DNA from: Promethearchaeota archaeon
Lineage (GTDB): Archaea > Asgardarchaeota > Lokiarchaeia > Sigyniarchaeales > SOKP01
Reading direction: 5' to 3'
DNA length: 64,000 bases
Assembly (NCBI GenBank): GCA_016840165.1
Contig: JAEOSU010000051.1
Location: 1 to 64,000, forward strand
Shown here one piece after another: positions 1 through 64,000 of this stretch. The position numbers and the translations under genes are program-made. Every line of letters begins with the position of its first letter. Position 1 is the stretch's first letter. Under the pieces are notes generated by a model. That model searched no databases. It worked only from the letters and a program-made list of their open reading frames with translations, and was not told the origin of the DNA.

Positions 1-100
1 AAATCTTTATCGCCAAACAGGAAGAATTTATCTTAGTTCAATAATGTTTGCTGTTATCCTTGTATGGTTCCAGATGACCGCTTTAGCTGCACACGTATAA
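1..100 (+). CDS. C-terminal end of a membrane protein paralogous to the alpha/beta-hydrolase membrane protein at 2336-4285 (truncated by window edge)
   Basis: Translation NLYRQTGRIYLSSIMFAVILVWFQMTALAAHV* aligns with NLYRQTGRIYLSSIMMAALIVWFEMTALVAYV* (25/32 identical by eye). Confidence 0.85.
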   Translation, partial: NLYRQTGRIYLSSIMFAVILVWFQMTALAAHV

Positions 101-200
101 TAATTCCAATTTCTTTTTTTTTTTATTTTATTTACAACACTTTTTCAAAGATAAAAGGATTCATATTTTTAAGTTTTAATTTAATAATGAATTTAACAAA

Positions 201-280
201 ATGATTGATGATTTTGAAGATATTCTTCATGAAAAAGAATAGAATGCTGTTTAGATACTATCCTCTAAATTCTAATAATT
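201..280 (+). pseudogene. Decayed 5' end of an enoyl-CoA hydratase gene
   Basis: MIDDFEDILHEKE* (201-242) matches MKIEDIEDILYEKEENG of the ECH at 4393; GAG->TAG stop; nucleotide similarity continues a little past the stop. Confidence 0.7.
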
Positions 281-351
281 CACTTCTTAAATGAGTATTT
301 AACCATATCTTCAAAAAATATTAAAATAAAGAAAAAAAAGTATAAATAATT

Positions 352-561
352 TTATGCTTTCTTTTTGCGGAACCATAGATATGCGAATGATAATGGAGCT
401 AAAACAGTAAACAATATCGCAAGAACTAAGTAAAGGACAACATTAGGAGATTCAGGGAAAGTTGTATAGAAAAACCACATTAAAATTAGTCCCGCAATGC
501 TCATTACCATTATATATTGAAGAGTTTCATCAAGATTAAATTTATCTAATATACCACTCAT
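352..561 (-). CDS. Small two-TM membrane protein, unknown function
   Basis: 69 aa ORF with two hydrophobic segments and a basic C-terminus. Confidence 0.55.
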   Translation of the reverse strand: MSGILDKFNLDETLQYIMVMSIAGLILMWFFYTTFPESPNVVLYLVLAILFTVLAPLSFAYLWFRKKKA

Positions 562-745
562 TTTTACATCATTAAATTTTTTAAAAAAGATTAAAGCTAT
601 ATTTAACTTTCGGATTTATAAATATTTCTATAATAATCTGAAAAATGGGGATTAAGTATTAGATTATAGTATACCATCCTTAGACAAATGAGTAAATATA
701 AAAACGAGAGAATTAATATTTAATAATCTATTTTATTGGATTATA

Positions 746-2203
746 ATGGTCATTGTAATTACTAAAAAAGTCAAATATGTGTTCATTCTAACTGCTTTTA
801 TTTTGATGATAATAACAACTTCTACTTATTATTTTCGAAGTAATTTTAAAGTTCAATCAGATAAATATAATTCATATCCTGAAGAAATAAACCTTTCGCA
901 ATTATCAAGTAAAATCTACATTAATGGAAGTTCAGATTGGTTCGATTTTAAGAACGAAGGAAATTGTACAGGACTCGGAACATATTCAGATCCTTATGTT
1001 ATTGCCAACCGAACTATATATGGATACACTTCAGGAAGTTGTATATGGATAGAAAATTCCGATGTGTATTTTAAAATTGAAAATTGCACTGGACTTTATG
1101 CTGGTGATTGTGGAATTTACTTATATAATGTTTCAAATGGCTTATTGATTAATAATACGTTTTCGCTGAACTTTGGCGAAGGAATAAAATTAGATAATTG
1201 TCATAATAACACTATTGCAAATACTACAAGTTATTACAATTATGATGGTGTAAGATTATATGAAAGTTATAATAATACAATCTCAGAAAATCATATATCC
1301 GATAATTATTTCATCGGAATTGGAATTTCTTATTCTTGGAATACAACTATTATCAACAATACTATAGAAAGTAGTAATATTGGCATTGATCTGTATAAGA
1401 GTAATCAAAGTATTATTTCAGGTAATACTATGAATAATTGTGGTTTAATAGCCTCTGGAACTATTGAAATGCTTTCCTCAAATGATATCGACACTACAAA
1501 TACAGTAAATGAGAAAATTCTCTATTATTATAGCGATAAAGTTGGTCTGGCATCAAATAATTTCACAAATGCAGGACAAGTAATATTAATTAATTGCAAT
1601 AATTCACTAATTACTAATTTAGATATTTCTCATAGTTCTTGTGGGATTTCACTATACTATTGTAATATGAATTTCATCTCCGGAAACACGGCTAATGGTA
1701 ATCGAAATGGTATTACTTTAGATTATTGTTATAATAACACCATTTCAGGAAATACAGCAAATGATAATTATTGGAATGGGATAGATCTTTCATATAGTAA
1801 TTATAATAATCTTACAGGAAATACTGGTTATCGCAATGATGTAGGGATAAGTGTATGGAATAGTAATTTTACTACAATTTCAAAAAACTATGCTAGTAAT
1901 AATATTTTTTATGGAATCTGGTTAGATGCTAGTAATAATAATACGATTTCTGGAAATAGTATTAATGATAATTTAATTGGAATCTTATTAGATAAAAGTA
2001 ATAATAATGTAATTCTTGGAAATAGTTTGAGTGGAAATGATGAATGTATTACTGAAATCGATTGTGAAGGAAATCTTTTATCCAATAATGATTGTCATGA
2101 GGGATTGGTAATTAATGGATATAATTTACTATTTATTCTGGGCATTTTTTGCCTTCTATCACTAGCTTTTATTTTTAGAAGCATATCTAAAATCAAAGAA
2201 TAG
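746..2203 (+). CDS. Right-handed parallel beta-helix (NosD/PbH1-like) surface protein with N- and C-terminal TM segments
   Basis: Many repeats of NNTISGNxxNDNxxGIxLxxSN type; hydrophobic N-terminus and C-terminal TM anchor. Confidence 0.8.
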   Translation: MVIVITKKVKYVFILTAFILMIITTSTYYFRSNFKVQSDKYNSYPEEINLSQLSSKIYINGSSDWFDFKNEGNCTGLGTYSDPYVIANRTIYGYTSGSCIWIENSDVYFKIENCTGLYAGDCGIYLYNVSNGLLINNTFSLNFGEGIKLDNCHNNTIANTTSYYNYDGVRLYESYNNTISENHISDNYFIGIGISYSWNTTIINNTIESSNIGIDLYKSNQSIISGNTMNNCGLIASGTIEMLSSNDIDTTNTVNEKILYYYSDKVGLASNNFTNAGQVILINCNNSLITNLDISHSSCGISLYYCNMNFISGNTANGNRNGITLDYCYNNTISGNTANDNYWNGIDLSYSNYNNLTGNTGYRNDVGISVWNSNFTTISKNYASNNIFYGIWLDASNNNTISGNSINDNLIGILLDKSNNNVILGNSLSGNDECITEIDCEGNLLSNNDCHEGLVINGYNLLFILGIFCLLSLAFIFRSISKIKE

Positions 2204-2335
2204 ACAGATCCTTCAATTTTTTTATTCTAGATTAATATACTTTGTATTTTTAAGCAAAAGTTTTAAATACATTTTTAATCAAATGATATTAATCTATTCA
2301 TTTAGATTAAACTTTATAAAAAAAATGTGATGTAA

Positions 2336-4285
2336 ATGTTGAACAATTTTAGAAAAAATAAACCAGCTCAAGTATTCGCAGCCTTGGTTATAATTATACT
2401 CTTTTCAGCAGTTATGTCCAGTGCATTCCAAAGTAGTTTTGGAGCCGTTGAAGTTAGATTGGTTATCATTAACGATAAAGATGGAGAAAGAGTCGTTGGT
2501 AAACTTTACAAACCTGTTGGAGTCGATGCAAGTAATCCAGCTCCAGGAATTCTGGGTCTTCATGGTTTTAACAACGATAAAGATGTTGAACGACCAGCAG
2601 CAATAGAATTATCTAGAGCAGGTTTTGTAGTATTAGCTTTAGACGAATTAGGTCATGGAGATTCTTCAGGAGGTTATAGACTGGATGCCGCGCCGTATAG
2701 TTATTTCCTTGCTTATGAATATCTAATGAATCTTACCTTTGTACAAGGAAATAATACGGGAATCTATGGGCATTCTATGGGTGAAATTAGAGCTCGACAG
2801 ATAGCCTTAGCTTATCCTCAACACAGAGCTCTTGGTCTTCAAGCTTTTACGCCAAGTTATGCTGGAGCATATTATGGATATTATGGTGATGATAGATTTC
2901 ATAATATACTTCATCTATGGGCTGCTTGGGAAGAATGGGGTTATGATGGAGAGAGTGTTGCTGAACAACTTGCTCACGGATTAGCACAATTGGACGCAGA
3001 GTATCATTTGGCTCCAGGAACTATGCAAGTTGACACTAATGTCAATCTATGGGGCGGACCTGCTGATTTTGCTAATGGTTCGGCAAGACGAGAATCCTAC
3101 GACTCAGGTACTCATCCATATATTACAATGAGTCCAAAACACACCGCGGAGATTGTTGCTTGGATGCTTCAAGCCCTTCAGGGAATGAGTTACGCAGATG
3201 CCTGGGAAATAGCAAACCCTGCAACTCAGATTTGGTTAGGAGCTGAGATTTTTGGCATAATAGCTTGTTTAGCTACGCTTCTTTCAATCTTACCTTTAGC
3301 TTACATGCTTATGAATACCAAATATTTCAGTGAAGTCAGACAACCAAAGCCCGAAAAAATCCATTCTGCCAAAAAATCTTCCTGGTGGATTGCAGCAACG
3401 GTTAACACAGTAATCGCCGGAATTACATACTGGTACTTTATCCCGGGATATGGTAACTCTGGATCTACTAAAAATTGGTTATTTGACGTAAAAATTGGCG
3501 ACTATTCGGTATACACCCATGGTGTGGCCAATGGTTTTGCGCATTGGTTCTTGCTAAATGCAGTGATTGCCACCATAACATGGTCTGCATGGTATCTCAT
3601 GACACGTTGGAGGAAAGGACGAGAAAGCATTTCCCTTCATGATATGGGTCTCACTTTTGCCACAAAAGATGAATTAGCAGGCCTATCTTTACCAAAGAAG
3701 GCAATAAAAGCTTTTAATCCACGAATAATAACTAAAACAGGTATTCTCGCCTTTCTTTTATTCGGATGGATGTATATGTTAGTAACTCTTTCCCAACACT
3801 TTCTAAATGTTGAATTCCGTGGTTTTTGGACCATGATGAAGGCATTTAGTGGCGTACAACGTGCCGTAGACTTTTGGCCTTACTTCGGAATTGTGTTTTT
3901 CTTTACTATGATTAACTGTGGACTTTTCATGTATGGGCAGATTAGAATGAAAGAATATAAGAATACATATGTAACTCATGCAGTTTGGTGGTTTAAATAT
4001 ATGTATGCGATGATATTCGGGTTAGTAGTGGTGATGTTAGTACAATACGCTCCACAGTGGTTTGGTGGCACCTTAACATCAAGGATACCAGGGACTGAGG
4101 AACCAATGTTTTCAGTCGCAAGAATGATGGTTATCCAATTGATGGGCGCTATTCCAGTATTTGCCACGTTCTTCTTCCTATCTATAAATCTCTATCGCCA
4201 GACTGGAAGAATATATCTTAGTTCAATTATGATGGCTGCTTTGATAGTATGGTTCGAGATGACTGCTTTAGTCGCCTATGTATAA
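2336..4285 (+). CDS. Alpha/beta-hydrolase domain fused to a multi-TM C-terminal domain
   Basis: LGLHGFNNDKD, nucleophile elbow GHSMG, then several hydrophobic helices. Confidence 0.8.
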   Translation: MLNNFRKNKPAQVFAALVIIILFSAVMSSAFQSSFGAVEVRLVIINDKDGERVVGKLYKPVGVDASNPAPGILGLHGFNNDKDVERPAAIELSRAGFVVLALDELGHGDSSGGYRLDAAPYSYFLAYEYLMNLTFVQGNNTGIYGHSMGEIRARQIALAYPQHRALGLQAFTPSYAGAYYGYYGDDRFHNILHLWAAWEEWGYDGESVAEQLAHGLAQLDAEYHLAPGTMQVDTNVNLWGGPADFANGSARRESYDSGTHPYITMSPKHTAEIVAWMLQALQGMSYADAWEIANPATQIWLGAEIFGIIACLATLLSILPLAYMLMNTKYFSEVRQPKPEKIHSAKKSSWWIAATVNTVIAGITYWYFIPGYGNSGSTKNWLFDVKIGDYSVYTHGVANGFAHWFLLNAVIATITWSAWYLMTRWRKGRESISLHDMGLTFATKDELAGLSLPKKAIKAFNPRIITKTGILAFLLFGWMYMLVTLSQHFLNVEFRGFWTMMKAFSGVQRAVDFWPYFGIVFFFTMINCGLFMYGQIRMKEYKNTYVTHAVWWFKYMYAMIFGLVVVMLVQYAPQWFGGTLTSRIPGTEEPMFSVARMMVIQLMGAIPVFATFFFLSINLYRQTGRIYLSSIMMAALIVWFEMTALVAYV

Positions 4286-4392
4286 AACTACAAAAATTAA
4301 ATTTTTTTTTTTTAAATTTAATAATAATTTTAAACGATAAGAGGATTTAAGATCTATAGCTTTAAAATTCAACTTGAGTATGAACTTAACTG

Positions 4393-5214
4393 ATGAAGAT
4401 TGAAGATATAGAAGATATCCTTTATGAAAAAGAAGAGAATGGTATTTGTACCATCACCATTAATCAACCGAAAAGAAGGAATGCTATGTCATTTCTTACG
4501 TTTTTAGAAATCGAGACAGTCCTTAAAGACATGGAACAAGACAAAAACACGAAGGTATTAATTATAACAGGTTGTGAAGAGGCAGGTGCTTTTTCTTCAG
4601 GTGGATATTTTAATATGAATTTGTATCCAAAATTACCTCCAGAGATATTAGAAGAGCTTGATTTAACCGATATTGCTGTAAAGCGGCTTTGTATGAAATT
4701 TTGGAGCTTTCAAAAACCTGTAATTGTTGCAATCAATGGACTTGCGGTAGGTGCAGGATTTACTATGCCTTTAGCTGGAGCAGATTTAATTTATATGGCT
4801 GAAGATGCTTGGATTGGGTTTTATTTTGCAAAGCGAGGTGTAATGGCGGAGTTTGGGGCAGATTTCCTATTACCTTTTTATCTTGGATTTCAAAAGGCAA
4901 AAGAGTTATTATATTTTGCAAAAAAGATTACAGCTCAAGAAGCTCTTGATTTAGGTTTAGTAAATGCGGTTTTGCCTCACGATCAGCTACTTTCCTTCAC
5001 TAGAGAACAAGCATTAAAATTGGTGCCTCCAAAAGGACCTAGTTTATCGATTAAACTGATGAAAAAAACCATGCACGCATACTTTAAAACTATTCTTGAT
5101 CAAACTTTAGATCTCGAAAATGAAGGATTGCGGAAACTCCTCAAAACTCATGATTTCAGAGAATCCTTAAAGGCTTTAGGTCAGAAAAGAGATCCTATAT
5201 TCAAGGGTAAGTAA
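4393..5214 (+). CDS. Enoyl-CoA hydratase/isomerase family protein
   Basis: Crotonase motifs: ITINQPKRRNAMSF, AINGLAVGAGFTMPLAGADLIYMAEDAWIGF. Confidence 0.9.
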   Translation: MKIEDIEDILYEKEENGICTITINQPKRRNAMSFLTFLEIETVLKDMEQDKNTKVLIITGCEEAGAFSSGGYFNMNLYPKLPPEILEELDLTDIAVKRLCMKFWSFQKPVIVAINGLAVGAGFTMPLAGADLIYMAEDAWIGFYFAKRGVMAEFGADFLLPFYLGFQKAKELLYFAKKITAQEALDLGLVNAVLPHDQLLSFTREQALKLVPPKGPSLSIKLMKKTMHAYFKTILDQTLDLENEGLRKLLKTHDFRESLKALGQKRDPIFKGK

Positions 5215-5417
5215 AATAGTTATTTTATTTCTTATTCTATTTCATTTTTTTATTATTGCACGCTTAAAGAAATTCTTAAATTAAGGATTTAATTTAGGTT
5301 GATTATTTCTATTAGAATAACTCTTGATTAATAAAAAATTAATAATAATCCTTTTTTATACTTTTAATCCTCATATAATTAGTTATTTATATATCTAACC
5401 GAAAGCGGTATATTAAA

Positions 5418-6938
5418 TTGCCTAATAATAAGATAGCTTTTGATAATAATAAATACTTAAAAGAACAATCCAAAAGTATAATGCAAAGAGCAGCTCAATT
5501 CGGGAATAAATTGTATCTAGAATTTGGTGGAAAGCTAATCTCTGATTATCATGCAGCACGTATTTTGCCTGGTTTCGACCCAAATGGAAAATTAAAACTT
5601 TTAAGACTCCTTGAAAATAAAATTGAGGTAATTGTATGTATATTTGCTGGCGATATTGAAAGAAAAAAGATACGTGCTGATTTTGGAATTTCATATGATT
5701 CTGACGCAATGAAATTAATTGATGATCTCCATGAAGGAGGGATTAATGTAACCGCAATAGTTATTACGCGCTATAATGGGCAACCAGTAGTAAAACAATT
5801 TATGAACAAATTGGAGCGTCGAGATATAAGAGTCTATACTCATTATCCCATTACAGGGTATCCTACTGATATTGATCGAATCTTAAGCGAAGAAGGATAC
5901 GGAGCTAATAAATATATTGAAACTAGTAAACCTATTGTAATTGTGACTGGACCTGGACCAGGCAGTGGTAAGATGGCAACTTGTCTATCTCAAATTTATC
6001 ATGAATATCTGAAAGGGCAAGAAGCAGGTTATGCTAAGTTTGAAACTTTTCCAATTTGGAATTTACCCTTAAAACATCCAGTAAATTTAGCTTATGAATC
6101 AGCTACAGCGGATTTAGGTGATTTTAATCAAGTAGATCCCTTCCATCTCGAAGCCTATAATATAACCGCAGTAAATTATAATAGAGATATTGAGGTTTTT
6201 CCTGTACTTAGGAAAATCATGTCGAGAATTATGGGTAACAAATTAAAATATAAAAGTCCAACTGATATGGGTGTAAATCGAGCAGGTTTTGCAATAATCA
6301 ATAATGAGATTGTAAAACAAGCAGCAAAACAAGAATTAATTCGAAGATATTTTCGGTATAGTTGTGAGTATGCAATGGGTATTGCAGATAAGAAAACTGT
6401 TCAGAGAGCTGAATTATTGATGAAAGAGTTGAATCTTACTCCACTTGATCGAAAAGTTGTAAAAGAAGCTCGTCAAGCATCTATAATTGCACAACAGAAA
6501 GGAAAAGGTAATGAAGGAGTCTTCGCAGGTGCTGCTTTAGAATTGAAAGATGGCAGGATAATAACTGGTAATAATTCCCCACTTATGCATGCCGCCTCAA
6601 GTTTAATTCTAAATGCTATAAAAGTCTTGGCTTGTATCCCAGATAATATTCATCTCTTATCTCCTAATATATTGGAATCAATAAGTAATTTGAAATCAGA
6701 CATCTTCAACCAAAAAAGATTGAGTCTCAATCTCGAAGAAACTTTGATAGCATTAAGTATTAGCGCAGACTTTAATCCTTCTGCTAAAGTAGCGATGGAA
6801 ATGCTTAACAATCTTAAAGGTTGTGAAATGCATTCTACACATATACCTACTTCCGGAGACGAAGCAGGATTAAGAAGACTCGGACTTAATATAACATCTG
6901 ACCCCTCTTTTTCATCAAACCGTCTTTTTATTCCCTAA
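5418..6938 (+). CDS. DUF1846 (UPF0371) family protein, TTG start
   Basis: RAAQFGNKLYLEFGGKLISDYHAARILPGFDP and VTGPGPGSGKMATCLSQIYHE motifs. Confidence 0.85.
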   Translation: MPNNKIAFDNNKYLKEQSKSIMQRAAQFGNKLYLEFGGKLISDYHAARILPGFDPNGKLKLLRLLENKIEVIVCIFAGDIERKKIRADFGISYDSDAMKLIDDLHEGGINVTAIVITRYNGQPVVKQFMNKLERRDIRVYTHYPITGYPTDIDRILSEEGYGANKYIETSKPIVIVTGPGPGSGKMATCLSQIYHEYLKGQEAGYAKFETFPIWNLPLKHPVNLAYESATADLGDFNQVDPFHLEAYNITAVNYNRDIEVFPVLRKIMSRIMGNKLKYKSPTDMGVNRAGFAIINNEIVKQAAKQELIRRYFRYSCEYAMGIADKKTVQRAELLMKELNLTPLDRKVVKEARQASIIAQQKGKGNEGVFAGAALELKDGRIITGNNSPLMHAASSLILNAIKVLACIPDNIHLLSPNILESISNLKSDIFNQKRLSLNLEETLIALSISADFNPSAKVAMEMLNNLKGCEMHSTHIPTSGDEAGLRRLGLNITSDPSFSSNRLFIP

Positions 6939-7048
6939 TCCCTAATCATTTCATATCTCGAAATCCTTATTAAATGTGGTTTATATTTAATATTTTTATT
7001 ATGAAATTTCTATAAGTAAATAATAATATATAAAAATGGGCTAAAAAT

Positions 7049-8722
7049 ATGGCTATGGATTGCAAATATTGCTTTGTAACTGGCGGGGTTATGTCGGGGA
7101 TAGGAAAAGGAGTAGTCACAGCCTGTATAGGAAAAGTTTTACAATTTAGAGGATTTAAAGTATCCGTTGTAAAAATAGACCCTTATTTAAATATAGATCC
7201 CGGAACTTTAAACCCTACTGAGCATGGAGAGTGTTTTATCACTGAAGATGTTTGGGAATTTAAACCTGTTTTTGAATCAGATGAGAGAAGTTATAGAATC
7301 TCTGAAATCGATCAAGATTTTGGGACTTATTCCCGAATTTTAGGTATTGAGATGCATCCTTCCCATAATATAACTTCTGGTCAAATCTATCTTTCAACTA
7401 TTTTGAGAGAAAGAAAAGGCAAATTCTTAGGAAAAACTGTTCAATTAATACCTCATGTTACTGACATAATTAAAAACCGATTATTTGAAATTTCTGAAAA
7501 GGAGGAACTAGATGTATTATTAATTGAATGCGGTGGAACTGTAGGTGATTTAGAGTCAAGTATATTCTTAGAAGCATTCCGTCAAATCAAACTAGAATAT
7601 CCTAAACAAACGGTATTCGTTCATGTAACTCTTGTACCATACTCAAAAGCTGTTGGTCAGCAGAAATCTAAACCTACCCAGCATTCAGTAAAAATGCTTC
7701 AAAGTCTAGGATTACAACCAGACATTATCATTGGTCGAAGCGAATTTCCTTTAGCAAAAGACATAAAACGTAAAATTTCTTTATACTCAAATGTTCCTGA
7801 AAGGGCTGTTATTTCTAACCCTGATTTAGAAGTGGTATATGAACTTCCCATCCTTTTTGAAGAACAAGGTTTAGGGGATATTATTTGTGAATTAATTGAT
7901 TTAAAAGCAAAATTAGTGTCCTATAGCGAAGTAACCAATTATTCTGAATGGGTAAAAATGGTTGAGATGTATAAAAAAGCCAATAAAATTGTTCGAATTG
8001 GCATGCCAGGTAAATATTTTAACATTTCAGATTCCTATATCTCAATTAATGAAGCTTTAGAACATGCTGCCGCACATCAAGGATATAGGCCAGAATTAAA
8101 GATGATAAATCTTGCTGAGGATACCGACATTGAAAAAGAATTGAGTGATTGTGATGGAATTTTATTAACACCTGGATTCGGAGAGAGAGCAGTTGAGGGT
8201 ATGATCCGATCAGCTGAATATGCGATGGAGAACAAAATCCCCTTTTTAGGAATTTGTTTTGGAGCTCAATTGTTTTACGTTGCGTTTTGTAGAAAATATT
8301 TAGGACTAAAGAAGGCTAATTCGACAGAAATCGATCCAAATACCCCTTATCCGGTTGTAGATTTATTGAAAAGTCAAGAAGTAATCACTGAAAAAGGAGG
8401 AACCATGAGACTTGGAGCCCAGAAAATCATTATTCAACTAAATACAAAGTTATTTGAAGCCTATAAAGAAAAAGAAATATATGAGCGGTTTCGTCATCGC
8501 TATCATATAAAAGAACGATTTATTACGGAGGAAGCAAAACAAAAAGGAATAATCGTATCAAGTAGAAATGAAACAGGAGATATTGTCAATAGTATTGAAC
8601 TTAATCGAACAGATCATTGGATGGTTGGGACCCAATTTCATCCTGAGTTCAAATCGCGCCCCTATAATCCTTCACCCATATACATGGACTTTATAAAGGC
8701 ATGTATTAAATCAAAAGATTGA
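7049..8722 (+). CDS. pyrG: CTP synthase
   Basis: FVTGGVMSGIGKGVVTACIGKVLQFRGFKVSVVKIDPYLNIDPGTLNPTEHGE; C-terminal GATase LGICFGAQ. Confidence 0.97.
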   Translation: MAMDCKYCFVTGGVMSGIGKGVVTACIGKVLQFRGFKVSVVKIDPYLNIDPGTLNPTEHGECFITEDVWEFKPVFESDERSYRISEIDQDFGTYSRILGIEMHPSHNITSGQIYLSTILRERKGKFLGKTVQLIPHVTDIIKNRLFEISEKEELDVLLIECGGTVGDLESSIFLEAFRQIKLEYPKQTVFVHVTLVPYSKAVGQQKSKPTQHSVKMLQSLGLQPDIIIGRSEFPLAKDIKRKISLYSNVPERAVISNPDLEVVYELPILFEEQGLGDIICELIDLKAKLVSYSEVTNYSEWVKMVEMYKKANKIVRIGMPGKYFNISDSYISINEALEHAAAHQGYRPELKMINLAEDTDIEKELSDCDGILLTPGFGERAVEGMIRSAEYAMENKIPFLGICFGAQLFYVAFCRKYLGLKKANSTEIDPNTPYPVVDLLKSQEVITEKGGTMRLGAQKIIIQLNTKLFEAYKEKEIYERFRHRYHIKERFITEEAKQKGIIVSSRNETGDIVNSIELNRTDHWMVGTQFHPEFKSRPYNPSPIYMDFIKACIKSKD

Positions 8723-8861
8723 AGACCTATAGTTTTATAAGTTATTCATTGAGTTGAAATAACTATAAATAAGAAATAAATTTATTCATATTTGAGTTAG
8801 TTTTAATAATTAAATCAATTTTTACTACAAAATAGAAAATCAAAAAGTTTGTCTGATAAAA

Positions 8862-10307
8862 ATGCCATTAAAAACTCCAGAGGAATATTTAGAAAGTATA
8901 AAACGACCCGTTAATCTTTATATGTTTGGTGAAAAAGTAGAAGATTTCTGGAATCACCCTATTGTTAGGCCTTCGATTAACACAGTCATGAAAATTTATG
9001 AATTGGCTCAAATTGACGAATATAAGGATATAATGACTGCGAGATCCCACCTTACAGGGGAAATCATAAATCGATTTACCCATATTCACCAATCTACGGA
9101 TGATTTAATTAAAAAAGTAAAGATGCAGCGATTATTGGGACAGAAAACGTCCTGTTGCTTCCAGAGATGCGTAGGATTTGATACTGCGAATGCACTATAT
9201 AGTGTTTCCTATGAGATGGACAAGAAATACAAAACAAATTATCATGAACGTTTTAAAAAATACTGGATTGAGGTTCAAAATCAAGATCTCATGGTTGATG
9301 GGGCAATGACCGATACAAAAGGTGATCGAAGTAAGAGACCAAAAGATCAGCCAGATCCAGATGCATATCTCCATATTATTGAGGAAAACGATAAAGGGAT
9401 AATCGTTAGTGGTGCTAAAGTTCACCAAACGGGATTTCTTAATTCTCACCGAGCGATTGTTATGCCAACTCTTAGATTAAGAGAGGGAGAAGAGCCTTAT
9501 GCTGTAAGTTTTGGCATTGATACCAACGCAAAAGGAATTACCATGATTTATGGAAGGCAGTCTTGTGACACCAGAAAATTAGAGGATGGAAAATTAGATA
9601 TCGGGAATTTCAAATACGGAGGCCAAGAGATATTTGTTATCTTCGATAATGTGTTTGTGCCTAAAGAAGATATCTTTATGAAAGGTGAGATTGAATATTC
9701 TGGAGAATTAGTTAATCGATTTGCGGGGTTCCATCGACAATCGTATGGAGGGTGCAAAGTTGGTGTTGGAGATGTACTTATTGGAGCCGCAGCTTTGATT
9801 TCAGAATATAATGGTACTGAAAACGCTTCTCATATTAAAGATAAACTTGTAGAAATGACACACTTAAATGAAACGTTATATAGTTGTGGAATAGCCTGTA
9901 GCTCTTTAGGGTTCAAAAGAGAAGCAGGTAATTATGAAATGGATATGCTTTTGGCGAATGTCTGTAAACAGAACGTTACGCGATTTCCTTACGAAATTGG
10001 ACGATTAGCTGAAGACTTAGCGGGCGGAATGATTTGTACCATGCCTTCTCAAGCGGATTTGGATTCAGAAAAAATCGGACCACTAATCGAGAAATATTTA
10101 ACGACCTGTGAGGGGGCTTGTGCAGAAGATCGCTATAAAGTCTTGCGTTTTATTGAGAACCTAACGATGGGTGTAGCATCGGTTAGTTACCGAACAGAAT
10201 CTATGCATGGTGCGGGATCACCCCAAGCACAAAGAATTATGATTTCACGTCAAGCCAACTTAGAAGATAAAAAAAAGTTAGTAAAAGAAATCCTTGAAAT
10301 TGAGTAA
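8862..10307 (+). CDS. 4-hydroxybutyryl-CoA dehydratase / 4-hydroxyphenylacetate 3-hydroxylase family flavoprotein
   Basis: CFQRCVGFD (Cx3C) plus HRQSYGGC (Hx6C), the spacing of the [4Fe-4S] ligands of 4-hydroxybutyryl-CoA dehydratase. Confidence 0.85.
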   Translation: MPLKTPEEYLESIKRPVNLYMFGEKVEDFWNHPIVRPSINTVMKIYELAQIDEYKDIMTARSHLTGEIINRFTHIHQSTDDLIKKVKMQRLLGQKTSCCFQRCVGFDTANALYSVSYEMDKKYKTNYHERFKKYWIEVQNQDLMVDGAMTDTKGDRSKRPKDQPDPDAYLHIIEENDKGIIVSGAKVHQTGFLNSHRAIVMPTLRLREGEEPYAVSFGIDTNAKGITMIYGRQSCDTRKLEDGKLDIGNFKYGGQEIFVIFDNVFVPKEDIFMKGEIEYSGELVNRFAGFHRQSYGGCKVGVGDVLIGAAALISEYNGTENASHIKDKLVEMTHLNETLYSCGIACSSLGFKREAGNYEMDMLLANVCKQNVTRFPYEIGRLAEDLAGGMICTMPSQADLDSEKIGPLIEKYLTTCEGACAEDRYKVLRFIENLTMGVASVSYRTESMHGAGSPQAQRIMISRQANLEDKKKLVKEILEIE

Positions 10308-10311
10308 TTTA

Positions 10312-11229
10312 TTATTCAATTACTGCATATGCATTTCCTAAAACGATATTTCGGTCTATTCGCACTTGAATTAAATAACGGTCATTAATTTTCCAACCTT
10401 CAGTAGTTAATATTTCTCCTGGATAAACTTCACTAGTAAATCGTGCTTTAAATTCTTTTAAGCTTTTTACCTCTCCATTGCAAACTCCATGAACAATTGC
10501 TCGTGTAGCAAAACCATATGTACATAATCCATGGAGGATAGGGTCCTTAAATCGTCCACTTCTACTGGCAAATTCGGGATCTATATGTAAGGGATTGAAA
10601 TCTCCATTAAGTCTGTACAATGCTGCTTGATTTTCTTGAGTTTTGTATGATATACTAAAATCTGGTTTTATTCCTTCAGGAGGTTTTAATGGATCTGTTT
10701 TTGGACCGGGATCACCCCCAAATCCTCCTCCTTTAAGATAAAAAAATACCCATTTTGTGTCAAACACATGATTGTTCTTTGTATCGAATCCTGAAACAAT
10801 CATATGAATGACAGCAGCTTTTCCTTTATCAAATATATTTTCAACTTCAGTCTTACAGACTATTTCTCCGGATGATGAAAAGGGTTGGTAAAGCTTAATT
10901 GCTTGTTCTCCATGAACAAAATGGGAAAAATCGATTTTACCAAGTCTATTGAGTTGAAGTCCAGCTCCTCCGACTATACAAGCAAAACTTGGGAAGACTT
11001 TTAACCCTTCAGGGTAATTTTCATATAAAAATTGTAATTCGTCAATCTTAGCACCGATCCCTAAAGCATAAAGTACCACGTCTTTCCAATCATATTTAAA
11101 AATAACTTCAGGAAATTTTTTTCCAATAATATCAAGATTTAATCCAGACATTAAACCATCACTTTTTGATTTGTTTTGAGTAATAATGATATTTCTTTTT
11201 TTAAATTTCCTTGAAGTTGAGGTTTTCAT
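10312..11229 (-). CDS. MaoC-like (hydratase 2, double hotdog) enoyl-CoA hydratase
   Basis: LYRLNGDFNPLHIDPEFASRSGRFKDPILHGLCTYGFATRAIV hydratase-2 motif. Confidence 0.88.
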   Translation of the reverse strand: MKTSTSRKFKKRNIIITQNKSKSDGLMSGLNLDIIGKKFPEVIFKYDWKDVVLYALGIGAKIDELQFLYENYPEGLKVFPSFACIVGGAGLQLNRLGKIDFSHFVHGEQAIKLYQPFSSSGEIVCKTEVENIFDKGKAAVIHMIVSGFDTKNNHVFDTKWVFFYLKGGGFGGDPGPKTDPLKPPEGIKPDFSISYKTQENQAALYRLNGDFNPLHIDPEFASRSGRFKDPILHGLCTYGFATRAIVHGVCNGEVKSLKEFKARFTSEVYPGEILTTEGWKINDRYLIQVRIDRNIVLGNAYAVIE

Positions 11230-11325
11230 TTTTCCAAAAGGGCACTCACTCCTTCGGAAACCCCTTTACTATGAGAATTAATAGCATATCCCATCTGCTC
11301 GACTTGTAATCTTTCATTACAAAAT
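11226..11325 (-). pseudogene. C-terminal remnant of an enoyl-CoA hydratase gene
   Basis: Reverse-strand reading ...NERLQVEQMGYAINSHSKGVSEGVSALLEK* resembles LGLQFEHLGYAINSQSKDVIEGVTAFLHK of the ECH at 30373-31197; no upstream ORF. Confidence 0.75.
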
Positions 11326-11361
11326 ATTTATCTTTTTTGTTTCAGATTTTAAATATATATT

Positions 11362-12423
11362 ATGATTTTTAATCAAGTAAAAAGAGCGATTGTAAAAAGC
11401 AGATTAAGCTTTATCTTTTTTGAAATTACAGCTGCATTTCTTTTAATTTTTATTATTATATCACTTGAATGGGTAATATTACCACTTCAATTAAATCCTG
11501 AGCTATTTGGAATGATTTTTTACATAATTAGGAGCCTAATCATCTTATTTGCGATACCAATTACGATAACAATTATTAATAAACTGATGGGACCATCTAA
11601 AAGTGTTAAAGGGAATGTATCAAAAATTTCAGCATATAAAAGTCATTTTAGGCTCTATCTAGTCTCAAAAAGCAATTTTAAATATCAATTATTATATGGT
11701 GTGTTATTATTGTTTTTGGTTTTTATTCCTTTAAATTTCTTTATATACCTTTTATCCCCTGAGATGCTATTATATCATGTTCTTTCTTTAGGATCGAATT
11801 TACAGGATTCATATCTTTTTATCAATAATTTTCTGACTTTTTTTGTTATTTCACTTGTAATACAGATTTCTAACGCAATCTCTCAAGAAACAATCTATCG
11901 AGGTTTTGTTAATAAGAGAGGAAGTCAACACTTTAATCCAATTTCAGCAGTATTAATCTCAGCGTACTTTTATGGTTTCTTAAGTTTATTATATTATCTG
12001 GACCCTATAAGTAGTATTTTTAGTTTTTGGTTTCCTTTAGTATGGTTTTTAGCATTATTTTTAATCGGATTAATTCTTTCATTAATAACGATAAGAAGAA
12101 AATGGCTTTTTCCTTCTATTTTTGCTAATGCGATTAATAGTATAATTATGATTAGCATCTTTTGGTTCTTTATTAATGGAGGGGAATATATAGAAATTCT
12201 AGTGTTAATTTATCTACCATTATTGATTGGAAGTATAATTTTATTTCTATGGCACTATAGGCGTATAAGGGAAAGCATCTCGATTGGTATTGCGATGCTT
12301 AAAAATTACTTCAAGCATAGTGACAATGACGATGAAAGGAATAATCATAAATATTTTCTTACTTTATTTGATATCATTGTTGGATTTTTGTTATTTCTAA
12401 TAGGATTATTAATCACTTTATAA
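11362..12423 (+). CDS. Multi-TM protein resembling CPBP (CAAX protease/bacteriocin-processing) family, active-site motifs degenerate
   Basis: SQETIYRGF resembles EExxxR; YFYGF and FANAIN in the positions of motifs 2 and 3. Confidence 0.5.
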   Translation: MIFNQVKRAIVKSRLSFIFFEITAAFLLIFIIISLEWVILPLQLNPELFGMIFYIIRSLIILFAIPITITIINKLMGPSKSVKGNVSKISAYKSHFRLYLVSKSNFKYQLLYGVLLLFLVFIPLNFFIYLLSPEMLLYHVLSLGSNLQDSYLFINNFLTFFVISLVIQISNAISQETIYRGFVNKRGSQHFNPISAVLISAYFYGFLSLLYYLDPISSIFSFWFPLVWFLALFLIGLILSLITIRRKWLFPSIFANAINSIIMISIFWFFINGGEYIEILVLIYLPLLIGSIILFLWHYRRIRESISIGIAMLKNYFKHSDNDDERNNHKYFLTLFDIIVGFLLFLIGLLITL

Positions 12424-12457
12424 TTTCTTTAACCAGAAAAATTAAAATTGGTATTCA

Positions 12458-13492
12458 ATGTTCCAAACAGATAAAACTCGCTTTAAATTTAAAACATACA
12501 AATCTGATGCGGCTCCCTTTTTCTTTTTTATTGATATATTTCCTCTTGATCTTAAAATTTTTGATAATCCTCACCTATTAGCTTTAGCTAAACATATTAG
12601 AACTAATCCAGTTATGCCTATACCAATGAGAGTTGATCGTGTTTTTAACGGAGATGGTTCGATAATTATTCGCCCTAATTCTCCAGTTTCATTTCCCCTG
12701 AATGAATCAATTTTAGCTATCATTAATCCGATACCTTTTATCCAACTGGGAATTGAAAATTTGCTTTTTTTCACAGAAATTCGCTCTCAACAGCGACTAT
12801 TGCGCTCCCTTAAGGAACAAAAAGCTAAAGAATGGTGGGAAAACACAAGGTATCTTTATGGTAATCTATATCAGTTGGAAGAGGATTTTTCAGCTTTTTT
12901 AAAAGCATATATATATACGATTATAAAAGCAGAAATCAATGAAGAGGATATAACAGGAGCAGCAATAGAATATTGTGAAATTGTTAATAATATTTGCGAA
13001 GAAAAAATGCTAAAGAATAAGATTTTTGTTGAGAAAAAAGATATTCAAGAAACCGTAAAACTATATCGAGTAAAAACAACTAAAAGGAGAAAAAAATTAA
13101 ATGTAGCTAAACAAATCGAATATCACCCAGAACTCATCGATATTGAAATATTTAATTTTTCTGAAAAAGGTTTTCCAAGAAAAGAGAATTTTAAAAATAA
13201 TTCTCATAGAAGTTATGATAGTAGTATAATGAAGTATATTCCATTGTTATTATATGATGATTTACAGGAATGTATGCTACAAAATCTAACTATCCTTGAA
13301 AAGAATGAAATTGAGCTATTAAATCCTTCTTTTCTCTTGGAAAATAATGTGATCATGCTATTAAGTTCAGAAAAGTTAGAAAATAACAATTTAAACAGAT
13401 TTAATTGGTTATCCGATTTAAGTGAAGTAAATACGGAAGGAATTTTAAATTCCATAACTCAAATAATATTTCCTAAAAATAATGCTATTTGA
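12458..13492 (+). CDS. Hypothetical protein
   Basis: Long ORF with good spacing after the upstream gene; no recognisable family. Confidence 0.6.
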   Translation: MFQTDKTRFKFKTYKSDAAPFFFFIDIFPLDLKIFDNPHLLALAKHIRTNPVMPIPMRVDRVFNGDGSIIIRPNSPVSFPLNESILAIINPIPFIQLGIENLLFFTEIRSQQRLLRSLKEQKAKEWWENTRYLYGNLYQLEEDFSAFLKAYIYTIIKAEINEEDITGAAIEYCEIVNNICEEKMLKNKIFVEKKDIQETVKLYRVKTTKRRKKLNVAKQIEYHPELIDIEIFNFSEKGFPRKENFKNNSHRSYDSSIMKYIPLLLYDDLQECMLQNLTILEKNEIELLNPSFLLENNVIMLLSSEKLENNNLNRFNWLSDLSEVNTEGILNSITQIIFPKNNAI

Positions 13493-13788
13493 TGCTCTTT
13501 TCAACAATAAGAGAACAATCAAGATATATCTGAATGTCCTAAATATGGCATTTACTCTAAAGATATCAAAAATTGCTCCAAGAACGAATTGAAGCAATCT
13601 AGCGTGAAGGAAATTATGAATATTACCAATTGGTTGATAATATTATAGAAGGTATAATAAACACTTTAGACTACAAATCTAAACTAGATGAGTTCGAATC
13701 AGTCGATATTTTTGCTGATTTTGTTAATATGATAATCATATTAAGTATTGTATGTGTAAATAATAAAAAATTTTGTACTGTTTTTTGA
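13493..13788 (+). pseudogene. Probable decayed coding region of unknown family
   Basis: Frame reads ...YQKLLQERIEAI*REGNYEYYQLVDNIIEGIINTLDYKSKLDEFESVDIFADFVNMIIILSIV... with an internal TAG; protein-like text upstream in another frame. Confidence 0.45.
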
Positions 13789-13803
13789 AGCTTTTTAATT
13801 TAT

Positions 13804-13872
13804 GAAAAGTTTAAATACTCTCGAATCGTATTAAATTCTAAGTATGTTTAATTCATACTGTATATTTAAAAA
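13804..13872 (+). promoter_or_regulatory. Promoter (TATA-like AAAGTTTAAATA) with downstream GTATG-N7-CATAC palindrome at 13842-13858
   Basis: Near-identical gapless copy upstream of the M24 peptidase (17617-17690, minus strand). Confidence 0.7.
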
Positions 13873-13887
13873 ATTTAATAACAAACA

Positions 13888-16038
13888 TTGGAAAGAATAA
13901 TAATGAGAAAATTTACAAAAATTTTAGTCTTGATTTTGCTCTTTAGTTCTTTTTCTCTACCGTTTATCCCAGTTATGGGAGAACCTGAATCCGCTCAAGC
14001 TGACAAAGTAGTCTTTAGGTATGGTGTCCAAATAACTCCCGCAGGCGGAGATTGGGATCCAGTGATTCGCCGTGCATCTAACGCTGATGTGGCTCGTATG
14101 TGTTCTCTGGAGGGTTTTGTAAGATATCCTGCTAATTGGAATGGAAATTACTCTCAATTAGAACCAATGCTCGCAACCGATGTGGAATTCGAATATTGGC
14201 CAGAAGAACAAAATTCAAAAGGATTTGTTAATGGAGGTGGTATTAAGGCGGTTAATTTAACGTTGCGAGAGAATGTAACCTTCCATGATGGCTCAGAATG
14301 GAACGCTACGGTGGCAAAGTGGAATCTGGATCGAATAATCATAGTTTCGGGTAATTTAACAGGAAATGGTGATACACGTTATTATTATGATTTTTGGGAA
14401 GAAGCGAGTGATTATGTAGATTTTTATACTCCAAGTTGGAACATGTCATCTTATATCGGCGAAATGCCTTCCTATAATGGCATTGTTGCAACTAATTCTT
14501 TACTAAACGGGACTTTTCCTAAATATAAGAATGTAACCATCCTAGAATCCGGAGGGCCTAATGGAGGGGGAAAAATCAGAATTAACTATAATGATTGGGC
14601 TTCTCTTTCAGTCTGGGAGCTTTTAGCAACTAATCCTCAACATTATATCTTGATGATATCGATGGAGGCTTATGCGGACTATTGGGATAAAGCAATTTAT
14701 GGTTTTGGAGAAAATCCCTCCTTTCCTCAGGATGAGACCTTCCAACACTTGGTTGGAACGGGACCATATATATTTGATCATTGGGATGCAGTCGCACAGG
14801 ATGGCAAAATGGTAAAAAACGAGAATTATTGGAATAAAGACGCTCTTGAAAGTGTCGGTTGGTTTGGGATTGATGAAATACAATTTGTGTTATTTACCGC
14901 CGATGCAGATGGTACGCAAGCACGTAATTTAGCTATGAAAACTGGTGCAATAGATATTTCTGAAGATACCACTGGATTTAATTTTGTTTACAGTGAAGTT
15001 ATGGCACAAGCTGATATTACCTATTATGAAAACCCCATTGGAGATTACCCATTCATAACTGTATTGAATTGTATTAATGATACAGAATGGAAAACTAATT
15101 ACGATGCTGGAGACCCGTATGTCCCCTACCAACCCAATGGAATCCCGCGTTTACTTCGGAAAGCAATCTCATACGCATTCGACTATGAAGGATTTATACA
15201 GACAGCTTATAGCGGACGGGCGACGCGTATGAAGAGTTATCTTGGCAACAATAACACCTATGCTAATTATGATATTGCTATGCCATATTTAAATCTTACA
15301 ATCGCACGAGAAGCTATACTTGCTCAATATCCAACTGAATGTGCTGCAAGAAGCTTAAATGAAACTAGTACCGATCAAGATTGGCAATATGTTGCAAACA
15401 ACAATCCCATATTTACGGTTGATTTCTATTGGGATACAACTTCAGTTCAGCAGGTTCTTGAGGATTATATGGGTACTGCTCTTCATAATATTGGAATGGC
15501 TTATTATGATGATACCTCTCATGAATTAGCTTCTGTATGGATACAAATCTTGTATGTTCCTGGAGGAGCATTTAGTGCACAAGTATGGCCATCGACTTTT
15601 GCCATAGCACCGAATGATATAGGTCACGCACACATTAATGCCTATTTCAAGTATCCAGGTCCATATAATCCAGCTTGGAATTTAGCTTTCAATTATCTTG
15701 ATAATGTCACTGACTGGATAGATCAAATCTATTTTTCAAACCGTACTATAAGACAAGAATGCTATGATAACATTGGATTAACATTACAAAATTACCAATA
15801 CCCATGGATGTGGATATGCCAAGGTGATTGGGGATGGGTTTATAGGAGAGAATGGGAAGTACGTGAGTTCGAATTCTATATTGGAATGCCAAGGATTGTT
15901 GGAGATCTTACACATATTAGATACGTAGGATGGGAACCACCACTTCAGATACCCGGATTTCCGGTATACGTCATGTTGTCTGTTTCTCTTGCTACATCTG
16001 TTGGACTTATTTACGTAATGATGAGAAAGAGAAAGTAA
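13888..16038 (+). CDS. ABC transporter substrate-binding protein, family 5 (oligopeptide/dipeptide), membrane anchored
   Basis: N-terminal signal, LTLRENVTFHDGSEWNATVAKWNLDR, GTGPYIFDHW; C-terminal TM and basic tail. Confidence 0.92.
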   Translation: MERIIMRKFTKILVLILLFSSFSLPFIPVMGEPESAQADKVVFRYGVQITPAGGDWDPVIRRASNADVARMCSLEGFVRYPANWNGNYSQLEPMLATDVEFEYWPEEQNSKGFVNGGGIKAVNLTLRENVTFHDGSEWNATVAKWNLDRIIIVSGNLTGNGDTRYYYDFWEEASDYVDFYTPSWNMSSYIGEMPSYNGIVATNSLLNGTFPKYKNVTILESGGPNGGGKIRINYNDWASLSVWELLATNPQHYILMISMEAYADYWDKAIYGFGENPSFPQDETFQHLVGTGPYIFDHWDAVAQDGKMVKNENYWNKDALESVGWFGIDEIQFVLFTADADGTQARNLAMKTGAIDISEDTTGFNFVYSEVMAQADITYYENPIGDYPFITVLNCINDTEWKTNYDAGDPYVPYQPNGIPRLLRKAISYAFDYEGFIQTAYSGRATRMKSYLGNNNTYANYDIAMPYLNLTIAREAILAQYPTECAARSLNETSTDQDWQYVANNNPIFTVDFYWDTTSVQQVLEDYMGTALHNIGMAYYDDTSHELASVWIQILYVPGGAFSAQVWPSTFAIAPNDIGHAHINAYFKYPGPYNPAWNLAFNYLDNVTDWIDQIYFSNRTIRQECYDNIGLTLQNYQYPWMWICQGDWGWVYRREWEVREFEFYIGMPRIVGDLTHIRYVGWEPPLQIPGFPVYVMLSVSLATSVGLIYVMMRKRK

Positions 16039-16304
16039 AAAATATCAAAATTAAACAAATTTTTTTCTTTTTATTTTATAATATAACAATTGTTTTTTCT
16101 AATAATAGTGAGATAATTCCTTTTTAAGCTAAGCGCAAAATTACTATTATTATAGAAACTTTAAACTAGTTTATTAATAGATTTTTTTAAAAAAAAGAAT
16201 CCTGCATTCAGATGAAAATGTTGTCTACACATTCAACTGAATTTTAACAGGATGAATCTTATCATTGAAATTACCACATAGGATGAATGTTATTTTTACT
16301 CTCT

Positions 16305-17558
16305 CTAAATGGGAACTATACGTATTTCATTGACAGGATATTTATTAAAATTTTCATAACCATTTTGGGTAAAGACACCGGAGGAACCTACCCAAAGACC
16401 TTTTTTCGTATTAGGAATCCTAACCCATATATGTAAAGTAACCGTGTGACCTGGTTTAAACTCGAAATCATGAAACATTTGTGCATATGGTGTGGATTGA
16501 TTACCTGGTGCACAACCTACTAATGGTGGTTGCATCATAAAACACCAACCAGCTATTAGCAAACTCGGTACTTGCTCAAAGCCAGCATCATAAATTGGTT
16601 TAAGAAAATTATCAATATCTTTTCCTTTCATTCCAGGTTTTAGTTCGGAAACCATATTATCATGAACCGTAGCTGCAACATTGAACATTTTTTCATATTC
16701 AGGAGTTGGGTCACCAACAAACCAAGTTCCCCAGAGCTTTCCCCAGTAATTACCGTATCCCAAGCAAAACTCTGACATGAGCATATCTCCTACTCTCACT
16801 CGCTTACCTGTTGAATAAGGTGTAGGATAATAGTATTCGGGATCTTTCATTGAGAAAGAACTAACATGACCGAATGGAAATGTTCCATAATGACGAACAG
16901 CTGTCAAATTCATGGCTCGTTGCAAATCTTTGTGTTTAACTCCAGGACAAGTCAATTGAACAACCTCTTCTTGAGCAAGATCTGTTAAAGCCCCTGCACG
17001 CCTAAGAAGTGCGATTTCTTCTTCACTTTTAATAAGTTGAAGTGCTTGAAGCCATTGATTAGCGCTTACAATTTTCGCATCTGGAAAAGCTTTATCTAAA
17101 ATCTGCCGTTGCTCTGTGAATAATGTTATGTCACCAAATTGAGCTCCACCAGGGCCAACGAGGCCAATTGTTCCTCGTTCGTAACCTAAATCTTTGATTT
17201 TTTTAATTGCATTTGGAAAAGCATCTCCATCTTGTATATCTTTAATATAGGAAATTGTTCTTGCATTTACGCAATGGTAATCTAAATTAATAAACATTGT
17301 AGGTTCACCTTCTACGGGAACAGTAAGAAATGTTTCAAAAACATTTGCGAAACGGGTGAGATATTGAAGATGTATCTGACCAGGACTATTTCCTATACCG
17401 ACATGCCCATATACTAAAAGTACATCTATTCCTCTTTCCCTCATCTCCTTCCGGACATTTTTATGACGTTGAGCCATTTCTTTATCCGAAAAATATGGAA
17501 GAAAGTTATTATCAGCGGATTCATCTATTACATTATAAATATCTTTACTCATTTTCAT
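16305..17558 (-). CDS. M24 family metallopeptidase (Xaa-Pro aminopeptidase/dipeptidase-like)
   Basis: N-terminal creatinase-like domain and pita-bread-like C-terminal domain (LTCPGVKHKDLQRAMN, GDMLMSEFCLGYGNYWG, FKPGHTVTLHIWV). Confidence 0.8.
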   Translation of the reverse strand: MKMSKDIYNVIDESADNNFLPYFSDKEMAQRHKNVRKEMRERGIDVLLVYGHVGIGNSPGQIHLQYLTRFANVFETFLTVPVEGEPTMFINLDYHCVNARTISYIKDIQDGDAFPNAIKKIKDLGYERGTIGLVGPGGAQFGDITLFTEQRQILDKAFPDAKIVSANQWLQALQLIKSEEEIALLRRAGALTDLAQEEVVQLTCPGVKHKDLQRAMNLTAVRHYGTFPFGHVSSFSMKDPEYYYPTPYSTGKRVRVGDMLMSEFCLGYGNYWGKLWGTWFVGDPTPEYEKMFNVAATVHDNMVSELKPGMKGKDIDNFLKPIYDAGFEQVPSLLIAGWCFMMQPPLVGCAPGNQSTPYAQMFHDFEFKPGHTVTLHIWVRIPNTKKGLWVGSSGVFTQNGYENFNKYPVNEIRIVPI

Positions 17559-17616
17559 CTCTCTAATTAATTTTACTTATTTATGTTTTAACACTCTAAT
17601 TATAATAAAAATTTAT

Positions 17617-17690
17617 TTTAAATATACAGTATGCATTAAACATACATAGTTTATCATACGATGCAAGAATATTTAAACTTTTCATAATTA
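17617..17690 (-). promoter_or_regulatory. Promoter and GTATG-N7-CATAC palindrome (17629-17645) of the M24 peptidase gene
   Basis: Reverse complement aligns without gaps to 13800-13872. Confidence 0.7.
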
Positions 17691-17790
17691 TAAACAATAC
17701 AAAAAACCTTAGATCAACTTAGGGCAATTTAGCTTGTTGTTCTATATTCCACAATTAATTAACTTATTGAAATATTCTTTTACCAAGAAA

Positions 17791-19629
17791 TTATTGTTTC
17801 GGAGGATTTATACACCAAATATAATGACCTTCTTCGATCTTTATCTTATGAGGTAAATCAAATTCACATTCCTTAGTACGCACATCTGAAGAACAACGAG
17901 GGTGAAAGGCACATCCTGTAGGTGGGGCTATAAGACTTGGAACTTCACCACGAATAATAAACTTTATATCCCGATTTTTCATATCAACTTCAGATCTTGA
18001 TGCTAACAATGCTTGGGTGTAAGGATGGGAAGGTTTTGAAAAAACTTGATTAGTATCCCCAATTTCGACAATTTGACCAAGATACATCACTGCAATTCGA
18101 TCAGCAATATGATTTACTGCAGCTAAATTGTGAGTAATAAATAAATAACCATAACCATAATTTTTTTGTAATTTTTTAAGTAGGTTTAGGATTTGTGCTT
18201 GCACTGATACATCAAGAGCAGATGTTGGTTCGTCAAGAATTATTAGTTCTGGATTGGTTGCAAGCGCTCGAGCAATAACAATTCTTTGCTTTTGACCTCC
18301 TGAAAATTCGTGTGGATAACGATCCATGTGTTCTCGCTTCAATGCGACCTCTTTCATTAATTCTAAAACCTTTTTTCTTAGTTCATCTTTTTTTTTAATA
18401 CCTAATAGGTTTTTAAGAGGTTCAGCAATGATATCAAACACCTTTAAGCGAGGATTTAAGGATGCATCTGGATCCTGATAGACGATCTGGATTTTTTGCC
18501 TAATAAAACTTGAATAAGGAATAGAAAGAGGTTTGTCATGAAAGAGAACATCTCCATTATTTTTTTCTACTAATCCTAAAATTCCAAGAGCAGCTGTTGT
18601 TTTTCCGCAACCACTTTCTCCCACTAATCCAAGGGTCTCACCTGTCTTAATTTCGAAAGATATACTGTTAACTGCTTTAATGACACCTATTTGTCTTCTA
18701 AATATTCCACCAATAAGAGGATAAAAAACTTTGAAATCTTTAACATTTAATAAGTTTTTACCTGGCTCTAATTTAATAAGTTCTCGAATTTCACCTAAAT
18801 GTATTCTTTTTATAAAGATATATTTCAAGATAACACTAATTACAACCGAAAATGTACCAGCGAAAAGAAATTGTATCTCTATAGAATAGGGCAGGAAAAA
18901 AGCGGTTATTGAACTTATAATTGAAGCCGTTGAGTAAAGATTTCTTTTATTTGTTAGTAATTGCGAACGAACCCCCAAATTGAAAATTAAAAGCGAAATA
19001 AGAAAACTAACAAGGAACAACGAAATAAACCACTCAATAAGAAGATCAACTGTTAATCCTATTATGAGTATAAAAAACAATTGAGAAATAGGATCACTGA
19101 AATAACTAATACTTATGAAGATTATTATTAATATTGGAAAAATGATAATCGGTAAGTCGTAGAAGATAAATAGTAAAATAGAAAATACTCTTTTTTCTTT
19201 CTTTCGAACAATAGTTTTATAATCTTTTGCAAATAATCCTGCAATTAATGCTATAATTGGAGAAAAAAATAAAAGTTGACCACTTATCGGTATAGATTGT
19301 TCGGCGTAAACCAAGATGCCGCTCAATAAAATAAAGAAAAAACTAGAGAGTATCAAAATAATTATTATCTTCTTAATACTTTTGGATCTTCTGGTAATAC
19401 CTTTATTTTTAATATGTCGATACAACAAAAATAGAATGGTGACTTGGAAAAAAAGCGCATAAGCAATACACAATACTGAAAAATACAACCCTGCAAGATT
19501 ATTTTGCTCTAAAATGGAAATCATTAAAGGAGTTATTCCAATAGATATTCCAAAAATTATGAAACTTAACCCCAGAACACAAATTCCGAAACATATCCAA
19601 TTAATTATGTCTTTTCTTGAATCATTCAT
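17791..19629 (-). CDS. Oligopeptide ABC transporter ATP-binding protein (OppF/DppF-like) with N-terminal multi-TM extension
   Basis: GESGCGKTT, ELIILDEPTSALDVSVQAQIL, C-terminal oligopeptide_DPP motif; about 285 aa hydrophobic N-terminus. Confidence 0.9.
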   Translation of the reverse strand: MNDSRKDIINWICFGICVLGLSFIIFGISIGITPLMISILEQNNLAGLYFSVLCIAYALFFQVTILFLLYRHIKNKGITRRSKSIKKIIIILILSSFFFILLSGILVYAEQSIPISGQLLFFSPIIALIAGLFAKDYKTIVRKKEKRVFSILLFIFYDLPIIIFPILIIIFISISYFSDPISQLFFILIIGLTVDLLIEWFISLFLVSFLISLLIFNLGVRSQLLTNKRNLYSTASIISSITAFFLPYSIEIQFLFAGTFSVVISVILKYIFIKRIHLGEIRELIKLEPGKNLLNVKDFKVFYPLIGGIFRRQIGVIKAVNSISFEIKTGETLGLVGESGCGKTTAALGILGLVEKNNGDVLFHDKPLSIPYSSFIRQKIQIVYQDPDASLNPRLKVFDIIAEPLKNLLGIKKKDELRKKVLELMKEVALKREHMDRYPHEFSGGQKQRIVIARALATNPELIILDEPTSALDVSVQAQILNLLKKLQKNYGYGYLFITHNLAAVNHIADRIAVMYLGQIVEIGDTNQVFSKPSHPYTQALLASRSEVDMKNRDIKFIIRGEVPSLIAPPTGCAFHPRCSSDVRTKECEFDLPHKIKIEEGHYIWCINPPKQ

Positions 19630-19686
19630 TTTCTATTCACTTACCTAGTTTTGCTTTTAAATCTTTTAAGGAATGAATCTCTCGTT

Positions 19687-22602
19687 TTATTTATTAAATT
19701 CAGGATCATACAAATGACACGCAACAAAATAATTATTTTCAACTTCTATGCTTCTGGGAACTATAGAACTGCACGGTTCGAACCGATAGGGACACCTTGG
19801 GTGAAACCGGCATCCTGAAGGGGGATATATTAAATTTGGTACTAATCCAGGGATTACTTCAAGTTCCTCTTTCTTTTTGCCAATAACGGGTATCGATCCA
19901 AGAAGGCCCTTTGTATATGGATGAGAAGGTTTTTCAAATACTCTATAAATATCTCCATATTCAACTATAAAACCACTATACATGACTGCAACCCTGTCAC
20001 ACATCTTTGATATGATTCCAAGATCGTGTGTAATAAAAAGAATAGAGGTATTATATTTTTCGCGGAGATTCTTCATTAAATTAAGTATTTGATTTTGGAT
20101 TGTAACATCTAAAGCAGTTGTAGGTTCATCTGCTATTAATAATTTAGGACTACATGCAAGAGCCATAGCAACTTGAATTCTTTGGCGCATTCCCCCACTT
20201 AATTCATGGGGATATAGGTTATAAACACGTTCTGGGGAAGGAATGTTTAGTTCTCTAAGTAATTGTTCACTGAATTCTCGAGCAATACTGTATATGCTTT
20301 TACCAGGATGTTTCAATGTTTCAATGAGAAGCTCGTCTTCCATGTGTTGGAGATATACTTCCGAGATTTGCTTACCTACTTTAAAAACCGGATTTAGGGA
20401 ATTAAGGGGATCTTGAAAAATCATGGTTATCTTATTTCCACGATAATTTAAAATTTCTTTTTGAGATTTTTGGAGTAAATCTTCTCCTTCAAATATAACT
20501 TTTCCACTCTCAATTTTCCCTGGAGGCCGAACAACCTGAAGTATAGATAATGCCGTAACTGATTTCCCACAACCTGTTTCTCCTACAAGACCAAGCGTTT
20601 CACCTTTGTAGATTTTAAAAGAGACTCCTTCTACCGCACGTACAACACCTTCTTCAGTGTAAAAATAGGTTGTAAGATCCTCTACATCCAAAATAACTTT
20701 TTTTCCTTCAATTTCTCTCTCTTGAATTTTCGGTACTGCTACAATTGGTACGATTTTTTGATCTTTACTCATTTCTTTCTTGAATTCTTCAGGATTGAAT
20801 TTCACTTTCAAAGAAACGGTAAAAAAAATGAGAAAAATAAATATATCAATAATAAGGTGAACTCGAATATCTTGAACGTTAAAATGATAATACGGTAAAA
20901 TTGATAGAATAAATACCAATATGCTTTCAATAATAATTATACCCAAGAAAAAAGTAATAACTCCAACCCTAAACACGAAATTTAAAGATTGTTTAAACTC
21001 TTTTTTATAAAGCTTCGTAACAATAACTGAACCAACAAAAATATCTATAACTACAACAAGAAGATCATTTAGAAGAATATCACCAAAAAGATTAACAAAA
21101 AATATTCCAAATGGTAAATTTATAATTAACCATATTACATTTATAATAAATGTCTTTCTAAGGGAAGTATCAAATCCTTTCTTACTTGAAAGCCATCTTG
21201 TTATATATATTCCCACTATAAATATAATAATTGAAGAAATTATAACAGAGAAAACATCAGAGATGAGGATTTGATAGATCCCCATAAAAAAATAATAATA
21301 AACGAAGAAAAGTGGAATAACCAAAAGCCAAAGGAAAATAACTCCACCAATGAAAATAGAGTCTCTAATAATTTTTCTTGGAATTTGTTTCTCAAAAGGT
21401 ATGAGTTTGTTAAAAATAATCATAATAGAGATATCAATAAGAATTATAAAAAAAGCATATTGAACACTAAGAAAAAACATCTCAATAATGGGATTTAAGT
21501 TAGATAATAATTGAAAGAAATTAATTGAAAGAATGACAAAAACAATAATCCACAATAAACCTACGATAATATTCTTAAATAACTTTCTCTTTTTATTAAT
21601 TAAATGGGTGTTATCGTCTAAATAAGGTAAGCTCCTAAGTTTTTTCATTAAAAAGAAATATAATTTATAAGAAACACTTTCTACAAGATAAATGACACCC
21701 TCATACTTATTAAAACTATCCTCAAGATCTTGAGGGTTTCCTATAGTTTCCTTTCCTCCAAATAGTCGATTATTAATTGTTTTTTCTTTTTCTTTTGTTA
21801 TCACTTCTAAAACTTTTTTCCTACTTTTTATAGCCGCTTCTGGTAAAAACTTAATTCTTAATAAATTGAAATAGCTCACAATAAATATCCCTAAAATAAG
21901 AATTATTTCCACACGAAGATCTTGTTTTATAAAAGTCATTCCGAATAATCGAGACAGATACATTTCAAAAATGATAAATTGGACTGACCAGATCCCAAAC
22001 GAGATTAGTCCACTTGCAATCAAAGAATCTCTGAATGCCTTTTTTGGGATCTGATTCTCAATTGGTTTTGATTTATCTATTAAATACATAAGAACTATGA
22101 TAAAGAAGACTGTAAAAAATGCCGTGAAAAATCCTATATATAATAGATCATAATCTGGTTTATTTGGTTCCCATTCCAATTGAAGTCCTAATATCTCAAA
22201 TGAGAGAAATATTACTGCTATACTCCAAATTACACCCAATATTATTATAAATTTTAGTTTGAAATCTTTAAATATTTGATGTATATCTTCAAATTCTGAA
22301 GCTTTATAGAACTTTGGTAAAAATAATTTATATATAGGAAAAAATGTGCTTATTGCTACTGCGAAAAAGAGAATAAAATTATTCAAATATCCAATTATTG
22401 GATAATCGTCAAAGGTTTCAACAACAAACCCGATACCGAATATCATACCAAAGACCAATAATAAAGTTAAACATAAGCTTTTAACATTTATTGGTATTCC
22501 TTTATCCTTTGGAAGTAGTTTGTTTATTAAACTAAAAATAAGACTTAAAATTAATATTATAACAATAACTTCAACTAGAACTAGTCCATAATTAAAAGCC
22601 AT
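19687..22602 (-). CDS. Oligopeptide ABC transporter ATP-binding protein (OppD/DppD-like) with very large N-terminal multi-TM extension
   Basis: GETGCGKSV, LSGGMRQRIQVAMALACSPKLLIADEPTTALDVT; about 640 aa of TM helices N-terminal to the NBD. Confidence 0.9.
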   Translation of the reverse strand: MAFNYGLVLVEVIVIILILSLIFSLINKLLPKDKGIPINVKSLCLTLLLVFGMIFGIGFVVETFDDYPIIGYLNNFILFFAVAISTFFPIYKLFLPKFYKASEFEDIHQIFKDFKLKFIIILGVIWSIAVIFLSFEILGLQLEWEPNKPDYDLLYIGFFTAFFTVFFIIVLMYLIDKSKPIENQIPKKAFRDSLIASGLISFGIWSVQFIIFEMYLSRLFGMTFIKQDLRVEIILILGIFIVSYFNLLRIKFLPEAAIKSRKKVLEVITKEKEKTINNRLFGGKETIGNPQDLEDSFNKYEGVIYLVESVSYKLYFFLMKKLRSLPYLDDNTHLINKKRKLFKNIIVGLLWIIVFVILSINFFQLLSNLNPIIEMFFLSVQYAFFIILIDISIMIIFNKLIPFEKQIPRKIIRDSIFIGGVIFLWLLVIPLFFVYYYFFMGIYQILISDVFSVIISSIIIFIVGIYITRWLSSKKGFDTSLRKTFIINVIWLIINLPFGIFFVNLFGDILLNDLLVVVIDIFVGSVIVTKLYKKEFKQSLNFVFRVGVITFFLGIIIIESILVFILSILPYYHFNVQDIRVHLIIDIFIFLIFFTVSLKVKFNPEEFKKEMSKDQKIVPIVAVPKIQEREIEGKKVILDVEDLTTYFYTEEGVVRAVEGVSFKIYKGETLGLVGETGCGKSVTALSILQVVRPPGKIESGKVIFEGEDLLQKSQKEILNYRGNKITMIFQDPLNSLNPVFKVGKQISEVYLQHMEDELLIETLKHPGKSIYSIAREFSEQLLRELNIPSPERVYNLYPHELSGGMRQRIQVAMALACSPKLLIADEPTTALDVTIQNQILNLMKNLREKYNTSILFITHDLGIISKMCDRVAVMYSGFIVEYGDIYRVFEKPSHPYTKGLLGSIPVIGKKKEELEVIPGLVPNLIYPPSGCRFHPRCPYRFEPCSSIVPRSIEVENNYFVACHLYDPEFNK

Positions 22603-22631
22603 AGAATTTATCCTTTTTTACTGTATTTTTT

Positions 22632-23633
22632 TTATTTTATATGTAATCGTGGATCTAATGCATCCCGTAACCCATCACCAATTAATATAAATCCAATGGA
22701 AGTAAGACCTATGAATAATCCTGGCCAGAGAGCTGCTCCTGGAGTATCAAAATGACCTCTTGCATACATGATATCTGCTCCCCAATTAGCAATAGTAGGA
22801 TCTCCCAAACCGATAAAAGCAAGACCTGCTAGACCCAAAACAGTAGTACCCATTGCTCCAAAAAAAGAAATAATAATGGGAGAAATTGTATTGGGAAAAA
22901 TATGTTTAAACATAACTCTAAACTTATCTGCCCCACTACTTATTGCAGCTCTAACATAATCATTTTGTTTTACTTGTAAAACTAAAGATCTCATAAATCT
23001 AATATTATAGGGTATAAAGAGAATACCATAAATTATTAGAACCTGATATAAATCATTTCCAACTAAGGGAGCAATAATTATAACAATTATCAACATTGGT
23101 AAACTTAAGAAGATATCACAGAGACGCATCATGACGGAATCAACCCAACCTCCAAAATATGCCGAAATTGTTCCTAATATAACACCTCCACCAATGGAAA
23201 TTGCAACAGGCAATAGTGCTGCCTGTAGAGTAGTCCTAGCACCCCAGATTAATCTTCCAAGAATGTCCCATCCATATATTGTTGTACCTAATGGATGTTC
23301 TGGTGATGGTGGCAGGAAAGCATCATCTGGAGGATATAATGGGGGCGTTACATTTGCTAAAGTAAGTTCAGTAAGCCAAGGACCATAAACGGCTATAAAA
23401 GCAATAATTAAAACTAAGAGAAAACCGAGTAGGGTTAATGGTGTAATAAAACGGCGGAATAATCTCCTTTTTGATTTAATTTTTCCAATCTGATATTCTC
23501 GTTCGGAAAATTCAGGAACTCTATAACCAGGCAATAAATAAAATTTTATTAATTGCTTAATTTTTGAATTGTTTTTTATTGAATCTTCCTCAATTTCCTC
23601 TTTTTCGCTATAAACTTGCATTATTAAAATCAC
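22632..23633 (-). CDS. Oligopeptide/dipeptide ABC transporter permease (OppC/DppC-like)
   Basis: HPLGTTIYGWDILGRLIWGARTTL, binding-protein-dependent permease EAA-like loop RAAISSGADKFRVMFKHIFPNTISPI. Confidence 0.93.
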   Translation of the reverse strand: MILIMQVYSEKEEIEEDSIKNNSKIKQLIKFYLLPGYRVPEFSEREYQIGKIKSKRRLFRRFITPLTLLGFLLVLIIAFIAVYGPWLTELTLANVTPPLYPPDDAFLPPSPEHPLGTTIYGWDILGRLIWGARTTLQAALLPVAISIGGGVILGTISAYFGGWVDSVMMRLCDIFLSLPMLIIVIIIAPLVGNDLYQVLIIYGILFIPYNIRFMRSLVLQVKQNDYVRAAISSGADKFRVMFKHIFPNTISPIIISFFGAMGTTVLGLAGLAFIGLGDPTIANWGADIMYARGHFDTPGAALWPGLFIGLTSIGFILIGDGLRDALDPRLHIK

Positions 23634-23646
23634 TTCTTTTTAATCG

Positions 23647-24717
23647 TTACTTAAAAGTTATTCTTGGGTCGATCACGACATAGAGCACATCAGTAATTAA
23701 TGTTCCACTAATTATAATTAAACATGAACATACTAAAAATCCATTTATAAGTAAATAATCACCAACAAATATAGAACGAACAAAATAATATCCAAATCCT
23801 AAATAATTAAAAGTTGCTTCTAAGAAAATAGATCCTAAAAGTGCTCCTGTTATTGTAGTTATTATAAGGTTACTTGAAGGAATTAACGCATTCCGAATGG
23901 CATGTGAATTAATGACCTTTTTTTCCGGAAGGCCCTTAGCACGGGCAGTCCGAATATAATCTTGATCCATGACATCTAACATACTAGAACGGGTTTGTCT
24001 CGTAATACCCGCAAGAGATCCAAAAGATATACAAATTACGGGAATAAATAAATGGAGGATTGTATCAAAAAAGAAAACTGGATCATTATTCAAAATAGCA
24101 TCAATAAGGCGAAATCCAGTGAAATATTCCCCTGATAAATGAGCTCCAGGTGTATTTGAAAACATAATCTGTATAGATATTTCTCCATATGTGAATTCTT
24201 TTAGAATTACACCAAAAAATACTTGCAGGAGGTTACCTATAAAAAATATTGGTAATCCCGCTCCTAAAACTGCAAGAAAGCGAATGGAGGTATCTTTCAG
24301 CTTATCTTTGTTAGTTGAAGACACAATTCCAAGTTTTACCGCAATAATAGGTATTATAACAATTGGAAATATCATTAACTCAATAGTTTTTGGAAAAACA
24401 GTACCGATAACTTCAATTACCGGGACATCACGCATAATAACATAAGAATTGCCCCAATTTCCTGTGAAAAAATTCTGTAGATATATAAATAGCTGTACCA
24501 ATACTGGTTTGTCATATCCCATTCTTCTTTCTTCCTCTTCAATCATTCTCTGGATTTGTACTAAATCTTCGCCCGGCGCTATCTGTGAAATCACGGGAAA
24601 TACATCCATATTTTTTGATAAAATAAAAGTAATTATTAAAACTATGATTAATATTGGAACCATCATCAATATCCGCTTGATAATATATTTAATCATATTC
24701 TGACTTTGACGAGCCAA
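23647..24717 (-). CDS. Oligopeptide/dipeptide ABC transporter permease (OppB/DppB-like)
   Basis: MIKYIIKRILMMVPILIIVLIITF; QDYIRTARAKGLPEKKVINSHAIRNALIP. Confidence 0.93.
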   Translation of the reverse strand: MARQSQNMIKYIIKRILMMVPILIIVLIITFILSKNMDVFPVISQIAPGEDLVQIQRMIEEEERRMGYDKPVLVQLFIYLQNFFTGNWGNSYVIMRDVPVIEVIGTVFPKTIELMIFPIVIIPIIAVKLGIVSSTNKDKLKDTSIRFLAVLGAGLPIFFIGNLLQVFFGVILKEFTYGEISIQIMFSNTPGAHLSGEYFTGFRLIDAILNNDPVFFFDTILHLFIPVICISFGSLAGITRQTRSSMLDVMDQDYIRTARAKGLPEKKVINSHAIRNALIPSSNLIITTITGALLGSIFLEATFNYLGFGYYFVRSIFVGDYLLINGFLVCSCLIIISGTLITDVLYVVIDPRITFK

Positions 24718-24741
24718 TTTTTTCCCTCCTAAATACCATCT

Positions 24742-25122
24742 CTAATATTTTTCTTTTTTTCTTACTGATAATTGTTTTAATTTCATCCCAATCAGAGAAC
24801 CGCTTAGAGTTAATCCGATTAAAATTAAAATGTTAAGATATCCTTCAAAATAGGCAAATTGTAAAATGAAGGGTTCTAAACTGAACCCAAACATAATATA
24901 ATAAAATATAAAACCCTCAACAATTATCGTAGGAACCAGCCAGATCGATGCTCTAATTCCATAGTGAGGAATATCTTCCTTGTAAGTCATAATGAAACAC
25001 ACTACAAATAATAAAATTGCTCCTAGAAAAAAACTGCGAGTATAAGTAGTATATGTCCATATTAATATTGTCCTATCCATATCTAAAAAAGAAATCCAGT
25101 CACCATATTGATCATATAACAT
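24742..25122 (-). CDS. Small membrane protein of the opp operon; coding probably extends upstream to about 25285
   Basis: Open frame continues upstream as VKIKKPINIQQDEFQAEPEFRAHFKIDWGRQGTVILCYIIIILGYYGIIANT-MLYDQ; shares an xxxIPxxxxRxSI motif with the OppD extension. Confidence 0.7.
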   Translation of the reverse strand: MLYDQYGDWISFLDMDRTILIWTYTTYTRSFFLGAILLFVVCFIMTYKEDIPHYGIRASIWLVPTIIVEGFIFYYIMFGFSLEPFILQFAYFEGYLNILILIGLTLSGSLIGMKLKQLSVRKKEKY

Positions 25123-25343
25123 AGTATTGGCAATAATTCCATAATAACCTAAAATAATTATTATATAACATAAGATTACGGTTCCTTGCCTACCCCAATC
25201 AATTTTAAAATGAGCACGAAACTCCGGCTCGGCTTGAAACTCATCTTGTTGGATATTAATAGGTTTTTTAATTTTTACTCACTCATCTTGGTTATTACTG
25301 TAAGATTCTATATTAATCTTGAGTTAGACTTGATTGATTTAAT

Positions 25344-25400
25344 TATACATTAATTATTTTCATAATAATAAATGTTTGATTTGTAAATGATTAATGTATA
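25344..25400. promoter_or_regulatory. 11-bp perfect inverted repeat TATACATTAAT / ATTAATGTATA upstream of the opp operon
   Basis: Arms 25344-25354 and 25390-25400, 35-bp spacer. Confidence 0.5.
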
Positions 25401-25474
25401 TTTATATTTTTTTTTGTTTAATTCATTATAATTTTAAATATAAAATAAATAAATTTATGGTGTTTAAAGTGGTT

Positions 25475-26752
25475 TTAGGCATCAAGGTTTTCGATTACAG
25501 TTGCCACACCTTGCCCTCCACCACAACATGCATTAGCAACACCATATTTTGCTTTTTTATCTTTCAATATCCTAGCTAATGTTCCAGTCAATCTTACCAT
25601 AGTAGAACCTAAAGGATGTCCAATTGCTGTTGAACCGCCCATAATATTTACTTTTTCTTCGGGTATGTTAAATTTATCCATGCAATTTAACGTAACTATA
25701 CAAAATGCTTCATTAATTTCCCAGAAATCAATATCCTCCACCTTCAAACCAGCATATTCTAATGCCTTTTGAGTAGCAGGTACTGGCCCTCTTCCCATTG
25801 TATGAGGATCTACTCCTGCCCAACCGATGGAGACTATCCTTGCCATTGGTTCCAGACCTCTTCTTTTTGCTTCTTCTGCTTCCATTAAAACTGCCGCAGT
25901 TGCTCCAGCATTTAAAGGAGAAGAATTTGCTGCTGTAATTACTCCTTCTTCACTTCCTTCTCGTTTAATATAACCTTCTTTTCCACCATTTTTTTTTAAG
26001 AAAAAGGGTTTTGTTAATCGTGGTAATTTTGATACTGCTTCTAATGTAGATTTTCTAGCATTCATATCTTTATCAATTATCATTTTCTCATTCACATTAC
26101 CAGGTACATGGCCTTCAATTGGGACTATTTCATCTTTAAACCAACCAGATTCTTGGCTTTTAATAGTTAAGTTATGACTTCTTACTCCAAATTTATCCAG
26201 ATCTTCTTTTGTAAAGGTAGGTATTTCTTCTTCATAGAGTAATTGAGCAGTACTTAACATGTTAAAAAAGACTCTTAAATCCATATCTGGGCGATAATAT
26301 ATGCTATCCTTATAGGCAAGCTTTAAATTAGGATCCGTACCCGATCCATAAACTCTTGTCATATGCTCAAAACCTGTTGAAAGTACTGTTTTGCTAAATC
26401 CATTCATAATTTCCATAATTCCAACATGCATTCCTGTTCCAGCAGAGCCACATTGTCTATCTACAAAAAAAGCTGGAACATTAAAGGGAAATCCTGATAA
26501 AAATAGAGGTAACCTACCACCATAGGTCCAATTTTCTAATACCCCGACGGCACATCCGACAGAACAATCATCAATATCCTTTTTTTCTATTCCTTTATCC
26601 GCCAATCTTTTATCAAACATATGCATTAAAAGCTGGGCTAATAGTTCATCTCCTCTAATTTCTCCAAATACATCACTTTCAGGTTGATTTGTTCGAGATC
26701 GGGAGAATGCGGTACGTACATAATCAATTAACCATACTTCGTTATTTTTCAT
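25475..26752 (-). CDS. Thiolase family (acetyl-CoA C-acyltransferase)
   Basis: VDRQCGSAGTGMH, INEAFC, GGSTAIGHPLGSTMVRL, NACCGGGQG. Confidence 0.93.
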   Translation of the reverse strand: MKNNEVWLIDYVRTAFSRSRTNQPESDVFGEIRGDELLAQLLMHMFDKRLADKGIEKKDIDDCSVGCAVGVLENWTYGGRLPLFLSGFPFNVPAFFVDRQCGSAGTGMHVGIMEIMNGFSKTVLSTGFEHMTRVYGSGTDPNLKLAYKDSIYYRPDMDLRVFFNMLSTAQLLYEEEIPTFTKEDLDKFGVRSHNLTIKSQESGWFKDEIVPIEGHVPGNVNEKMIIDKDMNARKSTLEAVSKLPRLTKPFFLKKNGGKEGYIKREGSEEGVITAANSSPLNAGATAAVLMEAEEAKRRGLEPMARIVSIGWAGVDPHTMGRGPVPATQKALEYAGLKVEDIDFWEINEAFCIVTLNCMDKFNIPEEKVNIMGGSTAIGHPLGSTMVRLTGTLARILKDKKAKYGVANACCGGGQGVATVIENLDA

Positions 26753-26968
26753 CGATACTTTTCACCATAAAAAAAAATTTTAAATCTACATTGTATATTA
26801 TTCCTTTTTTTTTAAATATTTTAGTTAGCAAAGTCAAAATTATAAAATAAGTACTAAATGGGGTAACTTTCTTATTCATTCAAAAAGTAATTTTGAAAAA
26901 TTTTTTTAATGAGTGCTGTCTATTTATTACACCTCACGTTAAAATTAATAAAAGGAAGTGAATATAAG

Positions 26969-28138
26969 GTGGAAGTAAAAAATATAGTAATACTTGGTTT
27001 TGGGGATATGGGAAAAGGAATTGCCCAAGTATGTTTAATGGCAGGGTATAATATTACTGCGGTGGATGTGAGCGATAAAATTATCCAGGAGGGACTAGAG
27101 TACAATAAGACTGGTTTTGAAAAATTAGAACAGAAAGGAAAATTACCTAAAGGTGTGACTGCGGCAGCAATTATGGAAAAATTAAAAGTAGATAAAAACT
27201 TAAGCAATGCGGTGAAAAATGCTGATCTTGTAATAGAAGCGGTCTCAGAGAAATCCGATCTTAAACAGCAATTATGTAAGGAGGTAATTGAACAATCTCC
27301 TAAACATTGCATATTTGCTTCGAACACATCTACTATTAGTATAACAGAAATTGCTCAAAGGTGTAATAAACCTGAAAATGTAATTGGAATGCATTTCTTT
27401 AATCCTGCTCCCTTAATGCGCTTGATAGAAGTAATAAAAGGAAATAAAACTTCAGAGGAAACCATGGATATTGGCGTGAAAGTTGCTAAGACATTGCCTT
27501 GTCTTAGAGGAGAGAGATATGTTGCGCAAGTTTTGAAAGATCGCCCTGGATTCATTGTAAATAGGGTATTAGCACCTAATAGTATATATAATAATTATAT
27601 TTTGGATCTAGCATATGAGAAGGGAATACCTTGGGAACAAGTTGATGCTGATTTATCAAATCCAAAAGCTCCTATGACTTCATTAACCTTAGCTGATTTT
27701 ACTGGTAGAGATATAGCATATAACGCCAGTCTATATTATGCGGAGAAAATTTCCCCCGATTTCAAACCTGGTAAAGTTTTAACTATGCATTATAATAACG
27801 GTACTCTAGGAAAAAAAACCGGAAAAGGATTTTATGATTGGTCCAAAGGGAGACCTCAGCCTGATTTATCCAAGAAAGCTGGATTAGTTGATCGTCGGGT
27901 TTTTGCTGCAATTAGTGCTAATGAAGGTTGTAGGATTTTGGAAGAAGGTGTCGCAAAAAGTTGGAAAGTTATAGATGAAGCCATTTTGGCAGGCATGAAC
28001 TTTCCTGGTCCAATGGAATATGCAACGACTAATTATAAAGAGCTTAGCAATATATTAGAGGAGTATTCAGAGAAATTAGGAAAGGATTATATAAAACCTT
28101 GTGAGTTACTAAAATCTGGAAAATTTGTCGATATGTAA
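26969..28138 (+). CDS. 3-hydroxyacyl-CoA dehydrogenase (GTG start at 26969 preferred over ATG 26909)
   Basis: VEVKNIVILGFGDMGKGIAQVCLMAGYNITAVD Rossmann motif, HFFNPAPLMRLIEVI, RPGFIVNRV; GTG preceded by a purine-rich stretch. Confidence 0.9.
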   Translation: MEVKNIVILGFGDMGKGIAQVCLMAGYNITAVDVSDKIIQEGLEYNKTGFEKLEQKGKLPKGVTAAAIMEKLKVDKNLSNAVKNADLVIEAVSEKSDLKQQLCKEVIEQSPKHCIFASNTSTISITEIAQRCNKPENVIGMHFFNPAPLMRLIEVIKGNKTSEETMDIGVKVAKTLPCLRGERYVAQVLKDRPGFIVNRVLAPNSIYNNYILDLAYEKGIPWEQVDADLSNPKAPMTSLTLADFTGRDIAYNASLYYAEKISPDFKPGKVLTMHYNNGTLGKKTGKGFYDWSKGRPQPDLSKKAGLVDRRVFAAISANEGCRILEEGVAKSWKVIDEAILAGMNFPGPMEYATTNYKELSNILEEYSEKLGKDYIKPCELLKSGKFVDM

Positions 28139-28247
28139 TAGTATTTTTTATTATTCATTCAATTATAGGAAATTAAAAAAGAGGGTAAAAATGACAATAA
28201 TTAAGTATAAAACGATGTTAAATACAGTTTTAATAGGTGACATTTAG

Positions 28248-30263
28248 ATGAAATTTGTGAAATTATTTGAACTGTTTAAGATAAAGGATCTCGACATACG
28301 AAATCGAATCGTAATGCCTGCTATGGCGTTAAATTTTTCTCGAGACGGAGGAATAAATGATACAACAATTAATTTTTATTTAGAACGTGCCAAAGGAGGA
28401 GTTGGTTTAATTATAATAGGAGGTGCGGGAGTCGAAGCAAGAGGTGGAGGACCAACTATGTTTGCAATTTATGATGATAAATACATTCCTGGTTATACTA
28501 GGTTTACAGATACTATGCATAGCCAAGGTGCAAAGACTTTCGTCCAACTATACCATGCGGGAGCGTATTCTGGTATGCCAGATATGGTCTCCTCTTCGGC
28601 AGTTATGTCTAATCTTACAAGAAGGGTTCCTAAAGAATTAACTATTGATGAAATTAAGGTTGTTCAAGAAAATCATGCTCTAGCCGCAGAAAGAGCCTTA
28701 AAAGCAGGTTTTGACGGAGTAGAATTATTAGGAAGTGCAGGCTATCTTATCAATCAATTTTTAAGTCCCGTTACTAATAAAAGGACGGATGAATATGGGG
28801 GTTCTTTGGAAAACAGATTAAGATACCCTTTGGAATTAATCCAATTGGTGAAAGAAAGAGTAGGACAGAAAATGATTGTAGGAATGAGGATAGCTGGTGA
28901 TGATTTCGTACCTGGATCTAATACATATAAAGAAAGCGCTGTCTTTGCAAAGCATTATGTTGATGCAGGGATTGATTACATTAATGTAACTGGAGGTTGG
29001 CATGAAACCAGAATTCCTCAAATTCCTATGATGGTTCCACAAGGAGCCTATGCTTATCTGGCTGAGAATGTAAAAAATGTTGTTAATGTACCTGTATTCT
29101 CTAGTAACCGTATTAATAGTCCTCTTGTAGCAGAACAAATTCTTAGAGATCAAATGGCAGATGCTGTTTGTATGGGAAGAGCCCTTATCGCAGATGCTTA
29201 TTTACCTTTAAAAGCAAAACAGAATAAACTCTGGGATATTCGGAAATGTGTAGGATGTAATCAAGGTTGTTTTGATCATATTTTTACCGGAAAATCTGTT
29301 GAATGTATGAGAACTTATATGGTTTCAAGAGAGGGTAATATTGATCTTGATATCAAGACAAAACATCCAATGAAAGTCTTAATAATAGGCGCCGGTCCTG
29401 GTGGATTAGAAGCGGCAAGAATAACAAAAGTTTTGGGCCATAGTGTCACAATACTCGAAAAAAGATCTAGCCTTGGTGGTCAAGCTAATCTTTCGTGGGT
29501 GCCTCCTGGTCGACATGATATTCACGAGATTATGAATTATTATTCCGCACAAATAGAACATCTAGGAATTGAATTGCATCTAGGAGTAGAAGCAGATTTA
29601 GATTACATTAATAAATATCAACCTGATGTAGTTATTTTCGCGACAGGTGTTAAATATAATATCCCTGATATACCAGGAATAGATGGTAGTTTAGGGAGTG
29701 AAATTTATTTAGCTGAAAAAATACTTGAGGGAGAATATCCTATCGGAAAAAATGTTGTAGTGGTTGGTGGTTCAGCGACAGGAATAGAAACTGCTATTTG
29801 GGCGGCAGAACAAGGAGCACTTAATTCTGAAGTAGCAAAATTCATAGCATTTTATGATTTATTACCGAAAGACGAATTATTTAAACGATGGTTGAGAGGT
29901 AATCGTAAGGTTACCATCATTGATATGCTTCCTAAACTCGGTATGAGCATTGGAAGAACAACTAGAGGATTTTTGATAGGGCAACTAATGAAATTAGGAA
30001 TAAATAGTATCTTAGATGTTCAAATTAAAAAATTTGAAGGTAAAACTTTAATATATGAGCACGAGAATGAAATAAAAACATTACAAAATATTGACACTTT
30101 TATTTTAGCTACAGGCGTGGAACCTAATGATGATCTATTCAATAAGGTAAAAGAAACTAATCCTCCCTATAAGATTTTCAAAATAGGGGACTGCAAGGAA
30201 CCGCGAACCATGATGGAGGCAATTCATGAGGGCTTTAGTACTGCGTACAATCTCGATAAATAG
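28248..30263 (+). CDS. NADH:flavin oxidoreductase / 2,4-dienoyl-CoA reductase (FadH-like, OYE + Fe-S + FAD/NAD domains)
   Basis: TIM-barrel OYE N-terminus, CVGCNQGC...C cluster motif, IIGAGPGGLEAARI dinucleotide-binding motif. Confidence 0.92.
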   Translation: MKFVKLFELFKIKDLDIRNRIVMPAMALNFSRDGGINDTTINFYLERAKGGVGLIIIGGAGVEARGGGPTMFAIYDDKYIPGYTRFTDTMHSQGAKTFVQLYHAGAYSGMPDMVSSSAVMSNLTRRVPKELTIDEIKVVQENHALAAERALKAGFDGVELLGSAGYLINQFLSPVTNKRTDEYGGSLENRLRYPLELIQLVKERVGQKMIVGMRIAGDDFVPGSNTYKESAVFAKHYVDAGIDYINVTGGWHETRIPQIPMMVPQGAYAYLAENVKNVVNVPVFSSNRINSPLVAEQILRDQMADAVCMGRALIADAYLPLKAKQNKLWDIRKCVGCNQGCFDHIFTGKSVECMRTYMVSREGNIDLDIKTKHPMKVLIIGAGPGGLEAARITKVLGHSVTILEKRSSLGGQANLSWVPPGRHDIHEIMNYYSAQIEHLGIELHLGVEADLDYINKYQPDVVIFATGVKYNIPDIPGIDGSLGSEIYLAEKILEGEYPIGKNVVVVGGSATGIETAIWAAEQGALNSEVAKFIAFYDLLPKDELFKRWLRGNRKVTIIDMLPKLGMSIGRTTRGFLIGQLMKLGINSILDVQIKKFEGKTLIYEHENEIKTLQNIDTFILATGVEPNDDLFNKVKETNPPYKIFKIGDCKEPRTMMEAIHEGFSTAYNLDK

Positions 30264-30372
30264 AATATTTTTTATTTTTTTTTACTTATTTTTTTGAAGT
30301 ATTTTCTATTAAAAACCAAATTAAAAAAAAGGATATAGATAAAATTTATTTTTAGGATTTTTTTAATGCTTT

Positions 30373-31197
30373 TTACTCACCAGTGAACTTGGGTTCTCGT
30401 TTATGTAGAAATGCTGTAACACCCTCAATGACATCTTTAGATTGGGAATTAATTGCATAACCTAAATGCTCGAATTGAAGTCCTAAATTTAAAGGTGCTT
30501 GAGATCCATAATCAATAGCTTTCTTTATAACAAAAAGACTTTTAGTTGCGGCGTTCCCTATCCAAGACGCTTTTTGATGCACAAAATCTTCAAATTGTCC
30601 ATTATCTACAAGAAAGGATATTATTCCCCAGTTGTACATTTCTTCAGCACTATAATGTTCACCAAAATAGATCATTGTTTTTGTTCTAATCTTGCCAAGA
30701 TTTCTGATTAACCTTTGAGTTCCTCCATTTAATGGCGCAATTCCTCTTTTTATTTCAGGGAAACCAAATATTGAACGTTTCGATGCTATTATTATATCGC
30801 AAACTAATGCTAATTCAAACCCACCTCCTAAAGCGTACCCATCTACAGCTGCAATTAATGGTTTGGGAAAACTCTCTATGATGTCATAATATTTGTGTCT
30901 TATATACATCGCATGACATTGATCCATTAAGTTTTCAGGATCTATGGCAGGATGTCCACGGACAGATAAATCTGCTCCCGCTGAAAATGCTGGCTTTTTT
31001 GTATACTCTTTTGTCCCTCTTAGAACAACGCATCTTATAGACTTATCTAAAGCCATATTTTCAAGCGCTTCAGCTATCTCTCTCAAAGTAATGGTGTGTA
31101 AAGCATTTAATTTCTCAGGTCTATTTATTGAAATAATTGCATAATTATTTTCTTTATTTTGTTCAATTTTTATATGCTCAAATTGCTTTTCAGACAT
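30373..31197 (-). CDS. Enoyl-CoA hydratase
   Basis: ISINRPEKLNALHT, AAVDGYALGGGFELALVCDIIIASKRSIFGFPEIKRGIAP. Confidence 0.93.
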   Translation of the reverse strand: MSEKQFEHIKIEQNKENNYAIISINRPEKLNALHTITLREIAEALENMALDKSIRCVVLRGTKEYTKKPAFSAGADLSVRGHPAIDPENLMDQCHAMYIRHKYYDIIESFPKPLIAAVDGYALGGGFELALVCDIIIASKRSIFGFPEIKRGIAPLNGGTQRLIRNLGKIRTKTMIYFGEHYSAEEMYNWGIISFLVDNGQFEDFVHQKASWIGNAATKSLFVIKKAIDYGSQAPLNLGLQFEHLGYAINSQSKDVIEGVTAFLHKREPKFTGE

Positions 31198-31266
31198 AAT
31201 ATTTCGTATTTTTATAAAGTATTTTACTTTATCATATATAATTAATAATATTCAATAACATTTTTT

Positions 31267-31318
31267 AATAAATATACAATATCTATTTGTAGAGATTTTT
31301 TTTAAAATTGTATTTATT
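31267..31318. promoter_or_regulatory. Imperfect inverted repeat in the ECH-tetR divergent intergenic region
   Basis: AATAAATATACAAT (31267-31280) vs ATTGTATTTATT (31307-31318). Confidence 0.4.
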
Positions 31319-31340
31319 ATAATTCATATTTCATTGTCTT

Positions 31341-32084
31341 GTGAAAATAATGGCGAATCAAAACAAAAATAATATGAAAATAAAAAAATCAAGAAGTAGG
31401 TCTCCTGAAAAGAAAGCTCAACAATTTGAGCGAATTCTAGAAGCAGGTAAAAATCTATTCTCAGAAAAAGGACGAGAAGGCTTTAGTTTACGCGGATTAG
31501 CAAAAATTCTTGACATGAACCAAAATAATCTTTATAATTATGTTGAAAGTAAGAGAGAATTATGGATAGCTATTCGTAAGAAATTTTTTGAACAATATAG
31601 GGATGAAAATAGGACAATTATTAAAAATCACGATGGATCCACCGTTGATTTATTAGTAAATATATTTGGGCATTTTTTCAAATTTGCTGAAGAAGATTTT
31701 AGTGCATTTACTATGATGCACATTATTCCTTCACCACCCTCAGATAAGATAGGACCTTTTGAGAAGCAATATCAACCATTTAACTTTCTTGATGGAACAA
31801 CTAGAGTTATTCAGAAAGCCATAGATGAGGGTGAGATTAAAGAAAATAATGCGGCTCTACTCTCATTCTTCATATATAGTTTAATCTTAGGAGCTACCAT
31901 GATAGAAAGAACAATGCGAAATTTTGAGGAAAACAGTGATTATAAAGGTAAAGAAGCTGATGAAATGTTTCAGTTTGGTACTCAAGTGTTCACTAGCAAG
32001 GAATTTCGTAAATATGTATTACGCAAAATCCAATTAGGATTAACAGACCCCAATCTTATCGTAGATGAATCCGATTATAAATAA
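31341..32084 (+). CDS. TetR family transcriptional regulator
   Basis: N-terminal HTH: RILEAGKNLFSEKGREGFSLRGLAKILDMNQNNLYNYVESKRELW. Confidence 0.92.
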   Translation: MKIMANQNKNNMKIKKSRSRSPEKKAQQFERILEAGKNLFSEKGREGFSLRGLAKILDMNQNNLYNYVESKRELWIAIRKKFFEQYRDENRTIIKNHDGSTVDLLVNIFGHFFKFAEEDFSAFTMMHIIPSPPSDKIGPFEKQYQPFNFLDGTTRVIQKAIDEGEIKENNAALLSFFIYSLILGATMIERTMRNFEENSDYKGKEADEMFQFGTQVFTSKEFRKYVLRKIQLGLTDPNLIVDESDYK

Positions 32085-32119
32085 TAATAAATATCAATTA
32101 ATTTTTTTAAAAACTCAAG

Positions 32120-32139
32120 TTTATAACTATAGTTATAAA
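32120..32139. promoter_or_regulatory. 20-bp perfect palindrome TTTATAACTATAGTTATAAA, candidate operator
   Basis: Sequence equals its own reverse complement; lies between tetR and the ECH gene. Confidence 0.65.
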
Positions 32140-32219
32140 TAGACATCTATCATTAATTTTATTCATCAATCACTTTGCATTAAATGATATAAAATTAAAA
32201 ATATGAGTAAAGAATAAAA

Positions 32220-32972
32220 TTGATAGAAAAGGAATTTGAGACTGTTTTATATGAAAGTAAGAATAACATAGGTTATATTACTCTTAATAGACCAGAAAAA
32301 CATAATGCTTTGAGTTCTCAATTACTCGATGATATAGATGCTGTTTTTGATTATGCAGAAGCAGACGATAAAGCCAATGTAATAGTATTAAAAGGAGCAG
32401 GTAAAAGTTTTTGTTCAGGGTTTGATCTTAACCAATCTTATTATATTACACCTCCAGAAGGCGGTTGGAAATATAAAAATTCCTATGATATTTTAAACAA
32501 GAAAATATTTGCAAAATATCCAAGGATTTGGGATTTTCCTAAACCAACTATTGCTCAAGTTCATGGGTATTGTACTGATGCAGGTTGTTATTTACAACTC
32601 TTATGTGATATTACAGTAGCTGCTGATGATGCAGTTTTAGGTCATCCTGCTCAATTATGGGGCGGAGCACAAAGCTTGCCGTTATGGCAACTCTACTTGG
32701 GAGTTAAAAAAGCACGATATCTTCTTATGAGCGGAAGAAGAATTTCTGGAAAAGAAGCTGCGGAAATGGGACTAGTGAGTATTAGTGTGCCTCGAGAAGA
32801 CCTTGAAGCTGAAGTTAACAAGTTAGCTGCAGAGATTGCTAAAATACCGCCCGTAGGAGCTTTACATAGTAAGATCTCTCTGAACACAGATCTTAAGATA
32901 AGAGGTATTGGTGCTTTATTCGAATATTATGGTCAAATGAATCGATACTGGAGATTATTTCAAAAAAGATAA
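32220..32972 (+). CDS. Enoyl-CoA hydratase family protein (TTG start)
   Basis: ITLNRPEKHNALSSQLL, KGAGKSFCSGFDL, AQVHGYCTDAGCYLQLLCDITVAADDAVLGHPA. Confidence 0.9.
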   Translation: MIEKEFETVLYESKNNIGYITLNRPEKHNALSSQLLDDIDAVFDYAEADDKANVIVLKGAGKSFCSGFDLNQSYYITPPEGGWKYKNSYDILNKKIFAKYPRIWDFPKPTIAQVHGYCTDAGCYLQLLCDITVAADDAVLGHPAQLWGGAQSLPLWQLYLGVKKARYLLMSGRRISGKEAAEMGLVSISVPREDLEAEVNKLAAEIAKIPPVGALHSKISLNTDLKIRGIGALFEYYGQMNRYWRLFQKR

Positions 32973-33170
32973 CTAAATACTAATAAGAATTTTTAAGGAT
33001 TCTGTAATTTTTCTTTTTTATTCATTCAAGTAATTTCACCCTCTTTTTTTCTATAATTTTTTATATCATGGAACAAGCTAATATGTTTCTCCAGTTAATA
33101 AATAAGCTTAAAAACTGTAAATTGCTATGCATATGTTAAGAATATACTTAAAATAACAATATTTTCGTCG

Positions 33171-34304
33171 ATGTTATATAAAAAAGAACGACCCGCGATT
33201 TTAATGTTCAATGATGGTCGTTATTTCGAAGGCATCGGATTCGGTGCTACTAAGAAAGTCCATGGTGAAATTGTCTTTACAACTATTACGGGAGCAGGTT
33301 ATAATGAGACTCTTACTGATCCCAGTTATAAAGGACAAATTGTGGTAATGACTCACCCTTTAATAGGGAACTATGGTGTGCCAGCATGGGAAAAAGATGA
33401 AGTAGGTATTTGGAAATTTTTTGAATCGGATTCTATAAAGTTAAATGGGTTAATTGTAAATGAATGCTGTAAAAATCCTAGTCATTATGAAAGTGTTAAA
33501 ACTTTAAATGAATTTCTTTTAGAAGAAGACGTACCAGGAATTGAATGGATAGATACTCGTGCAATAACTAAGATCTTGCGTGAAGAAGGAGTTAAATTAG
33601 GATTATTAGCAGTATACAATCCAGGAGAACAACCAGATTTAGAAAAATTAAAAGAAGAAGCAAGAGAAGTAGAAGATCCTAACTTAAGAAATTTAGCCAG
33701 TGAAGTTTCTACTCAAGATGTGGTTCATTATAAGCCATTACAAATTAAAGGAAGGATTGTGGTATTGGATCTAGGGGTTAAATTAAACATATTACGAAAT
33801 TTTGTAAAAAGGCAGCTTGAAGTAATAGTAGTACCTCACTATTATAGTTATGAGCAAATTATAGCTTTAGATCCAAATGGAGTGTTCATTTCGAATGGTC
33901 CAGGCGATCCTGCAATATATAAAAATGCAATTGAAGTAACTCGCCAATTAATCGAAAATAACATTCCAACTATGGGAATATGCTTAGGTAATCAGATTAT
34001 TGGGTTGGCTGGAGGAGGGTCGTCTTATAAGTTAAAATATGGTCATAGAGGAGGCAATAAAACAGTTATTAATCCTTATACCAAAAGATGCTTTATTACT
34101 TCCCAAAATCATGGTTTTTGTGTTAAAGACTTCGAAAAGGGAGGGTTTAAGGAATTTCTAAAAAATATTGATGATGAATCCAATGAAGGGTTAATTCACG
34201 AACATAAAAAAGTATTAGCTGTGCAATTTCATCCCGAAGCATCCCCTGGACCTTTAGATTCCTTATATTTATTTGATAAATTTATTGAAATGATGGGGGT
34301 TTGA
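33171..34304 (+). CDS. carA: Carbamoyl-phosphate synthase small subunit
   Basis: FTTITGAGYNETLTDPSYKGQIVVMTHPLIGNYG; class I GATase MGICLGNQIIGLAGG; FHPEASPGPLD. Confidence 0.95.
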   Translation: MLYKKERPAILMFNDGRYFEGIGFGATKKVHGEIVFTTITGAGYNETLTDPSYKGQIVVMTHPLIGNYGVPAWEKDEVGIWKFFESDSIKLNGLIVNECCKNPSHYESVKTLNEFLLEEDVPGIEWIDTRAITKILREEGVKLGLLAVYNPGEQPDLEKLKEEAREVEDPNLRNLASEVSTQDVVHYKPLQIKGRIVVLDLGVKLNILRNFVKRQLEVIVVPHYYSYEQIIALDPNGVFISNGPGDPAIYKNAIEVTRQLIENNIPTMGICLGNQIIGLAGGGSSYKLKYGHRGGNKTVINPYTKRCFITSQNHGFCVKDFEKGGFKEFLKNIDDESNEGLIHEHKKVLAVQFHPEASPGPLDSLYLFDKFIEMMGV

Positions 34305-34307
34305 ATC

Positions 34308-37300
34308 TTGCCCTTGGATTCTTCTATAAAGAAAGCTTTGGTTCTTGGATCTGGTGGAATTAGAATTGGTCAAGCAGGAGAATTTGATTATTCAGGTAGC
34401 CAAGTATTGAAAGCTTTAAAGGAGGAGGGTATAAAGACGATATTAATTAATCCCAATATCGCAACCATCCAAACAGACCCTTTACTTTCTGATCAAGTCT
34501 ATTTATTACCGATTAATGTGAGATATGTAGAAGAAATAATTAAGAAAGAACGTCCTGATGGAATTTTATTGGCATTTGGGGGCCAAACTGCATTAAACGT
34601 CGGTGTCGAACTGCAACAGAAGGGAATTCTAAATAAATATAACATTAAGGTACTTGGAACACCAATCGAAGCAATAGAAGCGACAGAAGACCGAGATTTG
34701 TTTGTTCAAGCGATGAATAAGGCAAATGCGAAAGTATGTAAAAGTAAAGCAGTAACCTCCTTTAAAGAAGCCATGAAGGCAACTGAAGAAATTGATTTCC
34801 CTCTCATGATTCGAGTAGCCTACACGTTAGGAGGCAGAGGTTCGGGGATAGTTGACAATGTAAAGGATTTTGAGCGAATGGCAAAGAAGGGTTTAGCTCA
34901 ATCTCGAATCAATCAAATTTTAATTGAAGAATCTGTTTGGGGTTGGAAAGAAATCGAATACGAAGTTGTTCGAGATGCCGCTGATAATTGTTTTATTAAC
35001 TGTAACATGGAAAACATGGACCCTGTTGGGATTCATACAGGTGAAAGTATCGTCATAGCTCCTTCTCAAACTTTGACAAATGAAGAATACCACATGCTCC
35101 GTTCAGCTTCAATTCGGATAATTCGAGGATTGGGCATAATTGGCGAATGTAATATACAATATGCTCTCCATCCCTATTCCAAAGAATTTAGGGTTATAGA
35201 GGTGAATGCTCGCCTTTCTAGATCCTCCGCATTAGCCTCGAAGGCAACGGGTTATCCTCTTGCTTATATCGCTGCAAAATTGGCAATTGGATATACTCTT
35301 CCTGAATTGAAGAACAAGATCACAGGAATTACAACAGCATGTTTTGAACCCGCCTTGGATTATCTGGTTTTAAAAATACCGCGATGGGATCTTACTAAAT
35401 TTCAGAAAGTTGACCGAAAAATAGGTTCTCAGATGAAAAGTGTCGGAGAAGTCATGGCAATAGGGAGAACTTTTGAGGAAACTCTACAAAAGGCAATTAG
35501 AATGTTAGATATTGGAATGAGAGGTTTTGTCGTTAATGATTTGGAACCTATAGAAGATGTTAATGAGCTTAAGTATGCCTTACGGCATCCTACTGATTTA
35601 AGATTATTCAGAATTGCTGAAGCAATGAAGAAAAAGATCTCAATAGAAGAAATATATCGTTTAACTCGTATCGATCGCTGGTTTCTTTACAAATTAAAAC
35701 ATATAATCGAATTAAAACGACGATTACAAGATATTGAACTATTAGAATCAAGTGATGAAGAAAAAAAATATTGGCTAGAGCGAGCAAAACGATTCGGATT
35801 CTCTGATGGTCAAATTGCTAGACTAATGAATGTGGATACCATTTTCATAAGACAAATGCGGAGGAGGTTGGATATTCATCCCTTTGTCAAAAGAATTGAT
35901 ACTCTAGCTGCAGAATGGCCTGCTAAAACAAACTATTTATATTTAACTTATAGTGCTTCTGAACATGATATCGATTTTGAGAAAGAACATAGCTCAAATC
36001 TTAAGAAAGTTGTCGTTTTAGGGTCAGGAACCTATAGAATTGGAGCATCTGTTGAATTTGATTGGAGTTCTGTGAACTGTCTATGGGGTTTAAAAGATTG
36101 TGGAGTAGATCAAGCGATTATGATTAATTATAATCCTGAAACAGTTTCAACTGATTATGATATATCGGATAAGCTTTATTTTGAGGAGTTATCTGGAGAA
36201 AGAGTTTTAGACATATGCGAATTAGAAAGAGCATACGGAATTGTTGTATCCGCGGGTGGACAGATCGCTCAAAATTTAGCGTCCAAGTTTGCAAAATATT
36301 CTGAATTCTTCAGAAAAACGGGAATTCACATCTTAGGGACTCATGGAAATCGCATAGATATGGCTGAAGATCGAGCAAAATTTAGTGCTTTATTAGATCA
36401 ACTAAACATTCAACAACCACAATGGAAAATGTTGACTACAGTTCAAGAGGCTTTGGATTTTGCTAAAGAAGTAGAATATCCAATATTAGTAAGACCTTCA
36501 TATGTTTTGAGTGGGGCAGCAATGAGAGTATCTTATGATAAAGAAACATTAATCAAAACTCTTGATCTAGCAGCAACGGTGTCTAAAGAATATCCTGTAG
36601 TAATAACAAAATTCTTCACTAATGCTCGAGAAGTTGAATGCGATGGTGTTGCCGATGGAGAAAATGTATTTATTGGAGCAATAGTTGAACATATCGAAAA
36701 CGCTGGTGTACACTCTGGAGATGCTACCATGGCAATTCCACCTCAAACCATTGCTAAAAATACTATTCAAAAAATAGAGCACTATACTAAAAAGATTGCT
36801 TTAGCACTCAAAATAATTGGTCCATTCAATATCCAATATTTGGTAAAGAATGGAGAAGTTAATGTCATTGAATGTAATCTACGTTCAAGTAGAAGCATGC
36901 CTTACGTATCCAAAACGCGTGGAATCAATCTTATGAAATTAGCCGCAGAGGTGATTATGGGAAATAAAATCCCCGAACGTCTTTTAAATTTAGCATATGG
37001 AAATTATGTTGCAATTAAAGCCCCAATGTTTTCTTTTGTAAGATTAGATAAAGCAGATTACCTTTTAGGAGTAGAAATGAGTTCAACTGGAGAAGTGGGA
37101 TGTATCGGTGAAAATTTTCCTGATGCTTTAATGAAGGCTTTAGAATCTACTGAGATGCATATTCCTACTGAAGGTGGCAATATTCTTATTTCTGTAGGAG
37201 GAGAGAAATTGAAGGAAAAAATAGTACCATTAACGAAGAAGATAAAAAAATTAGGATTTACGATATTTGCTACGGAAGATACGAAAAGAACTCTAGAAAA

Positions 37301-37619
37301 AAATGGGATTGATGCCGTTAAACTTTATAAAGTACACGAGTACGGATTGGAGCCAAATATCATTCAATGTCTTCAAGAAGGGCGTATTGATATGGTGATT
37401 AATATTCCCTTGCCAACTACCGCGGAAGAGAAGTTTAAAATAATTATGCAAGATGAATATCAAATTCGAAGAACTGCGGTTGATTATAACATACCAGTAA
37501 TTACTAATTTTCAATTAGCTCAGGCTATAATTGATGCAATAGAACAAATACGAAATAAAAAAACTTCAATCAATTCACTGAATGAATACCATAAGGCCTT
37601 AAAAGAGATATACTGGTAA
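34308..37619 (+). CDS. carB: Carbamoyl-phosphate synthase large subunit (TTG start)
   Basis: VLGSGGIRIGQAGEFDYSGSQ, VIEVNARLSRSSALASKATGYPLA, two ATP-grasp halves, C-terminal MGS domain. Confidence 0.96.
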   Translation: MPLDSSIKKALVLGSGGIRIGQAGEFDYSGSQVLKALKEEGIKTILINPNIATIQTDPLLSDQVYLLPINVRYVEEIIKKERPDGILLAFGGQTALNVGVELQQKGILNKYNIKVLGTPIEAIEATEDRDLFVQAMNKANAKVCKSKAVTSFKEAMKATEEIDFPLMIRVAYTLGGRGSGIVDNVKDFERMAKKGLAQSRINQILIEESVWGWKEIEYEVVRDAADNCFINCNMENMDPVGIHTGESIVIAPSQTLTNEEYHMLRSASIRIIRGLGIIGECNIQYALHPYSKEFRVIEVNARLSRSSALASKATGYPLAYIAAKLAIGYTLPELKNKITGITTACFEPALDYLVLKIPRWDLTKFQKVDRKIGSQMKSVGEVMAIGRTFEETLQKAIRMLDIGMRGFVVNDLEPIEDVNELKYALRHPTDLRLFRIAEAMKKKISIEEIYRLTRIDRWFLYKLKHIIELKRRLQDIELLESSDEEKKYWLERAKRFGFSDGQIARLMNVDTIFIRQMRRRLDIHPFVKRIDTLAAEWPAKTNYLYLTYSASEHDIDFEKEHSSNLKKVVVLGSGTYRIGASVEFDWSSVNCLWGLKDCGVDQAIMINYNPETVSTDYDISDKLYFEELSGERVLDICELERAYGIVVSAGGQIAQNLASKFAKYSEFFRKTGIHILGTHGNRIDMAEDRAKFSALLDQLNIQQPQWKMLTTVQEALDFAKEVEYPILVRPSYVLSGAAMRVSYDKETLIKTLDLAATVSKEYPVVITKFFTNAREVECDGVADGENVFIGAIVEHIENAGVHSGDATMAIPPQTIAKNTIQKIEHYTKKIALALKIIGPFNIQYLVKNGEVNVIECNLRSSRSMPYVSKTRGINLMKLAAEVIMGNKIPERLLNLAYGNYVAIKAPMFSFVRLDKADYLLGVEMSSTGEVGCIGENFPDALMKALESTEMHIPTEGGNILISVGGEKLKEKIVPLTKKIKKLGFTIFATEDTKRTLEKNGIDAVKLYKVHEYGLEPNIIQCLQEGRIDMVINIPLPTTAEEKFKIIMQDEYQIRRTAVDYNIPVITNFQLAQAIIDAIEQIRNKKTSINSLNEYHKALKEIYW

Positions 37620-37672
37620 GTTAATTTATATATATTTTAAATATAAATAAAAAAAAGATAAGAATTTTTAAT

Positions 37673-38647
37673 TTATTTGCGTTGAATTTTTGTAAAAATC
37701 CATGGAACTAAAGTTACCAGTATGAATGATAGGATAAAATATTGCAGAAGATCCATAATATGATCAATAATAGAATCAAATTCGGGAAAGATAAGGCTTA
37801 ATCCGAAATAAAGTAGTAAAGTAATTGCGAGTCCAATAGCTAAATTAATAATTCTTTGAGTTGTTGATAAATTTGTTGGTTCATATTTTATTTTTTCCGT
37901 TTCAATAATGTATCCTAATGAAAGCCCCATTAAGCCCCCACATATTAATCCATAACTTTCTTCTGTAGTAGGAAAGATTAATATCGCTAATATGAATAAG
38001 AATATTGGAATAAATATAGAAAGTATAGCTTTAATTAAAAAAGAAAGACTACTGAGTTTTTCGGATACCTTTGGCTCAAGAAATATTAATAAGATAAGCC
38101 ATATAAATCCGATTGTTAATCCGCCCCAAACGTCCTGCAAGTCATGGACTCCTATAACTAATCGTGAACCTGCAATAAGATATAACAGAATTGCAAAAAT
38201 CCAAAATAATATTTTATTATCCTTGCGATATGCCTCATATGCTAAATATCCCCAACCCACTGCACCATTTTGTGCATGCCCTGAGGGAAAACCATTTCCA
38301 CTTTCGTTAGCTTTATAGTTTGTAGCAGGACGTGGATCTTGAAAGATATCTTTTAAAAAACTGCAAAAATAGTAAGAACTAAGGATACCTATAGCTAAAT
38401 TTTTTGCAAATCGTTTATCATATATGTACCAACTTGCCACGATAATCAAGAGGAATATTAAAACAAGGATTTTAGTGTCGATAACCGAAAAAATTGCAAA
38501 GGTGATATCATTATCAATAAAGAGATCATTAAAGAATAAATTAAAACCGGTTAAGTAGAGAATTAAACCAATTATAAAGGTAACTGCTGTTATCGCTAGT
38601 AAATATAGCATTAATTTACCATTAGATTTGTCATTCATTATTTTCAC
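37673..38647 (-). CDS. PAP2 superfamily membrane phosphatase
   Basis: KDIFQDPRPATNY, GFPSGHAQNG, SRLVIGVHDLQDVWGG. Confidence 0.9.
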   Translation of the reverse strand: MKIMNDKSNGKLMLYLLAITAVTFIIGLILYLTGFNLFFNDLFIDNDITFAIFSVIDTKILVLIFLLIIVASWYIYDKRFAKNLAIGILSSYYFCSFLKDIFQDPRPATNYKANESGNGFPSGHAQNGAVGWGYLAYEAYRKDNKILFWIFAILLYLIAGSRLVIGVHDLQDVWGGLTIGFIWLILLIFLEPKVSEKLSSLSFLIKAILSIFIPIFLFILAILIFPTTEESYGLICGGLMGLSLGYIIETEKIKYEPTNLSTTQRIINLAIGLAITLLLYFGLSLIFPEFDSIIDHIMDLLQYFILSFILVTLVPWIFTKIQRK

Positions 38648-38838
38648 ATTTATTTTTCTAAGAGAATATATTATTGGTTGATCATTTTTTGATAAAATTC
38701 TATATATAACTTTCCTTATTTTATACTATAAAAACATTAAAATTACCGGTTCTCTCCATAGAAAATAGAATGATTTGATTAATAGAAAGTTTGAAAAAGT
38801 TTAAAACACTAATATTTAAAATCGCTACAAAATGAGAT

Positions 38839-39135
38839 GTGTGGTGTTTATTAATTTATTATCGTGGATATATCCTAATACGCTTGAAAATTATTGATAC
38901 ACAATGGAAAATAGTGGATAAACTTAAAACACTTCGTCCAAACAAGGATCAAGATTGGAAAATTACCTATACATCTCCTACCTATGGCGGTTGGGACTTA
39001 ATTATTGAATGTATGTTTTCAAACCTTGATGATCTAGAATCTATAGTATCATTTTGTCGCTTTGATCCCGAATTAAGCCGATGGATCGAGGCAACTACTA
39101 CCTTAATAAGCACCAAAAAAAATTATTCTGGTTAG
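38839..39135 (+). CDS. Lrp/AsnC ligand-binding (RAM-like) domain protein
   Basis: TYGGWDLIIECMFSNLDDLESIVSFCRFDPELSRWIEATTTLIS resembles standalone AsnC_trans_reg domains; ORF start uncertain. Confidence 0.55.
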   Translation: MWCLLIYYRGYILIRLKIIDTQWKIVDKLKTLRPNKDQDWKITYTSPTYGGWDLIIECMFSNLDDLESIVSFCRFDPELSRWIEATTTLISTKKNYSG

Positions 39136-39333
39136 ATTAGATTATTTTTATGCGATATAATGAAAATTCTTTAGTTATATAATAATTTTAATATATTTTG
39201 AGATTAACAATTTAAAACTAAATATATATTTCAGTAAAAGCTTAATAATTAACTATATATTATCATCTTCGAATATTAGAAATAAATATCTTCTATAGAT
39301 AAACTAAATTGATAATTTACGGAATGATTAATC

Positions 39334-39993
39334 ATGGAATTAAGTGAAAAAGAGTTGAATAAATTAAATATTGATGAATTAACTCGGTTATTCACAGATA
39401 ATATTAACGAACAGAATTTACAATTAATTAGCGGTATTGAATCTCTCGTAGAAGAAGATTTTGATACTTTTAAAAAAAAGTTGAATTATGTCATCAAAAC
39501 CACTACTGAAGTTCAGATTAAGAAAACATTTGAGAATAAGATTTTTAAATCAAAACTTATGTTTTCAAAAGCCGACAGGTTAAAAGTTTTCGGAAAAATA
39601 AATGATATTAAAAATATTGGGGAATTTATGGCAAATAGATTACTACTCTATCGTGCTATTTTTCCAGATGAAGAATTTAAACTCAATATTTTGAGTATAC
39701 TGAAATCCTTACGTATGATTTCTCTAAATTTATCAAAAGCAGTTAAACAAATTGGCTCAGATTTAAGAGATTCTTATAATATCTGTGAGGATATAAAAGA
39801 AGAAAGGCGAAAAATGAGAAAAGAAGAATGGAAATTATTGAATCGTTTATACAATTATGAGATGGATTATTTATCAAGGACTTTCTTATATCTCAAAAAC
39901 CTAATTGAAGATATTATGATGCTTGCTGATCACATTAAAAGCTTCTCAGAATATATCCAATTTTTAGGAACCAAATATTTAATATTCGACTAA
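39334..39993 (+). CDS. PhoU/DUF47-like helical protein
   Basis: All-helical, directly upstream of the PiT gene; LIEDIMMLADHIKSFSEYIQ reminiscent of DUF47 C-terminus. Confidence 0.5.
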   Translation: MELSEKELNKLNIDELTRLFTDNINEQNLQLISGIESLVEEDFDTFKKKLNYVIKTTTEVQIKKTFENKIFKSKLMFSKADRLKVFGKINDIKNIGEFMANRLLLYRAIFPDEEFKLNILSILKSLRMISLNLSKAVKQIGSDLRDSYNICEDIKEERRKMRKEEWKLLNRLYNYEMDYLSRTFLYLKNLIEDIMMLADHIKSFSEYIQFLGTKYLIFD

Positions 39994-40014
39994 ACTCAAA
40001 AATGATGAAGAGCG

Positions 40015-41043
40015 ATGGCGGATATAACTTCTATTTTAGTTTCAATCTTGGTTATAATGGCTATCTCCCTAGCGTTTTCAATTGGAGCTAACGATGAGAC
40101 TTTATCCGTTTTGGTTGGAGCTGGAGTCCTCAAGTTCAAAATTGCTCTAATAATTGGAGGTATTGCCATAGGTTTGGGGATGGTTTTGTTTAGTGGGGGA
40201 TATGTTGCTAAGACTGTAGGTGCAGATATATTAGGTGAAGGGATTCAATATACAAGGTTTATGATATTAACAGTATTGATAAGTAGTATCTTATGGTTAG
40301 TTGTTGGGAGTTTTGCTGGCATTCCTTTGAGTAGTACTCATTCATTAATAGGAAGTGTTGTTGGGGTTGTTATTATTTATGCTATATTTCAAGGAAGTAT
40401 AAATCTTGAAACAGCGTTTAATTGGGATAAGTTAGGAAATGTACTTCTAAGTTGGGTCATATCTCCATTGTCTGGTTTAATAATAACATATATTATTTTT
40501 AAAATCATTGTTAAAGTATATTTGTATCGTTTAAAAGGATTGAATCAAATTGAAAAATCTGAAAAATATTTTAAATGGATTTTACTTTTAGTGGTCATAT
40601 TTGCAGAGATATGGGTAGGTGCAAATTCAGGAGAAGCTTTAGGAATCCTCTATGGTCTATTAGCAAATAGTTCCTTGAATATACAGCAATATTTCTTTTT
40701 TTCGGTGATATGTGGAATATTTGCATTTTTAGGAATCTATATTGCTGCTCGATATGTAATAAAAAATCTTGCATCACAAATGATTGACTCTCGACCAAGT
40801 GAAGGAATAATTGTACAATTTAGTTCATCAGTAATTTTAATGATTGCCACATTCTTCGGATTACCAATATCTCACAGTCATGTCATAGTATTCTGTATAT
40901 TAGGATTAAGCATTGCTCAAAAAAAAGAGATTGATTACAAAGGACTGGGTAAAATGGCTATGTATTGGCTATTAACGTTTCCCATAGCTGCGATATTATC
41001 AGCATTATTATATTTTGGATTAGGTAGTATAGGGTTGATCTAA
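40015..41043 (+). CDS. PiT family inorganic phosphate transporter
   Basis: FSIGANDETLSVLVGAGVL, GIPLSSTHSLIGSVVG, GLPISHSHVIV. Confidence 0.93.
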   Translation: MADITSILVSILVIMAISLAFSIGANDETLSVLVGAGVLKFKIALIIGGIAIGLGMVLFSGGYVAKTVGADILGEGIQYTRFMILTVLISSILWLVVGSFAGIPLSSTHSLIGSVVGVVIIYAIFQGSINLETAFNWDKLGNVLLSWVISPLSGLIITYIIFKIIVKVYLYRLKGLNQIEKSEKYFKWILLLVVIFAEIWVGANSGEALGILYGLLANSSLNIQQYFFFSVICGIFAFLGIYIAARYVIKNLASQMIDSRPSEGIIVQFSSSVILMIATFFGLPISHSHVIVFCILGLSIAQKKEIDYKGLGKMAMYWLLTFPIAAILSALLYFGLGSIGLI

Positions 41044-41107
41044 TAAAATATAAATGTAAAATTATTTATTTAATACAAGAATCAAAAATAAAAGGAAGGT
41101 AAGAAAA

Positions 41108-41791
41108 ATGGGGTCATTAATCGAGTTTTTAAAGAGAGAAGTTGCATTAAATGCTTTAGAGAAATCAATAAATCATGCAAAGATCGTTCAGTCATGTGTT
41201 GAGGAATTAGGAAAGGGCTTAACGCTTTTATTGCAAGAGAGAAAACCAGATCAAGCCCAAGAAGTATTTCATAAAGTGGATATCATCGAGAATAATGCAG
41301 ATAAATTGAGAAGAGAAATTCAAAAAGATATTAGTAGAGGAGAATTAAATCCAAGCGTTAGACAAAATCTATCCCATCTAGTAAAAAGAATGGATGATGT
41401 GGCTAATTGTTGTACGGGAGTTGCTCGAAGAATAAATACCGTACCCGAAAAATTTTGGGATCAATCCAGTAAAGAGAGCATCCAGATTGTTCTTGAGATG
41501 ATGGATAACACAGTTTCTTGTTCAAAATATTTAGATAAAATCCTTATTGATCTCCTTGAGGAAAGAGAAAATCTTAAGGAATATTCACGACAGATTAATC
41601 AATATGAACATCAAATAGATTTGCTTAATATCAAATTAAGAAAAAATCTTCAACTAACACATTATGATGTAAATCAATTTACAGTTTTCACGGTAGGAAA
41701 TGTTTTTGATATTCTCGAAGCTATTTCAGATTCAATTGAAGGTGTAGCAGATTATATAATGGTGTTGGTAACAAGTACAGAATCTATCTAA
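41108..41791 (+). CDS. DUF47 (TIGR00153-like) PhoU-related protein
   Basis: ALEKSINHAKIVQSCVEELGKGL, IENNADKLRREI, position directly after PiT. Confidence 0.85.
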   Translation: MGSLIEFLKREVALNALEKSINHAKIVQSCVEELGKGLTLLLQERKPDQAQEVFHKVDIIENNADKLRREIQKDISRGELNPSVRQNLSHLVKRMDDVANCCTGVARRINTVPEKFWDQSSKESIQIVLEMMDNTVSCSKYLDKILIDLLEERENLKEYSRQINQYEHQIDLLNIKLRKNLQLTHYDVNQFTVFTVGNVFDILEAISDSIEGVADYIMVLVTSTESI

Positions 41792-41800
41792 ACTTCTTAA

Positions 41801-42805
41801 TTATATTAGATTATTGATAATTATTTCAGAGATATCTGACGAATATTCTCCAGTTCTCCGAATACTCTCGATAATGTAACCAATTTCAACAACAAACTCA
41901 GCGCTATTTCTTTCACTAAATTCAATTTTTTCACATTTGTAGGTTAATTTTTCAATGGATTCAATATTCTCATTTGCTAAGCTTAAACTTTTTTGTAGCC
42001 AGGCATCTAGACTCAGATTTAGCAGCTCTAAGGATAATTTACTTACCTCAGTAATGTTATTCAGTAAAATTTTATCAATTTTCTTAAAGTCAATTCTTAA
42101 GACACTCTTTGCGATTTTTACAGCATGATCTGCAATTCGTTCTAAAAATCTGCTGATTAATTGAAAATTACTCGCATCTTCTAAAGTGATATTCATTTTT
42201 TGACATAAGATAATATCTCGTAAGACGATATGAGCTTGACGTTCCACTAACCAATTCAACCTATCAATCTGATCATCTCTATTGATGACTTGCTCTGCTA
42301 AGTTCTTATTACCACTTTCTAAGGCTCTAACAGCATCCTCATGCATATTTTGTGCTAAAATATACATCCTTTTTATTGTTTTATCGAATGGCATCTCTTT
42401 TGGATCAAGTAGATCTTTTATTAAAATCGTATTACTAGTTTCTTCAATAATCTCAGGACCCATTGCGATATTTATAAAACTTTCAATGGTACTTCGCACT
42501 TGATGTTGCAATTTTTTACTAGACTTGATCTTAATAATACTATATCCCATAATATATGCTCCAATTAGTAAGCGAAATAGGAAATCTGAATTATTTATCT
42601 CATCAATATCAAATGATCTTTCTTTGATATATTGCTCAGAATATATATAGGGAGTGATCATTAAATTTCCATCAGGTTGGGGCAGTATCCCGATTGTATC
42701 TTTTGCTTGAATTCCGTGACGATCAATCCATTCTTTAGGTAGGGACACAATATAACTACTACCGCCAGTCTGCTGGACTTTTCGCGTTTCGATATTATAT
42801 GTCAT
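41801..42805 (-). CDS. PhoU family protein with N-terminal AbrB/SpoVT-like DNA-binding domain
   Basis: RKVQQTGGSSYIVSLPKEWIDRHGIQAKDTIGILPQPDGNLMITP followed by PhoU helices (RFLERIADHAVKIAKS). Confidence 0.88.
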   Translation of the reverse strand: MTYNIETRKVQQTGGSSYIVSLPKEWIDRHGIQAKDTIGILPQPDGNLMITPYIYSEQYIKERSFDIDEINNSDFLFRLLIGAYIMGYSIIKIKSSKKLQHQVRSTIESFINIAMGPEIIEETSNTILIKDLLDPKEMPFDKTIKRMYILAQNMHEDAVRALESGNKNLAEQVINRDDQIDRLNWLVERQAHIVLRDIILCQKMNITLEDASNFQLISRFLERIADHAVKIAKSVLRIDFKKIDKILLNNITEVSKLSLELLNLSLDAWLQKSLSLANENIESIEKLTYKCEKIEFSERNSAEFVVEIGYIIESIRRTGEYSSDISEIIINNLI

Positions 42806-42863
42806 AATTATATAGAATAAAGAATATCAATATTATAAAGATTATATATATTATATATATCTG

Positions 42864-42883
42864 ACTATATAGATATATATAGT
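42864..42883. promoter_or_regulatory. Candidate pho operator ACTATATA-GATA-TATATAGT
   Basis: 8-bp perfect inverted arms, 4-bp spacer, upstream of the AbrB-PhoU gene. Confidence 0.45.
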
Positions 42884-43030
42884 TATTACCAAAACTAGTT
42901 CTTAAGCGCTCGTTCGATGTTTGATAAAATTGAAAACGTGAAGTATAAAAACATAGCGTTTAAATAATAATATAAATAAAAATTAAAATGTTTAATATTT
43001 TATCATTAACGCTAAAATGGGGTATGATAT

Positions 43031-43855
43031 ATGGGAGAAAAAAAGCGTAAGTTTAAAATATATCTCTTAGCCGCGGTTATAATTACTTTGGTATCTTATA
43101 CAGTTCTTTTTATTCTCTTCTGGGAGCTTTTAGGAGGTGTATTAGTAGCTTCAGAGATTTTATGGGTAGGTTTTGTAATAAGTCTTTCTAAGGTAATAAT
43201 ATTGGCATTGATGAGCTTTTATATCTTTCGAAGATGGTTTAAACAAGATGCCATCTTTACATCTGATGCTTACTTTTTGTTTGGTTCTTTTTTCTGGATT
43301 TTGGTATCAGGTAAGATTCTAGATATTTTCTGGAACTTAGGATTTGTCGGTGAAGTCTTGGACATGAACCTCCTATTGTTTTTATTGAAGATACGATTTG
43401 CAATTGTTATACTAACGATTGTACCTATTCTATTTGTTGCTTTAGAAGCAATTTTAACCTTTGTTAACCTCTATAAGAAAAAAGAAATGAATAAGCAACA
43501 ATTCAGCAAGATACGAAAGAGAATAATTATCATTTATGTTATTATAATTGCTATTCTCATAGTAATAGCACCAAGTGTACCTTTCATGAACATAATGCTT
43601 CCGTTTGTGTCGTTTCCAATGTTTCTCTTTATTGCGATTATGTTTCTCTATATGTATAAGAACAAGTATCTTTCTCAAGCACATGGTTTAATAATCGGTG
43701 TTTCATTTCTACTTCTTATCATTGCAAGTATTATTCGTTCAATCTTATCACTTTCATTTGAGGCATTGCCAGTAATACTAGCTGAGTTTATAGATATTGG
43801 TGTATATATACTAATGTTCATTGGGTTCATAACTAAACCAAGATATGCTAAATAA
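43031..43855 (+). CDS. Multi-TM membrane protein, unknown function
   Basis: ORF with several hydrophobic helices. Confidence 0.6.
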   Translation: MGEKKRKFKIYLLAAVIITLVSYTVLFILFWELLGGVLVASEILWVGFVISLSKVIILALMSFYIFRRWFKQDAIFTSDAYFLFGSFFWILVSGKILDIFWNLGFVGEVLDMNLLLFLLKIRFAIVILTIVPILFVALEAILTFVNLYKKKEMNKQQFSKIRKRIIIIYVIIIAILIVIAPSVPFMNIMLPFVSFPMFLFIAIMFLYMYKNKYLSQAHGLIIGVSFLLLIIASIIRSILSLSFEALPVILAEFIDIGVYILMFIGFITKPRYAK

Positions 43856-43952
43856 TAGTTTTTTCAATTTCTTATTTTTTCTAAAAATTCGTGTAGATTA
43901 AATTGATTTTTTTTAAATTAATTTAAACTAGAGCAAAAAAGTTCTTCATACC

Positions 43953-45251
43953 ATGATCTGGATAACTATAGTTCTAAGTTCATCTCTATCTGTCGGATTT
44001 TTTTACCTATTAGATCTCTATTTAAAGAAAAGAGGATCTTCACTTAAGAAAATTTTAAAAGCTCAATTTAGATTCTCTAAGAGGCTTATTCGAACTAAAA
44101 GGATATTAAGTTTCTTCGGAATTTATCTTATATTAGGAGGAATGGTCTTCACATTTTACAATATAAGTAATCGTATAGCTTTTAATCGTGTTTATTCTGG
44201 ATATTCGGAATGGCGAGATAGTAATGGTGAGTTATATCTTTATATTGAAGCGGATGATTACTATGATTTGGGATATCAAACGGGCAAAGGATTGGCAATG
44301 AATATTGCTCTCATGAAATATGAGTTAATGATATCGTCTCTGATGTTTGGAATTGATTATTTTTCAATGATAAACTTGGCTAAGCAATATTTAGAGTATA
44401 TACCAGATAATTATCTCCTTGAATTATATGGAATGAGCGAAGGAGCTACAGCGGGGAGTGGTTTTTATCTTTCTTTTGAAGACATTTTAGTTCAATCCGT
44501 ATTTCTTGAGGTTATTTACGGTCGTGTACTTCCTGAAAAGACTATATCATTTGGGTGTACCGCATTTGGAACAGTTAACAGCAATAATAAATCTTTAATT
44601 GGTCAAAATATTGATCTTGTAAAACCGATGGGAGCATGTGGAGCGTTCGTATTAGAAAAATTTCAAGATCATCCCCTAACCTTTACCTATCGCATAGGTG
44701 CTTGTACTTTGCCTATGGGGAAAAATGAGTATGATATTGTTGTGAATATGAATTTGGTCCAATTAAATATTCAATCTGAACTAACTACTCCTTTTTTTAT
44801 ATTAGCGAGAGAAGCATTTTCTCAATCCAATACCATTGAACAATGTTATGATCGAATTTTCCAAAATCATTCACTTCCTTACGGATGTAACATTCTTATT
44901 GCTCAGAATAACAGTTTATTTGCAGTTCAATGCTTACCTGATGAGTTTAATTTATTATATCCTAATTCTTCAATAGTCCAATCTAATACGTATCTGAATG
45001 AAACTTGGCAAGATAAATTGGCAGATCCTAATTATTCTAAAGCAAGGCAAGAATATGCAGAAACTATACTTCTCTCTGCTTTTGGAGATAATAATTTAAC
45101 CAATTCCGAATTGATTTCGATTTTAGGGAATAAACCTATTATCTGTCGAGATGAAGGAGGTCTAACTGGTGATGGCACTGTAGCTTTCTTGACCTCTCTA
45201 TATTTTGGAATAGGAACGGTTTATGATAATATTGGAATTATCCCCATCTAA
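43953..45251 (+). CDS. C45 peptidase / acyl-CoA:6-APA acyltransferase-like Ntn-hydrolase with N-terminal TM region
   Basis: GCTAFGTVNSNNKSLIGQNIDL candidate nucleophile region; SIVQSNTYL. Confidence 0.75.
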   Translation: MIWITIVLSSSLSVGFFYLLDLYLKKRGSSLKKILKAQFRFSKRLIRTKRILSFFGIYLILGGMVFTFYNISNRIAFNRVYSGYSEWRDSNGELYLYIEADDYYDLGYQTGKGLAMNIALMKYELMISSLMFGIDYFSMINLAKQYLEYIPDNYLLELYGMSEGATAGSGFYLSFEDILVQSVFLEVIYGRVLPEKTISFGCTAFGTVNSNNKSLIGQNIDLVKPMGACGAFVLEKFQDHPLTFTYRIGACTLPMGKNEYDIVVNMNLVQLNIQSELTTPFFILAREAFSQSNTIEQCYDRIFQNHSLPYGCNILIAQNNSLFAVQCLPDEFNLLYPNSSIVQSNTYLNETWQDKLADPNYSKARQEYAETILLSAFGDNNLTNSELISILGNKPIICRDEGGLTGDGTVAFLTSLYFGIGTVYDNIGIIPI

Positions 45252-45383
45252 TTTTAATTCTCTTTATGATGTCTATAATGTTGAAATTAGACATTTTTCT
45301 TTTTTAAATCGCTGAAAATTTTATATTCGATAGCTCTCTATTATGATATACTCAACCCAAATCTTTAACTTAATTAAATATAA

Positions 45384-45902
45384 ATGAAACAAATCGCTCT
45401 TAAATTTCTGGTTTTAGGTGATGGTGGAGTTGGAAAGACAACACTCCTTCACAGGTATGTAAAGGGTAAGTTTCTAAATACAGCAACTATGACTATTGGA
45501 GTTGAATTTCTCTCAAAACAAATTCAGATGAATGGAATTATATGTCAGCTAATCTTATGGGATATCTCGGGTCAAGATCGCTTTCGTTTTATGATTGACA
45601 AATATATGAGAGGTGCAAGTGGAGCTCTTTTACTCTTTGATACTACTAACATGACATCATTCGTGAATATTGGTAAATGGGTAAATCTTGTAAGAAAATA
45701 TTACCAAAACTTACCGATTCTATTAATCGCAGCAAAATGCGATCTTGAAGAGTTTTCAATTGTAGGAGATATTTATGCGAAAAAGACAAAAGAGCGTTTT
45801 GGGATGGTTGACTTTATTAAGACATCATCGAAGTCAGGCATGAATGTGAAATTAGCATTTGAGACCTTAGCAAATTATATAGTTCAGCTAAAAAAAATAT
45901 GA
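45384..45902 (+). CDS. Rab/Ras-like small GTPase
   Basis: G1 GDGGVGKTT, G3 WDISGQDRF, G4-like AAKCDL, G5 TSSKSG. Confidence 0.93.
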   Translation: MKQIALKFLVLGDGGVGKTTLLHRYVKGKFLNTATMTIGVEFLSKQIQMNGIICQLILWDISGQDRFRFMIDKYMRGASGALLLFDTTNMTSFVNIGKWVNLVRKYYQNLPILLIAAKCDLEEFSIVGDIYAKKTKERFGMVDFIKTSSKSGMNVKLAFETLANYIVQLKKI

Positions 45903-46038
45903 TCCCTAATACCGATATATGAAATAATATCAATTGTCTTTAGTTCTAATATATATAAACCATGTAAAATGTATCTCATTTTTTTCCAATGAGTATTAAT
46001 AAGGTAATATTTCTCTAAAAGACCTTAAAAATCAAAAC

Positions 46039-46047
46039 TATATAGAT
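46039..46047 (+). promoter_or_regulatory. TATATAGAT motif upstream of pstS
   Basis: Same 9-mer at 42866-42874 and 47165-47173. Confidence 0.4.
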
Positions 46048-46154
46048 CATATACTCTCAATATTAACCAATAATCTATATCGAGATGGCTTTTATTTCCT
46101 TAATTCCACTTCAAAATAACCTAATTTAAAAATTAACCCAAAATCAATTGATAA

Positions 46155-47066
46155 GTGAAAATTAATATGCAAAAAAATGCTTTAGCTGTTTTAATGGTAA
46201 TAATCGGTCTTATTGGGGGTACTTTTATCGGTTGGGGAATCACTGCAACCTTAACTCCTGGCGGAGTGCAATTTGTTACTATTGAAATTACAGGATCAAC
46301 CACTTGTGAGCCAGTTATTACAACCTGTTCAGAGATTTTCATGGCTATTAATCCTAACGTAGATATCTCCGTAACTGGTACTGGTTCAGGCTCTGGTATT
46401 GCTGATACAATAAGTAGTCTAAATGATATTGGTATGTCTTCTAGAAATATCAAACCTGATGAGAATATTACTGCAGGTGGTACATTAGTAGATTACCAAT
46501 TCGCTAAAGATGGTATTGCCGTCATTATCGACGCGGATCATCCAGATGCTGCGTGGTTAGAATCAAATGGTCTAACTATGGACGAAGTATTCTCAATATT
46601 TAATGGTACATATAGTCATTGGAGCAACATATCAGGATCATTATCTGAAGAAACAATTGACTGTTATACTCGACCAGACGGTTCTGGAACAAGAGCTACG
46701 TTTGAAGAGTTGGTTATTTCCTTCGGAGAGGAACTTGGAGATAATGCAGGATATCAAGCTTCAGTTACTGGATATACTCAAGTGGCTTCTAATTCATTGA
46801 TTGTCCAAGGAGTAGCTGGTAATAACTACGGATTCGGATATTGTGGTCTTGGTTACGTCGATGCATCCGTCACTGCTGTTAAAATTAATAATGTAACTCC
46901 ATCAGTAGCTACAATATTAGACGATTCTTATCCAATCTCTCGATCCCTACATCTTTTAACTAATGGACCTGCAACCGGATGGATACAAGCCTTTTTAGAC
47001 TTTATTTATGGTCCTTATGGACAAGAAGTTGTAGCTAATGAGGGATTTATCCGTCTTTGGTTCTAA
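46155..47066 (+). CDS. pstS: Phosphate ABC transporter substrate-binding protein
   Basis: ITGSTTCEPVITTCSEIFMAINPNVDISVTGTGSGSGI; GSGTRATFEEL; GTG start. Confidence 0.92.
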   Translation: MKINMQKNALAVLMVIIGLIGGTFIGWGITATLTPGGVQFVTIEITGSTTCEPVITTCSEIFMAINPNVDISVTGTGSGSGIADTISSLNDIGMSSRNIKPDENITAGGTLVDYQFAKDGIAVIIDADHPDAAWLESNGLTMDEVFSIFNGTYSHWSNISGSLSEETIDCYTRPDGSGTRATFEELVISFGEELGDNAGYQASVTGYTQVASNSLIVQGVAGNNYGFGYCGLGYVDASVTAVKINNVTPSVATILDDSYPISRSLHLLTNGPATGWIQAFLDFIYGPYGQEVVANEGFIRLWF

Positions 47067-47164
47067 ATAAAATAAATTTCATTTAAATAAAAATTAAGTT
47101 ATCATTTTTTTATCTTCTTTAATTTGTGGAAATCTCTTATTTTTATATGAATTTGAGAATGAAA

Positions 47165-47173
47165 TATATAGAT
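47165..47173 (+). promoter_or_regulatory. TATATAGAT motif upstream of pstCA
   Basis: Shared 9-mer with other pho promoters. Confidence 0.4.
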
Positions 47174-47338
47174 TATATAGGGTATATATTTGACTATAAT
47201 ATATGGTGATTATGAATTTAATCAATATAATGTTATTTTTCCTATAAAGAGTAAAATTATACAATTAATCACTTATTATCATAATCAATTTTATCTTAAT
47301 TGATTATAAATAAATTGGTTTGAGTCATTGAAAGAATT

Positions 47339-49456
47339 ATGGCCACAGAAACTGTTTTTGAGGAAGAAGTTCTTTTCCAAGATGACGATTTTTCTTATTT
47401 AAAGAAAAACCGGGATCCCTTGATTAAATGGATCTTGTTTGCTTTTGCCTCAGTAGCAACTGTATTTGTGTTTTTAATTATTATCTTTTTATTTGTTAAC
47501 GGAGCTCCATTTTTTGTACAAGTCCCATTACAGGACTTTTTTTTTGGTACTAATTGGCTTCCCTCAGCAGGAGATTTTGGTGCCTTACCAATTATTATTG
47601 ATACACTATTGGTAACTTTAGGAGCGATTGTTATTGCGTTACCATTGGGTATCCTTACTGCAATATTTATTGCGGAGTTAGCACCTCCTTTATTGAGGCA
47701 AATACTTAAATTCACTGTAGAAATACTCGCAGGTATTCCATCAATAGTATATGGCTTCTTTGGGGTGGCAATTCTGAATACTTGGATAAAGGATATATTT
47801 GGGATGCATGATGGAAGAAGTTGGCTTTCTGGTTCTCTTATACTAGCTATAATGGCATTACCTACCATTGTATCAGTATGTGAAGACGCAATTCGAGCAG
47901 TTCCCGATTATTATCGAGATGCATCTTATGCAATGGGAGCAACAAAATGGCAAACCATCCGTAAGGTGGTAATACCCGCTGGAATGTCAGGGATAACAGC
48001 TGCGATGATTCTAGGAATTGGGCGAGCCTTAGGTGAGACTATGGCAATGACATTAGTAATTGGCAATAGTTATCGCTTACCCGACCCGCTAACAAATATG
48101 TTGAGTCAAGTAACGGTAATAACTTCAACTATTGCTACAAATTGGGGGCCAACTGTAGAAGGTAGTATTGAGCAAAAAAGTCTCTTAGCACTTGGAATTG
48201 TACTATTTATCATGGCTTTACTCGTAAATACGCTTTCAAATATTATTATGACTAGGGTTAAAAGAAAATTTACTGGTCAAAAACCAAAAGAAAAATTTTT
48301 AAAATTAAAAAATTCGAACTATTATAAATTATACAAGCAGTATAGACAATGGATAATTACTGCTCTTGTTATAATATTAGTAATATTAGTCTTACCTGAT
48401 TTTAATTCTCAAATTTTCGGAGCTTTATTAATTTCTGGATTAAGTGTTTTATATTATATCTATAAAAAAGTACCAAAACAACATAAAAGACTTGTGATCT
48501 ATTCTGTCTTGCTTTCATTCTTTGGATGGATACTTAGTACGTGGATAGGAATATTTTTAGCTATATCTATGTGCTTAATAATTTTTGCCTCCTTAATTCT
48601 CCTTAAGCGTATTTCTACCGTGATTCAACAGCGAATATGGTTTGTCATCATCTATTCAAGTTCTGCATTTGCTGTTTTCGCAGTAGGTCTTTTAATATAC
48701 TATATTGTAGTGACAGGAGCACCTGTATTTCTTGAGCCTGGCTTTCTTACGGGCGTGCCAAGTAATAGTGGAAGAGAAGGGGGAATTTTCCCAGCAATCA
48801 TTGGAACTTTACAACTCACAATAGGTTCAATATTATTTGCACTCCCTCTAGGCATGTTTGCAGGGATATATCTTTCTGAGTATGCGAGGGATAGCAAAAT
48901 AACTAAATTTTTTCGAGCTGGTATAGATAATCTAAATGGTACGCCTTCAATTGTTTTTGGCTTATTTGGAGTAATGTTTTTTCTTTTATTTATTGGCTTG
49001 CCAAGATCCTTGTTAGTCGGAATTTTAACCTTAGGGTTAATGATCCTTCCTACAATCATAAGAACTACTGAAGAAGCTGTTAAAGCAATTCCTCAATCTT
49101 TTCGAGAAGGAAGTTTAGCATTAGGTTCAAGTAAATTTCAAGGAATTCTTAAAATAGTGGTACCCGCAGCTATACCCGGAATAGTGACAGGGGCTGTTTT
49201 AGGGATGGGTCGAAGTGCAGGAGAAACAGCACCAATAATGTTTACAGCAGTAAGATCCCACTCTTCCTATATATCATTCTCGTTATTAAATCCCGTTATG
49301 ACACTCACTTATCACTTATTTCGATTAAGTGGTGAAGTCACAGGAGGACTTGAACGAGCTGCTGGAACGGCTTTGACTCTATTGTTATTAGTTTTAGTTT
49401 TGTATAGTTTTGCATTTATTATTCGTATTAGATATGAAAAAAGAAAACAATGGTGA
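47339..49456 (+). CDS. Fused phosphate ABC transporter permease PstC-PstA
   Basis: Two permease modules: [18 protein letters not shown]...[26 protein letters not shown] and [17 protein letters not shown]...[26 protein letters not shown]. Confidence 0.93.
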
Positions 49457-50286
49457 AAAATTTGCTTATAAAAATTAAAAGTAAATATAAACAAGAATTT
49501 GAAAATAACGAATATCTGAAGGAGTATAATAATGAATTTGTAATCGAATGTCGCGACTTAAATCTTTGGTACGACGAATTTCAGGCATTAAAAAACATTA
49601 ACATGAAATATCGTAAGAATAAAGTAACAGCGATAATTGGCCCCTCAGGATGTGGTAAGAGCACCCTTCTTCGATGCTTCAATCGAATGAACGATGTGAT
49701 TGAAGATTGCAGAATTGAAGGTCAGGTATTGTTTAATGGGAAGAATCTTTATGACAGCAATGCAGATATTCGATTGAATCGTAAGAAAATTGGGATGATT
49801 TTTCAAAAACCGAATCCATTTCCAATGTCCATCTATGATAATATCACATATGGTCCTAAGATCCATAAAATTATAGAAGATGATGTACTAGAAAAAATAA
49901 CTGAGAGGTGTCTTAAACGAGCTGTTTTATGGGATGAGGTGATGGACAGACTGGATGATTCTGCAATGGGTTTATCAGGAGGTCAGCAACAACGATTATG
50001 TATCGCCAGAGCGCTCGCAGTGGAGCCAGAATTGTTACTAATGGATGAGCCAACAGCTTCACTTGATCCAATCGCGACACAGAAAATTGAGGATTTAATA
50101 CTTCAATTAAAAGAAGAATGGACAGTTATTATTGTCACCCATAATATGCAACAAGCAGCACGGATTTCAGATTATACAGCCTTTATGTATCTTGGTCAGA
50201 TGATTGAATATGGCGAAACTACTCAAATATTTGAAAATCCTCAAGAAAAGTTAACAGAAAATTATATAACAGGAAGATTTGGTTAG
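49450..50286 (+). CDS. pstB: Phosphate ABC transporter ATP-binding protein
   Basis: [55 protein letters not shown]. Confidence 0.96.
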
Positions 50287-50949
50287 GTGGATATTATGAC
50301 AACAGAAATGCATAAAGAATTAATTACACTTAAAAATGAAGTTTCTAAAATGGGGCATTTTGCGTTAAATATGCTAAGTGATTCGATTGAATCCCTTTAT
50401 TATCAAGATATACGACTTGCTTCCGACGTATTAAGTAAAAAGGATATGATTAGAGATTATGATAACCAAATAGAAGAGAAAACACTTAAACTCATCATGC
50501 TCTACCAACCAATGGCTATCGATCTTAGGAGTCTTGCTGCTATTCTAAAAATAATTACTTATTTGCATAGAATTGGAAGATATGGTAAAGATATTGCCGA
50601 TGTAGTAAAAAAACATTTGTCTGATAAACAGGTTGCTCTCAACCTCGTGAATTTACGACACATTTATGAGCATGTTCAGATTATGATTAGCGATGCGCTT
50701 TTAGCATTCGAAAAAATGGATATTTCCTTAATTAAAGATTTTAAAGCAAGAGATGACGAGGTAGATAAACTAAGATGGTCTATTTTTCGCGAGTGTCTTA
50801 CTTATATGATTGAAGATCCAAAATATATAACGGAATGTGCCCATTACATGATGTTTGCCCGTTACCTTGAGAGGTGCGGTGACCATGCCTGTAAAATAGC
50901 TGAAAAAATATATTATATGGTTACTGGCAACCACATTGAAATCAGTTAA
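50287..50949 (+). CDS. phoU: Phosphate signalling complex protein PhoU
   Basis: YQPMAIDLRSLAAILKIITYLHRIGRYGKDIAD; YLERCGDHACKIAEKIYYMVTG; follows pstB. Confidence 0.93.
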   Translation: MDIMTTEMHKELITLKNEVSKMGHFALNMLSDSIESLYYQDIRLASDVLSKKDMIRDYDNQIEEKTLKLIMLYQPMAIDLRSLAAILKIITYLHRIGRYGKDIADVVKKHLSDKQVALNLVNLRHIYEHVQIMISDALLAFEKMDISLIKDFKARDDEVDKLRWSIFRECLTYMIEDPKYITECAHYMMFARYLERCGDHACKIAEKIYYMVTGNHIEIS

Positions 50950-51082
50950 CTATATATTTTTGCTTTTTGCGTAATTCTATTGTAGAGGTTTTTTAAATGA
51001 TGTTATTTGGTATAACTTCAGTTTAAGTGTTGATATAATCATAGATTTCATATATATGAACTTAAAATAGATCTCCCGAAAC

Positions 51083-51103
51083 ATTATAGATTCCATCTAT
51101 AAT
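51083..51103. promoter_or_regulatory. Inverted repeat ATTATAGA-TTCCA-TCTATAAT, candidate operator upstream of ABC exporter
   Basis: 8-bp perfect arms, 5-bp spacer. Confidence 0.45.
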
Positions 51104-51185
51104 TTAAAAATATAAAATTTAATTGGAATTCATAACATTTTAGCTTATTTAAGAACTAATTATAATTATTGATTTTAAATTTAAA

Positions 51186-53021
51186 ATGAAAAAAGCTGAT
51201 AATCTTTATTCGGATCATCAACTCGCAGAATTTAAGCTAGAAAAAGATTCCTTTCAGAAAAGTCGTAAAAAAGGAGCACGTAGATGGATTTTAGCACACA
51301 TTTTTTACGGCTCTAATAAATTGTTTATCATAGTAGTATTATTTACAACTATAATTGCATCAGTACTAGCCTCACTATTATCTGTCATTATTGGGAATGC
51401 AGTCGAAGAATTTCTTAATGCAAATATTAGTAGCCTCATGTTTTTCACCCTCATTATATTGATTTTAGGATTATTAACTCCTATTTTCCGCTTAGTGAAT
51501 TATATGCAACGAGAATTGCTTGCTCAAAGATTAGAAAGAGATTCACGAAAAGAGTTTTATGCTAATCTATTAGGTAAAAGTCAATCATTTCATGATAAAC
51601 AAAAAATTGGAGAGCTCATGGCGCGAGCCACCGATGATGTTCGTATGTTAAATTTTTTAATGAGCCCTGCTATCTCATTGATATTAGAATCTTTTACCTC
51701 TTTAATAATTCCTTTATTTTTTATCTTGTTTTTATATCCCTTACAGCTCATCATTGAACCGGTGGTGTTCACTATACTCTTTTTAATCAATCTTCGGTCA
51801 TATAATCGAAAACTTTCACCTATTACTGGGAAACTAAGGATGAATTTCGGAATGATAAATTCTACGCTCAACGAAACGCTTTCTGGGATAGAAGTTGTTA
51901 AAGGATCAATAAAGGAGGATCATGAATATAAACGATACGAGAGATTCGCTCAAGATTATCGCGACGCGTTTATAGAACAAGGAAAGGTGCAGGCAAAATA
52001 TTATCCTATTCTCTTTTTGGCTCTTACCATTACAATTGGCTTTACCCATTCGCTCATCTTATACTCTGAGGGTCTAATAAACATCGGACAAATAATTTCC
52101 TATCTTGGTCTTTTAGGATTATTACGCTTTCCGACGTTTATATCTATTTTCGTCTTTGCCATAATAAAACTTGCGGGTTCGAGCGCGAAACGTTTACTTG
52201 AATTAATGAATAAAAAGTCTGAGATTGATGAGAATATTAAGGGAAAGACCAAAATCGTCCAAGGAGCGATAAAGTTTGAGAATGTAAGTTTCAAATACCC
52301 TGGGACTGATAATGAAGTCTTAAATGATATATCTTTTGAGGTTAAACCAGGTCAAACTGTTGCTATAGTAGGAACCACAGGTTCTGGAAAAACTACACTT
52401 ACAAAATTAATTTCACGCTTATATGATGTTTCTCAAGGGCGCATACTAGTGGATGACATTGACATTCGGAATTATGCATTAAAATCTTTAAGGGCTCAAA
52501 TTTCGTATATTGAACAAGATGTTTTTCTCTTTTCCTTTTCAGTGTTTGATAATATAGCATTTGGACGTGTCAGTTCATTAGATGAGGTTAAACAAGCAGC
52601 TATTCAAGCACAAGCAGATGATTTTATATCAAAATTGCCTAATGGCTATAACTCTGAGATCGGAGAAAGAGGTGTCCAGCTTAGTGGTGGTGAAAGACAA
52701 AGAGTTGCGATCGCTCGTGCATTTCTTTCCAATCCCCGGATATTAATTCTTGATGATTCTACTTCGGCAATCGATTCTAATACTGAAGATAAAATCCAGC
52801 AAGCAATTAAAAATATACTAGTCAACCGAACTACATTCTTAATTACCCATCGTTTAAGTCAAATTCGATGGGCAGATCTAATTATTGTGCTTAAAAATGG
52901 AAGAATTGAGGCTAAAGGCACTCATTGGGAACTTATTAAGGAATCAGAAGAGTACCGGAAGATATTTGTAAAGAAATTTGACTTAGATGAAGAACAATTA
53001 TTAAGAGGTGAGATCGGATAG
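51186..53021 (+). CDS. ABC exporter (TMD-NBD), degenerate-site subunit
   Basis: GTTGSGKTT, LSGGERQRVAIARAF, ILILDDSTSAID (D in place of catalytic E). Confidence 0.93.
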   Translation: MKKADNLYSDHQLAEFKLEKDSFQKSRKKGARRWILAHIFYGSNKLFIIVVLFTTIIASVLASLLSVIIGNAVEEFLNANISSLMFFTLIILILGLLTPIFRLVNYMQRELLAQRLERDSRKEFYANLLGKSQSFHDKQKIGELMARATDDVRMLNFLMSPAISLILESFTSLIIPLFFILFLYPLQLIIEPVVFTILFLINLRSYNRKLSPITGKLRMNFGMINSTLNETLSGIEVVKGSIKEDHEYKRYERFAQDYRDAFIEQGKVQAKYYPILFLALTITIGFTHSLILYSEGLINIGQIISYLGLLGLLRFPTFISIFVFAIIKLAGSSAKRLLELMNKKSEIDENIKGKTKIVQGAIKFENVSFKYPGTDNEVLNDISFEVKPGQTVAIVGTTGSGKTTLTKLISRLYDVSQGRILVDDIDIRNYALKSLRAQISYIEQDVFLFSFSVFDNIAFGRVSSLDEVKQAAIQAQADDFISKLPNGYNSEIGERGVQLSGGERQRVAIARAFLSNPRILILDDSTSAIDSNTEDKIQQAIKNILVNRTTFLITHRLSQIRWADLIIVLKNGRIEAKGTHWELIKESEEYRKIFVKKFDLDEEQLLRGEIG

Positions 53022-54822
53022 AATGTTTTATGGATTAGAAGCTGAAGAGTATGATAGAACCTATAAGGACCGAAATTTATTGCGACGAATTTTCTCCTTT
53101 TTTGCCCCATATAAACGTTACATGATAATTGTAGTCCTATTTTTAACACTTTCTTCATTGATTACGTCATTTGTCCCCTTAATAACTTCGATAGCAATAA
53201 ACAACATCAATGAAAGTGCAGGGATTACTTATTTAATCTTTTTAATCGTATTGATCTTAAGTTTTAATATTTTAAGCTTTGTATTTAATTACTTTCGTCA
53301 AATCAATGGTGCCAAAGCAGTTGCAAATGTAGTACTTGATTTAAGAGGAGAGGCAACGAAATCTATTCTAGATCATGATCTCTCATTTTTTGATAAAAAT
53401 CCAATCGGAAAAATTGTCAGTCGTATCAATTCTGATAGTAGAGACTTTGGTCAGACTGTTGAGCTCTCATTAGAAGTTATTTCTTCTTTGGTAGTGATGA
53501 TCATAATCATTCTTCTTCTTTCTTTAATTAATATTGCCTTAACACTCATCATGCTTATAGCTATCCCTCTCTTTTTTGTTGTAGCCCTTGCTTTTCGAAA
53601 ATTTGCAAGAAAGATGACGCTTCTTGGGCAACGAGCTCTCGCATCGGTTAATTCCTTCGTAAAAGAAAGTTTTTCTGGGATTCAAATTGCAAAAACGTTC
53701 CGTCAGGAGCAAAAATTATATGATCAGTTCGAAAAAGTAAATCTACAATCATATAAGGTTAACTTAAAGCGAGCATTCTTGTTAAATGCAATTTTTCCCT
53801 CGTTAGGAATAGTTCAAGGAATAGTAACTACATTTTTAGTCTATTTAGGAGGCAATTTTTTAATCTTTGATACAATTAATATTGGAGATTTCAATATGTT
53901 TATTCAAAGTCTTAACTTGCTTTTCTTTCCCCTCTTAACCATTGCTTCATTTTGGCCTCAATTTCAATCAGGATTATCTGCTTCCGAAAGAATTTTTGCT
54001 ATAATTGATACACCTCCAGTTGTAATTCAAACCGGTGATATTATCCCTGGAAAGTTAACTGGAGAGATTGAATTTAAAAATCTCACCTTTCAATATGAAG
54101 AGAATAAAAAAGTGTTTGATAACTTTAATCTGAAGATTAAACCAGGGGAATCACTCGCTATTGTAGGACATACGGGTGCTGGTAAGTCAAGTATTGCAAA
54201 CTTATTAGCAAGATTTTATGAATTTCAAGAAGGTGATATCGTGATTGACGGAAAAAGTATTAGAAACTTCAAACTCCAAGCTTATCGCCAACAAATTGGA
54301 ATAATCCCCCAAGTTCCATTTTTATGGGCTGATACCGTTGAGCATAATATAAGTTATGGATGTACTTCTGCATCATGTGATGATGTCATTTCTGCTTTAG
54401 ATAAGGCAGGTGGTTCAGAATGGGTTAATAATCTCCCAAATGGATTAGATACTATGGTTGGAGAGCGCGGTAGTCTACTTTCCATGGGACAACGGCAGTT
54501 AGTTGCCTTCGCTCGCGTATTATTAGAAAATCCCTCCATCTTAATTTTAGATGAAGCTACGGCTTCGGTTGATCCATTCACGGAAACGCGGATTCAAGAT
54601 GCCCTCGAGAAGACAATCGAGGGAAGAACCTCGATAGTTATTGCTCATCGCTTATGGACAGTACGACACGTCGATAGAATAATTGTTCTGGATAAAGGAA
54701 AGATAATTGAAGAGGGTAATCATGACGAACTCATGAAGCGTAATGGATACTATGCTGATCTTTATAATACTTATTTCAGACACCAATCTCTGAAGTATAT
54801 CGAAGAAATGGGAAAAACTTAA
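53008..54822 (+). CDS. ABC exporter (TMD-NBD), partner subunit
   Basis: GHTGAGKSS, LSMGQRQLVAFARVLL, ILILDEATASVD; overlaps the end of the upstream gene. Confidence 0.93.
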   Translation: MRSDRMFYGLEAEEYDRTYKDRNLLRRIFSFFAPYKRYMIIVVLFLTLSSLITSFVPLITSIAINNINESAGITYLIFLIVLILSFNILSFVFNYFRQINGAKAVANVVLDLRGEATKSILDHDLSFFDKNPIGKIVSRINSDSRDFGQTVELSLEVISSLVVMIIIILLLSLINIALTLIMLIAIPLFFVVALAFRKFARKMTLLGQRALASVNSFVKESFSGIQIAKTFRQEQKLYDQFEKVNLQSYKVNLKRAFLLNAIFPSLGIVQGIVTTFLVYLGGNFLIFDTINIGDFNMFIQSLNLLFFPLLTIASFWPQFQSGLSASERIFAIIDTPPVVIQTGDIIPGKLTGEIEFKNLTFQYEENKKVFDNFNLKIKPGESLAIVGHTGAGKSSIANLLARFYEFQEGDIVIDGKSIRNFKLQAYRQQIGIIPQVPFLWADTVEHNISYGCTSASCDDVISALDKAGGSEWVNNLPNGLDTMVGERGSLLSMGQRQLVAFARVLLENPSILILDEATASVDPFTETRIQDALEKTIEGRTSIVIAHRLWTVRHVDRIIVLDKGKIIEEGNHDELMKRNGYYADLYNTYFRHQSLKYIEEMGKT

Positions 54823-54876
54823 GTCATTTTCTCTCTAATTCTAAATATTTAATAATAGATTGGTTGAATTATTACT

Positions 54877-55548
54877 ATGAACTTAGAAAAATGGAAACGA
54901 ATTGCAGCTATCTGTGAGATCTTAGGATCTTTTCTATTTTTTCTCTTGATACTAATAGCAATGTTTTTTTATCCGGGGGGCACGATGGACAACCCTTCAT
55001 CTCCGGGATATTACTTTTGGGGTAATACTATTAGTGATTTAGGCAGAATAATTTCACATAATGGTGCCTTCAATATTATTTCGATGGTATTATTTACGAT
55101 TGGTATAGCCGCTCTTGCCTTGCTATCAATTCCACTATATATTGTCTTCCCTAAGATATTTTCAGCAAGTAAATTTGAATCAATTTCTGCGAGAGTCGGT
55201 TCCTTACTTGGATATATAGCTACGATTGGTTGGATTGGTGTACTTTTTTTCCCTGCGGATATTTCAAATGATATTCATTGGATCTTTGCCTATCTCATCT
55301 ATATCGCTTTCTTTTTCAGTGGGTTCTTCTACACTATCTCGCTATTTCTAAATAAAAAAATCTCTAAAACCTATGCAATAATCTTTACTATCTACTGCAT
55401 TATTCATTTTATATCTCTAATGATTATTATCATCGGTATCCCCATCGCACGAATTTATTTAGTAGTTGGACAAAAAATAGCCCATATCTCCTCTTTAATT
55501 AGCTATTTCATCTTAGGCTATGGACTATTAAAATATAAATTAAATTAA
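54877..55548 (+). CDS. DUF998-like multi-TM membrane protein
   Basis: YYFWGNTISDLGRI motif and about six TM helices. Confidence 0.55.
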   Translation: MNLEKWKRIAAICEILGSFLFFLLILIAMFFYPGGTMDNPSSPGYYFWGNTISDLGRIISHNGAFNIISMVLFTIGIAALALLSIPLYIVFPKIFSASKFESISARVGSLLGYIATIGWIGVLFFPADISNDIHWIFAYLIYIAFFFSGFFYTISLFLNKKISKTYAIIFTIYCIIHFISLMIIIIGIPIARIYLVVGQKIAHISSLISYFILGYGLLKYKLN

Positions 55549-55600
55549 CTCTCTTTTTTTTACTTTCTTAATATTAATGAAAAATTAAAAAAATTGATTA

Positions 55601-56959
55601 TTAGAGCCTATTGATATATCGATTTCGTTCCCATTCACTTACTATAACTCGATATGCATCATTTTCCTCTAATTTCGCATAGTAAAAATTCTTAAAGGGT
55701 TCCTCTCCAAACACTTCCTTCATGAACTCGGAACTATAGAATTCTCCTAATGCCTCGCTTAAACTACCGGGAAGGGAATTTATACCTTCTTTAATCATTT
55801 CCTTAGTGGTGAGATGATAAACATTTCGATCTGTTGGCTCGGGAATTTCAATATCATTGGAGAGAACCCCATCCATTCCCGTCTGTAATAAGACCGCAAA
55901 CTGTAAATAAGGATTTCCTGCCGGATCCGGACATCGTATTTCACATCTTGCGGCCGAGGATTTATTATGAAAATCAGGAACTCTAATCAAGGGAGATCTA
56001 TTCCTAAACCCCCATGCTATATAAACTGGAGCTTCATATCCCGGGACTAATCGCTTATAGGAGTTTGGCCAACTGCTTAAAACCGCACACATCGCTTTCG
56101 CATGCCGAAGTTGACCCGCAATCCATTTCTTCATAAGTAACGAGATATTGTCCTTATCATTCTCGTCATAAAACGCATTAGTTCCATTTTTCCAAAGACT
56201 TTGATGACAATGCATACCACTTCCATTTATTCCATCAAAAGGTTTAGGCATAAATGTTGCGGTCATATTATTCATTGCAGCAACTATTTTAATGATTGCT
56301 TTGATTGTTATAGTATTATCTGCTGAATTCACAGCCTCATCATAGCGAAAATCTATCTCATGCTGCCCATATGCTACTTCATGATGGAGAGCCTCGATCT
56401 CAATTCCCATCGCATCGCAATATTGAGCAATTGAATATCGCATTCGCTCGTTAATATCATAGGGATCATAGTCAAAATACCCGCGCATGTCTGACGGTTT
56501 AAATGCTGCTTCTCTCGCTTCTTGGTTCAAGATGAAAAATTCCATTTCAGGGGCACACAAGTACTTAAAGCCATGTTCTTCAGCTTTTTTCACTGCTCTT
56601 TGAAGAATGTATCGTGGATCTCCTTCATACCGATTTCCATCTGGTTTATATATATCACAAATGACACGAGCCACCCGATTACTATTTGTTCTCCATGGAA
56701 GCATATAAAATGTGCTTGGATCAGGCAATGCGACTTTGTCAGATTCCTCAATCGCTCCATAACCCGTTATAGAACTTCCGTCGAAATTCTCTCCATCCTG
56801 AAAAAAATCCTCAATGCGTTTCGAATTAATCTCAAAGGACTTGATAATACCATGGATATCAGTAAATTGAAGGTAAATAAATTTAATCTCCTCTTCTTTC
56901 ACCTTCTCAATTACCGCGTCACATAATTCTTTTCTATTAGGATCGTTTTTTTCAATCAT
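55601..56959 (-). CDS. glnA: Glutamine synthetase type I
   Basis: FDGSSITGYGAIEESDK, NGSGMHCHQSLW, RNRSPLIRVP, ARCEIRCPDPAGNPYLQFA. Confidence 0.96.
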   Translation of the reverse strand: MIEKNDPNRKELCDAVIEKVKEEEIKFIYLQFTDIHGIIKSFEINSKRIEDFFQDGENFDGSSITGYGAIEESDKVALPDPSTFYMLPWRTNSNRVARVICDIYKPDGNRYEGDPRYILQRAVKKAEEHGFKYLCAPEMEFFILNQEAREAAFKPSDMRGYFDYDPYDINERMRYSIAQYCDAMGIEIEALHHEVAYGQHEIDFRYDEAVNSADNTITIKAIIKIVAAMNNMTATFMPKPFDGINGSGMHCHQSLWKNGTNAFYDENDKDNISLLMKKWIAGQLRHAKAMCAVLSSWPNSYKRLVPGYEAPVYIAWGFRNRSPLIRVPDFHNKSSAARCEIRCPDPAGNPYLQFAVLLQTGMDGVLSNDIEIPEPTDRNVYHLTTKEMIKEGINSLPGSLSEALGEFYSSEFMKEVFGEEPFKNFYYAKLEENDAYRVIVSEWERNRYINRL

Positions 56960-57011
56960 AGTTTCTCAAATCTTTAATTATTAAATTTTAAGTCATATTC
57001 TAATTTTTTAA

Positions 57012-57425
57012 CTACTCATAGGTTAGTAAAGAGTCCGTTCTTTCCTTAAAAAATTCCATAAAATCATCCACTATTTTAGATTTAATATCCAGTCTAACTT
57101 TCTCAATAGATTCTTCTAAACATGCTCGCAACTTAATAGCAGAGTCGGAGTTCCAGAAATAATGCGTAGGACCCTTATTTTTATAATTTCGTGGTTCTTT
57201 CGTGATACAAAAGTCGATTCTTTTACTACCAGATCTAATAATAGGGATGGTACCCTTATGAATGAATCGGTCACAGTTCCATTTGTAAAAATTTATCGTA
57301 GAGGCCTCGACAAAAATCTCTGATTTAGTCAATCCACTATATATCGCATATTCTTCACATTCACGACAAATTTTACTTTCATAAAAATACTCTTTACCAC
57401 AAATTGCGCATTTTAAGCCATGCAA
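57012..57425 (-). CDS. Zinc-ribbon-containing hypothetical protein
   Basis: CAICGKEYFYESKICREC at N-terminus. Confidence 0.6.
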   Translation of the reverse strand: MHGLKCAICGKEYFYESKICRECEEYAIYSGLTKSEIFVEASTINFYKWNCDRFIHKGTIPIIRSGSKRIDFCITKEPRNYKNKGPTHYFWNSDSAIKLRACLEESIEKVRLDIKSKIVDDFMEFFKERTDSLLTYE

Positions 57426-57652
57426 TATTAATCCTCTAATTATGATGGTAATTTTATACTAAAATAATATGCATGAAAATATATAAATTTTTATTATTGC
57501 ATCAAAATAATTATTTATTATACATTTTCTTCAAAATAATTGCTATTTATATTAAATATTTATTTAAAAATATGGAAATAATAATTTATGCTTATATTGA
57601 ACTTACCTAAAAATATAAATCATATTCAGAACTTGGTAAAAGTATTAGATTT

Positions 57653-57958
57653 TTATTCATATCTTGGATTTCCGCTATAAAAATCAGATGAAATTATCTT
57701 TAAGTTAGGTAAACAAGTCCAATTGGGCTTGAAAGGGATCTTACAATTAACAATATCAAGTAATTCAAGACGCTTGAGATGTTCAATACCCTTTAATTCT
57801 TTAATTGGATTTTCATTGAGGTAAAGTCTTTTTAAATTCCTTAGGGTATCTAATCCTCGAATTTCTTGGATCTGATTTCCCCCAAGATCTAATATTTCTA
57901 AGTGGTGGAGCTTCTCTAACCCTTCAGCCTTTTTGATCTGATTGTACTCCAAATTCAA
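57653..57958 (-). CDS. Leucine-rich repeat protein fragment
   Basis: LHHLEILDLGGNQIQEIRGLDTLRNLKRLYLNENPIKELKGIEHL; LRR reading (LNSLKHLTNLNLEYNQ) extends upstream of the TTG start. Confidence 0.65.
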   Translation of the reverse strand: MNLEYNQIKKAEGLEKLHHLEILDLGGNQIQEIRGLDTLRNLKRLYLNENPIKELKGIEHLKRLELLDIVNCKIPFKPNWTCLPNLKIISSDFYSGNPRYE

Positions 57959-57989
57959 ATTTGTTAGATGTTTTAGAGAGTTAAGATTT

Positions 57990-59396
57990 TTATAATATTA
58001 TAAACGGTGAAATTATTTCTAATGGTAATACTAATGGTCTTTCTTCCGCTATCACCAAGTAGCAAGCCTCATTAACTATAACAAAATCTGAGAAAAATTC
58101 ATCTCTGTGTCCATCATCAAACAAGACATACACATATTGATTATCTCCGAGCTCACCTAGCTCAGTTGTGAATTTATCTGTAATCTTAGTCTTAATATTA
58201 TTCTCGTTTAATTTTTGTAAAATTAGATTTTTTTTATTTTGATTATTACTCTCTATATCGATTATTGGTTCGTTTATCAGGAATTCTCTCCTATTCACGA
58301 ATTCAATTCTATACTTAATCATGATCGTATCTTGTTCTTCAGTAAAGATGAGCCAAATAATATCAATGATATGGGGATTTGTAAGGACTGGTTGGCAATG
58401 AAAATGCACATGTACAGAGAAGGTTTCTATGATGTAGCCATGCCCACTAGATCTACGTACTGTAAACATGTTTGCTACTTCTTCCTTTGTTATTATATTA
58501 TCAGTAAGGGGTTTAAGTTTAATGCTTTTGATGATTGTGTCTCCAAAATAAACGACACGTAGCATTGGTGCCCTTGTCAAATAGCGAAGATTGATTGTTA
58601 TGGGGATTTGATCATATACATCAAATGTACGAGTAATTCCCAAAATATTATCAATATCCCCGCTTGCAAAACCCCTAGAATAGGATGAAAAGTAATATGA
58701 AGTTACTTGAACCTTTCTTGACAAAGCTAATGAAGGATGGGGGTATATCCGAATTGAATTTGCAGGGGCTCTTTTTCCATCTCGTTGAAATTGACGGATA
58801 TCTTGATTCATATAATGTTTTACGTCATAAGGATAGGTTTTGTCCAATGAATAATATTTACTTTTTCCTTCGCAATTTTGTTTTTTAAATATTTCAAATC
58901 CTGTAGGCGGAGGATCGACAAAGACATTATCTAGGACTAATGTCTTTTCCATACTTCCTGATTTCCCCTTGAGAGTTATCTTTAGAACGGTGTGATTAAA
59001 TGGGGTGATAAAGTTAAATACAAAATGCCCTGGACTTAGTTGAATTATGCCAACAACATTTAGTGGTGTGGTATTATCAGGTCTTTCATCTATTATGGTC
59101 ACTTGCACCTCTTCATTTTTAAGAGGAAACCATTGTTCTGTTCCATCTTCATGATACACAATCCCTGCAGTAAATGAGAGCGTTGCTAGTCTTAACGCTG
59201 GTAGGAGTGCATAAGAGTTTATTAAATCAAATCCATTTAAGGTGATATCTGAAAATTCTACATGATCTATGCCTTGAGCGAAACGATCTTTAAGTTTTGA
59301 AGATAATTTAACCTCCAAATCTTTAACACTGTATAATCCTTTAATGGTATATCGCTCTTCTGATATGCGTCTATCGAATGGATCTCTTGGACTCAT
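57990..59396 (-). CDS. Hypothetical protein, predicted beta-rich
   Basis: Long clean ORF; no family recognised. Confidence 0.65.
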   Translation of the reverse strand: MSPRDPFDRRISEERYTIKGLYSVKDLEVKLSSKLKDRFAQGIDHVEFSDITLNGFDLINSYALLPALRLATLSFTAGIVYHEDGTEQWFPLKNEEVQVTIIDERPDNTTPLNVVGIIQLSPGHFVFNFITPFNHTVLKITLKGKSGSMEKTLVLDNVFVDPPPTGFEIFKKQNCEGKSKYYSLDKTYPYDVKHYMNQDIRQFQRDGKRAPANSIRIYPHPSLALSRKVQVTSYYFSSYSRGFASGDIDNILGITRTFDVYDQIPITINLRYLTRAPMLRVVYFGDTIIKSIKLKPLTDNIITKEEVANMFTVRRSSGHGYIIETFSVHVHFHCQPVLTNPHIIDIIWLIFTEEQDTIMIKYRIEFVNRREFLINEPIIDIESNNQNKKNLILQKLNENNIKTKITDKFTTELGELGDNQYVYVLFDDGHRDEFFSDFVIVNEACYLVIAEERPLVLPLEIISPFIIL

Positions 59397-59483
59397 AAGT
59401 ATAATTTTTATTCACTAATTTAAAAATGTTTTCATTTTTTTACATTTTTGTAAGTTATAAAGATATTTTGCGTAAGCATCAAA

Positions 59484-59640
59484 ATGTCTTATATAATTGA
59501 AATTGAAGAACAAAATAAGTTGCTTGGTAAAATCATACTCGATTCATCTAAAGGGAATAGATTCTGGTGACATACCCCCTCATATATACTACAAAGGAAA
59601 TAATAAGCCGTTATTCTCTATAATCATACCAATTTTCTTA
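59484..59640 (+). pseudogene. Possible frameshifted small gene
   Basis: MSYIIEIEEQNKLLGKIILDSSKGNRFW* (59484-59570) continues plausibly in the +1 frame as GDIPPHIYYKGNNKPLF. Confidence 0.3.
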
Positions 59641-59659
59641 TTTTATTATTTTAATTTAT

Positions 59660-60154
59660 CTATATATAGATGTCAATTTTATCTAAAAATTCTAATGGTA
59701 AATAATTAAGATATCCTTCTTTTTTCAGATATTCTATCACAGTCGGATGACCACTTTTATATCGTTTCATAACCTCCTTAGGTAAAACCATCTTAGCCTG
59801 AGGATCTCCGACCATATATAACTCTTTTAATAAAGGAAAAGCAATATTTCGATGCAATAATCTTGTATCATACTTCATCTCAGACCAAGCCTGCAAATTG
59901 GAACAAGTCCCCCAGAAAATATCCTCAGGAGATATTTCTTTAACTTTTCGACGATTATACTCCATAGTACGATCCAAACTTTCAGCTACTTCGTCTATTG
60001 AATCTCTATACTTATTTGGTTCTATTTTACTATTAAGGCTCTCTAGAAGTAAAAATTTACATTGCCGGAAAAATTTCTCATTAATATAAATGTTGGAAAC
60101 TTTTCCTTCTAATCTTACAGTAATATACTCATTAATCTTAAATTCTTCTTTCAT
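59660..60154 (-). CDS. Hypothetical protein
   Basis: ORF 164 aa, soluble, no family recognised. Confidence 0.55.
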   Translation of the reverse strand: MKEEFKINEYITVRLEGKVSNIYINEKFFRQCKFLLLESLNSKIEPNKYRDSIDEVAESLDRTMEYNRRKVKEISPEDIFWGTCSNLQAWSEMKYDTRLLHRNIAFPLLKELYMVGDPQAKMVLPKEVMKRYKSGHPTVIEYLKKEGYLNYLPLEFLDKIDIYI

Positions 60155-60370
60155 AGTTATTTCAAAATGAATATCGCGAAATTTTGTCTTATTAATCTAA
60201 TAGACATCTTATTCATATATTTATTTGTATCTTTTTGATATAGAAATTTCTGAGGAATATATCAAGATTTTATAAGATTTAAATAAAAAAATAGATTATT
60301 TTTGAATTAACATAATTGTGAAAATTATGTCGTCGAAATCTAATAGGATAACAAAAGAGGACTAAATAAA

Positions 60371-60682
60371 ATGAGATTTATCGCGTATTTTGAACTTAAT
60401 CCAAAATATGATCCATCTGAACTTGCAGAAGTTGGAATTGATCTAATGAAGAGAAAGTTATATCCTGCTGAGGGAGTGAAAACCCTTGCATGGTACATGA
60501 CTCCCGGACTCTGGGGTATTTCAGTTTCAGAGGCAGATAGTGTAGAAGCTTTAATGAACAATGTTCATGCATGGAGGATTGCAAAACCTGGAATATTTAC
60601 ATTCTTTAAAATTGAACCAGCTATGGATACCAAAGAATTAATACCGCTTGGCGTCCAATTAGCAAAAAGAGTTAAAGAATAG
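60371..60682 (+). CDS. DUF3303-like small protein
   Basis: MRFIAYFELNPKYDPSELAEVG...WYMTPGLWGISVSEADSVEALMNNVHAW... Confidence 0.6.
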   Translation: MRFIAYFELNPKYDPSELAEVGIDLMKRKLYPAEGVKTLAWYMTPGLWGISVSEADSVEALMNNVHAWRIAKPGIFTFFKIEPAMDTKELIPLGVQLAKRVKE

Positions 60683-60772
60683 AGCATATTCAAATTGATA
60701 TTAATAATTATCTTTTTTTTTATTTTAGTGTAAATTTTTTCTAAAACAAAATATTTAGATAATCCTTTTCCG

Positions 60773-60919
60773 TTATACTCGGCGGTGGATTCGTATCATC
60801 TCATCCCATAATTCTGGTTCTGAATAATGATTCTGGACAATTTCTTGAAGGGAATAAGAAGGCGGTAAACCTGAGTAGCTAACTTCTTTATTTTCATTAT
60901 CTTCTTTTTCATGATGCAT
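60773..60919 (-). CDS. Small ORF, 48 aa, unknown function
   Basis: MHHEKEDNENKEVSYSGLPPSYSLQEIVQNHYSEPELWDEMIRIHRRV*, preceded by GAGGTAA-like ribosome-binding sequence; below the length cut of the supplied track. Confidence 0.5.
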   Translation of the reverse strand: MHHEKEDNENKEVSYSGLPPSYSLQEIVQNHYSEPELWDEMIRIHRRV

Positions 60920-61068
60920 TTAAATTACCTCATTAGCAATGATAAATGCCAATATTATCAAATATATATAAAGAAAAATTTGTAATTGATGCTAGAAGAC
61001 ACAATAAATTTCTTTCTATAAAAGAATATATATTACCTAAATCCTTCTAAAAAAGGCCTTAAGTAACC

Positions 61069-61278
61069 TTGCCTGGTATTAATATAGTGGCTAAACTAAG
61101 ATGTTTGAATTGTGGAAAGACAATCCATTTCCGTGAAGGGCAAGAGACAGAGTGTCCTAGATGTGGCTCAAATGAATATATACAAGTTTCATCATTTGAA
61201 ACGTGCGTAACATGCTATTGTATTTGCGCAATCGTTATTGTTCTCACTGGTTTTATATTATTATGGGTATTCGCTTAA
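61069..61278 (+). CDS. Zinc-ribbon protein with C-terminal TM helix
   Basis: CLNCGK...CPRCGS and hydrophobic C-terminus. Confidence 0.65.
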   Translation: MPGINIVAKLRCLNCGKTIHFREGQETECPRCGSNEYIQVSSFETCVTCYCICAIVIVLTGFILLWVFA

Positions 61279-61314
61279 CTCAATTCCCGTTTTAAGGATG
61301 CTAGGATCAATTGG

Positions 61315-61794
61315 CTATTTCTTCTTTTTTTTTGGAATTATTTTCATTAGTTCAATAATAATTCCAAAAGTATCTTCAGTATCCATATAAGCATAATGCA
61401 GTTTTACAATCTGCCCCATTTGAAGCGCTTTGATTCCCTTCTTTTTAAAATCTTCAACAGATAAATCGAGATCATCGACATACCTACCAATATGGTGAAA
61501 ACCTTCTCTCCCGCTATTAATAAATTCCTGATATATGTTCTCTCCATCTAATGGCTGAATCAGTTCAATATTTAAATTGAAATATTGCGTAGTTCCTAGC
61601 TTAATAGAATTTTTCGTTTCTTTTCCACGGTATGTGATTGTCTGATCATGAAATTCGAAGAAGGTAATCTTGGGGATATTATATATTGATTCCAATATTT
61701 GAGCTTGTTTTTCTACATCTTTATAGACAAAACCTAGTTGATCTACCTTTAAATCATTTAAAATTAGTCTATTTTCTTCATTCATAATAATCAT
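61315..61794 (-). CDS. VOC/glyoxalase superfamily protein (methylmalonyl-CoA epimerase-like)
   Basis: DQLGFVYKDVEKQAQILESIYNIP; NIELIQPLDGENIYQEFINSGREGFHHIGRYVDDLD. Confidence 0.75.
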   Translation of the reverse strand: MIIMNEENRLILNDLKVDQLGFVYKDVEKQAQILESIYNIPKITFFEFHDQTITYRGKETKNSIKLGTTQYFNLNIELIQPLDGENIYQEFINSGREGFHHIGRYVDDLDLSVEDFKKKGIKALQMGQIVKLHYAYMDTEDTFGIIIELMKIIPKKKKK

Positions 61795-61806
61795 ATAAAT
61801 TTTTAT

Positions 61807-62193
61807 TTAATAATTCCTAAAATTTGATATTAATCGTTCTAACTCACGATTCCAACTATCTAAATCTTTTACATACCATGCTGCTGCATCTATATCGCCC
61901 TGATCATTCTCAAAGGTAATTTTTAATAAGGTTCTGAAAACTGATTTGCCAAGGAACGATTTTGGATTTTCCACAGACTTAATTGCCACTATCGGTATTT
62001 TTAATTCCTTTTTCGGAGTCCACATCCCAAAAAAGAGTTCTTTATCCGTCAAGATTAGAACTCCATTCCCCCGAATTTGAGGTACCCGTTTTGAATCTTG
62101 GCCAAAGAAGTTTGCTCCTCTACTAGTGAGTAAAACATTCTTTCCAACAAATTGGTCCTCAATCTCTCGAGTGCGTTTTTTGAATAGTGGCAT
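61807..62193 (-). CDS. Hypothetical protein, possibly PH/GRAM-like fold
   Basis: GNGVLILTDKELFFGMWTPKKELKIPIVAIKSVE resembles bacterial/archaeal PH-like strands. Confidence 0.45.
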   Translation of the reverse strand: MPLFKKRTREIEDQFVGKNVLLTSRGANFFGQDSKRVPQIRGNGVLILTDKELFFGMWTPKKELKIPIVAIKSVENPKSFLGKSVFRTLLKITFENDQGDIDAAAWYVKDLDSWNRELERLISNFRNY

Positions 62194-62317
62194 TATTCAT
62201 TTTCTCTTATTTAAGATAAAAATCATGTTAAAATTAATAAAAATAAGAACAAATTATATTTAAAATTTAAAGCTTATCGAGATAGAACTATGTACCATAT
62301 TTTTAAAAAAAATGTTT

Positions 62318-63916
62318 TTAAGTTATACTCGTAGATTTTCTATCATATTCTTCTTTCTGTGCAGAATTTATCCCTTTCTTCTCTAATTGGTTGAAAAACA
62401 TCCCAACTCGTTCTTCAAACCCGAGATAATCCTTCTTATTCTTTTGTGTCCAACCGATCTCTGTTATCGCGAACAACCGTGGAAATAATTGCCATTCTAA
62501 CTTCTCGCGTGTTTTAATCAATTCTGTCCATACACATGCCTCAATTCCAACAATATTTTTATGATAATCATCCAATAAAACCTCTGGAATTGGATCATAT
62601 TGATAAACATTTTTCAATGAATTAGCCTTATATGAGTGGTTCAAATAGGTATGATTGATTTCAGAAATAATAACTTTTCTTCCTCTTCTCAGTTCATTGA
62701 GAATTTCCTCATGAGAGGCATTCCAATATTGACAATATACCTCTTTATTTAGGCTTTTATCAATGGTTTCATTCCAACTCACAACTTTCTTGCCATGAGC
62801 TATAAGAAAATCCGAGATTCTATTCGTAAAATAAAGTTGAAGTCCATCAACATTTTCAATCTTTTCTTGAGCTATCCTAGCTTGACAATCAGGACATCTT
62901 TTCCATCGACTTCTTGGAGCCTCATCGCCACCAATATGTATATATTCTGAAGGAAATAAATCGATAACCTCGCTTAAGATACCTTTGATATATTCGAAGG
63001 TTAGTTCTTTCCCGATACATAATACGTCTCTATAAATGCCAAATTGAGTTCCCACTTCAAATGGTCCTCCAGTACAACTTAATTCAGGATAAGATGCAAG
63101 TAAAGCCATAGTGTGCCCTGGAAGATCGATTTCTGGAATCACTGTGATATATCTCTGAGCAGCATAATCGATAATCTCCTTAATCTCCTCTTGTCTATAG
63201 TATCCTATTACAGGAATTCCGTCATTTTCAGTATTAGCGAAACTAGAATTTACAAACAATTTGCTTTTGGCCACAGCAGTTCCTTTTCTTTTCGATCCAA
63301 CTTCAATAAGTTTTGGATATCTCTTAATATCTATTCTCCATCCTTGATCATCGGTTAAATGCCAATGAAAAGTATTTAGTTTCAGTAATGCCATTATATC
63401 AAGGATACTTTTAACAATTTCTTTTCCAAAAAAGTGTCGTGCCTCATCTAACATAAATCCGCGCCACTGAAATCTTGGCACATCCTTAATTTCTACGCAG
63501 TTAAGCTTTAAAAAGACTTCTTCATTTTTATTGAACGCTGGATCCTTTTGAGAAATTAATTGGATGATAGTCTGAATTCCATAGAAAATGCCATTCTCAG
63601 TTGGTGAAATGAGTTCAATTTTATCTTCATTAATAGTTAAATGATATGCTTGAGGATTTTCATCCCCTAACCCACCAAGTTGTAAGATAATACAATTGTT
63701 CTTTTCTTTAGTGCTTTCAGAAGCAAAAATATTTAGATCTAAGTTATGGTTATCGTTAAGGAAATTGTTGAGATAGATGGCTAATGATTTCAACTCTTCA
63801 CTACAAATTATGGTTGTTTCCCTACTTATTATAAAACTATTAGATTTATTGATAATAAAGTTAGGTTTAGGGATTAAAGTATGTAAAATAGGTTTATTAA
63901 TTTTATGTTCTTCCAA
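62318..63916 (-). CDS. Glycoside hydrolase family 20 beta-N-acetylhexosaminidase
   Basis: FQWRGFMLDEARHFFGKEIVKSILDIMALLKLNTFHWHLTDDQGWRIDIKRYPKL; IHIGGDEAPRSRW. Confidence 0.93.
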   Translation of the reverse strand: MEEHKINKPILHTLIPKPNFIINKSNSFIISRETTIICSEELKSLAIYLNNFLNDNHNLDLNIFASESTKEKNNCIILQLGGLGDENPQAYHLTINEDKIELISPTENGIFYGIQTIIQLISQKDPAFNKNEEVFLKLNCVEIKDVPRFQWRGFMLDEARHFFGKEIVKSILDIMALLKLNTFHWHLTDDQGWRIDIKRYPKLIEVGSKRKGTAVAKSKLFVNSSFANTENDGIPVIGYYRQEEIKEIIDYAAQRYITVIPEIDLPGHTMALLASYPELSCTGGPFEVGTQFGIYRDVLCIGKELTFEYIKGILSEVIDLFPSEYIHIGGDEAPRSRWKRCPDCQARIAQEKIENVDGLQLYFTNRISDFLIAHGKKVVSWNETIDKSLNKEVYCQYWNASHEEILNELRRGRKVIISEINHTYLNHSYKANSLKNVYQYDPIPEVLLDDYHKNIVGIEACVWTELIKTREKLEWQLFPRLFAITEIGWTQKNKKDYLGFEERVGMFFNQLEKKGINSAQKEEYDRKSTSIT

Positions 63917-64000
63917 ATATTATCCCCATTATAATAAAATTTATTCATCTAAGTTAGAAAAACTCTTAAAAAATATAAGGGTAATTTAAACTATAGATTC

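Follow-up and report, generated by a model that had tools for sequence, protein, structure and literature searches.

We describe an OppD-type ATPase of a Lokiarchaeal peptide importer that carries, ahead of its ATPase domain, a large membrane extension built around a domain of seven predicted helices (domain A). Sequence comparisons establish the fusion, the repeat within it, the module nested in that repeat, the pairing with an extension on the partner ATPase OppF, the restriction to a single clade and the purifying selection; the seven-helix fold and the topology of domain A are supported by prediction. We favour, with a probability of roughly 0.55, a reading in which the extension is an accessory domain resembling TMD0 that would anchor the ATPase beside OppB and OppC and contact a partner on the outside.

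The OppD fusion gene and its operon

The gene occupies 19687..22602 on the minus strand of the window (the whole stretch of 64,000 nucleotides analysed here) and encodes a protein of 971 aa, as defined by one uninterrupted ORF and by orthologues. Its coordinates had been given correctly by an earlier reading of the DNA (the sequence-only reading), to which our follow-up adds the strand. The membrane extension of ∼630 aa (residues 1–630) and the OppD/DppD ATPase that follows it (residues 631–971; 19690..20712, minus strand) share a single frame, and orthologues with the full extension are 79, 66 and 62% identical to the window protein. The ATPase domain is assigned by Pfam and by motifs: PF00005 matches residues 658–829 (E 2e-26) and PF08352 (oligo_HPY) residues 880–944 (E 4e-21, above the family cut-off), the Walker A, Q-loop, LSGGM signature, Walker B and H-loop are all there with invariant motif columns, and a four-cysteine C-terminal motif is visible in the translation. 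The OppD model PRK09473 matches residues 637–964 at E 2e-99, a match that stays under the curated whole-protein cut-off. The window gene is the OppD subunit of an Opp/Dpp-type peptide ABC importer, in a variant with a new membrane domain. Its ABC core, the oligo_HPY region with the cysteines and the company of OppB, OppC, OppF and family-5 binding-protein genes are all those of OppD/DppD; the description of such ATPases as peripheral, of ∼330 aa and free of membrane helices does not fit it, given the 630-aa membrane extension.

The operon is transcribed in the order U, OppB, OppC, OppD fusion, OppF, and the gene order is the same in relatives. OppB (23647..24717, minus strand; PF00528, E 2e-31) and OppC (22632..23633, minus strand; PF00528, E 4e-30) are separate genes, as had been stated from the sequence alone. 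U (24742..25122, minus strand; from translation and relatives), the first gene, encodes a small membrane protein of 126 aa that matched no Pfam family and may be a subunit common to the Opp systems of Lokiarchaea. An early blastp resemblance of U to the second half of the OppD extension (E 2e-4) was not upheld by profiles. U was also seen beside importers without extensions.

OppF (17791..19629, minus strand; assigned by Pfam and relatives) has 612 aa and consists of a membrane extension of 288 aa (18766-19629) followed by its NBD (17794-18765), both on the minus strand. The extension is 80% alike in genome G019 and 33% in G020. Such OppF extensions are made up of ∼110 aa adjoining the NBD, common to the clade, ahead of which many operons have a module that we call Bm (see below); profile comparison detected no relationship between the OppF extension and domain A. 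Inserts within ATPase domains were seen as well. In L107 (G030:C25:32000-44000; 6002-7609, plus strand) the OppF NBD has ∼170–200 aa with about four hydrophobic helices inserted between its Walker A and Q-loop, and at this position the plain OppFs of L111-L114 have an insert of 90–100 aa that is almost or entirely free of membrane helices. The OppDs of L105 (6503-8968, plus strand; 821 aa) and L106 (3-1763, plus strand; 586+ aa) have a long charged, coiled-coil-like insertion within the ATPase and no membrane helix.

A divergent solute-binding protein with a C-terminal membrane anchor is encoded at 13888..16038 on the plus strand (PF00496, E 2e-22; the anchor is read from the translation). Binding proteins near most extended importers have ∼700–790 aa and those near plain importers ∼575–630 aa, the latter size being found also near a few deep-branching extended importers. 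Elsewhere in the window, 47339-49456 (plus strand) encodes a protein of 705 aa that by eye joins PstC and PstA phosphate-type permease halves in one chain and is followed by PstB and PhoU-like genes; 45384-45902 (plus strand) encodes a small Rab/Ras-like GTPase of the sort expected in Lokiarchaea, and 2336-4285 (plus strand) a single protein in which a large membrane domain comes after one resembling alpha/beta-hydrolases.

Fold, topology and conservation of domain A

Domain A covers residues 1–280 (21763..22602, minus strand) and has seven TM helices according to AlphaFold2 and positive-inside counts. Modelled alone from 31 sequences, it gave seven helices with a pLDDT of 88 and a pTM of 0.75, in which TM1-2 and TM5-6 are two related units and TM7 is a single predicted helix (229–284) running toward the NBD. 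Positive charges lie in loops 28–41, 97–117 and 178–191 and after residue 252, with few in 63–75, 139–154 and 213–228. This pattern places the N-terminus of domain A outside and its C-terminus inside, consistent with a cytoplasmic ATPase.

The most conserved stretch in the 31-sequence alignment, residues 203–230 (21913..21996, minus strand; G-x-W-x2-Q-x4-E-x-Y ... Q-D-x-R), spans the outer end of TM6 to the start of TM7. D152, W205, Q208, E213, Y215, Q227, D228 and R230 are 94–100% conserved in these sequences and, in the predicted model, face outside. The sequence-only reading had left the choice between an anchor, a sensor and an accessory transport module; the outward residues speak for a domain that interacts with something rather than one that only anchors.

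A Pfam search with domain A of the window gave no match over the cut-off and none that convinced, a search of PDB sequences gave no match, and Foldseek of the model returned nothing below E 1 in PDB or 0.28 in BFVD. The claim that an additional, undescribed membrane module sits on the OppD ATPase agrees with these searches. A GPCR/rhodopsin-like fold, which supplied the best Foldseek matches, was rejected (E 1.1 or worse, TM-score 0.13–0.28, rmsd 12 Å or more), as was kinship of domain A with OppB/OppC, U, the OppF extension or Bm, for which profile comparisons gave at most 5.3%. The fusion is real, and it is neither an artefact nor a known domain.

Domain A is followed by a cytoplasmic charged linker (residues 281–335; 21598..21762, minus strand), recognized by its conservation and a pLDDT <50 in AlphaFold2. 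It is the least conserved part of the fusion, with 53–67% identity among the long forms described below and a dN/dS of 0.40–0.87.

A partial copy of domain A interrupted by Bm

At the level of alignments, the membrane region is not one domain; it is domain A, the linker and a partial copy of A split by the unrelated module Bm. The sequence-only reading, which took the extension (∼640 aa by its count) for one repeated domain, was right about the repeats and wrong about the unity. In the single sequence, Smith-Waterman alignment of residues 150–318 with 318–630 scored 106, a value reached by none of 500 shuffles (mean 47, s.d. 7). With profiles built from relatives, hhalign matched residues 115–210 to 339–432 (97.5%, E 6e-12) and residues 195–278 to 544–628 (95.7%, E 1e-8). 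In the hhalign controls, domain A or the second half reached at most 1.1% against OppB/OppC, and the true homologues OppB and OppC reached 96% against each other. A profile built only from short forms matched all eight long forms beyond residue 300, with E-values from 5e-11 to 5e-22; at E<10 it matched not one of 200 shuffles. Self-alignment, shuffles and profile–profile comparison thus all bear out the internal repeats.

The first part of the second copy (residues 339–440; 21283..21588, minus strand; hhalign) has three TM helices corresponding to TM4-6 of domain A, and the last part (residues 566–628; 20719..20907, minus strand; hhalign) has one, corresponding to TM7. Between them lies Bm (residues 447–558; 20929..21264, minus strand), a module of four TM helices found by hhalign and HMM, the insert having its limits at about 441–565. 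Residues 438–568 match the Bm family of free-standing and fused relatives at 99.9% (hhalign, E 1.8e-35), and the Bm HMM matches the window OppD at E 1.1e-35. Two matched flanks with Bm between them identify the second half as an incomplete copy of domain A interrupted by Bm, and the insertion accounts for the unequal spacing of the motifs (∼50 residues in copy 1 and ∼170 in copy 2). The second copy retains QDIR and has changes at the W205 and Q208 positions; a [QNTI]D[IL]R motif stands in its last part in 8 of 8 long forms. AlphaFold2 of the whole protein modelled the second half of the extension poorly (pLDDT <50). Judging by hydropathy and the AlphaFold2 helix list, the four-helix insert would leave the topology of copy 2 unchanged.

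A further, weak repeat had been suspected at the N-terminus. Residues 7–55 resemble 156–206 in hhalign (94.9%, E 4e-8, 49 columns only), and in the single sequence the likeness is not significant, as 21 of 500 shuffles reach its score. This repeat is probably real but short.

Bm profiles match 47 of the 228 genomes of the phylum at E 1e-5. The module occurs as free proteins of 126–169 aa, on OppF, inside OppD and ahead of a PAAT-type permease; the gene for the last fusion is flanked by those of an amino-acid binding protein and the corresponding ATPase, and the permease part of this fusion matches OppC at 96% in profile comparison. Joined to ABC importers in three different settings (on OppF, inside OppD and on the PAAT permease), Bm behaves as a mobile membrane module. 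Its Pfam matches are weak: DUF2070 in 12 of 28 (best 1.5e-4) and Yip1 in 4 of 28 (best 2.5e-4). We noted Bm at the N-terminus of the PAAT-type amino-acid permease in L065, L068, L076, L077 and L067. The OppF extension of L059 (6843-8852, minus strand) has three tandem Bm copies (2-122, 131-205 and 293-383); the ATPase frame there is broken, with the remainder in a second ORF (6532-6846), possibly through an assembly frameshift.

Spread and evolution of the extension

The long form, domain A with the Bm-split copy, was found in eight Lokiarchaeal operons with identical domain order, shared equally between the window's genus and a second genus of the same family (four genomes each). A further 28 related OppDs have domain A without the split copy and, since most relatives have domain A only, the window gene is an elaborated form. 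The A-only OppDs come from many operons of the window's family and from other families and orders. Among them is the single-contig genome G042, where the profile match is weak (E 3e-6) and is stronger in the relative G037 (E 2e-11). The profile search proposed in the sequence-only reading to follow the spread of the extension gives, at E<=0.001, matches of domain A in 21 of 228 genomes of the phylum, the last one marginal.

In a quick tree of 67 OppD ATPases, the 36 that bear an extension fall on one side of a branch with SH-aLRT 93, and no loss was detected among the sampled members of this clade. A single gain of the extension, retained in all members sampled, is therefore probable, and the lack of detected loss in these 36 OppDs argues that it cannot easily be dispensed with. 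Support is good for each of the two long-form groups, and a single origin of the long form is not rejected (p-AU 0.36).

Both ATPase genes were readable in 62 operons: 32 have extensions on OppD and OppF and 29 on neither; the remaining one, L081, runs into the end of its contig. The extension of OppF had been missed in the sequence-only reading. The pairing stems from one gain, so a Fisher p-value for it does not represent many independent events.

Between close pairs of long forms, dN/dS (by a simple counting method, in an AT-rich genome) is 0.25–0.33 for domain A, 0.23–0.44 for the second copy, 0.40–0.51 for Bm, 0.40–0.45 for the linker and 0.05–0.12 for the ATPase domain. The extension is under purifying selection and less constrained than the ATPase, and its second half evolves faster.

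Discussion

If the extension is an accessory domain of the TMD0 type, domain A would keep the ATPase permanently at the translocator, and its outward site might bind a partner, either the binding protein with its membrane anchor or another of the extensions. The E. coli DppBCDF structure has DppD in contact with DppB, and DppF with DppC (PMC12136057); by analogy domain A would be placed next to OppB and the OppF extension next to OppC. On this reading both ATPases of the Lokiarchaeal peptide importer have turned into integral membrane proteins. In the lineage of the window the C-terminal half of domain A was duplicated and the copy then interrupted by the mobile Bm, which may widen the membrane belt with the topology kept (four helices in, same side out). 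The reading draws on the intact NBD motifs under strong selection, the purifying selection on the extension, the cytoplasmic NBD, the outward conserved residues, the D/F pairing, the joining of Bm to ABC importers and the absence of detected loss; against it count the failure of domain A to match any TMD0 in sequence or fold, the origin of the pairing in one gain and the faster, poorly modelled (pLDDT <50) second half. A bolder version is offered tentatively: a distinct class of Lokiarchaeal importers with both ATPases integral, in which domains of seven helices on OppD and of three to seven on OppF ring OppB/C and the outward site of domain A takes a binding protein or signal and controls ATP hydrolysis.

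The conserved polar residues, outward and within the membrane, together with a TM7 that reaches as one predicted helix toward the NBD, would also suit a sensor or gate, in which a ligand such as a peptide, ion or lipid, bound by domain A at the outer polar site, would switch the ATPase on or off through TM7. We think this unlikely, as the copy of A adjoining the NBD in the window protein is the degenerate one (altered at W205 and Q208, with QDIR kept), the intact copy lies beyond a long linker of low conservation, and Foldseek matched no known receptor fold. Seven helices in two related units are a common arrangement of carriers, and one could imagine that the ATPase is fused to an accessory transporter or to a further route for translocation; no transporter family or fold was matched, however, and OppB and OppC are present and normal, so that this seems very improbable.

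Another view is that Lokiarchaeal ABC proteins collect membrane modules in a near-neutral way and keep them mainly since loss destabilises the subunit. Bm does occur in many places, with three tandem copies in the OppF of L059, extension sizes vary widely, further insertions lie within OppF NBDs, and the extension has a dN/dS roughly two- to ninefold that of the NBD. Such accretion nevertheless appears distinctly unlikely: domain A shows no loss in 36 members across several families, has nearly invariant outer residues and is paired with the OppF extension. It is scarcely credible that the fusion is an artefact, be it frames joined by an assembly error or an ATPase that starts internally with the upstream part as a separate product. 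An in-frame ATG at residue 611 would permit the internal start, yet no clear ribosome site precedes it and the closest orthologue has a valine codon there. Assembly error, which the sequence-only reading had still considered, is rejected: the identical fusion occurs in eight genomes, 28 further OppDs have the shorter A-fusion, and there is no stop or frame break.

Few transporters are as well understood as the ABC importers, and their ATPases are regarded as soluble parts docking from the cytoplasm; an Asgard importer clade with both ATPases built into the membrane would alter what is possible in assembly, coupling and regulation. A membrane domain without a family or fold match and a clear nested domain insertion in a membrane protein are the new elements here. 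Our literature search found no paper describing such OppD/OppF membrane fusions; a survey of Asgard transporters, in the portions reached by a term search, mentions PepT systems and no such fusions. Cultured Lokiarchaea are described as degrading peptides and amino acids (PMC7997004), so the importer concerns their main food supply. The simple form in the single-contig genome G042 would be suited to structural work.

Among known systems, the OppD and OppF of Mycoplasma (NCBIfam NF043079 and NF043078; 561 and 649 positions) are likewise enlarged peptide-importer ATPases. Their enlargement presumably sits inside the ATPase, as the split NCBIfam matches suggest, and implies no membrane domain. 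The Bm relatives, free proteins and the N-termini of Lokiarchaeal PAAT-type permeases, are the same four-helix module as residues 447–558. With OppBCDF/DppBCDF (E. coli DppABCDF, PMC12136057) the window system shares the gene set, the permease and ATPase families, the C-terminal cysteine motif in both ATPases and the family-5 SBP; the known DppD and DppF, however, are peripheral, of ∼330 aa and without membrane helices, whereas here both ATPases carry from 3 to about 15. Closest in arrangement is the TMD0 of TAP1/2 and TAPL, likewise a membrane domain added at the N-terminus of an ATPase-bearing chain and lying outside the core translocator, as the extension is here, OppB and OppC being separate and complete. 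The TMD0 of TAPL (PMC6199259) and the N-terminal domains of TAP (PMC3437018) are hubs for interaction and targeting. Searches with Pfam, PDB sequences and Foldseek gave domain A no likeness to the known TMD0 domains in sequence or fold, and its setting differs: the TMD0 of exporters stands on a full TMD–NBD chain and has four helices in TAPL, whereas domain A stands on the separate ATPase subunit of an importer and has a predicted seven.
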